Below are positions 1 to 64,000 of a stretch of 64,000 nucleotides of DNA, piece after piece (positions within the stretch are counted from its first letter, which is position 1; each line of letters opens with the position of its first letter). The DNA lies in assembly GCA_002162685.1 (NCBI GenBank), contig MAAQ01000018.1, positions 1 through 64,000 of the forward strand. Reading direction: 5' to 3'. The position numbers and the translations under genes are program-made. Below the pieces are notes generated by a model, which worked only from the letters and a program-made list of their open reading frames with translations, was not told where the DNA came from and did no database searches. This DNA is from Flavobacteriales bacterium 33_180_T64 (lineage in GTDB: Bacteria; Bacteroidota; Bacteroidia; Flavobacteriales; Flavobacteriaceae).

Positions 1-1529
1 AGAATCCACAGATCAGCATCGAGAAGACTTCAAGTTTAGACTTAGGTGTTGATGGTGTTGTAAGTGTAGGAGATGTTATTACCTATACCTATACAGTAAG
101 CAACACAGGAGACGTGACTTTATATGATGTAAGTGTATCGGAAGATGCAGGTTCTTTTACAGGAACCGGAACATTACCAGTACCAGTTTATGTAAGTGGC
201 GGATCAGATATTGATTTAGATGCCGACTTAGAAGACTTAAGTGTAGGAGTTGGAACGATAGTTTACAGTGCAACTTATACAATCACACAGGCAGATATAG
301 ATACAGGTATTGTTACTAACCAAGCAACAGCAGATGGAACTGATCCATTAGGTAATGTAGTTACCGATGATAGTGATGATCCAACAGATGCTACAGATAC
401 AGATAACAATGGCGATGGAGAACCAGATGATGCAACAGATACAGACCTTCCGCAAGAACCAATGCTAGATGTTACGAAAGTTGCAGATATATTAGATAAT
501 GGAGACGGTGTGATTGGTGTAGGTGATGTTATAACATATACGATAACCGTTAATAACTCTGGTAATGTAACTTTAAGTAATGTAGCTATTGTAGATACGT
601 TTACTGATGCTAATAATATTCCTTTAACTCTAGATTCAGGACCAACATATGTGAGTTCAGATTTAGGTAGTGCAGAAGGTGATTTGTTAGTAGGAGAAAC
701 AGCAACATACACAGCAACATATACTATTATACAAGATGATGTTGATGCTGGAGGAGTAATTAATAGTGTTGTAGCAACAGCAGATGATACCGATGGTATT
801 ACAATTAGTGATACGAGTAATGATGGTGATGATACCGATGGAAATGTTGATGATGATCCAACAGAAACTTTTACAGATTCTGATTTTGATTTATCTGTAA
901 TTAAAGAAGTTGATATTGCTGAGCCAATTATTGGAGATGAAGTCACATTTACTATTACTGTTTCTAATGAAGGATTTGTAACAGCTACAGGTGTTGTAAT
1001 TGACGAAGTCATACCAAGTGGTTATACTTTTGTATCTGCAATAACAACAGCAGGAACATATTCAGACTTTGATGGAGAATGGATCATTGGTCAATTAAAT
1101 CCAGGTCAAGTTGAAATATTACAAATTACAGTTGAAGTATTAGGCTTTGGAGATTATTTAAATACAGCGAGTATTGCCGATTTTTCTGGAGGTGATGATC
1201 AGAATGAGAATAATGATAGTGATTCTATTGGAGTAGATCCAATATGTTTAACGATCTATAATGAATTCTCACCAAACGGAGACGGTATTAATGATGTCTT
1301 TGTTATTGATTGTATAGAGACATTCCCAAGCAATACGTTAGAGATTTATAACAGATGGGGAAATATCGTTTATGAAGCTAAAGGCTATAGAAATGATTGG
1401 AGAGGAACATCTAACGGAAGAGCTGTTTTAAGTGAAGGTGATAAATTACCAGTAGGAACGTACTACTATATAATTGATTTAGGAAACGGTTCCGAACCAA
1501 GAGTTGGATGGTTATATTTAAATAGATAA
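1..1529 (+). CDS. DUF11-repeat surface protein with type B (CHU_C) type IX sorting domain, 5' truncated
   Basis: The reading frame is open from base 3, so the true start lies before the window and only the last ~509 residues are seen. They hold DUF11-like beta-sandwich repeats (motifs such as [16 protein letters not shown] and [11 protein letters not shown]), very rich in Asp and Thr, as in calcium-rich bacterial adhesins. The final ~90 residues are a gliding-motility-type C-terminal domain ([35 protein letters not shown]), which marks the protein for export through the outer membrane by the type IX system. The PorP/SprF gene 30 bases downstream is the usual partner of type B substrates. Role inferred: secreted or surface-attached adhesin. 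Ligand unknown. Confidence 0.9.
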
Positions 1530-1559
1530 TTAATAAGGCAAGATTAAAACAATATTAAA

Positions 1560-2492
1560 ATGATACAAAAATCATCAATATTAAAAGGTTTAGTACTGTT
1601 AGTGTTATGCGTACTAACAATTAATACTAGTTTTGCACAGCAAGACCCTCAGTATACTCAGTATATGTATAATACAATGAGTGTTAACCCTGCATATGCT
1701 GGACAAAGAGAAGTGTTAAGTATTACTGGTTTACACCGAACACAATGGGTTGGAATCGATGGTGCACCACAGACGCAAACATTTGGTATTCATAAACCAT
1801 TAAGAAATGATAAAATAGGTCTTGGATTATCTATAGTTAACGATGCTTTAGGTCCCGTTAATGAATTCTATGTTGATGCGAATTTTTCATATACAATTCA
1901 AGTCAGTGAAAATAGTACTAAGCTGTCTTTCGGAGTTAAAGGTGGTATTCATAGCTTGACTTCAGATTGGAGTGAAGGTGTGATTCAACAAGTAGGAGAT
2001 CCTACTTTTGCTGATAACCTTAGTGTATTTTCGCCAACAATTGGAGCCGGATTATATTTGCATAACCGTAAATGGTATGTTGGATTATCAGTCCCAAATT
2101 TCTTAAATACAGAGCATTTTGACGATAGCCAAATTTCAATAGCTAAAGAGCGAATGAACTATTATTTAATAGCAGGTTATGTGTTTGATTTAAGTGAAAA
2201 CACAAAATTAAAACCAGCAGCATTATTAAAAGCAGTATCAGGAGCGCCAATCATTGCAGATGTTTCAGCGAACTTCTTATTTAATGATAAGGTTACTTTA
2301 GGAGCAGCTTGGCGATGGGACGATTCTATAAGTGGATTAGTAGGCTTTCAATTTTCTGACGGCTTGTATATTGGGTACTCTTATGATGCAACAACAACAA
2401 ACTTGAATAATTATAACAGCGGTTCACATGAAATCATGTTACGATTTGAATTACAAAAAGTAGGTAGAATATTATCACCAAGATTCTTCTAA
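1560..2492 (+). CDS. PorP/SprF family type IX secretion outer-membrane protein
   Basis: 310 residues with a signal peptide (MIQKSSILKG...SFAQ) followed by the family hallmark QDPQYTQYMYNTMSVNPAYAG. The rest is alternating beta-strand sequence expected of a 14-stranded outer-membrane barrel, ending in an aromatic residue (SPRFF). PorP/SprF proteins bind particular type B C-terminal domains and hold or route the substrate at the cell surface. Position between the adhesin and a PorE-like gene, with gaps of 30 and 4 bases, supports one operon dedicated to that adhesin. The pairing itself is inference from family knowledge. Confidence 0.92.
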   Translation: MIQKSSILKGLVLLVLCVLTINTSFAQQDPQYTQYMYNTMSVNPAYAGQREVLSITGLHRTQWVGIDGAPQTQTFGIHKPLRNDKIGLGLSIVNDALGPVNEFYVDANFSYTIQVSENSTKLSFGVKGGIHSLTSDWSEGVIQQVGDPTFADNLSVFSPTIGAGLYLHNRKWYVGLSVPNFLNTEHFDDSQISIAKERMNYYLIAGYVFDLSENTKLKPAALLKAVSGAPIIADVSANFLFNDKVTLGAAWRWDDSISGLVGFQFSDGLYIGYSYDATTTNLNNYNSGSHEIMLRFELQKVGRILSPRFF

Positions 2493-2496
2493 AAAA

Positions 2497-4473
2497 ATGA
2501 TTATGAAAACACACAAAATTATATGTATCCTAGCGCTAAGTTTTGTTTTTTCTATGGGATATTCTCAAAAAGGAAAAGTAAGACAGGCTAATAAAGAGTA
2601 TGATAATTTAGCGTACTTGAAAACGAGTGAAATTCTTTTAGAAGTCGCTAATAATGGATATAAATCAGTCGATTTATTACAAAAATTAGCCAACTCCTTC
2701 TATTTCAATAACCAAATGGAAGAAGCAGCGAAATGGTATGGTGAATTAATGACTATTAGTGAAGATGTCGATCCAGAGTATTACTTTAGATATGCACAGG
2801 CATTGAAATCTATTAAAAATTATTCAGAAGCTGATTCATGGATGAAAAAATTCGTTCAAGCTGATCGTAGTGATTTACGAGGAAGAGCTTTTTCTTCAAC
2901 TGTAGATTATATCACTATGATTGATGACGTGAGTAGAGAATTTGAGGTTAATAATTTAGAGATTAATTCTGAAAATTCAGATTTTGGAACCACACAGTAT
3001 AAAAACCAATTAGTATTTGCATCTTCTCGTGGAAGTGGTCAAAAATATAAATGGAATGAGCAACCTTATCTTGATTTGTATGCTGCAGAAAAGCAAGAAG
3101 ACGGGACTTATACTAATGTAACAGAATTTGATGATTTTATCAATACTAAATTTCACGAATCTACAGTTGCATTTACGCCAGATGATCAAGTGATGTATTT
3201 TACACGTAATAATTACTTTAATAAAGAGTATAAAAATGATGAAGATGGTACAAACCGTTTAAAGGTTTTTAAAGCGACTTTAAATGCAGATGAAGAATGG
3301 GATGATATTGAGTCTATACATTTTAATAGTGATGCTTATAGTGTAGCGCATCCAACAATTAATGTGAAAGGTACAAAGATGTATTTTGCTTCAGACATGG
3401 AAGGGACTCTCGGTGCATCTGATATCTTTGAAGTAGATATTAATGAAGATGGTTCACTAGGTGACCCTATTAATTTAGGAGCAGCTGTAAACACAGAAGG
3501 TCATGAAACATTTCCTTTTATTAATTCTGATGGTGATTTATATATCTCATCTAATGGGTTTAATGGTTTAGGCGGTTTAGACGTTTATGTTATTATAGAT
3601 TTTGAAAATAAAAGAGCTTTAAGGCAACCGATGTCTCTAGAAAATGTTGGTAAACCTATTAATAGTTCTAAAGATGATTTTGGTTACTATGAAAACCTTG
3701 GAACCAAAGAAGGTTTCTTTACATCTAATAGAGATGGTGGTAAAGGAGATGATGATATTTATGGTTTTGTAATTCCTGAATGTGAGCAAATTCTTGAAGG
3801 TATTGTTAAAGATCAAGATACTCAAGAATTATTATCAGGTGCTAAAGTGACATTATTGGATGCTGAAGGTAATGAACTTGAACAACAAATTGTTGGTGCT
3901 AATGCATCATATAAATTTGAGAAATTAGAATGTGAAAAAGAGTATTTAATTCGTGTAGAGCTTGATGAGTTTGCTACAGTCGAAGAACGTTTTATGACGC
4001 CTAAGAGAAAGCAAGACCTAGTTATAGCATTAGAACTTGAAAGAGATGAAGTAACCTTAGAACCATGCGCAGATTTAGCTAAAATATTAGATATCCCAAT
4101 TATCTATTTTGATTTTGATAAATCTAATATTCGTTATGATGCCGAAATTGAATTACAAAAAGTATTAGCTGTATTAAATAAATATCCAACAATTACTATT
4201 GATATTAGAAGTCATACAGATTGTAGAGGAACAGCATCGTACAATGAAAAATTATCTGATAGTAGAGCAAAATCTACACGACAATATTTAATTGATAATG
4301 GCATAACTGCAGAGCGTTTAACAGCTAAAGGTTATGGTGAATCTCGTTTAGTAAACGATTGTGGCTGTGAACCTACAAATGCATCTAACTGTTCAGAAGA
4401 AGAACACCAATTAAACAGACGTAGTGAATTTATTATTACAAGTATTAATGGAGAAAAGTGTCCAGAAAATTAG
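2497..4473 (+). CDS. PorE-like OmpA family protein (TPR, PD40 propeller, CarboxypepD_reg, OmpA)
   Basis: 658 residues, exported (signal ends near GYSQ). Order of parts: TPR-like helices at about 30-130; PD40/WD40-like propeller blades at about 150-425 (LVFASSRGSG, MYFASDMEG, GFFTSNRDGGKGDDDIYGF); a carboxypeptidase-regulatory beta-sandwich at about 430-510 (EGIVKDQDTQELLSGAKV); and a C-terminal OmpA peptidoglycan-binding domain at about 535-655 (YFDFDKSNIRYDAEIEL, HTDCRGTASYNEKLSDSRA). This is the architecture of PorE, which ties the type IX machinery or its substrates to peptidoglycan. An alternative start is ATG at 2503. The gene is the last of a three-gene operon and is followed by a terminator. 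Confidence 0.9.
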   Translation: MIMKTHKIICILALSFVFSMGYSQKGKVRQANKEYDNLAYLKTSEILLEVANNGYKSVDLLQKLANSFYFNNQMEEAAKWYGELMTISEDVDPEYYFRYAQALKSIKNYSEADSWMKKFVQADRSDLRGRAFSSTVDYITMIDDVSREFEVNNLEINSENSDFGTTQYKNQLVFASSRGSGQKYKWNEQPYLDLYAAEKQEDGTYTNVTEFDDFINTKFHESTVAFTPDDQVMYFTRNNYFNKEYKNDEDGTNRLKVFKATLNADEEWDDIESIHFNSDAYSVAHPTINVKGTKMYFASDMEGTLGASDIFEVDINEDGSLGDPINLGAAVNTEGHETFPFINSDGDLYISSNGFNGLGGLDVYVIIDFENKRALRQPMSLENVGKPINSSKDDFGYYENLGTKEGFFTSNRDGGKGDDDIYGFVIPECEQILEGIVKDQDTQELLSGAKVTLLDAEGNELEQQIVGANASYKFEKLECEKEYLIRVELDEFATVEERFMTPKRKQDLVIALELERDEVTLEPCADLAKILDIPIIYFDFDKSNIRYDAEIELQKVLAVLNKYPTITIDIRSHTDCRGTASYNEKLSDSRAKSTRQYLIDNGITAERLTAKGYGESRLVNDCGCEPTNASNCSEEEHQLNRRSEFIITSINGEKCPEN

Positions 4474-4507
4474 TCTAGGCCTTATATTATCCTATTAAAT
4501 AAAAGTT

Positions 4508-4537
4508 AAAAGCTGTCTTTTTCAAGGCAGCTTTTTT
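4508..4537 (+). terminator. Rho-independent terminator after the type IX operon
   Basis: Inverted repeat AAAAGCTGTC / GGCAGCTTTT (one G-U pair) with an 8-base loop, followed by six T. It lies 35 bases after the PorE-like stop codon. Confidence 0.8.
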
Positions 4538-4581
4538 ATTTGTAATGAAAATGTGGATTTAAGTTGTTATTTTTGTTAGCT

Positions 4582-5106
4582 ATGAGTGAAGAACGCGTAA
4601 TTCTTGTAAATGAAAATGATGAGCAAATTGGCACTATGCCAAAGCTAGAAGCTCATGAGAAAGCAGTGTTGCATCGTGCATTTTCGGTATTTGTTTTTAA
4701 TGATAAAAACGAATTAATGTTACAGCAACGCGCTAAGCACAAATACCATTCGCCCTTATTATGGACCAATACATGCTGTAGCCATCAAAGAGAAGGAGAA
4801 ACTAATTTGGAGGCAGGAAAACGACGTTTAATGGAAGAAATGGGATTTGTCGTAGATTTAAAGGAAACCATCTCATTTATATATAAGGCACCATTTGATA
4901 ATGGATTAACAGAACATGAGTTTGATCATGTTATGATTGGCCATTTTAATAATGAACCAACAATTAATCCAGATGAAGTAGAATCTTGGAAATGGATGTC
5001 ATTAGAAACAGTTAAAATCGATATAGAATCGCATCCAGAATTGTATACAGCATGGTTTAAAATTATTTTCGATAAGTTTTATGAACATATAAATATCACT
5101 AAGTAA
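4582..5106 (+). CDS. idi: Isopentenyl-diphosphate delta-isomerase, type 1
   Basis: 174 residues from ATG at 4582. An in-frame TTG at 4564 would add six hydrophobic residues but overlaps a promoter-like box. Nudix-fold enzyme that interconverts IPP and DMAPP for isoprenoid synthesis. Visible motifs are the catalytic Cys in NTCCSHQ, the Nudix-like segment GETNLEAGKRRLMEEMG, and the catalytic Glu region EVESWKWM. It overlaps the next gene by one base (TAATG). A TATTTTTG box at 4568-4575 ends only seven bases before the ATG, so the mRNA may have almost no leader. Confidence 0.93.
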   Translation: MSEERVILVNENDEQIGTMPKLEAHEKAVLHRAFSVFVFNDKNELMLQQRAKHKYHSPLLWTNTCCSHQREGETNLEAGKRRLMEEMGFVVDLKETISFIYKAPFDNGLTEHEFDHVMIGHFNNEPTINPDEVESWKWMSLETVKIDIESHPELYTAWFKIIFDKFYEHINITK

Positions 5107-5516
5107 TGCGAGTAACGGTTAGTAGAAAAGCACATTTTAACGCAGCACATCGTTTATATCGTAAAGATTGGAGCTTTGATAAAAATGTAGAGGTTTTTGG
5201 AAAATGTAATAATCCAAATTTTCATGGACATAACTATGAATTGATTGTTAGTGTTACAGGGGAGATTGATAAAGAAACAGGTTATGTTATTGATATGAAA
5301 ATATTGAAAGACATTATTAAAACTGAAATAGAAGATGCTTTTGATCACAAAAATCTTAATCTGGAAGTTCCAGAATTAAAAGACCTAAATCCAACTGCCG
5401 AAAACGTTGTTGTTGTGATTTATAATAAAATAAAACCTAAATTGAATCCTGTTTTTGATGTAGAGATTACTTTATATGAAACACCGCGAAATTTCGTAAC
5501 CTATTCTGGAAAATGA
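5106..5516 (+). CDS. queD: 6-carboxytetrahydropterin synthase / 6-pyruvoyltetrahydropterin synthase family
   Basis: 136 residues, full length. Zn-binding His residues are visible in FNAAHRL and in FHGHNYEL, and the catalytic Cys in FGKCNNPNFHGH. The family converts 7,8-dihydroneopterin triphosphate to carboxytetrahydropterin (queuosine/7-deazaguanine path) or to pyruvoyl-tetrahydropterin. QueD is the commoner role in bacteria, but no other queuosine gene is nearby, so the exact reaction is inferred. Translationally coupled to idi upstream and manA downstream through start/stop overlaps. Confidence 0.88.
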   Translation: MRVTVSRKAHFNAAHRLYRKDWSFDKNVEVFGKCNNPNFHGHNYELIVSVTGEIDKETGYVIDMKILKDIIKTEIEDAFDHKNLNLEVPELKDLNPTAENVVVVIYNKIKPKLNPVFDVEITLYETPRNFVTYSGK

Positions 5517-6484
5517 AAAAAACACTATACCCATTAAAGTTTCAACCCATTTTAAAAGATAAAATTTGGGGAGGAAAAAAGTTAAAAACACTCCTTAATA
5601 AGGCATCTGACTTATCTGATATGGGAGAAAGTTGGGAGATTAGTGATGTCGATGGTGATACTTCAATTGTAAGTAATGGTGCTTTAAAAGAACAAAGTTT
5701 AAAAACACTTTTAGAAACTTATAAAGGGGACTTAATTGGCGAAAAGAATTATAAAGTTTTTGGCAATAAGTTTCCATTACTAATTAAATTTATAGACGCT
5801 AAAGAAGATTTATCTATTCAATTGCATCCCAATGATGAGCTAGCTGCAAAACGTCATAATTCCTTCGGGAAAACAGAAATGTGGTACGTGATGCAAGCAG
5901 ATGAAGATGCTAATTTGATTGTAGGATTCAATCAGGAAATGACATCAGAAAAATATTTAAAACATTTAGAGAATAAAACACTTACAGAAATTCTAAATTT
6001 TGATAAAGCAAAAACAGGGGATACCTATTTTATAGACGTCGGTCGTGTTCATGCTATTGGAGCAGGAGTGATGCTGGCCGAAATTCAGCAAACAAGTGAT
6101 GTAACCTATCGTGTTTATGATTGGGATCGTGTAGATAATGAAGGTAATGAACGTGAACTTCATAATGATTTAGCTATCGATGCGTTTAATTTTGACATGC
6201 CAGATGATTATAGAGTTGATTACCAAAAGCTAAAAAACACATCAAATGCTATGGTAAGTTGCCCATATTTCACAACAAATTTTCTTCATGTAACAGATTT
6301 AGTTTTAAAATCAAACACAAAAGATTCATTTGTGATATATATATGTGTAGAAGGTGAAGTGACTATTGAAACAGAAACTTCTTTAGATATAATTAAACAA
6401 GGTGAAACACTATTAATTCCTGCGGTATTAAATCATTATAAAATAACCTCTAGTAACGCAAAACTATTAGAAGTTTATGTGTAA
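5513..6484 (+). CDS. manA: Mannose-6-phosphate isomerase, class I
   Basis: 323 residues, the length of the short Bacillus-type class I phosphomannose isomerases. Cupin-fold Zn enzyme interconverting fructose-6-phosphate and mannose-6-phosphate for mannose use or GDP-sugar synthesis. Zn-site segments visible are SIQLHPNDELAAKRH, FGKTEMWYV and DVGRVHAIGAGVMLAEIQQTSDVTYRVYDWDR. The ATG overlaps the stop of queD (ATGA). A second cupin half follows at about 235-323. Confidence 0.92.
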   Translation: MKKTLYPLKFQPILKDKIWGGKKLKTLLNKASDLSDMGESWEISDVDGDTSIVSNGALKEQSLKTLLETYKGDLIGEKNYKVFGNKFPLLIKFIDAKEDLSIQLHPNDELAAKRHNSFGKTEMWYVMQADEDANLIVGFNQEMTSEKYLKHLENKTLTEILNFDKAKTGDTYFIDVGRVHAIGAGVMLAEIQQTSDVTYRVYDWDRVDNEGNERELHNDLAIDAFNFDMPDDYRVDYQKLKNTSNAMVSCPYFTTNFLHVTDLVLKSNTKDSFVIYICVEGEVTIETETSLDIIKQGETLLIPAVLNHYKITSSNAKLLEVYV

Positions 6485-6510
6485 TTTTGCAGCAAATAAA
6501 TTATAATATT

Positions 6511-6780
6511 ATGGCAAACGTAAGAGACTTAAAAAAAGACATCAATTTTGTTTTAGGAGACATCATTGAAGCTGTTTATGTATGGGAATACAATAATACA
6601 GATAAAGACACGAAGAAGAGTGAAGCAATAATTGATGAAGCTATAGCAACATTTGATGCCTTAATCGCTAAGGTTAACGATAAAAAAGTTGAAAATAAGA
6701 AGGCGCATTTTAAAGCGATAAATAGTGAGCTTGAAACAAAAGGATTAGCACTTATTGAGAAAATCAATAAACTTAACTAA
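6511..6780 (+). CDS. Small uncharacterised helical protein
   Basis: 89 residues from ATG at 6511 (an in-frame TTG at 6487 is less likely). Highly charged, probably all helical, no signal peptide or membrane segment (VRDLKKDINFVLGDIIEAVY ... LALIEKINKLN). It follows manA by 26 bases. I do not recognise a characterised family; homologues of unknown function are expected in Flavobacteriaceae. The cytosolic location is inferred from composition. Confidence 0.75.
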   Translation: MANVRDLKKDINFVLGDIIEAVYVWEYNNTDKDTKKSEAIIDEAIATFDALIAKVNDKKVENKKAHFKAINSELETKGLALIEKINKLN

Positions 6781-6796
6781 TTTTTTTCAAGAGTAG

Positions 6797-6826
6797 TTGT
6801 GAATTTGATTTTCAATGCTATATTTG
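6797..6826 (+). promoter_or_regulatory. Promoter of tRNA-Thr (TTG-N19-TATATTTG)
   Basis: TTG at 6797-6799 and TATATTTG at 6819-6826, separated by 19 bases, match the Bacteroidota housekeeping promoter pattern (TTG / TAnnTTTG). The box ends 13 bases before the mature tRNA. Confidence 0.65.
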
Positions 6827-6839
6827 CACCTCTTAAAAA

Positions 6840-6913
6840 GCCGATGTAGCTCAGCTGGCTAGAGCAGCTGATTTGTAATCAGCAGGTCGTGGGTTCGAGT
6901 CCCTCCATCGGCT
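6840..6913 (+). tRNA. tRNA-Thr (anticodon TGT)
   Basis: Cloverleaf of 74 nt: acceptor GCCGATG / CATCGGC, D arm around AGCTCAGCTGGC, anticodon stem GCTGA / TCAGC with loop TTTGTAA giving anticodon TGT (Thr ACA), and T arm with GGTTCGAGTCC. The CCA end is not encoded (followed by TCAAAA). Confidence 0.95.
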
Positions 6914-6920
6914 CAAAAAA

Positions 6921-6949
6921 AATCCCAAACATTATGTTTGGGATTTTTT
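6921..6949. terminator. Bidirectional terminator between tRNA-Thr and the convergent lipoprotein gene
   Basis: AATCCCAAACA / TGTTTGGGATT, 11 bp stem with a 3-base loop. A T run follows on the plus strand and an A run precedes it, so it can serve the tRNA (plus) and the minus-strand gene ending at 6975. Confidence 0.85.
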
Positions 6950-6974
6950 ATTCTTATAAAGCTAAAACTTAGTC

Positions 6975-7664
6975 TTACTTTCTCTCTTCTATAAGAGCTT
7001 TTAATTGCTTACCATATTTTGATGCTTTAATGGCGTCGGTTAAAGCATTATAGATTTCTTCTAAAAATTTCACGCTAGTATTTGGAACTTCACTTATTGC
7101 TAAATAAGGAGAAACTTCACTTTCTGGGTGATTTACAGCAAAGTTAATTGTATAGAGATATTTTCGTTTTAAGAGGTTGTCAAAATCTTTTTGTAAGGCT
7201 AAAGTTTTAACAGTGTCTTGAACTCTTTGAGATTCTAAACTTTCTTTTATCATGTCTAAATTTTTATTATTAAATTTTGACATCATCACTAAATACTCAT
7301 CTAAAGTTTCTTGTTGTTTTGACCCTTTTATAGTCGCATCAAAATTGAAATTTTTTAAAGTTGAATTAATTTCAGTGATTCCTTTATCTGCAAAAAAGAC
7401 AACTGTTCCTTCTTGATTATCGTTTTTATTAAGTATTAAGAATAATATTTCTGGTTCGTCTAGGCTTGTATGTAGTTCAAAATTTGAGCTTCCATTAATA
7501 TGTAATGAATCAACAGTTACCATTATAGTATCTTGTTGTTTCTGTAAGTAAACGGTTCCTTTTTTTAAGCCTTTTACATGGCCTTTGAGCGTGAAATCAT
7601 GTTGAGTCTCTTTTCCGCAAGAAAAAAGTAAAAGTCCAATTAATACGACAATAAAATGCTTCAT
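6975..7664 (-). CDS. DUF4369 domain lipoprotein
   Basis: 229 residues. A short hydrophobic leader ends in LLLFSC, a lipobox with Cys16, so it should be lipidated and held in a membrane facing the periplasm. The N-terminal ~100 residues (FTLKGHVKGLKKGTVYLQK ... ADKGITEINSTL) fit DUF4369, a beta domain often fused to a thioredoxin fold in Bacteroidota. Here the thioredoxin part is absent and a helical tail follows. Function unknown. It lies 49 bases downstream of the DUF819 gene on the same strand and may be co-transcribed. Confidence 0.82.
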   Translation of the reverse strand: MKHFIVVLIGLLLFSCGKETQHDFTLKGHVKGLKKGTVYLQKQQDTIMVTVDSLHINGSSNFELHTSLDEPEILFLILNKNDNQEGTVVFFADKGITEINSTLKNFNFDATIKGSKQQETLDEYLVMMSKFNNKNLDMIKESLESQRVQDTVKTLALQKDFDNLLKRKYLYTINFAVNHPESEVSPYLAISEVPNTSVKFLEEIYNALTDAIKASKYGKQLKALIEERK

Positions 7665-7713
7665 TTAGTTTGGTTTTTAAGAGCGCAAATATCCTATAAT
7701 TATTTGTCAAATA

Positions 7714-9459
7714 CTAACCTGCTGCGGCTAATTCCATTAAAATGGTACAGCCAATTGCAGCTATAGTTCCTATTGCATATCCAAATACAGCAAGTAAAAC
7801 ACCAACAGTAGCTAAAGATGGATGGAAAGCAGAAGCGACAATAGGTGCAGAAGCAGCACCACCAACATTAGCCTGACTCCCGACAGCTAAAAAGAAATAA
7901 GGAGCTTTAATGAGTTTTGCTACACCAATGAGTAGTAAGGCATGAATAGTCATCCAAACGACACCTATAGCGATAAGACCTAAGTTGTCAAAAATAAGTG
8001 CTAAATCCATTTTCATACCTATAGTTGCTACTAGAATGTATATAAATACACTACCAAATTTACTTGCTCCAGCACCTTCATAATTCTTTGCTTTTGTAAA
8101 AGATAATAATATGGCAATGAGTGTTGCAATGCTTATCATCCAAAAGAAAGAAGATCCTAAAAAAGTAAATATATTTTTAGTGGTTTCAGAATTTATATTA
8201 GCAACTTTATTTTCGAAGAAAGGTGCTAAGAAACCTGAGCATAAATGAGCTATGCTAACAGTTCCAAACGCTATTGCTCCAATAACCATAATATCACTAA
8301 GGGATGGATTACGTTTTACTTTTTCTGAGAAAGTAGACATCTTTTCTTTTAATTCTTCTATAGATGATGTATCAGCTTTTAGCCATTTGTTAATTCGTTT
8401 TCGTTTTCCTATTCCTAGTAATATAATTGCCATCCAAATGTTGGCGACAACAATATCTACGAAAACCATCCCTCCATAAAGACGTTGATTATAACCGTAA
8501 ATTTCTAACATGGCAGTTTGGTTGGCGCCACCACCAATCCAGCTTCCTGCTAATGTAGAAAGACCTCTCCATACAGCATCTGGTCCAATACCACCAACGG
8601 TTTCTGGTGAAACTGTGGCAATTAATAATATTGCAATTGGTCCTCCAATAACAATTCCTAAAGTTCCTGTAAAAAACATAACAAGCGCTTTCCATCCTAA
8701 GTTAAAAACAGCTTTTAAATCAATACTCAAAGTCATTAAAACTAAAGCAGCGGGCAGTAAGTAACGACTAGCCATATAATATAAACTAGAACTGTGCTCA
8801 ACAATTTTTTGGTCTTTAGAAATGCTCTCCCATTCAGGGGAAATTAATCCTGTAGTGGTTAGAATAGCAGGTAACATATAAGCGATAAATAGGCCAGGAA
8901 CTATTTTGTAGAATTTTTTCCAAAAGCCTCCTTGGATAGATTCGGTAAGAAAAACAAAGCCTAAAGCAAGCATTAAAAGGCCAAATATAATAGTGTCTTT
9001 AGTGACAAGAGGCGCTTTTATGAATGCAGTAGATTTCTTATTGATAATATCAACGTTTACTTTTTTTCCATGGTTTAAAAACAAGACATTGCTAATCTCT
9101 AAAATCTGTTCGTTAATAAAACTTTCATCTGATTTTATAACAACTTGAATTAAATGCTCTGATTTTGATGTAAATAAGGTTTCAGAATCAAATTTTATGA
9201 CAGCACTATAATTTGAAATTTCAGAAATAACAGCTTTGTTTTCATAATTTAATATGTCTTTAATTTTAGCTATCGAGTCTCTTGTTGTTACTGTAAAGGA
9301 AAATTCAGTAAAGTTTAGTTTATCTATTGAAATAGGTATAGCAAAAGATTTAGAACTGTTTTCATTTACACTGCCAACAGTTAATGTTTGCCCTTGTGTG
9401 GTATTTGAAAATAAGAATAGAAATAAGAGTAAAATACTGAAATTAGAAATCGCTTTCAT
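7714..9459 (-). CDS. DUF819 family membrane protein with exported N-terminal domain
   Basis: 581 residues. A signal peptide (MKAISNFSILLLFLFLF...TQG) and ~125 residues of predicted extracytoplasmic beta sequence precede the membrane part. From about residue 150 there are ten or so hydrophobic segments with the DUF819 signature GGIGPDAVWRGLSTLAGSWIGGGANQTAM and a second conserved stretch GSQANVGGAASAPIVASAFHPSLA. DUF819 proteins resemble secondary transporters with two Gly-rich crossing loops; the substrate is unknown. Family members are usually ~400 residues, so the N-terminal domain is an addition. Confidence 0.85.
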   Translation of the reverse strand: MKAISNFSILLLFLFLFSNTTQGQTLTVGSVNENSSKSFAIPISIDKLNFTEFSFTVTTRDSIAKIKDILNYENKAVISEISNYSAVIKFDSETLFTSKSEHLIQVVIKSDESFINEQILEISNVLFLNHGKKVNVDIINKKSTAFIKAPLVTKDTIIFGLLMLALGFVFLTESIQGGFWKKFYKIVPGLFIAYMLPAILTTTGLISPEWESISKDQKIVEHSSSLYYMASRYLLPAALVLMTLSIDLKAVFNLGWKALVMFFTGTLGIVIGGPIAILLIATVSPETVGGIGPDAVWRGLSTLAGSWIGGGANQTAMLEIYGYNQRLYGGMVFVDIVVANIWMAIILLGIGKRKRINKWLKADTSSIEELKEKMSTFSEKVKRNPSLSDIMVIGAIAFGTVSIAHLCSGFLAPFFENKVANINSETTKNIFTFLGSSFFWMISIATLIAILLSFTKAKNYEGAGASKFGSVFIYILVATIGMKMDLALIFDNLGLIAIGVVWMTIHALLLIGVAKLIKAPYFFLAVGSQANVGGAASAPIVASAFHPSLATVGVLLAVFGYAIGTIAAIGCTILMELAAAG

Positions 9460-9499
9460 ATAAAAAGTTTAGAAGCGCAAAATACCAAAATAAAAGCGC

Positions 9500-9531
9500 A
9501 AAAAAAAAACGACTTATTTAAGAGTCGTTTT
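9500..9531 (-). terminator. Terminator overlapping the end of the ribbon-helix-helix gene
   Basis: Stem AAAACGACT / AGTCGTTTT with an 8-base loop; on the minus strand it is followed by ten T. The 5' arm is formed by the last codons of the upstream gene. Confidence 0.8.
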
Positions 9532-9697
9532 GATTATTTTTTTTAGGTTTAGGTTGCCTGTTTTGTTCTTTGAGGTATTGCATAAGCATCCATTCAATCT
9601 GACCATTTGTGCTTCTAAATTCATCAGAAGCCCATTTCTCGATTGCCTTGAGCATATCTTCATTGATTCGTAATGCAAATGCTTTTTTCTTAGACAT
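9518..9697 (-). CDS. Arc/MetJ-type ribbon-helix-helix small protein
   Basis: 59 residues, start ATG at 9697. The sequence KKKAFALRINEDMLKAIEKW followed by DEFRSTNGQIEWMLMQYLKEQ has the beta strand (FALRI), helix and second helix expected of a ribbon-helix-helix DNA-binding dimer, followed by a basic Pro/Lys/Asn tail. It sits downstream of an SPFH gene and a DUF4177 gene on the same strand, an arrangement I associate with flavobacteria. Probably a small DNA-binding regulator; the target is unknown. Confidence 0.8.
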   Translation of the reverse strand: MSKKKAFALRINEDMLKAIEKWASDEFRSTNGQIEWMLMQYLKEQNRQPKPKKNNQNDS

Positions 9698-9814
9698 TTT
9701 TATTAATTTATAATTATTTCTAATACAATAGCAATTATAATAAGCAAAAATAAGAATGTGATTCTAATTATCATGACTTATTAATTTTAGTGGTATAAGT
9801 TAGAATTTTCATTT

Positions 9815-9973
9815 TTATCTATTTTTATCACGCTCTAAGACCACGCTTGCCCATTCTTGACTGATATGATTAACTAACCAGCCTTCACGACCATATTTAT
9901 TGAGTAAATCTTCAAAATTTTGCTGTCTGTTTCTAAACCCTAATTTTGGTATAATAACTTTATATTCTTTCAT
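9815..9973 (-). CDS. DUF4177 small protein
   Basis: 52 residues from ATG at 9973. MKEYKVIIPKLGFRNRQQNF followed by EDLLNKYGREGWLVNHIS fits DUF4177, a short alpha-beta family defined by an EYKV strand and a GW(E/L)LV motif. It starts two bases after the SPFH stop codon, so it is coupled to it. Function unknown; no signal or membrane segment. Confidence 0.8.
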   Translation of the reverse strand: MKEYKVIIPKLGFRNRQQNFEDLLNKYGREGWLVNHISQEWASVVLERDKNR

Positions 9974-9975
9974 GT

Positions 9976-10836
9976 TTAATGATTTAAAGTTCCTGTATTT
10001 AAAACTGGAGAAGCATCTTTGTCTCCACATAATATCACCATTAAATTGCTTACCATTGCAGCTTTGCGATCTTCGTCTAAATCCACAATTTGTTTTTTGT
10101 TAAGCTCTTCTAAAGCCATTTCGACCATGCTTACAGCACCTTCTACAATTTTATGTCTAGCAGCTACTATTGCAGTTGCTTGTTGACGTTTTAGCATAGC
10201 ATTAGCAATTTCTTGTGCATAAGCTAGGTAACCAATTCGTGCTTCAAGCACTTCTATTCCTGCAATAGATAAACGTTCATCTATTTCTTTTTCTAAGGCA
10301 TTACTTACTTCATTTACACTAGAGCGCAATGTAATATCCTCATCATGACCTTCATCTGCAAAATTGTCATAAGGGTACATACTTGCTAATTTACGAACAG
10401 CAGCATCAGTTTGTACACGTACAAAGTTCTCATAGATATCAACATCAAAAGCAGCTTTGTAAGTGTCTTTAACTCGCCAAACTAAAATAGTGCTAATCAT
10501 AATTGGATTTCCAAGTTTATCATTCACTTTTAAACGTTCGCTATCAAAGTTTCTAGCTCTTAATGATATTTTCTTTTTTGAATAAAATGGGTTAACCCAG
10601 TAAAATCCATTCTTTTTTACAGTACCAATGTATTTCCCAAATAGCAATAATACGCGAGACGCATTAGGTTGTACCATAATAAACCCTGGCACAATAAAAA
10701 TGGTAGGTAATAGTATTAGTAAGAATCCAGGATTATTAGTTCCTATTGCACTAGTAATAGTTCCAAAGAAAAGTATAAGGAATACAAATAGCATTAGATA
10801 ACCGTTTGCTGGGACTACTATTTTTTCTTCTTTCAT
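9976..10836 (-). CDS. SPFH/Band 7 domain membrane protein
   Basis: 286 residues. Two adjacent hydrophobic stretches lie at about 12-50 (LMLFVFLILFFGTI; FLLILLPTIFIVPGFIMV), followed by the SPFH domain from ~60 (SRVLLLFGKYIGTVKKNGFYWVNPFYSKKKISLRARNF) and a helical region (KEIDERLSIAGIEVLEARIGYLAYAQEIANAMLKRQQATAIVAARHKI, described by position ~185-240). Slipin/flotillin-like proteins form membrane scaffolds or cages and often modulate proteases. First gene of the SPFH-DUF4177-ribbon-helix-helix operon. Confidence 0.88.
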   Translation of the reverse strand: MKEEKIVVPANGYLMLFVFLILFFGTITSAIGTNNPGFLLILLPTIFIVPGFIMVQPNASRVLLLFGKYIGTVKKNGFYWVNPFYSKKKISLRARNFDSERLKVNDKLGNPIMISTILVWRVKDTYKAAFDVDIYENFVRVQTDAAVRKLASMYPYDNFADEGHDEDITLRSSVNEVSNALEKEIDERLSIAGIEVLEARIGYLAYAQEIANAMLKRQQATAIVAARHKIVEGAVSMVEMALEELNKKQIVDLDEDRKAAMVSNLMVILCGDKDASPVLNTGTLNH

Positions 10837-10923
10837 TTAATTAAGTTTTAAATTAAATAATTCAATATGATATTATTTTGATATCAAATTTACATCAAAT
10901 ATTTTTAACCTGCAAATTGAGTT

Positions 10924-10939
10924 TGGCACGCGATTTGCT
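10924..10939 (+). promoter_or_regulatory. Sigma-54 (RpoN) promoter, full consensus
   Basis: TGGCACG (10924-10930), CGAT, TTGCT (10935-10939) matches the -24/-12 consensus TGGCACG-N4-TTGCW at every fixed base, with GG and GC exactly ten bases apart. It points rightwards, opposite to both flanking genes, towards a terminator at 11033-11064 and no ORF. Confidence 0.75.
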
Positions 10940-10949
10940 TTACATATAT

Positions 10950-11064
10950 TGTAAATGCTTATGATGATGTTAGTAGAGGAGTGATTACCTCGCATAACGG
11001 AGTAACATTTAACATTTGGTTGGTTAGTTAGTAAAAACGCATCTCAGACTTGAGATGCGTTTTT
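10950..11064 (+). ncRNA. Candidate small RNA under sigma-54 control
   Basis: Start is inferred at about 12 bases after the GC of the sigma-54 box; the end is the terminator stem AAAAACGCATCTCA / TGAGATGCGTTTTT. The ~115-nt interval holds only a nine-codon ORF (ATG at 10955) without a clear ribosome site. Inside are a possible small hairpin (TTAcCTC / GAGTAA around 10984-11004) and an unpaired T/G-rich stretch TTTGGTTGGTTAGTTAG that could act as a seed. The function and target are unknown. Confidence 0.5.
11033..11064. terminator. Strong terminator hairpin, usable in both directions
   Basis: 14-bp stem AAAAACGCATCTCA / TGAGATGCGTTTTT with loop GACT. On the minus strand it lies 25 bases after the alpha/beta hydrolase stop; on the plus strand it would end the candidate small RNA. 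Confidence 0.88.
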
Positions 11065-11088
11065 AATTTATGTATCTGTAAGAAATTA

Positions 11089-12015
11089 CTATTTTAGGAT
11101 AAAGTGAGATACCTTAGAGATTAGATCTTCTGAAATTTCTCTAAAGGATTCATTATAAGATTTTGAGTTTTCTAACTGTCCACCTTCAATAATAAATAAA
11201 ACGTGATTCATCTGATCTATGATTTCTAGCTCAGCTTTTTCTGAAGCATCTTTTAGAAGTTTAGCTTCGTCAACACTAACCTGTAAATCTTTGGTTCCAT
11301 TGACTATAAGTATAGGTATATCTAATGATTTAAGTATGTCTTGCGGATTATATTGCATCCAGTTCATAATGAAAGGTTGAACATCAGCTCTAAAAATTGA
11401 ACCTAAAGCTTGAGGGTAATCATTGGTTAGCTTTCCTTTTTTAAGACTTTCAAAAGCTTTTTTTGTTCCTTCTATAAGAGTAGGATCCATGGCGGCAATT
11501 TGTTGTGTAATAACCTCGTCTATAGATTGACCAGCTCCAGCCAATGACACAAATCCATCTACACGGTCTTTTGATGCTAACAAACCAACCAAGCTTCCTT
11601 GGCTGTGTCCAATAATATAAATGCCAGAATACGATTTTTTTTCTTTAAAATAATCAATAACAGAAATAGCATCAATAACAAAGTCATCAAACGTCATATT
11701 TGGATCGACTTTGTTTTTAAGTATTTGCTTTACAATTCGTTTGTCATATCTAAAGGTTGCAATACCTCTATTAGTTAACGATTCGGCTAATTTTTTTAAC
11801 GAATTACTTTTTAAAAAATTTTGATTCCCATTTCTGTCTGTAGGTCCAGAACCAGCTATAATAATAGCTAATTTAGGACTGTCTCTGTTTTTTGGAGATA
11901 ATAATGTACCATCAATTAGTTTATTTATTGCAATATCTTGTGTTGTATAATTAGGATTTTGACTCGATACATTTATAAAAAAGCAAAAGAGTAGAATGTT
12001 AAAACAATATTTCAT
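11089..12015 (-). CDS. Exported alpha/beta hydrolase
   Basis: 308 residues from ATG at 12015, chosen because a signal peptide (MKYCFNILLFCFFINVSSQ) begins there; a longer form from 12054 would bury it. Serine-hydrolase features: oxyanion segment IIAGSGPTDRNGN, nucleophile elbow GHSQGS, acid region PILIVNGTKDLQV, and His in IDQMNHVLF. It resembles secreted dienelactone-hydrolase or acylaminopeptidase-like esterases of Bacteroidota. Substrate unknown; periplasmic location inferred. Confidence 0.87.
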   Translation of the reverse strand: MKYCFNILLFCFFINVSSQNPNYTTQDIAINKLIDGTLLSPKNRDSPKLAIIIAGSGPTDRNGNQNFLKSNSLKKLAESLTNRGIATFRYDKRIVKQILKNKVDPNMTFDDFVIDAISVIDYFKEKKSYSGIYIIGHSQGSLVGLLASKDRVDGFVSLAGAGQSIDEVITQQIAAMDPTLIEGTKKAFESLKKGKLTNDYPQALGSIFRADVQPFIMNWMQYNPQDILKSLDIPILIVNGTKDLQVSVDEAKLLKDASEKAELEIIDQMNHVLFIIEGGQLENSKSYNESFREISEDLISKVSHFILK

Positions 12016-12209
12016 AGTTATAATTTTAATTGTGCTTTGCAATTGATATACCAAAGTTAACTAAAAATTAAATGAAAAATTGCCTGGTTTTGATACTTTA
12101 GGTTAACGATGTTTAATTTTATAGCACTGCGTTTCATCGATGAAATGGAATATTTCATCTGTAAATGTTAAAATTAAGTGTATTTCATCGATTAATTATG
12201 TATTTTGAC

Positions 12210-12238
12210 TTGTGTATCGAAATAGAATTTTATATTTG
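12210..12238 (+). promoter_or_regulatory. Promoter TTG-N18-TATATTTG
   Basis: TTG at 12210-12212 and TATATTTG at 12231-12238. The pattern matches the Bacteroidota housekeeping promoter and faces right, away from the two flanking minus-strand genes and towards a terminator 110 bases on. Confidence 0.5.
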
Positions 12239-12243
12239 AAGTG

Positions 12244-12376
12244 TACTAGAATTTAGTTTTTAGTTCAATGGATTAATTAATTAATATTTGCATATGTGCT
12301 GAATTAGCGACCCTAAATCTACCACATATATAAAAAGCAAATTAGGAAAACCAAGGTTGAGGGACCTTGGTTTTTT
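12244..12376 (+). ncRNA. Candidate structured small RNA
   Basis: The 405-base gap between the alpha/beta hydrolase and alkB holds a rightward promoter, no ORF, a stem-loop and a terminator. The stem joins TTTGC and ATATGTG (12287-12298) with CACATAT and GCAAA (12323-12329, 12337-12341), leaving a 24-base loop. The terminator AACCAAGGT / ACCTTGGTT (12349-12372) is followed by six T. Both neighbours are on the other strand, so this cannot be a gene's UTR. Function unknown. Confidence 0.5.
12349..12376 (+). terminator. Terminator of the candidate small RNA
   Basis: 9-bp stem AACCAAGGT / ACCTTGGTT, loop TGAGGG, six T following on the plus strand; the minus-strand T run is shorter. Confidence 0.78.
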
Positions 12377-12420
12377 CGTTTTATAACTTCAACAAGAGAT
12401 TGACTTTCAATATTAGAAAT

Positions 12421-13023
12421 TTAAATAAGCGTTCTAAAGGTTAGATTGATGCGCTCTCTAATTGGTTTTTTAGTTTTAGGGATTTGATGCAACCAATAGT
12501 GTTGCATTTCACCTTTCATAATTAGTAAACTTCCATGATGCAAATTTATTTGATGCTTTTCGTCTTTAATCGTTCGATGTTTAAAATGAAAAGGACGTGT
12601 TTCTCCAAAGCTTAATGATGCTATTATTGGGTTTAAACCTAATGCTTTTTCGTTATCTGCATGCCAACCATTACTGTCGCTTCCATTACGATATAAATTG
12701 AGTAGAATAGTTGTAAATTGATGTTTAATTTTGTTCTCAATATCTGTTTTTATTTGTAATAAATCAGAAGTAAAACGATTAGGTTTCATTGTAATATTAG
12801 AGTAAGAGTACGGTTTGTCATTATTAGCATATAATGCAGTAAGTCTAGGTTGTTTATGAGTTTTTCCAAAGACACGAATGTCATCTTGTTGCCATTTTAT
12901 TGCATGTTTTAGAGCTTTAAAATAATGATTAGCAGTATCTAAATTATAGAAGTTTTTTATATAAATCAATTCAGCATTAGGTCGCTTTAAAATAGTTTTC
13001 TCTTCGGAAAATAAGTCCATCAC
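12421..13023 (-). CDS. alkB: AlkB family alpha-ketoglutarate-dependent dioxygenase
   Basis: 200 residues (ATG at 13023 or 13020). Fe(II)/2-oxoglutarate DNA repair enzyme removing alkyl groups from bases. Iron ligands: H and D in GWHADNE and the distal His in MQHYWLHQIPK. Arg residues for 2-oxoglutarate appear in PIRERINLTFR. Length and motifs fit the bacterial AlkB/ALKBH2-3-like group. Single gene; divergent from the dipeptidase upstream. Confidence 0.92.
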   Translation of the reverse strand: MMDLFSEEKTILKRPNAELIYIKNFYNLDTANHYFKALKHAIKWQQDDIRVFGKTHKQPRLTALYANNDKPYSYSNITMKPNRFTSDLLQIKTDIENKIKHQFTTILLNLYRNGSDSNGWHADNEKALGLNPIIASLSFGETRPFHFKHRTIKDEKHQINLHHGSLLIMKGEMQHYWLHQIPKTKKPIRERINLTFRTLI

Positions 13024-13050
13024 TTAATTTTTATCTAAATTAGCTATATC

Positions 13051-13734
13051 ATGAAGATTTACAAAATATTAATTCTTATAGGTAGTGTTATCGTTTTTGC
13101 ATTTTCAATTCAAGAAAAAAAAATGCTTCCTAATGATTTTATATACGTTAAAGACATTATACCAGATATTGATGTAGAGTTACGCTATTTCTCAGGTAAT
13201 AATTTTGTTGGTGATACGATTGATGGCTATAAATCTAACACACTTATATTAACGAGACAATCTGCTCAAGCGTTAAAGAAAGTGCAAGATGAATTACAAG
13301 AGCAAAATTTATGCTTACGTGTATATGATGGCTATCGTCCGCAACGTGCTGTGAATCATTTTATGCGTTGGGCAAAAGATTTAAATGATACTATTAATAA
13401 GCAGCAGTTTTATCCTGACGTAGAAAAACGTTACCTCTTTAGAGAAGAATATATCGCGACTCGTTCAGGTCATAGTAGAGGAAGTACTTTAGATCTTACA
13501 ATTATTGATGCTCATACTAATGAGCCTTTAGATATGGGAAGCCCTTATGATTTCTTCGGAAAAGAATCTTGGGTTGCGTATTCTGAGCTTACTAAAAAAC
13601 AAATTGCTAACCGACAATTGTTACAAATGGTGATGCTCAAACATAATTTTAGAAACTACCCTAAAGAATGGTGGCACTTTACCTTAAGATTGGAGCCTTT
13701 TCCAAAAACCTATTTTGATTTTGAAATCCAGTAA
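13051..13734 (+). CDS. D-alanyl-D-alanine dipeptidase (VanX-like, peptidase M15D)
   Basis: 227 residues with an N-terminal hydrophobic leader (IYKILILIGSVIVFAFS), so probably periplasmic. Family motifs: LRYFSGNNFVGDTIDGY, RVYDGYRPQRAV, the Zn site SGHSRGSTLDLTI (His and Asp) and EWWHFT (catalytic Glu, third ligand His). These enzymes cleave D-Ala-D-Ala dipeptide; outside van clusters they are thought to recycle peptidoglycan-derived D-Ala. No van genes are nearby, so a resistance role is not suggested. Confidence 0.9.
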   Translation: MKIYKILILIGSVIVFAFSIQEKKMLPNDFIYVKDIIPDIDVELRYFSGNNFVGDTIDGYKSNTLILTRQSAQALKKVQDELQEQNLCLRVYDGYRPQRAVNHFMRWAKDLNDTINKQQFYPDVEKRYLFREEYIATRSGHSRGSTLDLTIIDAHTNEPLDMGSPYDFFGKESWVAYSELTKKQIANRQLLQMVMLKHNFRNYPKEWWHFTLRLEPFPKTYFDFEIQ

Positions 13735-13870
13735 ATAGTAAATATCAGATGTTAAACGAAGTTTGTCAATTTTTGCAACAAAGACAAACTATCGAATAAA
13801 TTAACATTACATTTGCCGCTAACAAAAGAGGTAGCCTAAATAAAAAGTGTTTATCTCACAATTATTATTT

Positions 13871-15154
13871 ATGTCATTTCAATCTTTAGGCCTCTCTGAT
13901 GCCTTATTAAAAGCGATTAGTAAAAAAGGATATACTACGCCAAGTCCAATTCAAGAAAAAGCAATTCCACCAGTATTAGAAGGTAGAGATGTTTTAGCTT
14001 CTGCACAAACAGGAACAGGAAAAACAGCAGGTTTTACCTTACCATTGTTACATTATTTATCTGAAAACCCTAAAGCAAAGTTTAGACCAATTCGTGCTCT
14101 AATTTTAACACCAACTCGTGAGCTTGCAGCTCAGGTTTATGAAAGTGTTAAAGATTATAGTGAATTCCTAAATATTAAGAGTGCTGTGATTTTTGGAGGT
14201 GTGAATCAAAAACCTCAAGTTGCTACATTGCGACGAGGTGTTGATGTATTGGTGGCTACTCCAGGTCGTTTGTTAGATTTACAAAATCAAAATTTACTAT
14301 CTATAAAACGCGTTGAGATTTTTGTGCTTGATGAAGCCGATCGTATGCTTGATATGGGATTTCTAAGAGATATAGAACGTGTCATGAAATCAATGCCTGA
14401 GAAGCGTCAAAATTTGATGTTTTCGGCAACGTTTTCAAAAGATATTAGAAAATTGGCTAATGGGATTTTAAATAATCCAGTTCAAGTTGAAGCCACTCCT
14501 GAAAATTCAACAGTGGATGCGATTTCTCAAAAGGTGTATCGTGTTGCTAAAGGAAAAAAGACAGGGTTAATTATAAAGCTAATTTCCGAAGGTAATTGGA
14601 AACAAGTATTAGTGTTTGCTAGAACAAAACATGGCGCTAATAAGCTGACTAAAAAGATGATCTCTTCGGGTGTTAGTGCTGCCGCCATTCATGGAAATAA
14701 AAGTCAAGGTGCCAGAACAAAAGCTTTATCAGGTTTTAAAAATGGAAGTGTTCGTGTATTGGTCGCTACAGATATTGCTGCTCGTGGTTTAGATATTCCA
14801 TTATTACCACACGTTGTGAATTTTGAATTACCAAATATTTCTGAAGATTATGTGCACCGAATTGGTAGAACTGGTAGAGCAGGAGCAAACGGACAAGCCA
14901 TATCTTTAGTAAGTGCAGATGAGACGTTGTATTTAAAAAGTATTGAAAAACTAATTGGAGAAAAAATTAATGTAGAAATTGTTGAAGGTTTTGAGCCTGA
15001 TCCAAGTGCGTCTACCGAACCTATTAAACCTGGTCAAAATAGACAACCACGTAATTCTAGATCTCGTAATTCTAATAATTCTGGAGATAACAGAACGAAT
15101 AGAAATAGGAGTAAGAATAACAATTCTAGACGACGTAACGATAGACGAAGCTAA
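13871..15154 (+). CDS. DEAD-box RNA helicase, RhlE-like
   Basis: 427 residues from ATG at 13871 (MSFQSLGL is the usual family start). Motifs in order: Q motif [13 protein letters not shown], Walker [45 protein letters not shown] and [11 protein letters not shown] ~60-residue Arg/Asn/Ser-rich disordered tail follows the core and probably binds RNA. Role: ATP-dependent RNA remodelling in ribosome assembly or mRNA decay. The next gene starts one base after the stop codon. Confidence 0.92.
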
Positions 15155-15155
15155 A

Positions 15156-15371
15156 ATGACAAGTAGTCTAAAAGGGAAAATAATAGAAGTTTGCAGTCAA
15201 AAAATCACTCAAAAAGGAGATAATGTAGGCCTTTCTTTTTATGCCTTTTTTAAAAATAAGAATGATAATCCAGAATTACTAATGGAAGCAGCAACCTGGT
15301 GGATTAAAACCGAAAGATTAGATCATTTTGAAAAAGCAGTAAAAATTAAAGCATTAGTAAAACAGCTATAG
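15156..15371 (+). CDS. Small uncharacterised protein
   Basis: 71 residues, ATG at 15156, one base after the helicase stop codon, and overlapping the GTG start of the VF530 gene by one base. Such tight packing supports a translated gene in one operon. Sequence features: a basic strand-rich N-terminus ([19 protein letters not shown]) and a helix with [17 protein letters not shown] do not recognise the family. Confidence 0.72.
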
Positions 15372-15595
15372 TGCAAACACAAAAAAACAACCCGCTACAC
15401 GGAATTAAATTAGAGCAAATTGTTACCGATTTACAAGCTCACTATGGTTGGGAGTATTTAGGTTATCAAATTAATGTTCGTTGTTTTACTCATGATCCTT
15501 CGGTGAAATCGAGCTTGAAGTTTTTAAGACGCACACCTTGGGCACGAACGAAGGTTGAAAATTTATATTTGAATATGCTCAAGAACAAGCAATAA
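15371..15595 (+). CDS. VF530 family (DUF2132) DNA-binding protein
   Basis: 74 residues starting at GTG 15371. Nearly the whole length matches VF530: [56 protein letters not shown]. The family is a small helical fold reported to bind DNA in Vibrio; its cellular role is not established. Third gene of the helicase operon, ending one base before the convergent trmL. Confidence 0.9.
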
Positions 15596-15596
15596 T

Positions 15597-16049
15597 TTAT
15601 TGTAGTTGCCTTAAGCCTTCATAAATAACGATACCAACAGCATTCGCAAGATTTAAACTTCTTATATGCTCACTATATAAAGGGATTTTATACAATTGTT
15701 CTTTACGAGTTTCAATTAATGACTTTGGTAATCCAACTGTTTCCTTTCCAAAAACAAGAAATAAATTATCTTCAAAAGGAATGTCCCAATGCGATTTTTG
15801 TCCATGACTAGAAAAGAACACAAAAGATGCTTTTTTGTTGGTACTGAAAAAGTCCTCAATAGACTCATAGATAACAACATCTAGGTGTTTCCAGTAATCC
15901 AAACCAGCACGTTTTAATCTCTTATCTGAAAGCTCAAACCCAAAGGGTTTAACGAGATGTAATTTACTGCCTGAGCCTAATGCTAACCGACCAATGTTAC
16001 CAGTGTTGTTAGGAATTTCAGGTTCAAATAAAACAATGTTTAGAGACAT
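15597..16049 (-). CDS. trmL: tRNA (cytidine/uridine-2'-O-)-methyltransferase TrmL
   Basis: 150 residues. SPOUT methyltransferase that 2'-O-methylates the wobble base of tRNA-Leu isoacceptors. Motifs: PEIPNNTGNIGRLALGSGSKLHLVKP, FELSDKRLKRAGLDYW, VFGKETVGLP (SAM knot) and IRSLNLANAVGIVIYEGLRQ. Full family length. Convergent with the VF530 gene, one-base gap. Confidence 0.92.
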   Translation of the reverse strand: MSLNIVLFEPEIPNNTGNIGRLALGSGSKLHLVKPFGFELSDKRLKRAGLDYWKHLDVVIYESIEDFFSTNKKASFVFFSSHGQKSHWDIPFEDNLFLVFGKETVGLPKSLIETRKEQLYKIPLYSEHIRSLNLANAVGIVIYEGLRQLQ

Positions 16050-16076
16050 GTTTTTAAGGGGTGTTTATTATTATTA

Positions 16077-16484
16077 TTATTCATTTAATCTGCCTATATC
16101 GTCTATTTCGTCAAAATTTTGTTGCTTTGGATCAAGGCCATATTGATTGGATCCGTAGTCTCCTGTAGTAGCAACAAGAATAATATACCAAATACGGCCA
16201 ATTAATGGAATTAGGTTTATAAATATGTATCCACCACTTTTTCCTATATCATGAAGTCTTCTACTATTAAGTGCTAGCCAAGGAATTAAGGTTGCTAGAA
16301 AATAGAAGCCCAAAATAGATTCAACAATAGGTGTTCCTAATAAGTCATCTACAAGAGATGCATAAGAAAGTGTTAATATTAAAATTATTAATTGAACCAA
16401 CACAAACATCCAATATTCTTTACGTCGGGCTCGTCCAGAAAAATTTGCATAATTGTCTTTTACGACTTTTAAATACCACTTCAT
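16077..16484 (-). CDS. DUF805 membrane protein
   Basis: 135 residues with the DUF805 start (WYLKVVKDNYANFSGRARRKEYWMF), an inner-membrane family with four predicted helices and a conserved NSRRLHDIGKSG loop, which is present here. Function unknown. Located 27 bases upstream of trmL on the same strand. Confidence 0.88.
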   Translation of the reverse strand: MKWYLKVVKDNYANFSGRARRKEYWMFVLVQLIILILTLSYASLVDDLLGTPIVESILGFYFLATLIPWLALNSRRLHDIGKSGGYIFINLIPLIGRIWYIILVATTGDYGSNQYGLDPKQQNFDEIDDIGRLNE

Positions 16485-16518
16485 ATAGCTGGTTTTTTAG
16501 TGTACTATAATATGAATT

Positions 16519-17283
16519 TTAATTTAGAATAGAGTTAGAGAATTCATCAATTTTATTAAAAGTATTATTTGATAAGAACTTAATAAAAGCACTGCCAATA
16601 ATAGCACCTTTTGCATATTGAGTAGCTTGAGTGAATGTCTCATTATTTGAAATTCCAAAACCTACAATTTGCGGATTTTTAAGTGTCATATCTGCAATTC
16701 GTTTAAAATAATTGATTTGCGCATCGCCAAATCCAGAACTACTTCCTGTAACACTAGCACTGCTTACCATGTAAATAAATCCGTTAGAAATGGAATCAAT
16801 AAATTTGATGCGTTCTACTGAGGTTTGAGGTGTTATTAAAAATACATTTATTAAACCATAAGTTTCAAAAATGGTTTTGTATTCATTGTTATATACATCA
16901 ATTGGTAAATCTGGGATTATGAGTCCGTCAATACCAATTGTCTTACATTTTTTACAAAAGGCTTCAACACCATATTGCAAAATAGGATTAAAATATCCCA
17001 TAATTATTAATGGAATAGATACTGTTTTACGAATATCTTTTAGTTGATTAAATAACACTTCAGTTGTCATTCCGTTTTTTAGAGCTTGAGTAGAGCTCGC
17101 TTGAATGGTTGGCCCATCTGCTAAAGGATCACTAAAAGGAAGTCCGATTTCTATCATATCTACACCGCTTTTTTCGAGGTTTTTAATAATAGCTACAGTA
17201 TCATTTAAGTTAGGGAAACCTGCTGAAAAATATATAGAAAGTAATTTTTTATCTTCTTTTAGTTTTTGTTGTATTCTATTCAT
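16519..17283 (-). CDS. trpA: Tryptophan synthase alpha chain
   Basis: 254 residues. Cleaves indole-3-glycerol phosphate to indole and glyceraldehyde-3-phosphate, passing indole to TrpB. Conserved MIEIGLPFSDPLADGPTIQ (with catalytic Asp), PLIIMGYFNPI, and the phosphate-binding GFGISN region. The catalytic Glu is in the MIEIG motif. Last gene of trpEGDCFBA. It is separated from trpB by ~150 bases holding a dispersed repeat. Confidence 0.95.
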   Translation of the reverse strand: MNRIQQKLKEDKKLLSIYFSAGFPNLNDTVAIIKNLEKSGVDMIEIGLPFSDPLADGPTIQASSTQALKNGMTTEVLFNQLKDIRKTVSIPLIIMGYFNPILQYGVEAFCKKCKTIGIDGLIIPDLPIDVYNNEYKTIFETYGLINVFLITPQTSVERIKFIDSISNGFIYMVSSASVTGSSSGFGDAQINYFKRIADMTLKNPQIVGFGISNNETFTQATQYAKGAIIGSAFIKFLSNNTFNKIDEFSNSILN

Positions 17284-17302
17284 TATTAGTTGTGTCCTTA
17301 TT

Positions 17303-17432
17303 CTGAACTTAGTTCAGGTTCTCATTATTTAGATGTTTTTTGTTCTGCTTTGCGTTAAGGATAGAGGTATTTGTTGAAGCTCCTTGAAAAGAGCGACTAC
17401 CGAAAGCCTGACCCTTGTGGTAGCGCCATAAT
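17303..17432. repeat. Dispersed palindromic repeat, copy A (within trp operon)
   Basis: The trpB-trpA gap holds a 15-base palindrome (CTGAACT-T-AGTTCAG, 17303-17317) and an ~83-base core (17350-17432). The core matches, in reverse complement, 48909-48991: 28 bases (17371-17398 and 48943-48970) are identical and the flanks are alike. Its internal hairpins suggest a REP-like family spread through this genome. Confidence 0.8.
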
Positions 17433-17433
17433 T

Positions 17434-18615
17434 TTACAATTTAAAATAATCAATATAATTTTGTAAATCTTTATCACCACGCCCCGAAAGATTTATAACG
17501 ACAATATCATTTGTTTTGAATGCCTTTTGATTTAAAATAGCCAAGGCATGTGAGCTTTCAATGGCAGGAATAATGCCTTCTAATTGACTCAATTCTAGAC
17601 CAGCCGTCATGGCTTCGCTATCTGTTATAGACATGAATTTAGCACGACCAGACTTGTACAAATGCGCATGCATTGGCCCAACACCAGGATAATCTAATCC
17701 TGCAGAAATAGAATAAGGTTCGGTAATTTGCCCATCGTTAGTTTGCATTAATAGAGTTTTACTACCATGAATAATACCTTCGAAACCTAAAGCAGATGTT
17801 GCAGCACTTTGGCCACTATGAATCCCTTTTCCTGCTGCTTCTACAGCAATCAATTTTACATCGGTATCATTTAGGTAATGATAAAAAGCGCCAGCTGCAT
17901 TACTACCACCACCAACACAAGCGACAACATAATCTGGTTTATCTGTACCTTCTTTGTCTTTGAGTTGCCATTGAATTTCTTCGGAAACAATAGCTTGAAA
18001 ACGTGCTACCATATCTGGATAAGGATGTGGTCCAACAACACTTCCTATAATGTAATGTGTGTTTACGGGATTGTTAATCCAATCACGAATGGCTTCATTA
18101 GTAGCGTCTTTTAATGTTCGGCTTCCTGATAAAGCAGGTCTTACTTCAGCTCCCAACATTTTCATTCGAGCAACATTAGGTGCTTGGCGAGCAATATCAA
18201 TTTCTCCCATGTATACAATACATTCTAGTCCCATAAGTGCGCAAACTGTAGCTGTAGCTACACCATGTTGTCCAGCTCCTGTTTCGGCAATAATCCTTGT
18301 TTTTCCTAAACGTTGCGCCATTAAAATTTGACCGATGGTGTTATTTATTTTATGAGCTCCAGTATGGTTTAAATCTTCACGTTTAAGATAAATTTTAGTC
18401 GTGTATTTTTCACTTAATCGTTTAGCAAAATAAAGCGGAGAAGGACGGCCAACATAATCTTTTAATAATTGATCAAACTCAGCTTTAAAAGAAGGTTCTG
18501 CCATTATTTTGAGATAGTTTTGTCTTAACTCCTCTACATTTGGATAAAGCATTTCGGGGATGTATGCACCACCAAATTCGCCATAGTATCCATTATTGTT
18601 GATATTGTAATTCAT
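17434..18615 (-). CDS. trpB: Tryptophan synthase beta chain
   Basis: 393 residues from ATG at 18615; a start at 18627 would take its first codons from a repeat sequence. PLP enzyme joining indole and serine. Active-site Lys in HTGAHKINN, plus [12 protein letters not shown], the phosphate-binding GGGSNAAG and the substrate Glu in [13 protein letters not shown]. Full length, with the N-terminal [13 protein letters not shown] typical of TrpB1. Confidence 0.95.
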
Positions 18616-18622
18616 GTTTTTT

Positions 18623-18647
18623 GTCATTCTGGCGAAAGCAAGAATTT
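18623..18647. repeat. Short REP-like palindrome between trpF and trpB
   Basis: Imperfect hairpin ATTCTgGC-GAAA-GCaAGAAT. It resembles the short GTCATTC...GAATG-type extragenic palindromes common in bacteria. It covers the alternative upstream ATG of trpB. Confidence 0.5.
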
Positions 18648-18682
18648 GTTTAATTTGACTTCAATTTATATTGGATTTCACA

Positions 18683-19309
18683 TCAATTGCGGATTGATAA
18701 ATCTTTTTTAAATTCTTTTAATTTTTCTATATTTTTTAACCCAGCTTCAATTTCAAATTTACTATTCACGTCTATAGCATAACAATATTTATAAGCTTCA
18801 GTTTTTTTGAATTCTTTTAATTTTTCAGTTTCTTTTAAACCAATCCCACCACTTAAAAAGAAGGGTTTGGTAGATGGGTACTTCTTTAAAATATTCCAAT
18901 TAAAGGCGTACCCATTTCCGCCAGGTAATTTTCCTTTGGTATCAAATAAAAAGTAATCACATGCGTTTTCATAGTGTTTTAGTTTTGAGAAATCGAAATC
19001 ATCTTTGATACTAAAGACTTTTATGGTTTCAATGTTTTCTTTTTTTAAAAACTCACAAAACCCTGGAGATTCGTTTCCATGTAATTGAACAGCTTGTAGT
19101 TTATGAGTTTTAATGTTTTTTTTTACAAATTCTAATGACGCGTTTACAAAGACACCAGTTTTTTTAATTGATTTAGGTAGTTTAGGAATAGTTCTATCAA
19201 AGAAGCGACTAGATTTTTCGTAGAAAATAAAGCCTAAATAATTGGGCTGCAATTGCGCGACTTCTATTATATTATTTTGATATTTCATGCCGCAAATTTT
19301 TAGTTTCAT
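18683..19309 (-). CDS. trpF: Phosphoribosylanthranilate isomerase
   Basis: 208 residues, TIM-barrel enzyme of tryptophan synthesis. It begins with the hallmark KICGMK (catalytic Cys) and keeps VQLHGNES, DYFLFDTKGKLPGGNGYAFNW (catalytic Asp) and FFLSGGIGL. Overlaps trpC by four bases (ATGA), so translation is coupled. Confidence 0.93.
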   Translation of the reverse strand: MKLKICGMKYQNNIIEVAQLQPNYLGFIFYEKSSRFFDRTIPKLPKSIKKTGVFVNASLEFVKKNIKTHKLQAVQLHGNESPGFCEFLKKENIETIKVFSIKDDFDFSKLKHYENACDYFLFDTKGKLPGGNGYAFNWNILKKYPSTKPFFLSGGIGLKETEKLKEFKKTEAYKYCYAIDVNSKFEIEAGLKNIEKLKEFKKDLSIRN

Positions 19310-20091
19310 TGCTCTAAGTCGTTTATAAATTGTGCAGCACTTTTTCCTACGTTATTCGTTTTCATGAAATTCTCACCAATTAAAAATCCTTTATAACCAT
19401 ATGGTTGTAGTGTTTTAATAGCATCAATGCTACTAATACCACTTTCAGAAACTTTAATAAAATCGCTAGGAATATGTTGACTTAATTCTTTGCTGGTTTC
19501 TAGACTTACCTCAAAGGTTTTTAGGTTTCTATTATTAACACCTAATAAGTCTAAACTAGGCATTATAGATTTGTGTAATTCTTCTTCGTTATGAACTTCC
19601 AATAATACCTCTAAGTCTAGTTGTTTTGCTAATTCTGAAAACTGTTTGATTTCTACTTTAGAAAGAATTGCAGCTATTAGTAAAATAACATCTGCGCCAT
19701 AAGCTTTGGCTTCTATAATTTGATAACTATCAATAATAAATTCTTTTCGAAGCAATGGTAGATTGCAACTTGCTCTAGCTGTTAATAAATCGTCTAGACT
19801 TCCGCCAAAATATTTTCCATCGGTAAGAACAGACATACCACAAGCTCCTGCATTTTCATATCCTTTTGCGACATCAAAAACATTTAAATCATGATTGATA
19901 ACTTGCTTTGAAGGTGAACGACGTTTGTGTTCTGCAATAATTCCAGTAGTGCTTTCTTTTAGTCTTTTTGCTAAGGATATGGTTTCACGTTCAAACAGTA
20001 TAGAATGTTCTAATTGTTTAATAGGAATGAGCTGTTTACGAAGGTTAACTTCGATACGTTTATCGCTTACTATTTTGGTTAAAATATCCAT
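19306..20091 (-). CDS. trpC: Indole-3-glycerol phosphate synthase
   Basis: 261 residues. Barrel enzyme closing the indole ring. Visible are IIAEHKRRSPSK (catalytic Glu and Lys), LLRKEFIID, LLEVHNEEEL, LGVNNRNLKTF and VSESGISS. Length is standard for a stand-alone (unfused) TrpC. Directly abuts trpD and overlaps trpF. Confidence 0.94.
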   Translation of the reverse strand: MDILTKIVSDKRIEVNLRKQLIPIKQLEHSILFERETISLAKRLKESTTGIIAEHKRRSPSKQVINHDLNVFDVAKGYENAGACGMSVLTDGKYFGGSLDDLLTARASCNLPLLRKEFIIDSYQIIEAKAYGADVILLIAAILSKVEIKQFSELAKQLDLEVLLEVHNEEELHKSIMPSLDLLGVNNRNLKTFEVSLETSKELSQHIPSDFIKVSESGISSIDAIKTLQPYGYKGFLIGENFMKTNNVGKSAAQFINDLEQ

Positions 20092-21084
20092 CTATTTACT
20101 CAATTCTATTAATCGTTCTAAGCTTGCTTTTGCACGTCCATTTTTTAAACTTTCTTTAGCTAATTGAAAGGCGTCTTTATGTGAGATTTTATTTATTGTT
20201 GCAATTGCTAATCCTGCATTAGCACAAATTACATTATTTTGAGCATCAGTTCCATTGCCATTTATGATATTTTTAAATATTTTAGTAGCAGTTTTTACTG
20301 ATTTTCCTCCAAAAATTTCAGAATGATCAATTTGATTTAATCCTAAATCTGATGGACTTAATATGGTTTCAGAAGTGTTAGAAATAATTTTAGCATTTCC
20401 GGTTAAAGAGATTTCATCATAACCATCTAGAGCATGAATAATGCTATAATTTTTGTTAGTATTTTGATATAAATAGCCATAGATACGTTGCAATTCTAAA
20501 TTGAATACACCTACCATTTGATTTTTAGGAAATGAAGGGTTTACCATTGGCCCTAAGATATTAAAGAACGTTTTCACTCCTAATTCCTTTCGTATTGGAG
20601 CTACGTTTTTCATTGCGGGATGAAACAATGGCGCGTGTAAAATACAGATGCCTGCCTCATCAATTGTTCGTTTTAATTGGTCTTCGTTATTTGTGAATTT
20701 CACACCCAAAGCTTCCATAACATTAGAGGAACCAGATGAAGAAGACACACCATAGTTGCCATGTTTTGCTACTTTTACACCTGCACCTGCAGTAATAAAA
20801 GAGGCTAATGTAGAAATATTAAAGGTGTCTTTTCCATCACCTCCTGTGCCACATAAATCAATCGTATTAAAATTTGATAAATCTACAGGGATGCACAGTT
20901 CTAATAAAGCGTCACGAAAACCTTGCAATTCTTCTAAAGTGATACTACGCATCATATAGATGGTTAGAAAAGAAGCAATTTGACTTTGGTTGTATTGTCC
21001 TTTGGAAATATTTACCAATACATTTTTTGCTTCATTACTAGAGATGGTTTCTTGATTTATTAATCTATTAAGTAATTGCTTCAT
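20092..21084 (-). CDS. trpD: Anthranilate phosphoribosyltransferase
   Basis: 330 residues. Transfers phosphoribose from PRPP to anthranilate. Contains the PRPP-binding DLCGTGGDGKDTFNIST, KHGNYGVSSSSGSSNVME and NILGPMVNP motifs of the family. Not fused to trpG, unlike E. coli. It lies two bases after trpG and zero bases before trpC. Confidence 0.95.
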   Translation of the reverse strand: MKQLLNRLINQETISSNEAKNVLVNISKGQYNQSQIASFLTIYMMRSITLEELQGFRDALLELCIPVDLSNFNTIDLCGTGGDGKDTFNISTLASFITAGAGVKVAKHGNYGVSSSSGSSNVMEALGVKFTNNEDQLKRTIDEAGICILHAPLFHPAMKNVAPIRKELGVKTFFNILGPMVNPSFPKNQMVGVFNLELQRIYGYLYQNTNKNYSIIHALDGYDEISLTGNAKIISNTSETILSPSDLGLNQIDHSEIFGGKSVKTATKIFKNIINGNGTDAQNNVICANAGLAIATINKISHKDAFQLAKESLKNGRAKASLERLIELSK

Positions 21085-21086
21085 AA

Positions 21087-21650
21087 TTAAAAATTAATCC
21101 AGTTTTTAAGAATAGTTATCCCATAGGGAGTTAATACACTTTCGGGATGATATTGAACACCTTTTACATCATATGTTTTATGTCTTAAAGACATGACTTG
21201 TCCGTTACTATCAAAAGATGTAGCTTCTAATTGTTGAGGTAAATTGGGGTTGACAACCCAAGAATGATAACGACCAACCTCTATGGTTTTATCCATATTT
21301 AAAAATAGGGATTCGTCATCAACTGTAATCTCTACTTTGGTTGCAACACCATGATATACGTTATCTAAATTTATGAGTGTGCCACCAAAAACTTCAGCAA
21401 TGGCTTGTTGGCCTAAACAAATACCTAAAATACTTTTAGTGGGTGCATACGTTGTAATGATATCTTTTAGTAGGCCAGCTTCATCTGGAACTCCTGGTCC
21501 AGGAGAGAGTACTATTTTTTGGAAAGCATCAACGTCCTCAAGTGTGAGTTTATCATTTCGTTTTACAGTGACTTCGCAATCTAAATCTTCGAGATAGTGA
21601 ACTAAATTATATGTAAAACTATCGTAGTTATCTATTACTAATACTTTCAT
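21087..21650 (-). CDS. trpG: Anthranilate synthase component II (glutamine amidotransferase)
   Basis: 187 residues, class I glutaminase that supplies ammonia to TrpE. Catalytic Cys in ILGICLGQQAIAE, His-Glu in GVQYHPESVLT, oxyanion region SPGPGVPDEAG. The same family also serves aminodeoxychorismate synthase (PabA), and sharing is possible, but the position in the operon points to TrpG. Overlaps trpE by four bases. Confidence 0.93.
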   Translation of the reverse strand: MKVLVIDNYDSFTYNLVHYLEDLDCEVTVKRNDKLTLEDVDAFQKIVLSPGPGVPDEAGLLKDIITTYAPTKSILGICLGQQAIAEVFGGTLINLDNVYHGVATKVEITVDDESLFLNMDKTIEVGRYHSWVVNPNLPQQLEATSFDSNGQVMSLRHKTYDVKGVQYHPESVLTPYGITILKNWINF

Positions 21651-23047
21651 ATCTCTTCTGCTAGTTCTATAGCTTTTGTTAAAGCGCCTAATTTGTTATA
21701 TACTTCTTGTAGTTCGTTTTCAGGGTTTGATTTTGAAACCAGCCCAGCTCCAGCTTGCCAATGTAGTTTATGGTTTTTACTCAGAAAAGTTCTAATCATT
21801 ATTGCGTGGTTATAATTGCCTTCAAAATCCATAAAGCCAATGGCACCACCATAAAAATTTCGACTTGTTTTTTCGTATTGTTCAATGAGTTGCATTGCTC
21901 TATATTTTGGCGCTCCACTTAAAGTTCCTGCAGGGAATGTATCGGCAACAACTTGCATGGTAATAGTATTGTCATGTACCTTTCCTGTTACTTTGCTAAC
22001 CAAATGAATCACATGAGAGAAAAATTGTGCTTCTCTATAGGTTTCAACTTTAACCTGGCTTCCATGACGACTTAGGTCGTTTCTTGCTAAGTCTACTAAC
22101 ATCACATGTTCTGCATTTTCTTTGTCGTCATCAGCAAGTTTTTTTGCAAGTTTCTGATCTTCTTTATCATTACCTGTTCTTTTAAAAGTTCCTGCTATTG
22201 GATGTATTTCTGCTTGCCCATTATTAATAATTAATTGTGCTTCTGGAGAGCTTCCGAAGATTTTAAAATTCCCGTAGTCAAAATAAAATAGGTAAGGAGA
22301 TGGGTTAATACTCCGTAAAGCCCGATACACATTAAACTCGTCACCTTTAAAGTCTTGTGAGAATTTTTTAGAAAGTACGAGTTGAAATACATCACCACGA
22401 GCACAGTGTTTTTTAGCGAGTTCAACATGGTCTTTGTACTCATTATCAGTTAGATTTGATGAAATATCTGAATCTGTTTTAAAGGTATAGGAGGCGAAAT
22501 TTTTTGAGCGGATTAATTGTAAAACTTCGTTAATGTTATTTTCTGTTTCAAAACAATGTGCAAAAATATAAGCCTCATTTTTAAAGTGATTAATAGCGAT
22601 TATATTTTGATAAACGGCATAATAAATATCAGGTATATCAAGTGAGTCTTGTTTTTTACTAATTTGAATATCTTCAAAATACTTGACAGCATCATAAGCG
22701 GTATAGCCAAAAATCCCATTATTGATGAATTTAAATTCTTTATCTGAATTTACCTTAAAACGTTTAGTGAACTTATGAATTTCATCTGTTACTGAAACTT
22801 TCTTGGTATAATTTTTTTTAATACTTCCATCTGGATACGTTTGTTCTATAACATCGTTATTAACTTTTATAGATGCTATAGGATTAAAGCAGATGTAAGA
22901 AAAACTATTATCATTGGCATGATAATCGCTACTTTCCAATAATATGCTATTTGGAAATTTATCTCTAATTTTTAAGTAAATACTAACAGGGGTAATCGTA
23001 TCTGCTAATATTTTCTTGTAATGCGTGTATAGGCTAAATGTTTTCAT
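21647..23047 (-). CDS. trpE: Anthranilate synthase component I
   Basis: 466 residues. Chorismate-binding enzyme making anthranilate. Conserved segments: DVFQLVLSKKF, SPYLFYFDYGNFKIFGSSPE, HPIAGTFKRTG, DLARNDLSRHG, FPAGTLSGAPKYRAMQLIEQYE and YGGAIGFMDFEGNYNHAIMIRT. The N-terminal region with LLESSDYHANDNSFSYICF carries the usual LLES tryptophan feedback-site motif. First structural gene of the operon, behind an attenuator. Confidence 0.95.
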   Translation of the reverse strand: MKTFSLYTHYKKILADTITPVSIYLKIRDKFPNSILLESSDYHANDNSFSYICFNPIASIKVNNDVIEQTYPDGSIKKNYTKKVSVTDEIHKFTKRFKVNSDKEFKFINNGIFGYTAYDAVKYFEDIQISKKQDSLDIPDIYYAVYQNIIAINHFKNEAYIFAHCFETENNINEVLQLIRSKNFASYTFKTDSDISSNLTDNEYKDHVELAKKHCARGDVFQLVLSKKFSQDFKGDEFNVYRALRSINPSPYLFYFDYGNFKIFGSSPEAQLIINNGQAEIHPIAGTFKRTGNDKEDQKLAKKLADDDKENAEHVMLVDLARNDLSRHGSQVKVETYREAQFFSHVIHLVSKVTGKVHDNTITMQVVADTFPAGTLSGAPKYRAMQLIEQYEKTSRNFYGGAIGFMDFEGNYNHAIMIRTFLSKNHKLHWQAGAGLVSKSNPENELQEVYNKLGALTKAIELAEEI

Positions 23048-23056
23048 TTTTTGAAA

Positions 23057-23089
23057 TTAAAAAAGGCTTGTCGTGAATGACAAGCCTTT
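23057..23089 (-). terminator. trp attenuator terminator
   Basis: Stem AAAGGCTTGTC / GACAAGCCTTT (11 bp, loop of 6) followed on the minus strand by six T, 10 bases before the trpE start. The base 23071-23077 segment of this stem-loop can instead pair with 23124-23130 in the leader, giving the antiterminator. Confidence 0.9.
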
Positions 23090-23119
23090 AGATATTTTGT
23101 TTTAAATATACGATACAGG

Positions 23120-23182
23120 TTAGTTCACGAAGTCTGAGTTTCGAGATATCCACCACCAAGTATGATTTAAATTTGTGTTCAT
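23120..23182 (-). CDS. trpL: trp operon leader peptide with three adjacent Trp codons
   Basis: 20 codons from ATG at 23182 to TAA at 23120, reading MNTNLNHT-WWW-ISRNSDFVN. The three TGG codons lie at 23150-23158. Downstream elements fit classical attenuation: segment 1 TCTCGAA (23140-23146) can pair with segment 2 TTCGTGA (23125-23131); segment 2 (TCGTGAA, 23124-23130) can pair with segment 3 TTCACGA (23071-23077); segments 3 and 4 make the terminator. Ribosome stalling at the Trp codons under Trp starvation should mask segment 1 and allow read-through into trpE. Confidence 0.88.
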   Translation of the reverse strand: MNTNLNHTWWWISRNSDFVN

Positions 23183-23301
23183 TAGTATTTTAAAAGTCAA
23201 ATATAGGAATCAAATTTTAGTTTTCAAATTTAATTTACAAAAAAAGATTCCCAAGTTAATGGGAATCTCAATTACTAAATGTTGCTATTAATCAAAATTT
23301 C

Positions 23302-23874
23302 TTAAAACTTCAATATTACATTTAGGTCAAACTCGTCAGATATAGCTTTGTCTTTTAAGTTGTCAAAAAAGCTAGAAGAACCATACTTTATATCATATTT
23401 AGTTCTGTCAATTTTAAAGTTAGCTGTAGCAATGCTTTCAGTGACATTCATATTAAATGTAGACTGATGACTTTTACCTTTAATTGTTAAGTTTCCAGTA
23501 ACTTTATATTTTCCGTTTTTACCATCAACACTTGTTATCTTAAATGTTGCGCTTGGATGATTGCTTGTTCCGAAGAAGTCATCAGATTTTAAATGACCTT
23601 CAAGTTTTTCTTTTCCTTGTCCAGCTTCAATATCAGTTACATTAATAGAAGTCATATCCATTGTAAAACTTCCACCTGTAAGTGTATTACCATCAAAAAT
23701 TAGATTACCCGCTGTTAAATTAATTGTCCCTTCATGAGATCCTGTAACTTTATGACCTGTCCAAGTAATTGTTGACTCTTTTACTTTAACGTCTTTTTTG
23801 AAAATTGTAGTAAACGATGCAAATGATAATGCTAATACTAAGATAAATGCTGATTTTAAAATGTTTTTTTTCAT
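23302..23874 (-). CDS. YceI family exported protein
   Basis: 190 residues with a signal peptide (MKKNILKSAFILVLALSFASF). YceI lipocalin-like barrel: STITWTGHKVTGSHEGTINL, GGSFTMDMTSINVTD, HLKSDDFFGTSNHPSATFKI and a C-terminal DEFDLNVIL. The family binds polyisoprenoids or amides; its role is often linked to stress. It lies downstream of a MarR regulator on the same strand (42-base gap), so the two are probably co-transcribed. Confidence 0.9.
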   Translation of the reverse strand: MKKNILKSAFILVLALSFASFTTIFKKDVKVKESTITWTGHKVTGSHEGTINLTAGNLIFDGNTLTGGSFTMDMTSINVTDIEAGQGKEKLEGHLKSDDFFGTSNHPSATFKITSVDGKNGKYKVTGNLTIKGKSHQSTFNMNVTESIATANFKIDRTKYDIKYGSSSFFDNLKDKAISDEFDLNVILKF

Positions 23875-23915
23875 TGTTTTTAAATTAAAATTTGTGTTAA
23901 TGTATTTGTTGTTAT

Positions 23916-24371
23916 TTATTCTGTTCTTAATTTGTCGAGCAAACTATTTAATGTTGTGAGCTCTGAGTGGTTTAAATGTTTAGTAATCTCTTGGTTTCTC
24001 GATTTAACGTCATCATCTAATTCAGCTAGAAGATTTAGCCCTTTTTGAGTAATAAAAATTTCAATTTTCCTTCGGTTTGAAGGACACGTTTGACGAATGA
24101 CTAAATCTTTTGTTATAAGCTTATCAATTAAACGTGTTGTATTACTCATTTTGTTGAGCATACGTTCTTGAATTGTGCTCAAATTTGAAGGGTTTCCTTT
24201 TTGACCTCTTAAAATTCGAAGCACATTATATTGTTCTGGCGACAAGTCATGACTTTTAAAACATAAAACAGTTTTCTCTTTTAACCAATTATTGGTATAT
24301 ATTAAATTGATGACTGTTTTTTCTTCCTCACCAAGTTTAATCGTGCTTTTAATATCTTCTTCTATTGACAT
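23916..24371 (-). CDS. MarR family transcriptional regulator
   Basis: 151 residues from ATG at 24371; a start at 24398 would place a palindromic operator inside the coding sequence. Winged-helix segments: LSPEQYNVLRILRGQKGNPSNLSTIQERMLNKMSNTTRLIDKL (about 47-90) then the wing VIRQTCPSNRRKIEIFITQKG. It carries no obvious redox Cys pair. The palindrome over its start suggests autorepression. Likely controls the YceI gene downstream. Confidence 0.87.
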   Translation of the reverse strand: MSIEEDIKSTIKLGEEEKTVINLIYTNNWLKEKTVLCFKSHDLSPEQYNVLRILRGQKGNPSNLSTIQERMLNKMSNTTRLIDKLITKDLVIRQTCPSNRRKIEIFITQKGLNLLAELDDDVKSRNQEITKHLNHSELTTLNSLLDKLRTE

Positions 24372-24411
24372 TTGTATATACAAATATTGTTGGTACAAAT
24401 GTAATACAAAT
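24370..24411 (-). promoter_or_regulatory. Probable MarR operator region
   Basis: Perfect 16-base palindrome ATTTGTATATACAAAT (24370-24385) covers the start codon. Two more TACAAAT half-sites follow at 24394-24400 and 24405-24411. A TACATTTG -7-like box on the minus strand overlaps the half-sites. Confidence 0.55.
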
Positions 24412-24479
24412 ATTGAATCTATTTTTTAATATTTTGTTAAATTTATTCACCTCTATAATTGGATTAGTAAATTTATAGA

Positions 24480-25010
24480 ATGAAATACGCTTTTTTTATA
24501 GTAGTGATAGTTAGTTTGTCCTTTGGAAATGTGACGCATAAGCTTAATTTTTCCGAAGACTTAACAAGCGAAACGAGTCATGATAGTTTAAAAGTTGTAG
24601 ACTTTAATGGTCTTGAGAAGTACCTAAGTCGTAAAGACCCTAATAAAACTTACGTCGTTAATTTTTGGGCAACATGGTGTGCACCTTGTGTAAAAGAACT
24701 TCCTTATTTTGAACAACTCAATGCGGAGTATTCTGATAATCAGGTAGAAGTTGTTTTAGTAAGCCTAGATTTTCCAAGGCAAATAGAATCTAAACTAAAG
24801 CCTTTTCTTAAAAAGAAAGGGGTGAAAAGTGAAGTTGTTGTTTTGAATGATGTTGATTCTAATACATGGATTCCTAAAGTAGATGAAAATTGGTCAGGAG
24901 CAATTCCTGCGACCATTATATATAATAAAAAAAGGAAAGTGTTTTATGAACGCTCTTTTAATTATCAAGAATTAGAAACTGAATTACAACAATTTATTAA
25001 AATAGAATAG
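24480..25010 (+). CDS. TlpA-like periplasmic thioredoxin
   Basis: 176 residues, N-terminal signal/anchor (MKYAFFIVVIVSLSFG). Thioredoxin fold with active site FWATWCAPCVKELP and cis-Pro in AIPATII. Probably reduces disulfides in exported proteins. One base separates it from the next redoxin gene, so they are one operon, divergent from the MarR gene. Confidence 0.9.
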   Translation: MKYAFFIVVIVSLSFGNVTHKLNFSEDLTSETSHDSLKVVDFNGLEKYLSRKDPNKTYVVNFWATWCAPCVKELPYFEQLNAEYSDNQVEVVLVSLDFPRQIESKLKPFLKKKGVKSEVVVLNDVDSNTWIPKVDENWSGAIPATIIYNKKRKVFYERSFNYQELETELQQFIKIE

Positions 25011-25011
25011 T

Positions 25012-25620
25012 ATGAAAAACACATTTAAAATGGTATTAGCATTAATTGTCGTTGTGGCAACTTCTGCATTTACAATAGTTGGAACTGGGTACGATGTTGG
25101 TGACATTGCTACAGATTTCAAATTAGAAAATATTGATGGTAAGATGGTCTCAATGGCAGACTTTAATGATGCCAAAGGATTTATCGTAGTGTTTACATGT
25201 AACACTTGTCCTTATGCAGTTGCTTATGAAGATCGTGTAGAAGCTTTGAATAAAAAATATGCAAACAAAGGCTATCCTGTAATTGCTATTATGCCAAACA
25301 ATACAGATGTAAAACCTGGTGATAGCATGGAAGCTATGAGAGCACGAGCAAAAGCTAAAGGGTTTACCTTTCCTTATTTAATGGATGAAGGACAAAAAGT
25401 TTATCCACAATATGGTGCTACAAAAACACCTCATGTGTATGTGTTACAGCGTACTAAAAAAGGACATCAAGTTAAATATATAGGTGCTATTGATGATAAC
25501 TATCAAGATGCTAGTGCAGTAACAAAAACCTATGTTGAAGATGCTATTAATGCCTTGTTAGATGGTAAAGAAGTTCCAGAAAAGAAGACCAGAGCAATAG
25601 GGTGTTCTATAAAGGTATAA
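25012..25620 (+). CDS. Exported thioredoxin-like redoxin (CxxC)
   Basis: 202 residues with signal peptide (MKNTFKMVLALIVVVATSAF). AhpC/TSA-like thioredoxin fold: DIATDFKLENIDGKMVSMADF, active site VVFTCNTCPYAVAYEDR, then PQYGATKTPHVYVL with the cis-Pro, and a Cys near the C-terminus (AIGCSIKV). The family is commonly annotated as thioredoxin family protein; its partner is not known. Follows tlpA; ends at a terminator. Confidence 0.88.
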   Translation: MKNTFKMVLALIVVVATSAFTIVGTGYDVGDIATDFKLENIDGKMVSMADFNDAKGFIVVFTCNTCPYAVAYEDRVEALNKKYANKGYPVIAIMPNNTDVKPGDSMEAMRARAKAKGFTFPYLMDEGQKVYPQYGATKTPHVYVLQRTKKGHQVKYIGAIDDNYQDASAVTKTYVEDAINALLDGKEVPEKKTRAIGCSIKV

Positions 25621-25643
25621 TTTTGGTTTTTTAGAAATATTAG

Positions 25644-25674
25644 AATCCGGAGTGTAACACTTCGGATTTTTTTT
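25644..25674 (+). terminator. Terminator after the tlpA-redoxin operon
   Basis: 11-bp stem AATCCGGAGTG / CACTTCGGATT (one G-U pair), three-base loop, eight T. Confidence 0.85.
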
Positions 25675-25732
25675 CGTCTATTTCATAAGGATATGTTAAT
25701 TTAGCACGATTATTGATGTATAAAAAAAAATT

Positions 25733-26047
25733 ATGACTGACTTAGCACAAAACGAATGGACTTCAAAGTTATTAGCAGATAAAAATGCAGTGATTTTGGA
25801 TGTAAGAACACCTGAAGAAGTGGCACTTGGTATTATACCAAATGCTATTATTATTGATATATTTAAAGGTCAAGGTTTTATTGATGAGTTAAATGAACTT
25901 GATACATCTAAAAATTATTATGTGTATTGTAAAGCAGGTAGCCGAAGCGCACAGGCGTGTAGTGTAATGAATCAGTTAGGTTTTAAAACTACGTATAATC
26001 TTATTGGAGGTTTTACCGAATGGACAGGTAAAGTGGCTTCAATGTAA
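25733..26047 (+). CDS. Cytoplasmic single-domain rhodanese
   Basis: 104 residues with no signal peptide. Rhodanese fold: AVILDVRTPEEVALGIIPNAIII and the active loop YCKAGSRSAQA with the persulfide-carrying Cys. Sulfur transfer or persulfide handling. Thirteen bases before a second, exported rhodanese. Confidence 0.9.
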   Translation: MTDLAQNEWTSKLLADKNAVILDVRTPEEVALGIIPNAIIIDIFKGQGFIDELNELDTSKNYYVYCKAGSRSAQACSVMNQLGFKTTYNLIGGFTEWTGKVASM

Positions 26048-26059
26048 AAATCAATCAAA

Positions 26060-26461
26060 ATGAAAAATAAACTAATGATGTGTTGCTTAGTTATTTTAGC
26101 ACTTGCATTCAGTTGTAAAGAAGAAGAAGAACAAAGCGAAATTAAAATGGTATCTTCAGAAGAAATGCAGTCGCTTTTAGAATTAGAAGACATTCAATTA
26201 GTAGATGTAAGAACTGCCGATGAATATAAAACAGGCTATATTGAGTATTCACAAAATATTGATATCACATCACCAACTTTTGATGAAGATATTATAAAAT
26301 TAGATAAAAATAAACCCGTAATAGTATATTGTAAATCTGGTGGTAGAAGTGCAAAATGCACTAAAAAACTCAAAGCTGCTGGCTTTGTCAAAATTTACGA
26401 TTTAAAAGGAGGAATTACCCAATGGAAGTTTAAAGGGAATCAAATTAAAACGATTCAATAG
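26060..26461 (+). CDS. Rhodanese-domain lipoprotein
   Basis: 133 residues. Lipobox in LALAFSC places it on a membrane outside the cytoplasm, followed by an acidic linker (KEEEEQSE). Rhodanese motifs IQLVDVRTADEYKTGYI and active loop VYCKSGGRSAKCTKKL. Paired with the cytoplasmic rhodanese upstream; the two may handle sulfur on opposite sides of the inner membrane (inference). Confidence 0.88.
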   Translation: MKNKLMMCCLVILALAFSCKEEEEQSEIKMVSSEEMQSLLELEDIQLVDVRTADEYKTGYIEYSQNIDITSPTFDEDIIKLDKNKPVIVYCKSGGRSAKCTKKLKAAGFVKIYDLKGGITQWKFKGNQIKTIQ

Positions 26462-26468
26462 ATTATTT

Positions 26469-26494
26469 AACCGAACTTTTTGTTCGGTTTTTTT
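26469..26494 (+). terminator. Terminator after the rhodanese pair
   Basis: AACCGAAC / GTTCGGTT with a five-T loop, followed by seven T. Confidence 0.87.
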
Positions 26495-26656
26495 ATGTTA
26501 TAATTTTAGAGAAACGATTCTAATCTTCTTAGTCTCGTTTAATTCTTTTGTTTTTTTTAAATTAGCATCTTTATTAAGCTATTTTATGTTTTGTTGTAAG
26601 TTATTTGATTTTTTATCGTTTAATGACAATACCATAAATAACCCTAACAATTTCTA

Positions 26657-29065
26657 ATGAAGAATTTAATAATTTCGCTTTGTAGTTTTCTTGTTGTTAC
26701 TATAATGGTTAATGCGCAAGTATTTGATCCTGTTGCCTGGAAAACTTCCGTGGAAAAAATTTCAGATACAGAGTACGATTTAATTTCTATAGCAACCATT
26801 GATAGTGGCTGGCATTTGTATTCTCAAAACGTTCCAGAAGACGGACCTATTCCTACCTCTTTTTTATATAAAGCTAATGCTAATTATGAATTAAAAGGAA
26901 GTACTTCTGAAGAAAAAGGGCATACTGTTGATGATCCTGTATTTCAAATGGTGATTACCTTTTTTGAAGATAAAGCCGAATTTAGACAACGTATCAAAGT
27001 TTTAAATAAAGAACTTTCTATTGTAGAAGGTGAAGTAGAGTTTATGACTTGTGATGATGAAAAATGCTTACCACCAGACTATGTAGATTTAGTATTTAAT
27101 TTAAAAGAGGCTAAAGTATCAAAAAAGAAAAATGATAACGAATCTCAATCTACTATCACATCACCATTTAATGCTTCAGGTGATACATCAAAAATTGTAG
27201 AACCCGTAAAATGGAAAGTTTCTGTAGAGAAAGTTTCTGATACTGAATATGTTTTGGTATCTAAAGCTACCGTAGATAAAGGTTGGCACCTGTATTCTCA
27301 AGAAGTTCCAGAAGGTGGGCCAATTGCAACAAGCTTTGAATATGAATTAAATAAAAGTATTAAACTTGTTGGGAAAACAATAGAAGACAAAGGGAAAACT
27401 GTTAAGGATAAGGTTTTCAATATGAACGTTAAATACTTTGAAAATAGTGCAACGTTTAGACAACGTATAAAAGTATCTAATACAGCAACAACATTAGTAA
27501 GTGCTGAGGTTGGATTTATGGCTTGTGATGATACACAATGTTTATCGCCAACTTATGAGGATTTACATTTTGATTTGACAAAAGCTGTAAAGGTTAAAGA
27601 TACTAGTTCTTCGGAAGAAGGAAGTAAAGAAGGCTTATGGACGATCTTTATTTTAGGTTTAGGTGCAGGTTTTATTGCTTTGTTTACACCTTGTGTATTT
27701 CCATTAATACCTATGACAGTTAGTTTTTTTACTAAGCAAAGTAAGACTAAATCTGAAGGTATTAAGAATGCTATAATCTATGGACTTAGTATTATTGTTA
27801 TATATGTAATTTTAGGAACCGGTGTCGTAGCCATTTTTGGAGCAAGCGCAATTAATGAATTTTCTACAAGTGTGATATTTAATCTTGTGTTTTTTGCTAT
27901 ACTCATTATTTTTGCAATTTCATTTTTAGGCGCATTTGAAATTATGCTGCCCAATTCTTGGGCTAATAAAATTGATAGAAAAGCAGATAAAGGAGGTTAT
28001 ACAGGTATTTTCTTTATGGCTTTAGCCTTAGCCATTGTGTCATTTTCTTGTACAGGTCCTTTTGTAGGTAATATAATTGTACTTTCAGCTTCTGAAGGAG
28101 GCCTAGCGCCTATGATTGGAATGTTAGGATTTTCACTTGCTTTAGCATTACCTTTTGCTTTATTTGCTGCGTTTCCTGGATGGTTAAATTCATTACCTAA
28201 ATCTGGAGGATGGTTAAACACTGTTAAAGTTGTTTTAGGGTTTTTTGAATTAGCTTTTGCATTTAAGTTTTTATCGCAAGCCGATTTAGTATTGCAATTA
28301 CATTTCTTAGAACGAGAAGTGTTTATTGCAATTTGGATTGCCATTTTTGGAGCTCTAGCCTTATACCTCTTCGGAAAAATACAACTGCCACACGATTCGC
28401 CATTAAAGAATATTTCTGTAGGACGATTACTATTAGGATTATTGACTTTATCATTTACTATTTATATGATTCCTGGACTTTGGGGAGCACCTTTAAACTT
28501 GATAAGTGCCTTTCCACCACCTTTAAATTATAGTGAATCGCCATACGGTGTTGGGTATACAAAAACTGGAGGAGGTAGTGTTTCTTCTGAGCATTCAAAT
28601 TTACCAGAAGGGGCACATTTATTAGCACCACACGATATTTTAGCATTTAATGATTATGATAAAGGATTAGCTTATGCGAAACAAGTTGGAAAACCAATCC
28701 TAATTGACTTTACAGGTTGGGCTTGTGTGAATTGTCGTAAAATGGAACAGAATGTATGGGTAAAACCTAATGTTTTAGCTAAATTAAAAAATGACGTTGT
28801 TTTGATCTCTTTGTATGTCGATGATAAACGAAAGCTTTCAGAAGAAGATGTTATAGATTCTAAGCTTAGACCTGGAAAAAAATTGAAATATATTGGTCAG
28901 AAATGGAGCGAGCTACAAACAATTAAATATAAAACTAATACACAACCTTATTATGTTTTAATGGATCATAATGAAGATAATTTGATAGTTCCAGTAGCGT
29001 ATACACCAGATGCAGAAGAATATTACAATTGGTTATCTGCTGGGATAAAGAACTATGAAAAGTAA
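26657..29065 (+). CDS. Thiol:disulfide interchange protein DsbD with duplicated N-terminal domain
   Basis: 802 residues, longer than the usual ~600-680. Signal peptide, then two tandem copies of the DsbD N-terminal domain at about 23-152 and 179-309, sharing WHLYSQ(N/E)VPE and FRQRIKV and the CDD(E/T)(K/Q)C(L)(P/S)P motif. The eight-helix transport domain (about 325-590) has Cys in FTPCVFPL and FSCTGPF. The C-terminal thioredoxin domain (about 660-802) has [11 protein letters not shown]. It carries electrons from cytoplasmic thioredoxin to periplasmic substrates, such as the nearby TlpA proteins. Start at 26657 gives a good signal peptide. Confidence 0.92.
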
Positions 29066-29099
29066 AGCTTAGCCTAATTCTTAGTCCTGTAAAGTTCTT

Positions 29100-29369
29100 T
29101 TAAGAGTTAGTTTTAAATGTATAAAGCCATTTGTCAAGCTCTTTTTGATTTGGATTTCTAAGTTTTTTAGAACCAATTAATAACGTCGGAAAATTGAGCT
29201 TCCTAGTATCATAAAGACCACGCAGTTCTTCTGCGTGGTCTTTATTGTTTTCAACGTCCAAGAATTCATAAGGTAATTTAGTGTCATTTAATACCTTTAA
29301 ATAGTATTGTGTTTTGTGACAACGTATTGTACCGTAGAGTTTTATTTTTGGAACCTGTTCAGTGTTCAT
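29100..29369 (-). CDS. Glutaredoxin-like protein, monothiol-type CHKT site
   Basis: 89 residues of glutaredoxin fold: KIKLYGTIRCHKTQYYLKVL, a CxxT site instead of CPYC, then LPYEFLDVENN, and FPTLLIGSKKL with the cis-Pro. It lies 15 bases after msrA, so it may recycle the methionine sulfoxide reductases or a low-molecular-weight thiol (inference). Confidence 0.8.
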   Translation of the reverse strand: MNTEQVPKIKLYGTIRCHKTQYYLKVLNDTKLPYEFLDVENNKDHAEELRGLYDTRKLNFPTLLIGSKKLRNPNQKELDKWLYTFKTNS

Positions 29370-29384
29370 TAGCTATAAAATAGT

Positions 29385-29936
29385 TTATTTAGTACTAGTT
29401 TTTAACTTATCGGCATGCATTCTCCGTAGCTTAGAAAGCTTAGGGTCAATAACAAAACTACAATATCCTTGTGTTTGGTTATTGGCATAATAGTTTTGAT
29501 GAGCAGCATCGGCTTCAAAGAATTTGTCTAATGGACTAATCTCTGTTGTAATAGGCATGTCGTAATACGGTGCCATCTCTTTAACAACAATTTCTGCACT
29601 ATGTTTTTGAGTGTCGTTATGATAATAAATAACAGAACGGTATTGTGTGCCAACATCTGCGCCTTGTCGGTTTAATGTTGTTGGATCATGACTTGTCATA
29701 AAAATCACTAATAAATCGCTATATGAAATGACTTCCGAATTAAAAGTGACTTGAACCACTTCAGCATGTCCTGTTAAGCCCGAGCAAATTTCTCTATAGG
29801 TAGGTGTTCCAGGAACTGTTCCTCCACTATAACCTGAGACAACGTTTTCAATACCTTTTATTTCATTAAAAATAGCTTCAATACACCAAAAGCATCCGGC
29901 TCCAACGGTGAGTTGTTCTAATGTTTTATTTGTCAT
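29385..29936 (-). CDS. msrA: Peptide methionine (S)-S-oxide reductase
   Basis: 183 residues, no signal peptide. Catalytic Cys in GAGCFWCIEAIF, then GYSGGTVPGTPTYREICSGLTGHAEVVQV, SHDPTTLNRQGADVGTQYRSVIYY and FFEADAAHQNYYANN. Reduces S-methionine sulfoxide. Its start overlaps the last base of the msrB stop codon. Confidence 0.95.
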   Translation of the reverse strand: MTNKTLEQLTVGAGCFWCIEAIFNEIKGIENVVSGYSGGTVPGTPTYREICSGLTGHAEVVQVTFNSEVISYSDLLVIFMTSHDPTTLNRQGADVGTQYRSVIYYHNDTQKHSAEIVVKEMAPYYDMPITTEISPLDKFFEADAAHQNYYANNQTQGYCSFVIDPKLSKLRRMHADKLKTSTK

Positions 29937-30397
29937 TATTTAGTCTCCTCGTTTTTTGAATCTAGTTGCATAGATTCAGAATTAATACAATAACGTAATC
30001 CGCTTGGTTCTGGACCATCAGGAAATACATGACCTAAATGTCCATCACAGGTATTGCACATCACTTCAACGCGTACCATGCCAAAAGAATCATCTTTTTT
30101 GTATTTAATAGCGTTTGGTTTAATAGGTTGAGTAAAACTAGGCCAACCTGAATCGGAGTTAAATTTAATTGTCGAATCAAATAGCGATGTGTCACAACAA
30201 ATACAGTTGTATTCACCTTCGTCATAAATACTACATAATGCACCACTATGTGGACGTTCTGTACCTTTTTGACGTGTGATTCTATATTGCTCTGGAGTTA
30301 ATTGTTGACGCCATTCCGCATTTGTTTTTTCTACGCGCCGATCTGGAGTAAGATTTCCTTTTACAGCGAAATTGATGATTGTTTTCCAAGTTAACAT
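29936..30397 (-). CDS. msrB: Peptide methionine (R)-S-oxide reductase
   Basis: 153 residues. Zn site in CICCDTSLF and CNTCDGHLGHVF; catalytic Cys in GLRYCINSESM; also SGWPSFTQPI. Reduces R-methionine sulfoxide. First gene of msrB-msrA-glutaredoxin. The two stereospecific activities are separate proteins here, not a fusion. Confidence 0.95.
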   Translation of the reverse strand: MLTWKTIINFAVKGNLTPDRRVEKTNAEWRQQLTPEQYRITRQKGTERPHSGALCSIYDEGEYNCICCDTSLFDSTIKFNSDSGWPSFTQPIKPNAIKYKKDDSFGMVRVEVMCNTCDGHLGHVFPDGPEPSGLRYCINSESMQLDSKNEETK

Positions 30398-30776
30398 AAC
30401 TTTTGTCCTTTCTGTTTTTAATTAATATGGTATGATTAACTTTTAAAGTTAGTCGAAATTTAATTCGTTTTATTACAAAGTAAGTTTTATTTATATAGGA
30501 GTTTATATCCTTAATGGAACGAATTTATTAAACCCGAAAAATAGGTGTATTTGAATTATATGGAGACAAATAGATGCCTATAAATTTATGGGTATTATAG
30601 TAGTCCTATTAGAAATATGGAATGAAGCTGGATTTGAAATTTGAACTGTAGATTTATATTCTTTAAAACAGATTTTCATAAAGTTAAGATAACTCGAAAT
30701 ATCTTGATTTGTAATAGTATTTATTAATGCCAAAACACAAAACCTATGCTTTGGCATTTTTTAAGAACAGTAAACC
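30398..30776 (+). other. Gap between msrB and the ridA-like gene, with a lone terminator-like hairpin
   Basis: No convincing ORF. AT-rich sequence that must contain the msrB promoter (minus strand). At 30726-30762 there is a 9-bp hairpin AATGCCAAA / TTTGGCATT followed by six T on the plus strand, although no plus-strand gene precedes it. I could not find a good TAnnTTTG box in front of it, so a small RNA is only a possibility. Confidence 0.5.
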
Positions 30777-31232
30777 CTATTTCAATGTAAAATGGCAGGT
30801 AATACCAACAGACAAATTGCCATATAACTTATGTACACCAAATATGGCTCTGGAGTGTGTGCCTCTTTTACCCAAAATATGCAAAAATAAATCTGAAGCC
30901 CCATCGACCACTCTTGGTGCTTCGTTCCAATTTTCACCTGACTGATAATAGGCGTCCATATGGTTTAGACCTTCTATATTGTCGAAGCCAACTTTATCAT
31001 TTATTTGTGATATCACATTTAATGCGGCTTGCTGCATGGCTTTATAACCATCCTCGGTGTTTAAATCCTCACCAAATCTACCTCTGTAGAGTAATTCACT
31101 ATTAACTATAGGAAATTGAATGGCCACATAAGCAATCTTACCTCGAACATTAACAGGTGTATACGATCCGCCTGGTTTACTCGGTGTTGGTAATTCTAAA
31201 TCTAATTCTTTTAATTTTTTTTCGATATTCAT
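30777..31232 (-). CDS. RidA/YjgF family protein
   Basis: 151 residues of the longer RidA subgroup (ELDLELPTPSKPGGSYTPV, GFDNIEGLNHMDAYYQSG, VVDGASDLFLHILGKRGTHSRAIFGV). RidA proteins hydrolyse reactive enamine/imine intermediates; this subgroup's substrate is unknown. It follows the Old Yellow Enzyme gene by 21 bases and probably belongs to the TetR-controlled set. Confidence 0.85.
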   Translation of the reverse strand: MNIEKKLKELDLELPTPSKPGGSYTPVNVRGKIAYVAIQFPIVNSELLYRGRFGEDLNTEDGYKAMQQAALNVISQINDKVGFDNIEGLNHMDAYYQSGENWNEAPRVVDGASDLFLHILGKRGTHSRAIFGVHKLYGNLSVGITCHFTLK

Positions 31233-31253
31233 AAGATCTATTTTAAGTCTGAA

Positions 31254-32342
31254 TTAAGCAAATGCATAATCTGTAAATCCTACCGCATCCACACCAAAAA
31301 AGGTTTCTGGATTTGGAGCTTGCAATTCAATATTGTTTTTTAAACGCTCAACAAAATCTGGATTAGAAATATAAGGCCTTCCTACATAAGCTAAATCAAA
31401 ACCGTCTTCTAAAACAGCATCGGCAGTTGCTATTGTAGATACATTTCCACCAGTAATTATAGTGCCTTCAAATGCATTTTTAATCGCCTTTCTTAAGTCT
31501 AATTGTCGGTCTGTTCTTGCGTTTTCCACTCCAAAAGAATCTTCTTGAACTACAATATGCATATAAACCAATCCTATTTCTTTTAATGCTTTTGCTAAAG
31601 AAATAAAGGTCTCTTCAACTTCGGTATAATCACTTTGCAAGTCATTGAAAGCACCAAAAGGCGAAATGCGAATCCCAACTTTATTGGCACCAATCTTATC
31701 AGCTACTTTTTGTGCAGTTTCTACCACAAAACGATTGTGATTTTCTACAGAACCACCATAGTCATCTGTACGTTGGTTTGACTTAGGATTGATAAATTGA
31801 TCCATCAAATAACCATTTGCAGCATGTAATTCTACACCATCGATTCCGGCTTCATTAATTAAACGCTCTGAAGCATTTACAAACTCGTCTTGTGTTTTTA
31901 AAATATCATCTTTGGTCATTTTTTTTGGCATTCCGTGATCTTTCATACCTGTTTCAGAAAAAATTTGTCCAGCTGCTTGTATTGCTGATGGTGCCATAAT
32001 AGTAGCACCTTTTGGCATATTTATCTGTGCCGAAACACGCCCTGTATGCATAATCTGTACAAATATTTTTCCGCCTTTTGTATGAACAGCATCTGCAACT
32101 TGTTTCCACCCTTTAATTTGTTCGTCCGAATAGGCACCAGGAATACGAGGATAACCTAATCCGTTTGCCGATGGGGAAGTTCCTTCGGTAATTATTAAAC
32201 CAGCAGATGCGCGTTGCTCATAATATTTGGCAATTAATTCGTTCGGAATATAGTTGGTTGCACGAGTACGTGTCATAGGCGCCATAACGATTTTGTTGTT
32301 TAATTGAAGGCCGCCTAATTGGTATGATTTTAATGAATTCAT
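31254..32342 (-). CDS. Old Yellow Enzyme family alkene reductase
   Basis: 362 residues. FMN-dependent NAD(P)H reductase of activated C=C bonds. Motifs: IVMAPMTRTRATN, GLGYPRIPG, HTGRVSA, GIDGVELHAANGYLMDQFIN, TDDYGGSVENHNRF, and AYVGRPYISNPDF. Resembles NemA/XenB-type enzymes that detoxify enones, nitro compounds or quinones. A TetR regulator with shared operators lies upstream in the cluster. Confidence 0.92.
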   Translation of the reverse strand: MNSLKSYQLGGLQLNNKIVMAPMTRTRATNYIPNELIAKYYEQRASAGLIITEGTSPSANGLGYPRIPGAYSDEQIKGWKQVADAVHTKGGKIFVQIMHTGRVSAQINMPKGATIMAPSAIQAAGQIFSETGMKDHGMPKKMTKDDILKTQDEFVNASERLINEAGIDGVELHAANGYLMDQFINPKSNQRTDDYGGSVENHNRFVVETAQKVADKIGANKVGIRISPFGAFNDLQSDYTEVEETFISLAKALKEIGLVYMHIVVQEDSFGVENARTDRQLDLRKAIKNAFEGTIITGGNVSTIATADAVLEDGFDLAYVGRPYISNPDFVERLKNNIELQAPNPETFFGVDAVGFTDYAFA

Positions 32343-32420
32343 TGTTTATTATTCTTTATGTTGTTATTCTCTTTTTAATTTTATTTGCTCAAGCTCAGTC
32401 GAGAATTATTACTGTTAAAT

Positions 32421-32452
32421 GAGATCTCTACTTACTTCGTAAGGGTATCTCC
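32421..32452. repeat. Short imperfect palindrome upstream of the Old Yellow Enzyme gene
   Basis: GAGATCTCTACTTAC-TTC-GTAAGGGTATCTC forms an imperfect stem. It lies in the 192-base gap between the OYE gene and the SDR gene and looks like an extragenic REP-type palindrome. Confidence 0.45.
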
Positions 32453-32534
32453 ATCCAAAATATATTTTGATTTTGATAATGCTCGATCTGACATTGCTGT
32501 ATATAATTGTCTATTTGAAAAATTTTCAGGTTAA

Positions 32535-33398
32535 TTAATACTTTAAAAGGTGTTCCATTTGTAATACATCTGATATCAATGCATCCTGAATAGGTTGTGT
32601 TTTTTCGTTATAATCAACCGTTCCATAATCGATTCCAGAAACCGTTCTTGTGGCTCTTTCTCCTTTAAGCGTTTCTATTAATTTCACATAATCGTCAACC
32701 ACTACTTGTGGTGATAAAGCATCTTCACTATTAAAAAAGCCTTCAAAGTTTTTAAGTACGGCTAGCGGCACATCTTTAAAATCACCATAATCAGCCAACA
32801 CCTCATCGTGTGCTTCTTTTGGTCCAGAATATAATAAGCCAGTTTGGAAAGGTCCAGGTTCTACGATGCAAACTTCAACACCAAAAGGCGCGACTTCGTA
32901 GCGTAAAGCTTGCGAATAACCTTCCATAGCAAACTTACTGGCATTATAGATTCCGAAATACGGGAATGACAAGCGACCTGCCAATGATGAGGTATTGATG
33001 ATTAATCCGTTTTTTGAAGCTCTCATATATGGCAATACGGCTTGTGTGGTACGAACAATACCGTAAAAATTGATATCCATTTGTTGCTTGACTTGTTCTA
33101 TGTTATAGGCTTCAGAAATACCTACATACATAACACCTGCATTATTAATTAAGGTATCAATTTTAGTGTCTTCCTCTGCTATTTTGTTAATAGCATTAGT
33201 TACAGATGCATCATTTGTAACATCTAATTCTAATACTTTAATATTCGAATTGAAACCTTCTAACTCCTGTTTCTTTTCAGCATTCTTTGAATCTGGATTC
33301 CGCATAGTTGCCCATACTTTATATCCTTTTTCTGCTAAGGATTTGGCTGCTAAAAATCCAAAGCCACTACTACTTCCTGTTATGACTACGTTTTTCAT
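32535..33398 (-). CDS. SDR family oxidoreductase
   Basis: 287 residues, classical short-chain dehydrogenase: cofactor site ITGSSSGFGFLAAKSLAEKGY, NNAGVMYVG, catalytic Ser in NTSSLAGRLSFPY and Tyr-Lys in YNASKFAMEGYSQALRYE. Substrate unknown. It is 20 bases downstream of the lipoprotein gene in the TetR-linked cluster. Confidence 0.9.
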   Translation of the reverse strand: MKNVVITGSSSGFGFLAAKSLAEKGYKVWATMRNPDSKNAEKKQELEGFNSNIKVLELDVTNDASVTNAINKIAEEDTKIDTLINNAGVMYVGISEAYNIEQVKQQMDINFYGIVRTTQAVLPYMRASKNGLIINTSSLAGRLSFPYFGIYNASKFAMEGYSQALRYEVAPFGVEVCIVEPGPFQTGLLYSGPKEAHDEVLADYGDFKDVPLAVLKNFEGFFNSEDALSPQVVVDDYVKLIETLKGERATRTVSGIDYGTVDYNEKTQPIQDALISDVLQMEHLLKY

Positions 33399-33418
33399 TT
33401 TTATATGCTTTTTTAAAA

Positions 33419-34282
33419 TTATCGTGTGATCGTTTCTGTTGTAAATCCGTTGTTAAATTTGATGTTTGTAGAGATGAATTTCCCTGCTTCTTCCAATTCA
33501 CCAGTTTTTGGATTTGGGAAAAAACCTGTACGTTCTGTAGCAATTAAAACCTCATCAATTTTTTCATATTTTAATTCCATTCTAAGAATTGCTTCGTTTA
33601 TACCCCAAGCTGGTAGCGAGAAATAAAAGAAATCAACCAGATTAGTATCTGGATTAAAATATAAAATATAGGAGTCGTCCGCTTCTTTTCCTGTTCCGGT
33701 ATACCCAATGGTTACCTTTTTGTAAGTGATATCATTTACGGTTTCTACACCTTCAAATTTTGCTTGTACACTAGGGTCACTCAATTTATACATCATACTA
33801 AACCAAAACGGGTTCACTTCTCTTAAAAATTTAGAAACACCTAAATGTGCTTTATCCGAAATATTTTTTCCTGCTAAGGTTGCGCTAATGTTTCCGTCTT
33901 GTAAAAACTGCGTAACCACACCTTCTTGCTTTGGAAACACGTGCACCTTATGCTTTGTGTATTTTGCAAAAGTAGTTTCGCCCTGAAAAATTAAGCGCTC
34001 TGTAGAGATGTCTTTTCCCTTGGCATAATCGTGATATACATAGGTGAATTCCACATCGTTTTTTGAAAGTAAATGCGACCAACCGCCATTAACTTGCTCC
34101 ATGCTATAAATTAATGCTTTGGCTTTGCCTTCTGGAGTATCTGCAAATTGCATCTTTTGTTCTACGGGTTCTACTTTTGTATCGGCTTTTTCTTTTTTCG
34201 TAGTAGTGTTACACGATTGTAAAGACAATGCAATAATCGCAGTGAAAATACTTGTTTTAATAATTGACATTTTTGTTTTCAT
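33419..34282 (-). CDS. Lipoprotein of unknown function (DUF6503-like)
   Basis: 287 residues with lipobox ALSLQSC, so lipid-anchored outside the cytoplasm. The body (TPEGKAKALIYSMEQVNGGWSHL, FWFSMMYKLSDPSV, DDSYILYFNPDTNLVDFFYFS) resembles flavobacterial lipoproteins annotated as DUF6503, with beta-rich lipid-binding-like character. The assignment is from memory of the pattern. Embedded between two SDR genes in the TetR cluster. Confidence 0.75.
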   Translation of the reverse strand: MKTKMSIIKTSIFTAIIALSLQSCNTTTKKEKADTKVEPVEQKMQFADTPEGKAKALIYSMEQVNGGWSHLLSKNDVEFTYVYHDYAKGKDISTERLIFQGETTFAKYTKHKVHVFPKQEGVVTQFLQDGNISATLAGKNISDKAHLGVSKFLREVNPFWFSMMYKLSDPSVQAKFEGVETVNDITYKKVTIGYTGTGKEADDSYILYFNPDTNLVDFFYFSLPAWGINEAILRMELKYEKIDEVLIATERTGFFPNPKTGELEEAGKFISTNIKFNNGFTTETITR

Positions 34283-34297
34283 TTTTTATTGATTAAC

Positions 34298-34999
34298 TTA
34301 AAAAGGATTGGTTGCCCAAACTGTTACTTCTGGAATAAAACCTTTGTCGTCCATTTCCAATACTGAACTAATGGTATGTGCAATATCGTTGCTGTCTAAT
34401 TTTTGAGCTTCAGTAGGTCGCTCAATTCTATCTTCAGTATAAAAGGCCGTTGTTACTTCACTTGGGTTTACCAAGCAAACTCGAATATTGTATTTCCTAA
34501 GCTCTGCTTGCCAACTTTGGGTCAATGCACGAACCGCAAATTTTGAGCTCGCATACACACTACCACTTGCAAAACCTTTTTGGCTGGCAGTAGATCCGAT
34601 ATTTATGATTGTTCCTTTGCTTGCTTTTAAACTTGGTAGTAATTCTTGTGTTACTAAACTTAGTCCAAATACATTGGTGTTATATACGGTGTAAAATTGT
34701 TCTTTGGTAATTTCGCCAAGAGGAGCAAATTCTCCAATGCCTGCATTGTTTATTAAAACATTAACTTCTCCACCTAAAAGACTAATAGCCTTTTGAGCAA
34801 GTTCTGGAATATTATCCAGATTTGAAATATCAAAAACCATTGGTATGGCGCCTATTTCATTGGCTGTTTTTTGAATGCGCTCTGCATTTCTTCCAGTAAT
34901 TAATACGGTTGCACCTTTGCTTATAAGTAGTTGCGCGGTGGCTTTTCCGATTCCTAAAGAACCACCAGTGATGATGATTTTTTTGTTTTTTAAGTTCAT
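34298..34999 (-). CDS. SDR family oxidoreductase, first gene of the TetR-controlled operon
   Basis: 233 residues: IITGGSLGIGKATAQLLI, NNAGIGEFAPLGEI, NIGSTASQKGFAS and YASSKFAVRALTQSWQAEL with the catalytic Tyr and Lys. Likely acts on a ketone or aldehyde. A TetR-type operator lies 32-51 bases upstream of its start. Confidence 0.9.
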   Translation of the reverse strand: MNLKNKKIIITGGSLGIGKATAQLLISKGATVLITGRNAERIQKTANEIGAIPMVFDISNLDNIPELAQKAISLLGGEVNVLINNAGIGEFAPLGEITKEQFYTVYNTNVFGLSLVTQELLPSLKASKGTIINIGSTASQKGFASGSVYASSKFAVRALTQSWQAELRKYNIRVCLVNPSEVTTAFYTEDRIERPTEAQKLDSNDIAHTISSVLEMDDKGFIPEVTVWATNPF

Positions 35000-35030
35000 C
35001 TTGTTTGTTTTAGTAGTGTGGTTTAATATT

Positions 35031-35050
35031 ATTAGACTAGTCGGTTTAAT
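35031..35050. promoter_or_regulatory. TetR operator 1 (in front of the SDR operon)
   Basis: ATTAGACTAGTCGGTTTAAT contains the perfect palindrome GACTAGTC. It shares TTAGACyAGTCGGT with the site upstream of the TetR gene at 35719-35739. Confidence 0.7.
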
Positions 35051-35066
35051 TTTTATTAAAATTTTT

Positions 35067-35630
35067 TTAGATTAATAAATCTAGAGATTGAATAAAATCG
35101 TCTAAGGGTTGTCTGCTTTTACTCGATTTCATTCTAGAAATGGCACCTTCCCAGCCATTCAATATAACAGATGCCATCATTCGTGTGTCTACTGTTTTTG
35201 AAATTTGATTGTTTTCTTTGCCTTCTCCCAAGCAAAGTTCGATTGTAGATTGCCATTTTTTTAATTGTTCATCTACAAATTCTTTAAATTCGTCGCTCAC
35301 ACCACCTTCCGAACAACTATCGCCTAACAAACAACCTTTTACAAATTCTTTGTCTTCAAATTCATTTGCTTTATCGCTATAAAATGCTATGATACGGTCT
35401 TTTGGTGACAATTCTTTTTGTTCTAATAAAACCGATTTAAAATTGTTTAAACCACAGTTAGAGTATTTTTCTAAAACCTGAATTGCAAATGCTTCTTTGC
35501 TTTTAAAATGATGATAGAATGACCCTTTAGGGATTTCAGCTGTTTTTAAAATTTCAGCCAAACCTACATTGCTATATCCCTTTTGAGAAAATAATTCTAA
35601 TCCTGCTGTTAATGCTTTTTCTTTGGTCAT
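35067..35630 (-). CDS. TetR/AcrR family transcriptional regulator
   Basis: 187 residues. N-terminal HTH: ALTAGLELFSQKGYSNVGLAEILKTAEIPKGSFYHHFKSKEAF. The C-terminal ligand domain (SKANEF... CLLGDSCSEGGVS) has a Cys pair CLLGDSC that could sense electrophiles. Matching operators flank it on both sides, indicating control of itself and of the SDR operon downstream. The inducer is unknown; by its targets a reactive carbonyl or quinone is plausible. Confidence 0.9.
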   Translation of the reverse strand: MTKEKALTAGLELFSQKGYSNVGLAEILKTAEIPKGSFYHHFKSKEAFAIQVLEKYSNCGLNNFKSVLLEQKELSPKDRIIAFYSDKANEFEDKEFVKGCLLGDSCSEGGVSDEFKEFVDEQLKKWQSTIELCLGEGKENNQISKTVDTRMMASVILNGWEGAISRMKSSKSRQPLDDFIQSLDLLI

Positions 35631-35718
35631 TATAATGTTTATTGATTGTAGTCAAACTTGAAATGAATACATTTTAACTGCTCTATTTACTATTTAATTA
35701 GATCTTAATAGTTGCTAT

Positions 35719-35739
35719 ATTAGACCAGTCGGTACAAAT
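35719..35739. promoter_or_regulatory. TetR operator 2 (in front of the TetR gene)
   Basis: ATTAGACCAGTCGGTACAAAT lies about 90 bases upstream of the regulator. It differs from operator 1 by one base in the shared 14-base core. Confidence 0.7.
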
Positions 35740-35915
35740 TTAATCAATTTTCACAAACTTTGATGAAAATTGGTTAAATTTTAACTTTTGCAGCTCTAAG
35801 TGATTCAAGCTGGCAAAAAAACAACCTCTATTAGTAATAAAAAAATAGCAAATATGAAATATGTACTTATAATTGAAATTTATGAGTAGCTTTTTATTTT
35901 TTTTTGAAGGTAAAT

Positions 35916-36016
35916 CCGCATTATGCATTAGAATATTGTTATGAGGTTTGACGTATAATAAAAGTAGTCCTTTTCTTGATTTCAAAACGCAATAGATTTT
36001 GTAATGCATAATGCGG
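35916..36016. mobile_element. MITE-like 101-bp element with 15-bp terminal inverted repeats
   Basis: Perfect inverted repeats CCGCATTATGCATTA (35916-35930) and TAATGCATAATGCGG (36002-36016) flank 71 AT-rich bases with no ORF. It lies in the 480-base gap between the TetR gene and the TlpA-like gene. No transposase is present and no clear target duplication was seen. The length and ends fit a non-autonomous element, but an RNA hairpin with long arms is an alternative. Confidence 0.5.
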
Positions 36017-36110
36017 GTTAAGTTGTAGAGATTATATGATGAAATTATTAAAAACTTTAACACTATAGATATTTACATCTACATTTATAAGCACTAACAC
36101 GTAATTCCTA

Positions 36111-36635
36111 TTAAATAATTTTCTTTATTCTTTCGATAATCTCTACTTCATCACCAGACACAAATCCTTGTTTCTCCCAAACGATTTCACCTGAATTATT
36201 AATTAAAAACGAATGAGGTGTGCTACTTGCATTCATTTTATGCATTAAGTTTCTTTCGACATCTAGAAATACATCAAAGTCCCAATTATTGCTTTTAACA
36301 AAAGGGGCTACTCTATTTGCGTATTGTGGTAAATCTACTGAAACGGCAACGATATTAATTTTAGTTTCATTTTCCCATTGCTCATAAACATTTGAGATTG
36401 CCGACAATTCTTTTTTGCATGGAGCACAACAAGTAGCCCAAAAAACAAACAAGGTTGGTTTCTCGTTACTAATAATACTATGGGAGTCAATACGTTCTCC
36501 ATCGAGCGTTTTAATTGTGACTGATGGTATCTTATTTGTTTCTAATTTCAGGTCATTATTTGATTTAGTAGTTGCAAAGGCTGTTATACCAATTACTAAT
36601 AAAGTAACGATGCCAATTGATGTGATTTTCTTCAT
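36111..36635 (-). CDS. TlpA-like exported thioredoxin
   Basis: 174 residues, signal peptide (MKKITSIGIVTLLVIGITAFA). Active site FWATCCAPCKKELS: CxxC preceded by an additional Cys where Trp is usual. cis-Pro in SSTPHSFLI. Probably a periplasmic thiol reductase. Separate from the other TlpA at 24480, and about half alike in the core by eye. Confidence 0.88.
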   Translation of the reverse strand: MKKITSIGIVTLLVIGITAFATTKSNNDLKLETNKIPSVTIKTLDGERIDSHSIISNEKPTLFVFWATCCAPCKKELSAISNVYEQWENETKINIVAVSVDLPQYANRVAPFVKSNNWDFDVFLDVERNLMHKMNASSTPHSFLINNSGEIVWEKQGFVSGDEVEIIERIKKII

Positions 36636-36655
36636 TTTATTTATTTTTTAATTCC

Positions 36656-36690
36656 ACAAAAAAAGGATTGCCATCTAATAACAGCAATCC
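36656..36690 (-). terminator. Terminator after the alpha-beta barrel gene
   Basis: AGGATTGC / GCAATCCT stem, 12-base loop, seven T on the minus strand. Confidence 0.78.
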
Positions 36691-36707
36691 TATGTTTTTC
36701 ATATAAC

Positions 36708-37487
36708 TTATTGAGGAAAATTGAATTTAGCATGAATCCCATCTAATCTTGTAACTGATTTTTTTAATAAAGGGGCTACTTTTTTAAATTCAGGATCTGC
36801 CATTAATCCATAATATGCATTTGTGTTATTCCATTCTACAATACCAGCCATATGTGGTTGTAAAAGATAATCTGCAGCAGCTAATCCAGTAATAGGTTTA
36901 AGACTTGCTATAAAAGTAATAGGACCATATTTCTTTTTTGGTGCTGCTGATTTTTTGAAATATTGAGGTAATAATTTATCAGCTTCAGGCGTTAACCAAG
37001 CGTTAAAAAATTCATAGGTTTTATCTTCTCTAAATGTTACCGTAACATCTTTTTCTACCGTGAAATATGCTAATTTGATAGAGGTTAAAATGGCATCTCT
37101 AATAGGGAATAGTTTTTTTGCCTGACGATCTGCTAATAATTGATCTCTAGCTTCAATATTTGGCCATTCAAAAATAGCAATCATTTGTGGTGCTACATCT
37201 CCATCTACAACAGCCGTTACTTGTAGGCTTCCTAACATTTTTCCACCATATTTTGCTGCGATTGGTAAAATTTTAGAAAAATACTTCTGACCTAATTCAG
37301 CTTCCTTACCACCTTCAATAGTAGCGTAAGCAATTTCAATAACTTTTCCTGATTTAAATGTGATGTCTGCACTTTTTACTGGATCCTCAATAGGAGTTGA
37401 GTTACTGTTTGCAGAGATCATTCCAGTGATGCCTAATGTTATTGCTAAAAAAGTGTTTCTAATTGTTTTTAATTTTAAATGTTTCAT
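36708..37487 (-). CDS. Exported dimeric alpha-beta barrel protein (two DUF1330-like repeats)
   Basis: 259 residues from ATG at 37487, where a signal peptide begins (KHLKLKTIRNTFLAITLGITGMISANS). Two ferredoxin-like halves are suggested: VIEIAYATIEGGKEAELGQKYFSKILPIAAKYGGKML...AIFEWPN and a second with GPITFIASLKPITGLAAADYLLQPHMAGIVEWNN. Such folds occur in small monooxygenases and DUF1330/EthD-like proteins. Function unknown. It may be co-regulated with the SRPBCC gene upstream on the same strand. Confidence 0.7.
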   Translation of the reverse strand: MKHLKLKTIRNTFLAITLGITGMISANSNSTPIEDPVKSADITFKSGKVIEIAYATIEGGKEAELGQKYFSKILPIAAKYGGKMLGSLQVTAVVDGDVAPQMIAIFEWPNIEARDQLLADRQAKKLFPIRDAILTSIKLAYFTVEKDVTVTFREDKTYEFFNAWLTPEADKLLPQYFKKSAAPKKKYGPITFIASLKPITGLAAADYLLQPHMAGIVEWNNTNAYYGLMADPEFKKVAPLLKKSVTRLDGIHAKFNFPQ

Positions 37488-37630
37488 AATTGGATTGTTG
37501 TTTAATTGTTTATATAAATTTGAAATATCTTGCATAGGAATGCCTTCTTTTAGAATTCCATTGAACTCTTTTGCTCTCTATCTTTATTTGTTTTGAATGA
37601 GATTCATTAATTGCTGTTATTATTAATTAT

Positions 37631-38131
37631 TTATGCTGCATCAAGAATGTTATGCAACGTTTTTATGTCTTTGATTTCTGCTCCAGTTTCAGAATGAATC
37701 TTTAAACCTTCTAGTAAATCTTTTATGCCTTCTTCCATTTTAGGTCGTATTATTAAATTGTTTAATAACAGTCCAATAGCGCCAAGTTTCATCTCGTAAT
37801 CTATAGTAATAGATATTTGAGTACTGTTAGTATTGATTTCGTTTAGTTCGAATAAGCCACTAAAGTTTTTAACAGGTGGCGCTTTTTCAATAGGATCAAT
37901 TTGAAGTAGAAACCCATTGCCTTCGTTCCAGTTTTTTACTGTTTCTAGAATTTTCCCTGATGGATATAATTCACAAATGCGGGCTGCATCAATACCTTTA
38001 GTGTTAGTAGTGGTGTAGTATGACTTCGTAACTCTAGGATTAAATTTATAAATGCTTCCTAAATCAGAAACAAGTGTCCACAGTTTTTGTTTAGGACTAT
38101 CAATGGTAATTTGTTTTTTAAATGTTGTCAT
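37631..38131 (-). CDS. SRPBCC (START-like) family protein
   Basis: 166 residues from ATG at 38131 (MTTFKKQITIDSPKQKLWTLVSDLGSIYKFNP is the usual family opening). The helix-grip fold has a hydrophobic pocket and binds or modifies small hydrophobic ligands. Sequence continues CELYPSGKILETVKNWNEGNGF and a C-terminal helix. Ligand unknown. It lies downstream of a LytTR regulator that may control it. Confidence 0.85.
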   Translation of the reverse strand: MTTFKKQITIDSPKQKLWTLVSDLGSIYKFNPRVTKSYYTTTNTKGIDAARICELYPSGKILETVKNWNEGNGFLLQIDPIEKAPPVKNFSGLFELNEINTNSTQISITIDYEMKLGAIGLLLNNLIIRPKMEEGIKDLLEGLKIHSETGAEIKDIKTLHNILDAA

Positions 38132-38289
38132 AATATTTTTATTATAATTATGAAGCAAACATATGCTCAGTTTTAGAGCGTTAATTATTTATGTCGCTAA
38201 TAGGACATTTAAGAGAATGAAAAACAAAAAAATGTGGTGAAAGGGAAGCGTGTGGTAATTGGGATTCTTATATTAACAAATTGTTTTTG

Positions 38290-40041
38290 TTAATTATTTA
38301 GAAGAAGTCTGATCGATTTATTTTTTGACCTTGATACAGGTATACGTATTGGTAATGGTCTGCTTTCAAGAAATTGAGCTCTTGCATTACCAGTAAGTGT
38401 TAATTCTTGATGAAGATTAATCATAAATGATTTATGGCAACGTATAATATTCTTATAAGCTGCAAGTTGATCTTCCATACTTTTTAATGTAAGGCGTAAG
38501 ATTTTGTTTTTTAGAATTCCTGAATCAAACCAATATATGGTGCAATAATTGTCGCTTGCTTCAATAAATGATATGTCTTGAGGATCTACAGTGAGTGTTT
38601 CAGACGTATTTGATTTTACGTTTATGATAGACGCTAATTGTCTATTTTTATTAAACGTAGAAATGTCATCTGAAATGTTACATTGGGTTAATATTTTTTG
38701 ATACCGAATGTCTTTTCTAACTTCAGCAAATATTGGATTACTTTTTAATTCGGCAGGAAAAATACCTAGACCTAATTGAATGGCTTTTTCAGAATGTTTA
38801 TAAAAGGTTTTGTAATCTAATTGTCCTAATTTAACGATTGCCAAGGCATAAGATAAAATGCCAGTGTTATGTTCGATGTTGAGGTTGTAAATACATTGCT
38901 CTATAGCTTTGCTTTCTTGATAAAAATTAGCTTTAGAATAGGCATACGATAAGTGTGCCATTGCCATAGGGTTGTGACTGTCTTGCTCGACGTTACTTTT
39001 AAAATCTTCTATAGACGTTTCTAGATTTCCTAAAAATAAATTGGCATAGGCTCGATATTCTTTTAAAGCGTTTTCGAATTTTAAATCAATATTTAGTGCA
39101 GCATTAATATAATCTATAGCTATAGTATATCTCTTTAAATAGATCTGAATTCGTATCATCATACTATAGTATGGTAACGCTAAAGGATCCAATTTGATAG
39201 TTAAGGCCGAATGCTTTTCGGCTTTAAGAAAATCACCTTGATGAATATAATAGATAGCAAACACATGATGTGCAGTTACATTTTTTGTGTTTAATTTTAG
39301 CGCTTGTTCAATATTAATTTTTGCCTGCGAAAAATCTCGACTATAAAAAATATTGACAAATGCTGCTGAAACATAAGAATCTGAGCGTTTGTCATTTAAT
39401 AACAATGCCTTGTCTACATGTGTTTTTGCTAATTTAAAAGCCTGCACAGGTTCTTCGTATCCCATAGCTCCAATAACCGAATAGCAATCTGCTATAGCGG
39501 CATAGGACACTACAAAAGAATCGTTTTCTTTTATAGATTTCTTAAAGAATTTTATGGCTAATAACATTTCGGCATGTGTGTATCTATGCCAATGATAAAT
39601 GCCTCTTAAATAAAACTCGCGAGCTTTGGAGTTTTCATTTTGTACTTTATTTAGCGGTTCTTTTTTCCCATTAATTGCTAAAATGATGTTATTTGCTAAT
39701 TCGTTTAATGGCTGTGTCCACTTTTTTAGATTAAAACGAGACGATTCATTTAACATCAACGCTTCGTTAGTAGTTTTATACAAACGTGTTGCTATTTGGT
39801 AATTTCCTGATTTACAGGTAATGTTGCCTTCTATAATAAAATCAATACCATAACGCTCTTTACTTTCGAGGGTAGGGATAGGGTTGTTTAAGAGGAAAAA
39901 ACTAGTCGATCTAGACGTTGTTTTTAAATTGGAATTAAGGGTAATTAATTGCGTGAGTTCTTCAAAGATGCCATCAGATAAATACCCTAAATCATTAATT
40001 GAGTTGTCTATTTGATAAGGTAAGATTAAAATTTTGATCAT
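38290..40041 (-). CDS. TPR-LytTR transcriptional regulator
   Basis: 583 residues, cytoplasmic. N-terminal ~130 residues resemble the TolB-like domain found in front of TPR regulators (ILPYQIDNSINDLGYLSDGIFEELTQ). TPR repeats cover about 140-440 (YAAIADCYSVIGAMGYEEPVQ, VFAIYYIHQGDFLKAEKHSALTIKLDPL). The C-terminal ~100 residues are a LytTR DNA-binding domain (DPQDISFIEASDNYCTIYWF, RLTLKSMEDQLAAYKNIIRCHKSFMINL). There is no receiver domain, so input probably comes from protein or ligand binding. Probable target: the exported and SRPBCC genes downstream. Confidence 0.87.
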   Translation of the reverse strand: MIKILILPYQIDNSINDLGYLSDGIFEELTQLITLNSNLKTTSRSTSFFLLNNPIPTLESKERYGIDFIIEGNITCKSGNYQIATRLYKTTNEALMLNESSRFNLKKWTQPLNELANNIILAINGKKEPLNKVQNENSKAREFYLRGIYHWHRYTHAEMLLAIKFFKKSIKENDSFVVSYAAIADCYSVIGAMGYEEPVQAFKLAKTHVDKALLLNDKRSDSYVSAAFVNIFYSRDFSQAKINIEQALKLNTKNVTAHHVFAIYYIHQGDFLKAEKHSALTIKLDPLALPYYSMMIRIQIYLKRYTIAIDYINAALNIDLKFENALKEYRAYANLFLGNLETSIEDFKSNVEQDSHNPMAMAHLSYAYSKANFYQESKAIEQCIYNLNIEHNTGILSYALAIVKLGQLDYKTFYKHSEKAIQLGLGIFPAELKSNPIFAEVRKDIRYQKILTQCNISDDISTFNKNRQLASIINVKSNTSETLTVDPQDISFIEASDNYCTIYWFDSGILKNKILRLTLKSMEDQLAAYKNIIRCHKSFMINLHQELTLTGNARAQFLESRPLPIRIPVSRSKNKSIRLLLNN

Positions 40042-40150
40042 TGAATATCACAAATGCGTATATCAAATTTAGGATATTATACTTGAAATTAAGAGTTGAG
40101 TGTTTTTTTAGCGAAAGTTTAACGGATGAAATATAGTTAGAGATTTTTTA

Positions 40151-40268
40151 AAGCCTTCTTATTTTTAAGGTAAGAAGGCTTAGTACAACTGTTTGGCTTA
40201 TTTTATAGGGATAAATCCAAACAGACGTACTAATATAACCTCTTTGTTGTAAAGATAAAGAGGTTTTA
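40151..40268 (+). ncRNA. Candidate structured RNA: three consecutive hairpins
   Basis: Three perfect or near-perfect stems follow each other. Hairpin 1 is AAGCCTTCTTA / TAAGAAGGCTT (40151-40181). Hairpin 2 (40181-40232) pairs TAGTAC, CTGTTTGG and TTAT with ATAA, CCAAACAG and GTACTA. Hairpin 3 is AACCTCTTT / AAAGAGGTT (40237-40265), followed by TTTTATTCTT. There is no ORF. The T-rich end suggests rightward transcription, but a recombination site or palindromic mobile element is also possible. Confidence 0.4.
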
Positions 40269-40407
40269 TTCTTATTTAAGCAGCCCTAATTGGTTTAAGT
40301 TATTGTATAGCAGTTGATTCTTGGTGTAAGTGCTAATTTTATCTGATTTCTTTTTAATTGTTTGTTTGCTATTAGTAATAATTTAACGGTTTTTAGTATT
40401 AAAAATA

Positions 40408-40641
40408 TCAATCAAAAGAGAGCTCTTTATTTACTAGTAATACAAAGGATTGTTGTGGAGTCAACGGGACGAAAGTTGAACTATTTTGATAAGAATCTAT
40501 ATCAAAACTATTATTAATTATGGCTTCTGCCAAATGCTTTCTCATAGATTTTTGAGCCATATTTATAAGGGTATCATCTATGATAAAAAAGAAATCGAGG
40601 TCATTAGTTGTGAAATATTTCTTAAATTTGAATACTCCCCT
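40408..40641 (-). pseudogene. Gene remnant, minus strand (C-terminal part of an unknown protein)
   Basis: A 77-codon open frame ends at TGA 40408-40410 and has no start codon at its upstream edge (stop at 40642-40644). Its residues look like real protein: YFTTNDLDFFFIIDDTLINM, AQKSMRKHLAEAIINNSFD, FVPLTPQQSFVLLVNKELSF. It stops being open 12 bases before the start of the 1420-residue gene, which runs the other way. I read it as the 3' end of a gene cut off when the neighbouring block arrived; a 50-codon gene from ATG at 40560 is an alternative. Family not recognised. Confidence 0.35.
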
Positions 40642-40655
40642 TCATCCTAAAGCAT

Positions 40656-43600
40656 ATGAAAAATCAAAATAATTTGCTTTTCGGTCAGAGAATAAACTAT
40701 TTCATTGGTATTGTAGTATTGTCAATACTCATTCCAACGAGGATGGCATTTACCAACTTTAGTTTTAAAATCCTTTTACTTTTTTTTTGGGTAACGACAC
40801 TCAGTTTGATTGTTTTTATTGTGCTTGACGGCTATATGAAGTTGCAAAACTTAGGTGAAGATGCTGACAAAAAGCCCAGAGAAGGGCTATTGAATCATAT
40901 ATTGATAAGTAGCAAAGCAGTTACGGGAATTGTCTTGTTATTGATTTGTTTCACAGTTTTTATTCAATTTTTTGTCGGACTGTTCAGTTATAGGTATGGT
41001 GTTGAGTTTAAACTATTTCTGCCCGTAGTGTTATTAGCCGTATTTGGGAGTTGGTTCTTACGAGATATGGAAACCTCTAACTGGATTGAGTCCAATGCTA
41101 GATGGTTATTGCCCATCATAAGAAAACAGTCTGAAAACATGGCTTCCAAAGCAAAAAAGGTAGCAGTATGGATCGGGAGTAAAAGGTACTTGGTTGGTGG
41201 TATTGCCATAACAGTTTTGCTGGGGTTTCTTCTGGCTGTGCTGTTAAGACCGCCGGAACTCTTTGTAAAAGAAATAACCATAACTGGGATTTCTTCTGAC
41301 CCATGGATGACGCGTTCTGTTGTTGCTGACTCTCTTACCATAGATCATGATTTTGATCAAAATTTGGTAATTGATGTAAAAAATACCGGAATTGATACAA
41401 TTGCTGTTTTTTTAAGAGCTACCTCTCTTGCCGGAAAAGATAATTTAATCTTAGGTTTTACAGGTGAGGGCAGTGATTTTGATGAAATTCACCCTTCCAA
41501 TATATATCCCAATACAACCAGACAATATGAGCTGATTATACATGCGGATAATGCAAAACTGGACAAATATAAGATTATGGTCCAATTGTTTAAATATGAT
41601 TCCTTTTCGCCGGATACTGCTGAACCGATTGATGACAAAACCTTTACGATTAAAATAAGAACCACACCGATCCAGATAAAATTCACAAAGAAGGGAGAGG
41701 ATGAAAATACATTAAGCCAGCACTACCTCTTACAGAATACCGGAGAAACGATCTCAAATTTCTCCTTGCTTGAGGATGAACAACTGAAAGGAAAAATAAG
41801 AATGGTTCCACAGATCAATAATTTCAGATTTCAAAAAGGTAGCGTCATATCGATTCAGGTTAAACCTCACTTGCATGTAGGCTTCGATTCGCTCGTAGGT
41901 AATTTAATTGCCTCGGGAGGAGACTCCAAACCCATAGAACAGCCGTTGTTATTCCAAACTCCTACCGGAAAAAAAGTCTTTTTGGCTGTAGCCAGATGCG
42001 GTTCAAAAAACCATAAGCTAAGTAGTAATTGTATCAATCGCAAAAACGTAAAAGATAATATAAGCAAGCCTCCTGGGTTTATGGGCGAAACCCATGAATA
42101 TTCTCCGCCGGGAGTTGCAAAATTGGGATTAGTTGAAATTGAAGAAGAAGAAGAAGAAGAAGAAGAAGAAGAAGAAGAAGAAGAAGAAGAAGAAGAAGAA
42201 GAAGAAGAAGAAAGCGAACCAAGTCTTACGCTATTGCCTCCGGACGGAGATTATATAGATGGGGTCCCATCCGAATTAGTACTGAAAGATGTAGCAACAT
42301 TGGAAGAACTACTGGATAATTTAATGGATGAGTTTACATCGAGAGGTGCTCAGCTTCGTATTAGCAATACCAAAGAAGAACACCTCACTACGATACGTAA
42401 CCTCATTGGCGATAAAGAAACTTTAGATGATACAGATATTGAAGTTGTAAACAAACATATGAACGATGCGTTGGATACCTATTATTTAATGACCAGTGAA
42501 GTTGTCTGGAATAAGCGGAAAAGCACATTCATAGAAGAATTATTACCAGATATTACTGGTGTAGGTAACTTAAGAATGAATAAAGAATGGTTGAAATTTA
42601 ACAATGCTCATGCGCCGAATATTTATTATGGTGAGAATGCAGTACATTTTAGCTGGCATTACCGGGCACCCACCAGCAGCGGAAAACAATTCATCCTTTA
42701 TTCTGCGCATACCAAACAGGGAGCTGTCCTTAATGAAACCACAGATCTTACTCCAGACGGAGAGTACGGACAATGGCCATTTATTCTGGAAGGTACACAG
42801 AGTAAAACATTTCTCGCATGGCAAGGCAGCAAACATGATGAAAAACCTGAAATTAAACTTCGCGTTAGCCTGGATAGTGGAGTAACATGGGAAGCTCCCC
42901 TTTCCATTACAAATCACGGGCAAGGTGCTTATTCTCCTCAACTTGTGTATAGAAATAATACACTTTATGCGATATGGCACGAGATGCTTGACCAAGATAA
43001 CCAATTGAAATTAGCCTATAGTTCTAATGACGGAAAAACATTTTCTAGCCCAATAACGCTAGCTTCAAACGTAACGCCAAATAGCGTGTCAAAGTTTGAT
43101 GTCAGTAGCAAATCACTACATTTTGTGCATACTACTCTCTCAGAGGGAGACCAAAACAAACTCATTTATGGGAGCCTATTCCTCAATCAGTTAAATGTCT
43201 TCCAGCCAGTGATTACTACAGAAATTCTTGGTAATGGTTATCAGGCGGTAATAAAGAGTGATGAACAAAACGTTCACCTCAGCTATGTAACGGGAGAAGG
43301 TAATCAAAGTGAGATCTTTTATAGGTATAGCATCGATGAAGGTAGGTCATGGGCTGCTCCATTTCAATTAACTGAAGATAGCGCGTACTCAATCTCTCCT
43401 TCCATTTGTTTTGATGTGAATAAAAAAGTGAGGATATTCTATCATTCTAACAAAGCAGACTCGGAAAGTTTTTTGGATCACATTTATTACAGCGATCAGC
43501 AAACCTATGAAAACTGGACTACAGCATTGCGATTACCCTCATTCTCAAGCAATGCAAAAAAAGCATTTTTGACTGTTAAATTTAAGATCCCTTGGGACCG

Positions 43601-44918
43601 GAACAAATACGGTGAATATAATGTTAAGATAAGATTTAACGGGTATCTGGTAGATAATATTAAAGGTTTTGTTCCAGAGGGTACTTTACTCTATCCGATT
43701 GATCCATCCTGGATAAGGGTTGACGGCAGTAATACTGTAAATCTAGATGCCGATCACTTCAATCCTGCACACTACCTGACTACTTATGGTTTCTCTCTGA
43801 TTTCGGATATGGAATTTATTGAACAAAAGGTTTTTGCAAGGGATGAGAAAGAAGCCGATAGTCTTTTGAGAGCAGATCCGCTTTTTAATCACGATTATCC
43901 GGATCTGGGCTTGTTTGCAACTACAGAAAATAAAATACCTCTTCTAGTTGAGAAGGATGAGAAGATTACTATTAAACTCAATCTATGGAATCTCGGGCAG
44001 GCGGTAAGCAACAACTCCATTATCGATATTTATGGCGGGCCAACGGTTTTATCAGATAATCCGTATCAGGACAGGTACTTGCTTGGGCAAAAAAAAATAG
44101 CTGAGCTAAAGCCAATGCACAACATAAAAATTAATTTCCCGATTACATATTGGAATGGGCTGGAAAAGATCTTTTTCAGGGTACGAACACAAGAAAAAGA
44201 TTTTGATGAAACCAATAATGTTCACGAAATTAGTCTGCTTGGTGTAAATACGACATATTCAGATCAGGGAGCGCTTAGGGTTGCTATTTTTGATGAACCG
44301 GGAGAACTTAGTGATGATGTAGAGATGAAAATCTATTATGCTGGTTCCAACATTCCCATTCAATCTGGTAATGAAAACCCGCAGATATGGTGGTTGAATG
44401 CTGGTAATTATGACGTTTTTGTAAAAGACCGATCTTCAAATAAAGTGGAGCAATGGATAAGGGGGGGTTCTATTGTACCGGAAAATAACAATACTATCAG
44501 CTTTGATATTCTTACACAGCGTATAGACGAAACGATCCGATCTTTAGGAGCCGTAGTGTCCGATAAACAGATCACATTTCAGCTTCCCAGTGCTATTCTT
44601 TTTCATTCTGGAGAATTTGAGATAAGTACTTATTCTATCGACTATCTTAAAAAAATTCAGGTATTACTCAAGTCTTATCCTCAAAGTGTTTTAACTATTA
44701 TAGGACACACTGACAATGTAGGAGATCCATCAGACAATTTAAAATTGTCTGAAAAGCGGGCCGAATCTGTAAAAAACTGGCTGGTTAGTTTAGAAGGGAT
44801 CACCGAAGAACGATTAAAAACAATTGGCATGGGTGAAAATGACCCTATTATAGAAACCGATACAGAGGAAGGACGGTTAAAAAACCGCAGAGTAAACTTT
44901 ATCTTAAACAGAAACTGA
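40656..44918 (+). CDS. Large membrane-anchored protein: 5 TM, poly-Glu, Asp-box repeats, CARDB-like, OmpA C-terminus
   Basis: 1420 residues. About five membrane helices in the first 200 residues put the rest in the periplasm. Then Ig-like beta domains (about 200-440), a pure poly-Glu run of 24 residues (496-519), and a helical stretch. Sialidase-like propeller (about 645-960) has three Asp-boxes: SLDSGVTW (738), SSNDGKTF (789), SIDEGRSW (892). CARDB-like domain at about 1080-1195 (KLNLWNLGQAVSNNS, DFDETNNVHE). OmpA peptidoglycan-binding domain at about 1305-1420 (IIGHTDNVGDPSDNLKLSEKRAESVKNW). Ten bases before the next gene, so one operon. No characterised family recognised. Role inferred: envelope scaffold linking inner membrane and cell wall. 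Confidence 0.85.
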   Translation: MKNQNNLLFGQRINYFIGIVVLSILIPTRMAFTNFSFKILLLFFWVTTLSLIVFIVLDGYMKLQNLGEDADKKPREGLLNHILISSKAVTGIVLLLICFTVFIQFFVGLFSYRYGVEFKLFLPVVLLAVFGSWFLRDMETSNWIESNARWLLPIIRKQSENMASKAKKVAVWIGSKRYLVGGIAITVLLGFLLAVLLRPPELFVKEITITGISSDPWMTRSVVADSLTIDHDFDQNLVIDVKNTGIDTIAVFLRATSLAGKDNLILGFTGEGSDFDEIHPSNIYPNTTRQYELIIHADNAKLDKYKIMVQLFKYDSFSPDTAEPIDDKTFTIKIRTTPIQIKFTKKGEDENTLSQHYLLQNTGETISNFSLLEDEQLKGKIRMVPQINNFRFQKGSVISIQVKPHLHVGFDSLVGNLIASGGDSKPIEQPLLFQTPTGKKVFLAVARCGSKNHKLSSNCINRKNVKDNISKPPGFMGETHEYSPPGVAKLGLVEIEEEEEEEEEEEEEEEEEEEEEEEESEPSLTLLPPDGDYIDGVPSELVLKDVATLEELLDNLMDEFTSRGAQLRISNTKEEHLTTIRNLIGDKETLDDTDIEVVNKHMNDALDTYYLMTSEVVWNKRKSTFIEELLPDITGVGNLRMNKEWLKFNNAHAPNIYYGENAVHFSWHYRAPTSSGKQFILYSAHTKQGAVLNETTDLTPDGEYGQWPFILEGTQSKTFLAWQGSKHDEKPEIKLRVSLDSGVTWEAPLSITNHGQGAYSPQLVYRNNTLYAIWHEMLDQDNQLKLAYSSNDGKTFSSPITLASNVTPNSVSKFDVSSKSLHFVHTTLSEGDQNKLIYGSLFLNQLNVFQPVITTEILGNGYQAVIKSDEQNVHLSYVTGEGNQSEIFYRYSIDEGRSWAAPFQLTEDSAYSISPSICFDVNKKVRIFYHSNKADSESFLDHIYYSDQQTYENWTTALRLPSFSSNAKKAFLTVKFKIPWDRNKYGEYNVKIRFNGYLVDNIKGFVPEGTLLYPIDPSWIRVDGSNTVNLDADHFNPAHYLTTYGFSLISDMEFIEQKVFARDEKEADSLLRADPLFNHDYPDLGLFATTENKIPLLVEKDEKITIKLNLWNLGQAVSNNSIIDIYGGPTVLSDNPYQDRYLLGQKKIAELKPMHNIKINFPITYWNGLEKIFFRVRTQEKDFDETNNVHEISLLGVNTTYSDQGALRVAIFDEPGELSDDVEMKIYYAGSNIPIQSGNENPQIWWLNAGNYDVFVKDRSSNKVEQWIRGGSIVPENNNTISFDILTQRIDETIRSLGAVVSDKQITFQLPSAILFHSGEFEISTYSIDYLKKIQVLLKSYPQSVLTIIGHTDNVGDPSDNLKLSEKRAESVKNWLVSLEGITEERLKTIGMGENDPIIETDTEEGRLKNRRVNFILNRN
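42141..42212 (+). repeat. GAA trinucleotide microsatellite (24 units) encoding poly-Glu
   Basis: Uninterrupted GAA from 42141 to 42212 within the 1420-residue gene. Identical codons throughout imply recent slippage expansion. Unit changes stay in frame, so they would vary linker length and charge, not switch the gene off. Confidence 0.95.
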
Positions 44919-44928
44919 CATCAAGATT

Positions 44929-47900
44929 ATGAGATCAACCTTTAGTTTTTTACTGAGTTGCCTTGCACTACTTTATATGGCTTCAGATAGTGTTTATGCT
45001 CAGTTGCCTGCCGAATCGGAATGGGAAATTACAAATGTAACATTGTTTCAGCGCTCAAATGCAACGCTGAAAAATGAAAATGGAAAAATTACATTGACCG
45101 AGCATTTAAGAAGAGGTAGAAAACGTGAATATACGGGAACACTATCAGGAGCATTATTAGCGCTAACCAGTGCTTATAAAAATACAGGAAGTACAGAAAA
45201 AGACCGGAAATGTCATGATTATATTATGGATAATGTCACTCAGTTCCCGGAATACAGTTATGTCATGGAATTGCAAGCAGATTCCCTGAATTTTTTTTTC
45301 GGTAAACTGCATCAGCCAACAGGAATCATTTGTGATGATGAAGGCGTAGTGACAAAAATAAATGTACAAAGCAGTGAGGTCAAATTAAAAAGGATCAAGA
45401 ATGCAGAATTCAGAATATATACCTCCCATAAAGATACTGTTGAGACAACTACAAATTTCTCCAAACCTTTTCCAAAGGTGGCTATTTCTTCTCACACGAT
45501 TCAAATCGCCAACAGTTCAGAAAATAAGGTTTCCGTGTCATTCTCGGCAGATGTTACAGATGTTTTAGCTGATATTGTTGATAAAACTGCCGACATCAAC
45601 AAGATATACCTGGAGTATTTGGATCCGTCAAGTGAAACCCTGGAAGTTTCCAAACCGTTATCCATTCAAAAATCCTCGGTAAATACAACAAAATGGCAGC
45701 CTTACGCACATGAAGCCAGAGTAGAAGTGAACGATGAGTCCATTCCTTTAATCGACAGGGAAACCTACGTAAATATCAGGGCAGTAAATGTATTGGGTAA
45801 TGAAACCGTTGCTTCCGTTATTATTTTTTCCAAAGAAGGTAGTTCCGGACAATTTATTTATCAATCCTATAAACATAATGACGGTGCGGGATCTGGATAT
45901 GTCAATCCCATTCAGGTCAACCTTACCAGGTCAACCATGACTAGGCCTTCGGGAGATGATGTGGAGATCGTAGATATCACTTACCAGGGACGTACGCTGG
46001 AAATGGTTCCCGATCCGGACAACCCGAATGATTTTCACCTACAAACTCCATTAATAGCTTTAGATTCAGTCCCTTCTTCCTTGGCAAATATTTCAAACAT
46101 TGTTGCTGTAGATGCTACTGATTCTGAATTAAAACACAAAGATGAAACCCGGGATCTCTACTGGAACTATACAGCACACAGCCCTTCTAATGTGTACACC
46201 TATGCCATTGGACTCACCTATAAACACAACATCTATTCCAGGGAATTTAATAAAAATAAATTGCTTAGCGTTATAGGGGTCTATGATGAAGATACTGGAA
46301 GAAAACTCATTGACAAAAGTGCCATTAAATTAAATCCGAATGAGATTCAAGATTTCAGACAAGTGAGAGGTAGAGGAATGGAATTTAAAATCCCTTACAA
46401 AAAAGAGCTTATTGGGAAAACTGCTGTGGTTAAATGTGTACTGTTGGATGCTAAAGGGAAAAAATATAAAGACAATATGGGAGCATTTAAAATAGGAGCT
46501 TTAAAAACCATTATTATTGGTGTAGATGGATTATCATATTCAGCTGCTAATGAGATTATATCTGATAAAAAGGAAAGAGGATTTAAATACGCATTTAACA
46601 AAGATGGAAAAGATAATGGGGTGTTTAAACAAACCTTATCGGCTATCCCAACGATTACATGGTGCAACTGGTCGGGGATCTATAGTGGGCAACCTCCTGG
46701 GAAACATGGAATAACCGGTAATTCCTTTTTAAAATTTAATTCCTCTAAAACTTGGATGCATAATAAGCTTAATCAGCTTGTGGGTGCTGTGATGACTGGA
46801 CTAGGTGATAATGCTCATGAAAATGCAGGAAGCCTTTATGACGGGATTTCAAAAGCATACCCAAATGCTAGCAGAAAACTACGTGTTTATTCTGCCTATC
46901 CCTGGTATGCGAAATCGGAAGATGGTAATGTATCAGTGTCTTCAAGTGGATACACAAAAACCTTTCTGAAATTCTGGACCAGATCTTCCAGTACAGAATT
47001 GTTTGGCCATGATCCTGATGCGGCAAGAAGACTGGATTTAGCGACTTCGTATATTTTTAAAAATAAAGTAGGGCATCATCTGCTGGAAGATGATGGATTT
47101 GATGTAGTGTCATTATATTTTCCAGGGCCTGATAATATTGCGCATTATCTTGGAAAAGGGAATTATGATGATCCCGAGACTTCTGCAAAAACTGATACCT
47201 TTTATTTTGAACCCGGACTTTCGGTGAAATACAGCATCAGGCCTAATACAATTGATGTGGATACGCCACTGAAATCTGTTGGAGAACATTTGAAGCAGGT
47301 GACCGATTTCTATTTTGACAAGAATATAAGGTTTATAAAAAAGAACGGTCTTTCTTATTCTACTATGTTTGTCCTTACCGCAGATCACAGCTTACATGCC
47401 TTTCATAACGATTCAGAAAACAAGTTCAATATATTTCCTAAAGACATGATCGATCTGGTGAGAGGGCATTTAATCGAATTTTTACAGAATGATAGTAATC
47501 TCAGAAGCGGACGAGATTTTTATACTGCATTTAAAAAAGAGCGATCCGGTAAGCAAATATTCACATGGAACACCACACCGATATCTGTTTTTATAAATTC
47601 GGTGGTGAACTACTCTCCAAATGGCGGAATGGGACATTTGTACATCCGTACAGGGTCTTCAAAAATGGATAACATCTTGCTTCATGAAAGTACTAAACTG
47701 CTGTATATGGCTGGCACGAAAACAGGTATTCAACTGCGTGGTAAAAACAGTAAACTGAGCCCTAAACCAAATAAAGCAAACAACGGTAGAACCGACTATG
47801 GCGCTTTTGGAAAAACGCCTGCTATGTTTGTTAAAGCTTGTAAGTCATTAACATCGTGTGAAGGCAGATTAAAATCGAATTACCGTTGGGTGGAAAAAGT

Positions 47901-48309
47901 AGATGGTTTGAATGGAAATATTAAATTTGGTACCATCGACGAATTTTTAAAAGCAAGCGGACATCAAGGTAAATGGCTCGATTTTGAAGCACGTCTGGAA
48001 GAATTGAATGATAAATCAGATGCAAGTCGATCTGGTGATCTGGTGATGTTTACTGATGGGGCCATGGGGTATCTGACATTAATCCAAGGCGATCAGTTCA
48101 ATGGTTGGCACGGAGGAGCTACACTTTCCGAATCGATTATTCCTATGTTTATCAACATTCCGGGTACAGTTGTGGATGAATCCTTTATTAAAGAAGGGTT
48201 TGACAAGGCTAGCAAAGCGATACTGGAAAATTCTCCAAAATCCAATTACCTGCGCAACTGGCATTTGATGCAAGTATTGAACTCTATTTACTTAGGTATA
48301 AAAAAATAA
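44929..48309 (+). CDS. Exported alkaline-phosphatase-superfamily phosphodiesterase with N-terminal beta domains
   Basis: 1126 residues. Signal peptide (MRSTFSFLLSCLALLYMAS...VYAQ), ~500 residues of beta-rich sequence, then a type I phosphodiesterase/nucleotide pyrophosphatase domain from ~525. Its metal and nucleophile residues are all present: Asp533 (GVDGLSY), Thr577 (IPTITWCNWSGIYSG), Asp735 and His739 (PGPDNIAHYLG), Asp819-His820 (LTADHSLHAF), His1061 (GWHGGATLSES). So it should be active on a phosphodiester or phosphonate bond outside the cytoplasm. Substrate unknown. Partner of the membrane protein upstream; the pair uses CTG, CCG and CGG codons more than neighbouring genes. Confidence 0.87.
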   Translation: MRSTFSFLLSCLALLYMASDSVYAQLPAESEWEITNVTLFQRSNATLKNENGKITLTEHLRRGRKREYTGTLSGALLALTSAYKNTGSTEKDRKCHDYIMDNVTQFPEYSYVMELQADSLNFFFGKLHQPTGIICDDEGVVTKINVQSSEVKLKRIKNAEFRIYTSHKDTVETTTNFSKPFPKVAISSHTIQIANSSENKVSVSFSADVTDVLADIVDKTADINKIYLEYLDPSSETLEVSKPLSIQKSSVNTTKWQPYAHEARVEVNDESIPLIDRETYVNIRAVNVLGNETVASVIIFSKEGSSGQFIYQSYKHNDGAGSGYVNPIQVNLTRSTMTRPSGDDVEIVDITYQGRTLEMVPDPDNPNDFHLQTPLIALDSVPSSLANISNIVAVDATDSELKHKDETRDLYWNYTAHSPSNVYTYAIGLTYKHNIYSREFNKNKLLSVIGVYDEDTGRKLIDKSAIKLNPNEIQDFRQVRGRGMEFKIPYKKELIGKTAVVKCVLLDAKGKKYKDNMGAFKIGALKTIIIGVDGLSYSAANEIISDKKERGFKYAFNKDGKDNGVFKQTLSAIPTITWCNWSGIYSGQPPGKHGITGNSFLKFNSSKTWMHNKLNQLVGAVMTGLGDNAHENAGSLYDGISKAYPNASRKLRVYSAYPWYAKSEDGNVSVSSSGYTKTFLKFWTRSSSTELFGHDPDAARRLDLATSYIFKNKVGHHLLEDDGFDVVSLYFPGPDNIAHYLGKGNYDDPETSAKTDTFYFEPGLSVKYSIRPNTIDVDTPLKSVGEHLKQVTDFYFDKNIRFIKKNGLSYSTMFVLTADHSLHAFHNDSENKFNIFPKDMIDLVRGHLIEFLQNDSNLRSGRDFYTAFKKERSGKQIFTWNTTPISVFINSVVNYSPNGGMGHLYIRTGSSKMDNILLHESTKLLYMAGTKTGIQLRGKNSKLSPKPNKANNGRTDYGAFGKTPAMFVKACKSLTSCEGRLKSNYRWVEKVDGLNGNIKFGTIDEFLKASGHQGKWLDFEARLEELNDKSDASRSGDLVMFTDGAMGYLTLIQGDQFNGWHGGATLSESIIPMFINIPGTVVDESFIKEGFDKASKAILENSPKSNYLRNWHLMQVLNSIYLGIKK

Positions 48310-48382
48310 TGTTAACGTATAAATACCTGATATTTAGCTTCTGTTATATTTATATTTCAAAAAACTAAATAAGTTAGAGCAT

Positions 48383-48425
48383 AAAAAAGAGGACAATTTC
48401 AACTTCGTTGAAAACTGTCCTCTTT
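48383..48425 (-). terminator. tmRNA terminator
   Basis: Long stem AAAGAGGACA... / ...TGTCCTCTTT (48386-48403 with 48407-48425, three-base loop) followed on the minus strand by six T, three bases after the mature 3' end. Confidence 0.9.
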
Positions 48426-48427
48426 AG

Positions 48428-48820
48428 TGGAGTCGGAGAGAATCGAACTCTCGTCCAAACAAGTTATTAAAGAGCTTTCTACACGTGTATTCTTTCATTA
48501 GATTTTCGATTGTAAACTGGCAAAAGACAACCTACTTACAACTTAGCTTCTTAATCTCGAAAAGGTATCAAAGCACTACCAAATCTAAGTTAATATTTAC
48601 GATGCCTCTATTAAGAACGCCATTAACCAAGGCTTTCTGGAGACATTTAGCATTCCTACCTAGTAGGACGAGGCTTAATCTTACTGTAATTCAGATTATG
48701 CAGCTAAAGCGTAGTTATTCTCGCCGTTTAAAAAGTTGACCTAGCCTTTTACGTGTTTCAATGTCATTACACGACGTGCTTACCATTTAATGAATCTCGC
48801 TGTCAAAACCAGTCGACCCC
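48428..48820 (-). ncRNA. ssrA: Transfer-messenger RNA (tmRNA), tag GENNYALAA
   Basis: 393 nt. The 5' end GGGGTCG pairs with 3' CGACTCC plus discriminator A to form the acceptor stem; the T arm AGTTCGATTCT is present; CCA is not encoded. The tag reading frame lies at 48696-48725, GGC GAG AAT AAC TAC GCT TTA GCT GCA TAA, giving GENNYALAA. It rescues stalled ribosomes and marks the nascent chain for proteolysis. Its 3' end faces the two-gene accessory block. Confidence 0.95.
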
Positions 48821-48864
48821 ATTGTAATGAAATAGCAAAACTTATTTTGCATAATTGAATTAAT

Positions 48865-48991
48865 CCTGAACTTGTTTCAGGAACTCATCAACATTTCGTT
48901 TGATAATTATTTTGGCGTTCCCTTTTGGGTCGCGCTTTCGGCAGTCGCTCTTTTCAAGGAGCTTCAACAATTGCCTCAATCGCTAACGCAG
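48865..48991. repeat. Dispersed palindromic repeat, copy B (upstream of ssrA)
   Basis: Palindrome CCTGAAC-TTG-TTTCAGG (48865-48881) next to a core (48909-48991) that is the reverse complement of the 17350-17432 core in the trpB-trpA gap, including 28 identical bases. It lies between the tmRNA 5' end and the next gene. Confidence 0.8.
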
Positions 48992-49112
48992 TCTGCAAAG
49001 TTATCAAAAAGTTTGTATAAGCCTACATTTACTAGTACTTTCGTGCAAATTTTATACCAATATGTTTTACTGTCACTATTAACAGTAAAGGCATTTATAA
49101 TTCCGCAGTTAT

Positions 49113-50318
49113 ATGAAATTCGCAATCATTAAAGAACGTAAAAATCCGCCAGATAGACGTGTTGTATTTTCTCCTGAGAAATTGGCAGAAGCTAGAGTGC
49201 AATTCCCACAAGCAGAATTTGTAGTGGAGTCTTCAGACATTCGCGTGTTTTCAGACGATGCGTATCGTTCACAAGGTTTTGAAGTGACTAATGATGTGTC
49301 TAATTGTGATGTGATGATTGGTGTAAAAGAAGTACCGCTAGAGCATTTAATTCCGAATAAAAAATATTTTTTCTTTTCACATACCATTAAAAAGCAACCA
49401 TACAACCGAAAGCTTTTGGTGGATATACTCAACAAGAATATAGAAATGTATGACCACGAAACTATTGTAAAGCAAAATAGCGCGAGACTTATTGGTTTTG
49501 GTCGATATGCTGGTTTGGTTGGCGCTTATAATGGATTTCGTGCATTAGGTTTAAGGGATGGGTTATTTAATTTGCCCAAAGTAGAAATTCTTGCCGATTT
49601 AGATGCTGTAAAAGCTGAACTAGATAAAATCACCTTACCTAATATTAAGATTGTACTTTCAGGAACAGGTAAAGTTGCTTTAGGAGCTAAAGAGATTCTC
49701 GACCATTTGAAAATTAAAGAGGTTAGCGATGCTTCGTATTTAACATCCCAGTTTACAGAACCCGTTTATTGTATGATTGATGTGATGGAGTACAACAAAC
49801 GAATAGATGGTAAAGCAGGAGATAAGTATGAATTCTATAAAAACCCAAGTGGTTATGAAAGTAATTTCATGACCTATGCAAAAGAAACCGATTTCTTTAT
49901 AGCTGGACATTTTTATGGTGATGGTGCGCCTTTTATTTTTACACGAGACGATGCTAAACATTCAGATTTTAGAATTAATTTAGTAGCAGATGTATCTTGT
50001 GATATTGATGGTCCAGTAGCAAGTACTATTAGGCCTTCTACAATTGCAGACCCATTTTATGGTTATGATGCTCAAACCGAAAGCGAAGTCGCTTTTAACG
50101 CTAAAAATGCTATCACTATGATGGCTGTTGATAATTTACCTTGTGAATTACCAAAAGATGCTAGTGAAGGTTTTGGAGAGATGTTTTTAGAGCATGTAAT
50201 TCCTGCATTTTTTAATAATGATGAGCAAGGTGTTTTAAAGCGTGCGAAAATTTCTGAAAACAGAAAACTAACAGAGCGTTTTGCTTATTTGCAAGATTAT
50301 GTAGATGGAAAGGAATAA
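49113..50318 (+). CDS. Saccharopine/lysine dehydrogenase-like NAD(P)-dependent oxidoreductase
   Basis: 401 residues. N-terminal half resembles the alanine dehydrogenase/PNT N-domain (FAIIKERKNPPDRRVVFSPEKLAE, DVMIGVKEVP, YFFFSHTIKKQPYN), the second half a Rossmann domain (IVLSGTGKVALGAKEILDHL) and catalytic-type segment NLVADVSCDIDGPVASTIRPSTIADP. This fits lysine-forming saccharopine dehydrogenase-like proteins. Substrate uncertain. Overlaps the next SDR by 14 bases. Confidence 0.83.
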   Translation: MKFAIIKERKNPPDRRVVFSPEKLAEARVQFPQAEFVVESSDIRVFSDDAYRSQGFEVTNDVSNCDVMIGVKEVPLEHLIPNKKYFFFSHTIKKQPYNRKLLVDILNKNIEMYDHETIVKQNSARLIGFGRYAGLVGAYNGFRALGLRDGLFNLPKVEILADLDAVKAELDKITLPNIKIVLSGTGKVALGAKEILDHLKIKEVSDASYLTSQFTEPVYCMIDVMEYNKRIDGKAGDKYEFYKNPSGYESNFMTYAKETDFFIAGHFYGDGAPFIFTRDDAKHSDFRINLVADVSCDIDGPVASTIRPSTIADPFYGYDAQTESEVAFNAKNAITMMAVDNLPCELPKDASEGFGEMFLEHVIPAFFNNDEQGVLKRAKISENRKLTERFAYLQDYVDGKE

Positions 50319-51099
50319 TACAAAAACTGCTTTAGTTACAGGAGCAGCTTCAGGATTAGGGTTTGAGTTAGCACTTTTGCTAGCAAAAGATACTTATAAT
50401 CTTATTTTAATTGATATAGATTCAAAAAAATTAGAGCGAGCAAAAACCAATATCTTAAAAGGGTACAATACCCAAATCACTTTGTTGGTAAAAGATTTGA
50501 GTCAAGTAAATATTGCAAATGAGATTTATAATGATATTAAAACTACTACGATAGATGTTATTATAAATAATGCTGGCTTTGGACTCTTCGGAACATTCAC
50601 GAATACAGATTGGGAACGTGAGTCACAAATGTTGCATTTGCATATTTTAACAACAACACATTTAATAAAGTTAATTTTACCAGATATGGTAAAACGTGGT
50701 TCTGGTAAAATTTTGAATTTATCGTCTTTAGCCGCTTTTCAACCAGGACCATTAATGGCATTATATTATGCATCTAAAGCTTATCTTTTATCGTTTTCAC
50801 AAGCTATTGCAAACGAGTTAAAAGGAACGGGAGTTAGTGTTACAGCACTGTGCCCAGGACCAACAAAAACATCATTTCAAGAGGTAGTGTCACAAGAATG
50901 TGCGGAAAACAAAATAGCCTTTAATATGGCGTGTCCTAAACAAGTAGCTGCTTATGGGTATAAAGCCATGCAGAACGGAAAAGTTGTTGCAATCCCTGGG
51001 CTTTTCAATAAGTTTTTATCCATATTACCAAGAATGTTAACTAGAAATAGAACGACAAAAATTGTAAGGCAAATCCAAAATAAAAATAGAGATTCTTAA
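50305..51099 (+). CDS. SDR family NAD(P)-dependent oxidoreductase
   Basis: 264 residues with TGAASGLGFELALLL, NNAGFGLFG, NLSSLAAFQPGPLM and YYASKAYLLSFSQAIANEL (catalytic Tyr-Lys), and a C-terminal basic tail (LPRMLTRNRTTKIVRQIQ). Resembles DltE/YqjQ-type SDRs acting on lipids or ketones. Translationally coupled to the dehydrogenase upstream and convergent, with four bases shared, to the DUF1361 gene. Confidence 0.9.
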   Translation: MERNNTKTALVTGAASGLGFELALLLAKDTYNLILIDIDSKKLERAKTNILKGYNTQITLLVKDLSQVNIANEIYNDIKTTTIDVIINNAGFGLFGTFTNTDWERESQMLHLHILTTTHLIKLILPDMVKRGSGKILNLSSLAAFQPGPLMALYYASKAYLLSFSQAIANELKGTGVSVTALCPGPTKTSFQEVVSQECAENKIAFNMACPKQVAAYGYKAMQNGKVVAIPGLFNKFLSILPRMLTRNRTTKIVRQIQNKNRDS

Positions 51100-51749
51100 T
51101 AAGCTGACTTCCTAAATACTAAATATCCAATATTTAAAAAAGTACCAAATAAAATAGTAAATAGCCATACTTCTTTATTAGCCATTGGCTGTATTACAAT
51201 ATGCATTATGTCGTTTAGTAAATAGTTTGGATTGCTTATAATCTCCCAAGAATTATAACGTAAAAAACGACCAAGATATATTCCAAAAGCGGTTAGTCCA
51301 AAAATGGATAATAGTATGGGAAAGATAAATTTAGGTTTTACATGCTGTTTTAAAAGCTTCTCCATATCTGAAAGAGAGAGAAAAAACAGAATCAATCCGT
51401 TAAAAGCAAACGATAAAATGACTAAAACATCTAACCACAATAGATGCGGTTTCCCATTCGTAAGGTGCAATAAATCGGTAATTATATATGGTGCATTTGG
51501 TAAAAAGAGTAACCAAACACTAAAAGCTATGAGGAAGGTAAGCTTATGATTTTTTGGTTTGCTACTGAGCACAGTTGTTATGACGAATGGAATAATGGCT
51601 AAGAATAAATTCCAAACTAAAAAAAGCAAATAAAATGATTGATTTAGTTTCATTCTAATCATAAGTAGAATAATACTTAAAGCCATCGAAATGGTTACTA
51701 TCGATAAGGTTTTAAATTGGTTAAGGATATGCGTTTTTATAGTTTCCAT
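51096..51749 (-). CDS. DUF1361 integral membrane protein
   Basis: 217 residues, six hydrophobic segments. Family signature FLAIIPFVITTVL, WLLFLPNAPYIITDLLHL, and SLSDMEKLL are visible. Function unknown. It is the last gene of a run of small membrane genes and overlaps the DUF2809 gene by 13 bases. Confidence 0.87.
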   Translation of the reverse strand: METIKTHILNQFKTLSIVTISMALSIILLMIRMKLNQSFYLLFLVWNLFLAIIPFVITTVLSSKPKNHKLTFLIAFSVWLLFLPNAPYIITDLLHLTNGKPHLLWLDVLVILSFAFNGLILFFLSLSDMEKLLKQHVKPKFIFPILLSIFGLTAFGIYLGRFLRYNSWEIISNPNYLLNDIMHIVIQPMANKEVWLFTILFGTFLNIGYLVFRKSAY

Positions 51750-52120
51750 AGGATGTTAATTTTTGTATCTATTAAATAAATAGTGATAATACCTAGGCTG
51801 TAGGCAATGAGATCTGAAATTTCAAAAGTGCTTCCTAATATAATATTTGCCATCTGATTATGTCTTAGGTTTAGATAGTCTAATAGGTTAAAAAGCTGTA
51901 AAAATTCGATAAGAAAAGAAATCAGGAATACCGTAATCGCTATATAAATTGGTTGGGTGTTTATAAAACTTCTAAAAAAACAATACATTAAAATAACCAC
52001 CAGAAAATCGCCAAAGGTATGTCTAATAAAACCTCCAGATAAAAATGTTGCTATGCATACTTCCGTAGAAAATAACATAAGACTTGTTGCAAAAAAAACT
52101 TTGTTGAGTTTGAGGATCAT
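51737..52120 (-). CDS. DUF2809 membrane protein
   Basis: 127 residues, four hydrophobic segments. IRHTFGDFLVVILMYCFFRSF, FLIEFLQLFNLLDYLNLRHNQMA and STFEISDLIAYSLGI fit DUF2809, distantly like VanZ-type membrane domains. Function unknown. Overlaps the YdcF gene by four bases. Confidence 0.87.
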   Translation of the reverse strand: MILKLNKVFFATSLMLFSTEVCIATFLSGGFIRHTFGDFLVVILMYCFFRSFINTQPIYIAITVFLISFLIEFLQLFNLLDYLNLRHNQMANIILGSTFEISDLIAYSLGIITIYLIDTKINILWKL

Positions 52121-52746
52121 TTGATATTTATTTTTTTACCAAGAAATTTTGGTTCTACATTAAACAATACATCTATAGAGGCTTTGGCGCGAGCAAAATA
52201 TTCTCTTAGCTGAGTTTTGGAGCCATGATGATTATAGCTGTCTTTTGCATTAAATCCAATAGCATTTATATTGTTATGCTTGGCTAAATAAATAGCACGC
52301 TCGTTGTGAAATTGCTGCGATATAATTGTGATTTCGGTTTGGCCAAAAATCTCTTTTGCTCTTATAACCGAATCCAATGTTCTAAAACCTGCATAGTCCA
52401 AAAAGATTTTGTCTTCAGGAATACCTTTAATAATTAAATCAGTTTTGAAGGTTGTGGGTTCATCATAGTTTTTTCTGCTGTTGTCTCCACTAATCAAAAT
52501 GAATTCTATTTTTTCTGCTTTATATAAATCTACAGCAGCATTAATTCGATGTGTATAATAGGAGTTGATGTTTCCGTTAGAGGTAACTTTTACAGCGCCT
52601 AATAGGAGTCCGACTTTATTCTTTGGAATCGCATCAACCGAATTATAAATACAACCTTTTGCTTTGTAAATCACCATGTAATTAGTCATAATTAATCCAA
52701 TTAAAATAAATACGCCTAAGAGGAATATGAGTTTGAGTTTCTTCAT
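52117..52746 (-). CDS. SanA/YdcF family (DUF218) membrane-anchored protein
   Basis: 209 residues, N-terminal membrane anchor (LIFLLGVFILIGLIMTNYMVIY) and a DUF218 domain outside the membrane: VGLLLGAVKV, YYTHRINAAVDLYKAEKIEFILISGDN, EPTTFKTDLIIKGIPEDKIFLDYAG, IISQQFHNERAIYLAKHNN. SanA-type proteins affect envelope permeability (vancomycin sensitivity at high temperature) in enterobacteria; the chemistry is unknown. Confidence 0.88.
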   Translation of the reverse strand: MKKLKLIFLLGVFILIGLIMTNYMVIYKAKGCIYNSVDAIPKNKVGLLLGAVKVTSNGNINSYYTHRINAAVDLYKAEKIEFILISGDNSRKNYDEPTTFKTDLIIKGIPEDKIFLDYAGFRTLDSVIRAKEIFGQTEITIISQQFHNERAIYLAKHNNINAIGFNAKDSYNHHGSKTQLREYFARAKASIDVLFNVEPKFLGKKINIK

Positions 52747-52759
52747 TATATGTGTTTGT

Positions 52760-53251
52760 TTATTTTATGTTTAAGGCATAGCATTGGGCTTTGGTAAATA
52801 TCGATTGTCTAAAATCTTGAATATTAACCTTAAGTAATTGTTTATAGTCATAATGGTGAAACGGATTTGCTTTTTTTCCAATAGCATAAGACCGTAAATA
52901 ATACTGATAATAGTCTGGAAGGATAATGATGCCTAAAATTACGGCACCATATAAATACAGACTACGCTTTCCATTGCCATAACAAAGGCATTGGAGAGCG
53001 ATTTCGTCTTCTACTTTTGTGCCATAACCAGTTAAGGTGTGATAGGCATCATGGCGTTCTACTTTAGCAATGAGTTCAAAATTATTTTTCTCTAAGAATT
53101 CACCTAAATGCCTGCCAAAAGAGACTTTGGGATAGGCGAGGAGCTCTTCCTTGTAAATCTCCCAAGGGTTATGCTTTTTAAATAGATTTGTATACACACG
53201 TTGTGAGTGTTTAAATAACCATTCTATGAGTTTTTTGCGTACGTTTTTCAT
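52760..53251 (-). CDS. Coq4-like protein
   Basis: 163 residues. HDAYHTLTGYGTKVEDEIALQ carries an HDxxH...E arrangement like the Zn site of Coq4, and KEELLAYPKVSFGRHLGEFL matches the preceding segment. Coq4 acts in ubiquinone synthesis in eukaryotes and some bacteria; flavobacteria use menaquinone, so the role here is unclear. It overlaps the upstream gene by four bases. Confidence 0.7.
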   Translation of the reverse strand: MKNVRKKLIEWLFKHSQRVYTNLFKKHNPWEIYKEELLAYPKVSFGRHLGEFLEKNNFELIAKVERHDAYHTLTGYGTKVEDEIALQCLCYGNGKRSLYLYGAVILGIIILPDYYQYYLRSYAIGKKANPFHHYDYKQLLKVNIQDFRQSIFTKAQCYALNIK

Positions 53252-53622
53252 TTTTGTGTTTCTTTAGCAAACCAAACCCAAGATTGATTTGTAGTGATAA
53301 AAACGGACGAAAAAAAGGCAATAATATAGAGGTCAAATCCTGAAGAAATAATAGCAAATACACAAATACCAAAAACTATAATAACGTAGTATGGATAATA
53401 GGTTTTAAAGACTTGTTTTTTATTAAAATCAGCATTTTCTGCTAACCAAAAAACCGAACAGATAGTACTCAATATAACTATTGTAGACACTATAAAGATA
53501 GGAATGATTGAGAGAAACATAAATAGTATAATATCTGGATCTATAGATTTTGAGCTAATAATTACCCAAAAGATGACTGTAGCTAAAAGACAAGATTTCG
53601 CAAGGTTTGCTGGAATGTTCAT
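53248..53622 (-). CDS. Small membrane protein of unknown function
   Basis: 124 residues with four hydrophobic helices (CLLATVIFWVIISS; ILFMFLSIIPIFIVSTIVILSTI; YYVIIVFGICVFAIISS; LYIIAFFSSVFITTNQSWVWF). No domain recognised. Packed two bases after the DUF4173 gene and overlapping the Coq4-like gene. Confidence 0.75.
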   Translation of the reverse strand: MNIPANLAKSCLLATVIFWVIISSKSIDPDIILFMFLSIIPIFIVSTIVILSTICSVFWLAENADFNKKQVFKTYYPYYVIIVFGICVFAIISSGFDLYIIAFFSSVFITTNQSWVWFAKETQK

Positions 53623-53624
53623 TG

Positions 53625-55025
53625 TTATTCTGTGCTATTAAATTTAGTTTCATTTTCAAACATTTCATAATTCCATTCTTGCCAGTCACGTTCTGCCAAC
53701 GCCATCATATGTTTACTATATTTAGTTTCAATTCTATGTTTGTCAGCACTAGATATATTGATATCATCTTTCTTTTTATTGAGAAGAATTGCATTTCTAT
53801 TGGTTAAATTGATGAGGTAACCAATATCAAATGATTTTGCGACATTAAGATTGTATTTGGTAATTGTATAATCCCAATTAATAGTACTACAAACTAGAAG
53901 CACTATAAATGCGATTTGCGTATTTCTTCTAAAAAGAAAAGCAAGATTTTTAACCTTAAGCACTTTAATCCATGTGGTAATTAACCCAATAAATGTCAAT
54001 AAAATATAGATATGAACTCCTATACGTTTGTAGGTTAAGCCAAATGCAGTAATGTAATTTTGGTTTTTAATTGCAATAAGAACAATAAGCATTACATTAA
54101 GAAATATCCATAAAAAACTTAAGTTTTTAAGTGCTCTATTTTCAGCATAGAAATTAAGATTACCTCTAAAAAAGTATAGAATAATCATAATTGCGATAAT
54201 GATTGAAGCAATTAATGTATTGATTCCGCTATGAACTTGACTTGAAAAAGCGGAGGCACTTATTGTTTCTCCTGTTATGACATAGATGATATCTGTAATA
54301 ATATAGACTACTATTAAGAGGTTTAAAAATCCTAATAAAACAGTACCTAATTGTTTTTCCTTCTTTAATTTTTCTTCGGAAAATGTGCCAGATTTAAATA
54401 ATGTACTTTGGGTTTTTAAATCTGTTGAAGTTGCAGGATCAACTTGTACTGGCTTTGAAATATTATTAAATAAGTAGTAGCCTAAAACGGTGAATAAAAG
54501 CCATTGAAAGTTAATAAAACTAAAGTCAATTCTTGATACCAAATTATTAAACATTGGATTTCCATTTTTATAAAGCATAATAAAAACAAGAATAAAAACT
54601 AACGGAATACCTATGAGTTTTGCTACGTGTAATACATCAATATCTTTTTTCCAGTTCACTTTTTTGGCATCAGTATTACTTTCAAAAGTTCTATGAAAAT
54701 ATCCTGCAACAGTTGTGTATATGCCATTAAGCCAATGGACATAAATAGAGGTTCTCTGCTCAGATACGACGCCAACTAATGTGAAAAAAGTAATGCAGTT
54801 GGTAATAATAGAAAGCGATGAGTGTTGTATAAATACAAGCAAAGCAGTAAAGATGTAGACTAGAGCATGTAGTATAATTGTTTTGTCTTTAAACTTTTTT
54901 GAATTATAACCGACTAGAAGAACAGTCGTCACGATTGAGAAAATGGTAAGATTTAAACCAATATTTTTTTCAAAAAAAAGAATGCTGAATAAAAATGCGG
55001 CAATAAAAATAGAGATGTGTTTCAT
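53625..55025 (-). CDS. DUF4173/DUF4153 integral membrane protein
   Basis: 466 residues, about ten hydrophobic helices. The segment YITAFGLTYKRIGVHIYILLTFIGLITTWIKV is the family signature, and a soluble C-terminal tail (ISSADKHRIETKYSKHMMALAERDWQEWNYEMF) follows. Function unknown; in Bacteroidota it is often next to a winged-helix regulator, as here. Confidence 0.85.
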   Translation of the reverse strand: MKHISIFIAAFLFSILFFEKNIGLNLTIFSIVTTVLLVGYNSKKFKDKTIILHALVYIFTALLVFIQHSSLSIITNCITFFTLVGVVSEQRTSIYVHWLNGIYTTVAGYFHRTFESNTDAKKVNWKKDIDVLHVAKLIGIPLVFILVFIMLYKNGNPMFNNLVSRIDFSFINFQWLLFTVLGYYLFNNISKPVQVDPATSTDLKTQSTLFKSGTFSEEKLKKEKQLGTVLLGFLNLLIVVYIITDIIYVITGETISASAFSSQVHSGINTLIASIIIAIMIILYFFRGNLNFYAENRALKNLSFLWIFLNVMLIVLIAIKNQNYITAFGLTYKRIGVHIYILLTFIGLITTWIKVLKVKNLAFLFRRNTQIAFIVLLVCSTINWDYTITKYNLNVAKSFDIGYLINLTNRNAILLNKKKDDINISSADKHRIETKYSKHMMALAERDWQEWNYEMFENETKFNSTE

Positions 55026-55079
55026 AATTTGATATTTAAAGTACTTTGTGTTTCAAAGTAAACGTGTAAAAAAAATGTT

Positions 55080-55373
55080 TTATTGTTTATTAATTAATTT
55101 TTCTAGTGCTTCTATGTGTTTTTTAAATGCCGCTCTGCCCAATTTTGTTGTTGCGTAGCGTGTGTTTGGTTTTCTGCCTATGAATTGTTTTTCAACGCTA
55201 ATATATTCCGCTTTTTCTAATGCTTTAGTGTGGCTTGCTAGATTACCATCTGTGGTGCCTAAGAGCTCTTTAAGCATATTAAAATCGGCATATTCATTAA
55301 CCATTAAAATAGACATAATGCCTAATCTAATACGATGGTCAAATACTTTGTTTATGTTGTTAATGATGCTCAC
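55080..55373 (-). CDS. Winged-helix transcriptional regulator (HTH_34-like)
   Basis: 97 residues: KVFDHRIRLGIMSILMVNEYADFNMLKELLGTTDGNLASHTKALEKAEYISVEKQFIGRKPNTRYATTKLGRAAFKKHIEAL is described here by motif (LGTTDGNLASHTKALE recognition helix region, RKPNTRYATTKLG wing). Typical of small regulators encoded with DUF4173/DUF2892-like membrane proteins. Probably represses the surrounding operon. No ligand site visible. Confidence 0.87.
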   Translation of the reverse strand: MSIINNINKVFDHRIRLGIMSILMVNEYADFNMLKELLGTTDGNLASHTKALEKAEYISVEKQFIGRKPNTRYATTKLGRAAFKKHIEALEKLINKQ

Positions 55374-55438
55374 GTTTCTATTCTAGATTGGTGTTCAAAG
55401 TTATATGCTCTTGTTGAAATATGGATGCAGTTTAAAAC

Positions 55439-56050
55439 TTATTTTTTTATATCATATTTAAAATGCATTAGTGTCCCGTAGAATATATGCATAATACCAA
55501 AGCCAATAACCCAAAACCAAAACCCATAACTTGGTAAAAAAGCACAAATTAATCCGAGGATTACTTCTGTAAAACCTAAGTATCTAATATCTCCTATACT
55601 ATATTTTGAGGCACTAATTAATGCTAAGCCGTAAAAAATAAGCATTAATGCAGCTGTATGTCCGTAGCGCTCCTGGTTTAAGATGATCAAAATATAGATG
55701 CCTCCAGTAATTAGCGGTGTTAAAAAATTAAACAATAATCGTTTAGAAGAGGTGTCCCAAATTTTTTCACCATTTTTCTTTGCTTTTTTTGTCGTTAAAA
55801 GCACACCAGTTCCAATACTTAAAAAAGCAACACCTAATAAAATACTTGCACATATTCTAAATATGGTTCCATCTAAAATAAGATAACCCCTAACCGAATT
55901 TGAAACTAAGTAGTATGCAATTGAGGCTCCAATAAGGGCATAAATACCAGCAAGTATTCCAGAAAGACCACTAAGAGAAATAAAACGTGATGATTTGTTC
56001 ATCATATTTTTGATTTCGCTAATATCTTCTAAATAGTTTTTCGATTCCAT
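55439..56050 (-). CDS. Integral membrane protein of unknown function
   Basis: 203 residues. A soluble N-terminus (EDISEIKNMMNKSSRFISLSGLSGILAG) is followed by six hydrophobic segments, ending MHIFYGTLMHFKYDIKK. Flavobacterial homologues are commonly encoded beside this type of winged-helix regulator. First gene of the minus-strand run that continues to 51096. No function inferred. Confidence 0.78.
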   Translation of the reverse strand: MESKNYLEDISEIKNMMNKSSRFISLSGLSGILAGIYALIGASIAYYLVSNSVRGYLILDGTIFRICASILLGVAFLSIGTGVLLTTKKAKKNGEKIWDTSSKRLLFNFLTPLITGGIYILIILNQERYGHTAALMLIFYGLALISASKYSIGDIRYLGFTEVILGLICAFLPSYGFWFWVIGFGIMHIFYGTLMHFKYDIKK

Positions 56051-56182
56051 AATAAAGTACTTTGAAATACAAAGTAAGTAAATAAATTGTAATACTGCAA
56101 TTGTTTACTGTAATAATTTTTTTTAGGAACTAAAATAGTAGAGTTACTACGGGAATTAATTTAAAAGCATCGAGTGATGTAA

Positions 56183-57160
56183 TTATTTTTCTATTTTAAA
56201 ATCCAAAATCTTCTCGTTTTGATAGTATAAACTCAATACTTCAGATGTTCTGGATTTATATTTTAAAGCGGCTACAAAGTTATTTGACCCTTCTTTCTTT
56301 ATGAGTTGAAGCTCTTTAAGGTAAGTATCATCATCAAACTTATAATAAATTGTAGTGTCCTTTTTTCTGTTTTTAAATGACAATCGGATTTTTTTGTCTT
56401 TTTTAGACACATTTATAAGCCCTTTTTGATAATCTGAAATTTTTAAACCGCTTTCAAAATACTTATTGTAAACTACTGGCTGTTGAAAAAAAGATTCGAA
56501 ATTTAAAGACTTTTCCAGCAATTGAAATTTGCTGTCGGCTGGAAAATGTGTTGTAATTAATTCTTCTGGATTTGTAAAAAAATAAAAATCATTAAATGCA
56601 GTTACCCATTTACCTGTATTTGTATTTTCATAACCAGAAGACCAGCTAAGATCAATAAGTTGCCATTTGTTTTTAATTTTTACAGCATTCCATGCGTGAT
56701 TTTTAATATAATTTGAATGTTCTAGATCATCAACAGAAACTTTAGTAATGCCTTCTATAATTTTCACCTCAATATTAGATCTTAAACATAATTCTTGAAA
56801 CAATGTGCTAAACCCCATACATAAAGCTCTTCTTGTTTTAAAAATACGATTTGCTAGCTTGCTTCGGTTATGATTTTCAATACATTTATTCAAGCGCTCA
56901 GAATTAAATGTAACTTCTAAATTTGGTCCTTCAATAGTATGATATCTATTTAAATCGTAAGTAATATTATAGCTAATCCATGTGTAGTAAGCTCTAGCTT
57001 TTTCTTCTTTAGTTTTAAAACTAGTATCAACTCTTAACACTAAAGTTTCTATTTGGTGAAATTTAGGATAGTTTTTTACTTTTTCATCAATCAATTTGTA
57101 ATTTTGAGAGCTAGCATTGATAAAAAATAAATAGAATACGATTGATATAACAGACTTCAT
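56183..57160 (-). CDS. Exported transglutaminase-like protein
   Basis: 325 residues with signal peptide (MKSVISIVFYLFFINASSQ). Transglutaminase-like Cys protease core with the triad visible: Cys in RRALCMGFSTLFQELCLRSNIE, His in NHAWNAVKIKNKWQLIDLSW and Asp in the same segment. The C-terminal ~110 residues are beta-rich. Probably a periplasmic protease or cross-linking enzyme; substrate unknown. Confidence 0.87.
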   Translation of the reverse strand: MKSVISIVFYLFFINASSQNYKLIDEKVKNYPKFHQIETLVLRVDTSFKTKEEKARAYYTWISYNITYDLNRYHTIEGPNLEVTFNSERLNKCIENHNRSKLANRIFKTRRALCMGFSTLFQELCLRSNIEVKIIEGITKVSVDDLEHSNYIKNHAWNAVKIKNKWQLIDLSWSSGYENTNTGKWVTAFNDFYFFTNPEELITTHFPADSKFQLLEKSLNFESFFQQPVVYNKYFESGLKISDYQKGLINVSKKDKKIRLSFKNRKKDTTIYYKFDDDTYLKELQLIKKEGSNNFVAALKYKSRTSEVLSLYYQNEKILDFKIEK

Positions 57161-57191
57161 GTATTAAATATATGAAAATTCTTAGAAAGAA

Positions 57192-57551
57192 ATGAAACCA
57201 GCCGAAGCATATCTATTAAACCAGCCAGAACCATACAGGTCTATTTTATTGCACTTGCAGATTCTTATTGAGCATACGTTTCCTAAAGCTGAGCTTAAGT
57301 ATAAATGGAGGATTCCTTGTTATTATATTGGAACACGCCCTATCTGTTATTTAAACCAAAGTAAAAATTATGTTGATGTTGGGTTTTGGCATTCGGCGCA
57401 TTTGACGAAATACGCAGAGTATTTAGTTTCGGAAAACCGAAAAGTCGTAAAATCTTTGCGTTATAAAGCTTTAGATGATATCGATGACGACTTATTTATT
57501 TGCATTCTGAAAGCCATTGAAAGGCATAAGAATACATCATTTTTAAAATAA
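57192..57551 (+). CDS. DUF1801 protein
   Basis: 119 residues fitting the DUF1801 (YdhG-like) fold: EPYRSILLHLQILIEHTFPKAELKYKWRIPCYY, then NYVDVGFWHSAHL. The family is related to frataxin-like folds but has no established role in most bacteria. Divergent from the transglutaminase gene and convergent with the GNAT gene. Confidence 0.87.
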   Translation: MKPAEAYLLNQPEPYRSILLHLQILIEHTFPKAELKYKWRIPCYYIGTRPICYLNQSKNYVDVGFWHSAHLTKYAEYLVSENRKVVKSLRYKALDDIDDDLFICILKAIERHKNTSFLK

Positions 57552-57555
57552 GTTT

Positions 57556-58029
57556 TTATAATTCTTTATATACAATATAGTTTTCAAAAGTCATGCCTTT
57601 AAGAGATTTTTTCTGCTTCTTTTCGACTTCATAAAAGTGTGAATCAAAAAAGTCAAGTGCTGTAATACTTACGTCAGATTTTATAACATCAAAGCCGTTA
57701 ATAGAGACTTTTGCCTCCATAATGCGTAATAATTTTGAAGCAATAGTTCGTCTCTGGAAATCTTTATGCACAAACAATCCGTCTAAATAATAGCCCTTAG
57801 TTAAGTAGGAGAACCCTACAATAGTGTCTCCAACTTCAGCAACAATAAAATAGAATTTAGTAATTCGTTCTTTCCATTTTTTTATGTTATCAGCACCAGA
57901 TGACCAAGCTTTTACCTGTTCTTCAGAATAGTCTCTACTATTTACTTTTAAAACAGTATCTCTAAAAAGCGAAGTGATTTCAGGAATATCGTCTAATGTT
58001 GCTTCTCTAATTTCTATATCGTCTATCAT
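57556..58029 (-). CDS. GNAT family N-acetyltransferase
   Basis: 157 residues. IREATLDDIPEITSLFRDTV opens the fold; acetyl-CoA pyrophosphate loop region LFVHKDFQRRTIASKLLRIMEAK (QRRxIA instead of the usual QxxGxA/G, so one Gly is replaced). Substrate unknown. Three bases after the beta-barrel gene. Confidence 0.85.
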   Translation of the reverse strand: MIDDIEIREATLDDIPEITSLFRDTVLKVNSRDYSEEQVKAWSSGADNIKKWKERITKFYFIVAEVGDTIVGFSYLTKGYYLDGLFVHKDFQRRTIASKLLRIMEAKVSINGFDVIKSDVSITALDFFDSHFYEVEKKQKKSLKGMTFENYIVYKEL

Positions 58030-58032
58030 AAA

Positions 58033-58893
58033 TTATAGTCTAAAAATTCCACCAATTGAAATTACACGTTGTAAAAATAAAAAATGTTGTGAAGCTTTAT
58101 CGTTAGAATTGCTAGTTGTTTTAATATCACTCATATTAATATAACCACCTCTTAAATCTGTTTGAATATAAAAGTGTTTAAAAAAGGTGAAATTAAGTCC
58201 AACATTTAAAGATACACCATAACCAGATAGATGAAATTCATCATAACGGTCTTTTTTTAATACGACACTATTACTTTTAGGATATAAAATTCCACCTCCA
58301 ATACCTTCAGTAATATTAAGCTGAAAAACGTCAGTATTGTTAATGCCTAAAAGTTTTGAAATATCATCCACTCTTGAAAATTCTAAGTAGGCATAATTTA
58401 AACCATTAGTGTGTTCAAATTGTAAAAAATCTTCAGAAACAAAAAAAGTTTCATTGTCATAAGTGCCATTAAATTGACTTCCAACGTCAGTGTTTGGTAA
58501 ATCAATATAGCCATCAATAGTTCTTGTTTGGTTTTCAGTCATGACATACTTCATATGATCAACGTTGAATGAAATATTGTAATGGTCTGAGATATAGTAT
58601 CCAATTCTTAAATTGGTTTGAGGGATGGTAATTCTAGTTGGATTGATATAATCAATATGCCAACCTTTTGGTTTGTCTAATGCAGTTGCATCATAAACTG
58701 TAAAATCGTAATTGTCACCTTTGAATCTAATATCAGATTTTGAGTAGGATTCTCTATTTCCTCCCCAACTTATAAAAAACTTGCCTTTATTTGATGAGGT
58801 GTATTTTGTAGCATCTACTTCTTGAGCACTAAGGTTATTAGATGTTAAGCTTAGGATGATTATTACTAAAAGCTTAATTGATTTAATTTTCAT
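58033..58893 (-). CDS. Outer-membrane beta-barrel-like protein
   Basis: 286 residues, signal peptide (IKSIKLLVIIILSLTSNNLSAQ). Alternating aromatic/polar strands (HYNISFNVDHMKYVM, GVSLNVGLNFTFFKHFYIQTDLRGGYINM) and a terminal IGGIFRL fit a small outer-membrane barrel. No family recognised. Confidence 0.75.
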   Translation of the reverse strand: MKIKSIKLLVIIILSLTSNNLSAQEVDATKYTSSNKGKFFISWGGNRESYSKSDIRFKGDNYDFTVYDATALDKPKGWHIDYINPTRITIPQTNLRIGYYISDHYNISFNVDHMKYVMTENQTRTIDGYIDLPNTDVGSQFNGTYDNETFFVSEDFLQFEHTNGLNYAYLEFSRVDDISKLLGINNTDVFQLNITEGIGGGILYPKSNSVVLKKDRYDEFHLSGYGVSLNVGLNFTFFKHFYIQTDLRGGYINMSDIKTTSNSNDKASQHFLFLQRVISIGGIFRL

Positions 58894-58965
58894 TAAATTA
58901 TTTCGTTTGATTGTGAAAATGGGTTTAGTCGAAAAAAATGGAAAGACTTAAATAAAAATTAGATA

Positions 58966-59784
58966 TTATAGAGAATTTATAGTTTTTCTAATAGCCACTA
59001 GATTAGTGAGGAGTTTTTCAAGGTTGTCAAGGTGAAGCATGTTAGCACCATCACTTTTTGCATTTGCAGGGTCAAAGTGTGTTTCAATAAACAAACCATC
59101 AATATTATTTACAACTCCAGCTCTTGCTATAGTTTCTATCATATCTGGTCGTCCACCAGTAACACCAACACTTTGATTAGGTTGTTGTAATGAATGTGTC
59201 ACATCTAAAACCGTTGGTGCAATTTGGCGCATCGTTGGGATACCTCTAAAATCTACAACCATATCCTGGTAACCAAACATAGTACCTCGATCTGTAATCC
59301 AAGCTTTATCGCTTCCTGAGTCTTTTACTTTTTGAACTGCATGTTTCATGGCTTCCGGGCTCATAAACTGACCTTTCTTTAAGTTTACGACTTTACCCGT
59401 GTTTGCTGCGGCAACTACTAAATCGGTTTGACGAACCAAGAATGCTGGAATTTGAAGTACATCAACATATTCAGCAGCTTTTTCTGCATCAGATACTTCA
59501 TGAATATCAGTAACTGTTGGGATATCAAATGTTTGTGATATTTTTTGAAGTATTTTTAACGCTTTCTCATCTCCAATTCCTGTAAAACTATCAATTCTAC
59601 TTCTATTAGCTTTTTTAAAACTTCCCTTAAAGACATAAGGAATTTCTAATTTATTAGTTATCGTAATTACTTTTTCAGCAATTCTCAGAGCCATATCTTC
59701 GCCTTCTATAGCACAAGGACCACAAAGTAAAAAGAAGTTATTAGAAGTAGTATGTTTTAATTTTGGAACGTCTGATAATAGCAT
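58966..59784 (-). CDS. kdsA: 3-deoxy-8-phosphooctulonate synthase
   Basis: 272 residues from ATG at 59784, the normal family length; a TTG at 59814 would sit in the promoter. Condenses arabinose-5-phosphate and PEP to KDO-8-phosphate for lipopolysaccharide. Motifs: LLCGPCAIEGEDMALRIAE, KGSFKKANRSRIDSFTGIG, ILQIPAFLVRQTDLV, WITDRGTMFGYQDMVVDFRGIP and ETHFDPANAKSDGAN. The N-terminal CGPCAIE Cys indicates the metal-dependent class. Confidence 0.95.
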   Translation of the reverse strand: MLLSDVPKLKHTTSNNFFLLCGPCAIEGEDMALRIAEKVITITNKLEIPYVFKGSFKKANRSRIDSFTGIGDEKALKILQKISQTFDIPTVTDIHEVSDAEKAAEYVDVLQIPAFLVRQTDLVVAAANTGKVVNLKKGQFMSPEAMKHAVQKVKDSGSDKAWITDRGTMFGYQDMVVDFRGIPTMRQIAPTVLDVTHSLQQPNQSVGVTGGRPDMIETIARAGVVNNIDGLFIETHFDPANAKSDGANMLHLDNLEKLLTNLVAIRKTINSL

Positions 59785-59811
59785 TTGGCTTAATTTTTCA
59801 ATTTTAAGCTG

Positions 59812-59819
59812 CAAAGATA
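59812..59819 (-). promoter_or_regulatory. -7 promoter box of kdsA (TATCTTTG)
   Basis: On the minus strand TATCTTTG matches TAnnTTTG and ends 28 bases before the chosen ATG, leaving a leader of about 20 nt. This supports the start at 59784. Confidence 0.6.
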
Positions 59820-59823
59820 CATA

Positions 59824-60183
59824 TTAAAAGCTTCTATTTAGACTATTTCTTATCATCCATAATGCCATAACAAAGTTAGCTACAACAAAAGCACCACCAA
59901 AAACCATAAATTGTTTTGTTTGGATAGATAGGGTTACAATATTAAATAGATCAGATAGATAAGCTAAAATCATATATGACGATAAGCAAACAAACGTAAT
60001 GCCCAATGAGAAGTTAAGTTTGTTATTGGGTTTAATTAGTTGCCATAAGAAGGGGATACCAAATAAAAGGATAGGGTATGCGGTTATACCTACGCTTCTA
60101 TTTACATGAGTAAACCAATATGCTATTACCGCTAAAAAGTAGAGGTAAGGCACAAATCTTGAATATTTGCTAATTTTTTCCAT
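59824..60183 (-). CDS. Small membrane protein of unknown function
   Basis: 119 residues with four hydrophobic helices (YLYFLAVIAYWFTHV; ITAYPILLFGIPFLWQLI; LGITFVCLSSYMILAYL; FGGAFVVANFVMALWMI). No motif recognised. Located upstream of kdsA on the same strand. Confidence 0.78.
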   Translation of the reverse strand: MEKISKYSRFVPYLYFLAVIAYWFTHVNRSVGITAYPILLFGIPFLWQLIKPNNKLNFSLGITFVCLSSYMILAYLSDLFNIVTLSIQTKQFMVFGGAFVVANFVMALWMIRNSLNRSF

Positions 60184-60506
60184 CTGTTAGAGTTTTTCAG
60201 ATGTAAATTGCCCAAATTTTAGTTGGTGTGGGTGGCTATTTACTATTAATCATAATTTAAACGTAAGATAAATATAGAAATTATAAATTAAAGGGAGTAT
60301 AACATTAAATTAACTAAAGATTCTGAAATTTTAACACTTTAAAATAGCGGCTTAGAATTTATTAATTAGCAGTTATTTATCCTAAATATATAAGCTTTCA
60401 GAAGCTTTCTCTTAAAATAGATGCAATACAATTTTAATAATTTAATGAGAATCAAAATATCCACAGAATTTAACGTACCTTTGCACGCTTAAATTAAGGC
60501 ATCATT
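60184..60506 (+). promoter_or_regulatory. AT-rich gap with the typA promoter
   Basis: No ORF or repeat seen. A TACCTTTG box (TAnnTTTG) lies at 60476-60483, 23 bases before the typA ATG. The rest is AT-rich without notable structure. Confidence 0.55.
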
Positions 60507-62306
60507 ATGGCTAATATTAAAAACATTGCAATTATTGCACACGTCGATCATGGTAAAACTACTTTGGTTGATAAAATCATGTATCATTGTCAGTTATTTC
60601 GTGAAAACGAAAATACAGGAGATTTAATTCTTGATAATAATGATTTAGAAAGAGAAAGAGGTATTACAATTACGTCTAAAAACGTTTCTGTAGTTTACAA
60701 AGACACAAAAATTAATATCATTGATACTCCAGGTCACGCCGATTTTGGAGGAGAAGTAGAGCGTGTATTAAACATGGCAGATGGTGTTTTATTATTGGTT
60801 GATGCTTTTGAAGGCCCTATGCCTCAAACACGTTTTGTATTACAGAAAGCGATTGATTTAGGTTTAAAACCATGTGTAGTTGTCAATAAAGTTGATAAAG
60901 AAAACTGTACACCTGATGAAGTTCATGAAAAAGTCTTTGACTTAATGTTTGAGCTTGGAGCTGAAGAATGGCAGTTAGATTTTCCAACAGTTTATGGTTC
61001 TGCGAAGAATAACTGGATGAGTGATGATTGGCAAAACGAAACTAAAAATATCGAACCACTTTTAGATATGGTGATTGAGCATATTCCTGCTCCAAAAATT
61101 GAAGAAGGAACAACTCAAATGTTAATCACATCATTAGATTTTTCATCATTTACAGGTCGTATTGCGATTGGACGTTTAACTCGTGGAGAGTTAAAAGTAG
61201 GTCAAAATATTTCATTAGTAAAACGTGACGGAAGTATAGTGAAGTCTAAGATTAAAGAACTCCATACTTTTGAAGGTTTAGGTCGTAAAAAAGTAGAGGA
61301 AGTTCAAGCTGGAGATATTTGTGCTATAGTTGGATTAGAAGGATTTGAAATTGGTGATACTGTTGCCGATTGGGAAGCTCCTGAAGGTTTAAAACCAATA
61401 GCAATTGATGAGCCTACAATGAGTATGTTATTTACAATTAACGATTCTCCTTTCTTTGGAAAAGATGGAAAATTCGTTACATCGCGTCATATTAAAGATA
61501 GGTTAGCAAAAGAGTTAGAGAAAAACTTAGCACTTAGAGTTGAAGAAACAGATAGTGCAGATAAGTTTATGGTGTTTGGACGTGGGGTATTACACTTATC
61601 TGTATTAATCGAAACGATGCGTCGTGAAGGTTATGAATTACAAATAGGACAACCACAAGTAATTATCAAGGAGATTGATGGTGTTAAATGTGAGCCTGTT
61701 GAAGAAATGACAATTGATTTGCCAGAAACAGTATCTGGAAAAGCAATTGAAATGGTAACAATGCGTAAAGGTGAAATGTTAAGCATGGAAGCTAAAGGTG
61801 AGCGTATGGTTTGTGAATTCATCGTTCCTTCAAGAGGAATTATTGGTTTACGTAACCAATTATTAACAGCAACAGCTGGTGAAGCTATAATGGCCCACCG
61901 TTTTAAAGAATACCAACCTTTAAAAGGAGGAATTCCTGAACGTCAAAACGGAAGTTTAGTATCTATGGAAAAAGGTCAAGCAATTCCTTACTCTATTGAT
62001 AAATTACAAGATAGAGGTAAGTTTTTTGTAGATCCAGGAGAAGATATTTATGAAGGTCAAGTGATTGGAGAGAATTCTCGTGGTGATGATATGGCTGTTA
62101 ATGTAACTAAAACTAAAAAATTAAGTAACGTACGTAGTTCTGGTGCTGATGATAAAGCGAAAATTGTACCTGCAATTAAGTTTTCTTTAGAAGAAGCTTT
62201 AGAATACATCCAAAAAGATGAGTATGTAGAAGTTACACCTAAGCATTTAAGATTACGTAAAATTTACTTGACAGAAGTAGAGCGTAAACGTAATAAGAAT
62301 ATTTAA
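60507..62306 (+). CDS. typA: GTP-binding translational GTPase TypA/BipA
   Basis: 599 residues. EF-G-like GTPase: P-loop AHVDHGKTTLVDK, switch I RERGITITSKN, switch II DTPGHADFGGEVERVL, NKVDK, followed by domains II (SLDFSSFTGRIAIGRLTRGEL), III and V and the BipA-specific C-terminal domain (EEALEYIQKDEYVEVTPKHLRLRKIYL). Acts in ribosome assembly and stress adaptation. Single gene with its own promoter and terminator. Confidence 0.95.
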   Translation: MANIKNIAIIAHVDHGKTTLVDKIMYHCQLFRENENTGDLILDNNDLERERGITITSKNVSVVYKDTKINIIDTPGHADFGGEVERVLNMADGVLLLVDAFEGPMPQTRFVLQKAIDLGLKPCVVVNKVDKENCTPDEVHEKVFDLMFELGAEEWQLDFPTVYGSAKNNWMSDDWQNETKNIEPLLDMVIEHIPAPKIEEGTTQMLITSLDFSSFTGRIAIGRLTRGELKVGQNISLVKRDGSIVKSKIKELHTFEGLGRKKVEEVQAGDICAIVGLEGFEIGDTVADWEAPEGLKPIAIDEPTMSMLFTINDSPFFGKDGKFVTSRHIKDRLAKELEKNLALRVEETDSADKFMVFGRGVLHLSVLIETMRREGYELQIGQPQVIIKEIDGVKCEPVEEMTIDLPETVSGKAIEMVTMRKGEMLSMEAKGERMVCEFIVPSRGIIGLRNQLLTATAGEAIMAHRFKEYQPLKGGIPERQNGSLVSMEKGQAIPYSIDKLQDRGKFFVDPGEDIYEGQVIGENSRGDDMAVNVTKTKKLSNVRSSGADDKAKIVPAIKFSLEEALEYIQKDEYVEVTPKHLRLRKIYLTEVERKRNKNI

Positions 62307-62330
62307 TTAGTTAGATATTGATATATAAAA

Positions 62331-62360
62331 AAAGGAATCCTAACTTAGGGTTCCTTTTTT
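62331..62360 (+). terminator. typA terminator
   Basis: AAAGGAATCCTAA / TTAGGGTTCCTTT stem (one G-T pair), one-base loop at tip, six T following. Confidence 0.87.
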
Positions 62361-62473
62361 GTTTATTGCTATTTAATGAATATTCAATTTTTTATGATTA
62401 AATGAATACAGTTAAATTAGTGTTTTTAATTACATCAAAGAAAAGAATGTACTAAGTGAAATAAATATATAAA

Positions 62474-63028
62474 ATGAAGTTTCTCGATAGAGTTTTAAGG
62501 CATTGGAGGGTTAGTGTTGGAAGTCGATATATTAGACCTAATGATAAGGTTTTGGATATTGGTTGTTTTGATGGATACTTATTTGAAACACTCCATAGTA
62601 AGCCTATTCAACCAAGTATCGGACTAGATCCTTTGTTGAAAACGGTAACTACTAAAGGGAAACACACTTTAATTCCTGGGAAATTCCCCGAGAATGTGCC
62701 AGAAAATAGTGAAATTGATTGTATTGTTATGTTAGCAGTTTTAGAGCATATTCCTAGAGAACAACAAAAAATGTTCAATCAAGATTTTTTTAGAGTATTA
62801 AATTCTTCAGGTCGTGTTATTATAACTGTACCATCTCCATTTGTTGATTATATCTTAGCAGCTTTAACTAAACTCAGATTGATTGATGGTATGTCTGTAG
62901 ATGAACATTATGGTTTTAAAATTGATGAGGTTTTTTCATTACTTGATAAGCAGAAATTTAAATTAGTGAAACACAAAAAATTTCAGTTTGGACTTAATAA
63001 TTTATTCGTATTTGAAAAACTTAGCTAG
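62474..63028 (+). CDS. Class I SAM-dependent methyltransferase
   Basis: 184 residues. SAM site VLDIGCFDGYLFETL, then IDCIVMLAVLEHIPREQQ and FFRVLNSSGRVIITVPSP, typical of Methyltransf_11. Small for the family; C-terminal part continues DEHYGFKIDEVFSLL. Convergent with a polyprenyl-type glycosyltransferase, so a role in polysaccharide or lipid modification is possible but not shown. Confidence 0.87.
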   Translation: MKFLDRVLRHWRVSVGSRYIRPNDKVLDIGCFDGYLFETLHSKPIQPSIGLDPLLKTVTTKGKHTLIPGKFPENVPENSEIDCIVMLAVLEHIPREQQKMFNQDFFRVLNSSGRVIITVPSPFVDYILAALTKLRLIDGMSVDEHYGFKIDEVFSLLDKQKFKLVKHKKFQFGLNNLFVFEKLS

Positions 63029-63055
63029 TATTTGAATTTCTCTTTATACTTATTA

Positions 63056-64000
63056 TCAAGTTTTACTTTTCAAACTTAGGATACTAAAAAACAAGCTGAA
63101 TAAAATAATTTGAATGCCTAATAATATTGTAAATACTGCAGGTATTATTATTCTAAAAGTATTTGAAGGATTAAGGTTTCCGTAGTTTACAGACTCCCAA
63201 AAAAACAAGCCTTTAACGCTTAAAATAACACCAACAAGTAATAAAATAACACCAGCGATAAGCCCTTTTTCCAAATTTAGGTATTTGAATAAATTAGTGT
63301 ATCTACTGCTTTTTGGTAATAGCCCATTTTCAACAGCAAAAATTTTAGTTAAAGCATAAAAAATAAAAAATTGAAATCCTATAAGAGACATGCTTGAGGT
63401 ATACAATAAAGTATGAATATCAAACATGATATTATCAATAGCGATGGGTTTTATGATAAGAATGATAGAACTTATTAAACCAAAAATTAATAAGAATAGG
63501 CTAGGATAAAGAAATAACCATTTTGGGCTATAGAGTAATAAAAAGCGTAAGTGTCTCCAACCGTCACTCCATGTATTTAGGTGAGGAGGTCTAGTTCTTC
63601 CATCTTTATGGAGAATTGTAGGGACTTCTGTGATCGTAAGGTTGTTAAGTTTTGATTTTACAATCATTTCTGAAGCAAACTCCATTCCAGTTGTTTTTAA
63701 CTCCATTTTTGAAAATGCAGCTTTTGAAAAGCCTCTTAATCCACAATGAAAGTCTCCTATTTTTATTCTAAAAAATAATTTACCAGTAAATGATAATACA
63801 GGGTTTCCAAGATATTTATGTAGAAAAGGCATGGCTCCTTTTTTAATGCCACCTTTAAACCGGTTTCCCATAACTAAATCATAACCTTCTCTAAGCTTTT
63901 CTAGAAATGGCATTAATTTTTCAAAATCATAACTATCATCTGCATCGGCCATTATGATATAATCACCTTGAGCAGTATTAATACCCCCTTTAAGAGCATT
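63056..64000 (-). CDS. Family 2 glycosyltransferase, polyprenyl-phosphate type (5' truncated by window end)
   Basis: The frame is open to base 64000, so the N-terminus lies outside; ~314 residues are seen. The acceptor/nucleotide region begins GDYIIMADADDSYDF (DxD-like), then VMGNRFKGG, FHCGLRGFSK, EFASEMIVKS and a C-terminal part with four membrane helices. This is the dolichyl/undecaprenyl-phosphate sugar synthase-like group (DPM1/GtrB-like). Substrate not determinable. Confidence 0.87.
   Translation of the reverse strand, partial: NALKGGINTAQGDYIIMADADDSYDFEKLMPFLEKLREGYDLVMGNRFKGGIKKGAMPFLHKYLGNPVLSFTGKLFFRIKIGDFHCGLRGFSKAAFSKMELKTTGMEFASEMIVKSKLNNLTITEVPTILHKDGRTRPPHLNTWSDGWRHLRFLLLYSPKWLFLYPSLFLLIFGLISSIILIIKPIAIDNIMFDIHTLLYTSSMSLIGFQFFIFYALTKIFAVENGLLPKSSRYTNLFKYLNLEKGLIAGVILLLVGVILSVKGLFFWESVNYGNLNPSNTFRIIIPAVFTILLGIQIILFSLFFSILSLKSKT

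Follow-up and report, generated by a model that had tools for sequence, protein, structure and literature searches.

The question raised by this locus is what a sigma-54-type promoter box could serve when it lies on the plus strand while both of its neighbours, a gene for an SPFH protein and a gene for an alpha/beta hydrolase, run the other way; this orientation had been pointed out in the first-pass annotation of the window (the whole stretch of 64,000 nucleotides that was analysed), and both genes do lie on the minus strand. The box itself is confirmed, and the small-RNA interpretation given in that annotation, now in the form of a conserved sRNA family with a sigma-54 promoter, is supported by the sequence comparisons described below. 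We consider it probable that a sigma-54-dependent sRNA of about 115 nt is encoded here by a free-standing gene, and that the seed of this sRNA is common to the 3′ UTRs of part of the regulon. The features of the locus are the following.

9976–10836, minus strand: gene for a Band_7/SPFH membrane protein (Pfam PF01145, E 3.3e-23).
10923–10938, plus strand: sigma-54 −24/−12 promoter box TTGGCACGCGATTTGC (genome pattern search, genus alignment).
10939–10949, plus strand: variable spacer between the −12 element and the predicted start (mean identity 0.65, 22 rows).
10950–11066, plus strand: predicted small RNA of about 115 nt (conservation limits, fold z −4.04).
10950–10962, plus strand: 5′ strand of the closing helix P1 (fold, covariation).
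10976–10991, plus strand: internal hairpin GAGG-AGTGATTA-CCTC (fold; well kept in the genus alignment).
11002–11014, plus strand: 3′ strand of the closing helix P1 (fold, covariation).
11016–11032, plus strand: single-stranded core TTGGTTGGTTAGTTAGT, the proposed pairing region (identity 0.94, unpaired in models).
11032–11065, plus strand: intrinsic terminator (15 pairs, 4-base loop, T run).
11089–12015, minus strand: gene for an alpha/beta hydrolase, convergent with the RNA (Pfam PF12146, E 2.2e-10).

Read directly from the window, TGGCACG-CGAT-TTGCT is present at 10924–10939 on the plus strand, with the GG at 10925–10926 and the GC at 10937–10938, 10 bases apart. A gap of ten bases from GG to GC is the canonical −24/−12 spacing rule of sigma-54 promoters, and thus the match to the RpoN consensus with the right spacing, as originally claimed, is borne out. 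Moreover, its exact form is unique, since the pattern TGGCACGNNNNTTGCT occurs a single time in the 3,752,198-base genome (reversed control, 0), and the strict form TTGGCAYNNNNNTTG has 23 matches in the genome, compared with 10 for the reversed pattern. Loose matches with up to three mismatches are found 21 times in the window against 29 expected by chance, so that only a full match to the box is informative; the box scores given hereafter come from a simple in-house count with no trained model behind it. All 23 genus rows retain TGGCAY-N5-TTG, so the box is conserved in close relatives, and the mean identity of the box region (10922–10938) to the window is 0.90 in 22 genus rows. The RNA is predicted to start at 10950, a position placed 12 nt past the C of the −12 element, and the canonical box stands at the right distance from this inferred start, as in a sigma-54-dependent sRNA gene.

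Upstream of the box, a block at 10870–10893 shows an identity of 0.95 and holds TAAATTTG on the minus strand, conserved around TGATATTATTTTGATATCAAAT. Since TAAATTTG fits TAnnTTTG, the flavobacterial −7 motif according to the available text of PMC9723704, the block is read as the probable promoter of the SPFH gene, or else as an operator. Among the k-mers preceding the box in 59 unlike loci, the main one is TGATATCA (17 of 59, against 0.1 expected); this sequence adjoins the start of the SPFH gene, and no activator site is claimed. On the other side of the locus, a sigma-54-like sequence TTGGTATATCAATTGC lies at about 12039–12054 on the minus strand, 39 nt upstream of the hydrolase ATG, with a score of 9.5. 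The promoter scan also reads TTGGCA-16-TATATT at the box as sigma-70-like (10/12), an overlap from which one could suppose that transcription depends on sigma-A, the housekeeping factor, and that the sigma-54 match arose by chance. However, the would-be −10 of this promoter lies in the spacer at 10939–10949, which is poorly conserved in the genus (0.65) whereas the −24/−12 elements are kept (0.90), TAnnTTTG as given in that text (PMC9723704) is by eye not kept there, the exact box is unique in the genome, and a sigma-54 box accompanies 43 of the 78 places of the core that are considered below. A sigma-A origin is hence highly improbable, and we return to the sigma-54-dependent sRNA.

With respect to the machinery that such a promoter needs, the genome encodes one sigma-54 DNA-binding domain (179 bits) and two strong sigma-54 activator domains (241 and 229 bits), that is, RpoN and at least one enhancer-binding activator. 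The two activator genes lie at C6:84184 and C9:32199. In addition, there are six further activator-domain matches above the Pfam cut-off at 20–38 bits, one of them inside clpB, and the activator-domain family also matches in all 14 control genomes. RNA polymerase with RpoN would start at about 10950 only when the enhancer-binding ATPase is active, and the activator at G000:C9:32199 is a candidate for this role in the case of the sRNA. A groES-like gene (C9:35587) is situated roughly 3 kb away from this activator domain, and the groES of the source genome, named by eye, has a sigma-54 box. A similar distance of about 3.3 kb, measured between start positions, separates a sigma-54 regulator from groES in Flavobacterium psychrophilum, where the sigma-54 motif SM4 precedes groESL, lon, dnaK, grpE-dnaJ, htpG, skp and clpB as well as gliding genes, envelope or exported-protein genes and the putative regulatory RNA Rfp36, sigma-54 serving the stress, envelope and motility response there (PMC9723704, in its available text). 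This regulon content suggests that a sigma-54 sRNA of the family is plausibly a stress or envelope regulator.

For the analysis of conservation, the genus was taken as Psychroserpens. The element is found at the same locus in 22 of 22 other genus genomes (blastn, 97 genomes, E 8e-65 to 5e-15), and the conservation figures refer to 22 rows, from which L030 (other genus) and L031 (row cut by the contig end) were left out. Conservation begins at the predicted start 10950 and collapses beyond the terminator: mean identity to the window is 0.92 for the first 13 nt of the RNA, 0.88 for the 5′ domain, 0.94 for the core, the best conserved stretch within the RNA, and 0.90 for the terminator, and it then falls from 0.90 to 0.43 over the next 26 nt. 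The joint conservation of promoter, hairpin and terminator, proposed at the outset as a check of the small RNA, is thus found in the relatives, both in the position of the element and in its box.

The RNA at 10950–11066 has a folding energy of −34.4 kcal/mol (z = −4.04), and none of 200 shuffled sequences is as stable. In the fold predicted for the RNA of the window, P1 encloses a domain that contains two inner helices and is followed by the unpaired core and then by the terminator; the internal hairpin reads AAGG/CCTT in L017 and is altered in L031. In all, 133 distinct sRNAs with box and core were collected, of which 77 less than 90% alike were used for modelling. After four of the 77 with a short 5′ domain had been dropped (n = 73), the 5′ and 3′ strands of P1 pair with their own partners at −8.98 kcal/mol compared with −4.93 kcal/mol for swapped ones, and in the 16 sequences less than 75% alike the values are −8.16 and −4.28 kcal/mol, with 0 of 10,000 permutations as good in either case. 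Since own partners of P1 pair better than foreign ones, the 5′ domain varies in sequence and mostly keeps its helix, while the core barely varies; between genera the 5′ domains are unalike and the core is retained.

These data bear on the possibility that the element encodes a short peptide, for instance one of 17 codons from a GTG at about 10981, for which a frame GTG ATT ACC TCG CAT AAC GGA ... TAG can be seen by eye in the window. Five genus rows (L019, L020, L021, L023 and L024) are 1–2 nt shorter directly before the core, inside this frame, so that a reading frame is broken there, and the compensating changes in P1 together with a core that outlasts the sequence of the 5′ domain also speak against it; we therefore regard a coding function as having next to no likelihood. 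The 3′ half of the RNA keeps no reading frame in the aligned sequences, and the absence of an encoded protein together with a conserved RNA structure again agrees with a sigma-54-dependent sRNA.

The terminator expected after the box is indeed present at 11032–11065, but it has 15 pairs and not the 14 bp first assigned to it. It is symmetrical and, by eye, has the form of a terminator on either strand, so that it can also end the convergent hydrolase gene. A hairpin of this symmetry directly after the hydrolase stop is what would be seen if it were merely the terminator of that gene and the plus strand were silent. However, 41 of 143 oriented loci hold box and core with neither an SPFH nor a hydrolase neighbour, at least 800 nt of both flanks being visible (the 143 loci may count some species twice), from which it follows that the element is independent of its neighbour genes, and the conservation of core and 5′ domain extends beyond the hairpin alone. 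A terminator without an RNA of its own is thus scarcely credible. The short-peptide, sigma-A and terminator-only readings were rejected on account of the length changes, the unconserved −10 and the loci without these neighbours, respectively.

Across the Flavobacteriaceae, the 17-mer TTGGTTGGTTAGTTAGT occurs in 75 of 299 genomes (78 places) and its reversed pattern in none. A sigma-54 box with a score of at least 9 begins 51–108 nt upstream at the 43 places mentioned above, whereas the opposite strand of these stretches has such a box at 0 of 78 and the downstream sequence at 2 of 77. Among 295 genomes drawn from the whole class, including nine Flavobacteriaceae, the 17-mer was found only in the genome of the window itself. 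Named genomes contain at least 118 stretches with TGGCA and the core, and 103 of the 118 among the matches listed have the full TGGCAY-N5-TTG, the core and the T run. The 15 failures among these matches include records of Pedobacter, Chryseobacterium and Flavobacterium, four other Bacteroidota (L164, L210, L217, L256) and all the other-phylum records listed (Thermogemmatispora, Woeseiaceae, Syntrophomonadaceae, Sphingomicrobium, Deltaproteobacteria, Granulosicoccaceae, Chlorobiota and Verrucomicrobia), and the 103 passing stretches are Bacteroidota save L243, a MAG named ‘Algicola’ which corresponds to genome G017 of the window's genus. The genera with the element among the matches listed include Winogradskyella, Algibacter, Gelidibacter, Formosa, Kordia, Mangrovimonas, Lacinutrix and Tamlana. 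In Kordia algicida (L189) the sRNA occurs as three adjacent copies, all of them equipped with a sigma-54 box, a core and a terminator of their own.

It was also considered whether the element is an already listed sRNA. With Rfam release 15 no family scores above its gathering threshold, the best being Atu_C9 with 25 bits against 40 and BTnc201 with 20.5 against 105, and the Rfam search of 11 loci gave 0 matches. Rfp36 of F. psychrophilum, given in the available text of PMC9723704 as a putative regulatory RNA under a sigma-54 (SM4) promoter, would fit the element by description. The genome G187 shares a similar stretch with a named Flavobacterium record, and its genus is probably Flavobacterium, since L207 resembles L441, L443, L445 and L455. 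In 121 genomes of this genus, however, the 14-base pattern of the core shows no enrichment, matching 16 times where its reversed control matches 35 times, and 0 of the 16 matches have TGGCAY-N5-TTG within 150 nt upstream. By eye, three of the 16 (L447, L451, L452) resemble 3′ UTR copies before a terminator and most of the remaining ones lie within coding sequence. Identity with Rfp36 is considered quite unlikely. The first-pass remark that sigma-54-controlled small RNAs are little described in Bacteroidota is a fair one within open-licence papers: the one relevant paper found has, in the selection listed, one sigma-54-driven putative RNA, namely Rfp36 (PMC9723704, as far as its available text goes), and no description of the present RNA or of the shared 3′ module described below was found in open-licence papers.

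The part of the RNA that differs least in the genus is the core. The T/G-rich single-stranded stretch noticed at 11016–11032 in the first pass turns out to be nearly invariant and mostly unpaired in models: GGTTGGTTAGTTAG is exact in all genus rows except L010, L027, L031 and L032, and the median unpaired probability over 77 sequences, some of which ended early, inside the terminator, is 0.70 for the core compared with 0.40 for the 5′ domain. The exposure is uneven, ranging from 0.20 to 0.96 unpaired across the rows shown, so an exposed conserved seed like that of a trans-acting base-pairing sRNA is present although single models vary. The RNA would accordingly fold into a closed 5′ domain, made of P1 and the inner hairpins, an exposed near-invariant strand UUGGUUGGUUAGUUAGU and the terminator, and the exposed strand may act as a seed that pairs with mRNAs. 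The source genome has one free-standing exact copy of the core.

The core is, moreover, shared with the 3′ ends of mRNAs. There is no box at 35 of the 78 core places (including L096, counted as boxless for a one-base departure in its box, TTCGCAC), and in 25 of these a complete gene, at least 100 codons long, ends no more than 200 nt upstream. By eye, the core lies between the stop codon and the terminator in 24 of the 25 complete hosts, at 4–116 nt from the stop, which is the arrangement of a 3′ UTR-derived sRNA; L099 is the exception, as a terminator separates its stop from the core. Eight of the 25 host genes have a sigma-54 box of their own (score at least 9, within 250 nt of the start codon), compared with 32 of 1397 ordinary genes of the source genome at this score and 4 of 1397 at a score of at least 10, the 1397 genes being those found by a simple gene caller in about 1.65 Mb of the genome. 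These eight hosts represent by eye about three gene families, and the counts in the source genome are small. Five belong to a lipoprotein-like family (L051, L070, L098, L106, L108) and two to a secreted family (L078, L085), as grouped by eye, and L092 encodes Hsp20 (Pfam E 3e-25); three tested members of the lipoprotein-like and secreted families gave no Pfam match. Two of the four genes scoring at least 10 are the local members of the lipoprotein-like and secreted families, and both end in the core (TTTTGGTTGGTTATTTAG and TTTTTGGTTGGTTAGTAG), while another of these four genes resembles groES by eye. The lipoprotein gene of the source genome lies at C23:205838-206788, and a second gene considered with it for the 3′ module at C10:261482-262675. 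In the source genome, six of the 1397 genes have the core with up to 3 of 16 mismatches within 100 nt past the stop, against one for the reversed motif, although two of the six (C16:48039 and C9:114480) seem to hold it inside the next gene. Two of these six are among the 15 genes with a box of at least 9.5 (Fisher p 0.0016; when 2 or 4 mismatches are allowed, p is 0.021 or 0.010, respectively). The core carried by clpB has three mismatches in the source genome, where the box of the gene itself scores only 8; it is exact in L107 (clpB by Pfam) and has one mismatch in L281 (clpB by likeness).

The other 17 of the 25 complete hosts have no sigma-54 box; they comprise a DUF350 protein (8 loci), LuxE-like (3) and anti-sigma-like (2) proteins, with Pfam run on one of each, and further LTXXQ-like, ankyrin and two other hosts. 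The core is thus not confined to the sigma-54 regulon, and to judge from these loci the 3′ module is common to, yet not limited to, sigma-54 transcripts. By eye there is no clear host with the core directly in its 3′ UTR at L054, L073, L086, L093, L100, L101, L110 and L113, and some of the 35 boxless places are due to chance or unexplained. In L048, L055, L065, L071, L072, L074, L075 and L091, the DUF350 gene (assigned by Pfam on L055) is followed by a hairpin, TTCATAATTGGTTGGTTAGTTAG or a near variant, and a terminator, without a box; this element is possibly a 3′ UTR-derived relative. Furthermore, L262–L265 and L267 contain an RNA-like element with a TAAGGGGTGGTTCCCTTA hairpin (a variant in L267), AGTTTGGTTGGTTATTTAGG and a terminator, which lies behind a TAAATTTG (sigma-A-type) box and so has a similar 3′ half and another promoter. 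Because the same seed and terminator end some sigma-54 mRNAs, transcript 3′ ends in part of the regulon could themselves serve as further copies of the regulator or be processed into them, and the shared 3′ module suggests a common regulatory tag. Whether in marine Flavobacteriaceae the sigma-54 stress transcripts, that is, the sRNA together with the lipoprotein, Hsp20 and ClpB mRNAs, carry a regulon-wide 3′ tag which represses shared targets is a more speculative matter, and we put it forward tentatively as a possibility somewhat short of an even chance.

Targets of such a seed were sought by computing duplex energies between the core and the start regions of the 1397 genes; 31 shuffled seeds, the seed in reverse and windows placed in mid-gene served as controls. 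No seed-specific excess was found at the 1397 start codons, where 26 sites reach −16 kcal/mol or lower compared with a mean of 21.8 for shuffled seeds; seven of the 31 shuffled seeds give as many sites or more, and the mid-gene controls give 24. The top candidate is an intercistronic hairpin with the loop ACTAACCAACC between a PspC-like gene (Pfam PF22744, PF22571) and a DUF4440 gene, located in the source genome at G000:C1:33391-33407 on the minus strand (L393; relatives L394–L411). Of the 23 genus genomes, 16 have the candidate stretch, and in 14 of these the loop contains CTAACCAACC unchanged. Thirty PspC loci were examined from 256 genomes with a match; the site is found in the three Psychroserpens loci and a core-complementary site in 0 of the 27 loci outside this genus, 11 of which are in genomes with the exact core. 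The hairpin is often present at PspC loci of other genera too, while the complementary loop is found only in Psychroserpens; in L414, L415 and L420, whose genomes lack the exact core, other parts of the same 270 nt form duplexes of −15 to −18 kcal/mol. The PspC-DUF4440 site, picked as the best of 1397, is thus a weak candidate target at the level of the genus.

The main rival to a pairing function is that the core serves as the site of an RNA-binding protein (for example of the RRM type as in Bacteroides) or as a module for 3′-end stability or termination, carried by the sRNA and the mRNAs alike. Its position directly before the terminator in most places, after genes with or without sigma-54 boxes, and the lack of target enrichment at start regions are in keeping with this, and the RbpB protein of B. 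thetaiotaomicron binds the single-stranded regions of an sRNA family in a sequence-dependent manner, according to the available text of PMC11697453. However, such a role leaves unexplained why a free-standing structured sigma-54 RNA with the core is retained in multiple genera. We therefore judge it unlikely, though far from negligible; the two roles of the core are not exclusive and can coexist. The sRNA gene with a pairing seed is accordingly kept as the preferred reading in the comparison with known systems.

Sigma-54-dependent sRNAs such as GlmY, Qrr and CrcZ are known in Proteobacteria, and they are RpoN-driven non-coding RNAs as is proposed here, but from another phylum. CpxQ and its kin are envelope-stress sRNAs from the 3′ UTRs of stress genes; the likeness lies in the 3′ end of a stress gene as an sRNA, one host here being LTXXQ/Spy-like (Pfam matches below the cut-off), whereas in the present case one core is common to a free-standing sRNA gene and several unrelated mRNAs, and processing at the 3′ end would be hypothetical. 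The nearest known system in concept is FopS, which with GibS belongs to a one-seed sRNA family of Bacteroides, with one member from a 3′ UTR and with induction by bile salts (PMC11697453). According to the available text of that paper, FopS has a housekeeping promoter, its seed in the 5′ part and a family of 14 members in one genome, while the element described here has a sigma-54 promoter, the seed beside the terminator and one free-standing exact copy. Among flavobacterial RNAs, Rfp36 is likened to the element by description only, as a putative regulatory RNA with a sigma-54-type promoter (PMC9723704, available text); the core is not enriched in that probable Flavobacterium genus. Rfp18 of F. 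psychrophilum, also compared by description, is a conserved structured sRNA like the element, but its predicted pairing region is the third stem-loop, its targets are metalloprotease mRNAs, and the available text states no sigma-54 link for it (PMC9723704).

Post-transcriptional control in the Flavobacteriaceae is little explored, to judge from the small number of papers found. A conserved sRNA with a ready seed in many culturable marine genera would give the sigma-54 response a testable RNA arm, and the common 3′ module would be an unusual build in which one seed is spread across the ends of several transcripts of one regulon. If the regulon-wide 3′ tag were true, activation of sigma-54 would flood the cell with RNAs sharing one antisense sequence, and the tag would parallel, by convergence, the sRNA arm of sigma-E in E. 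coli.
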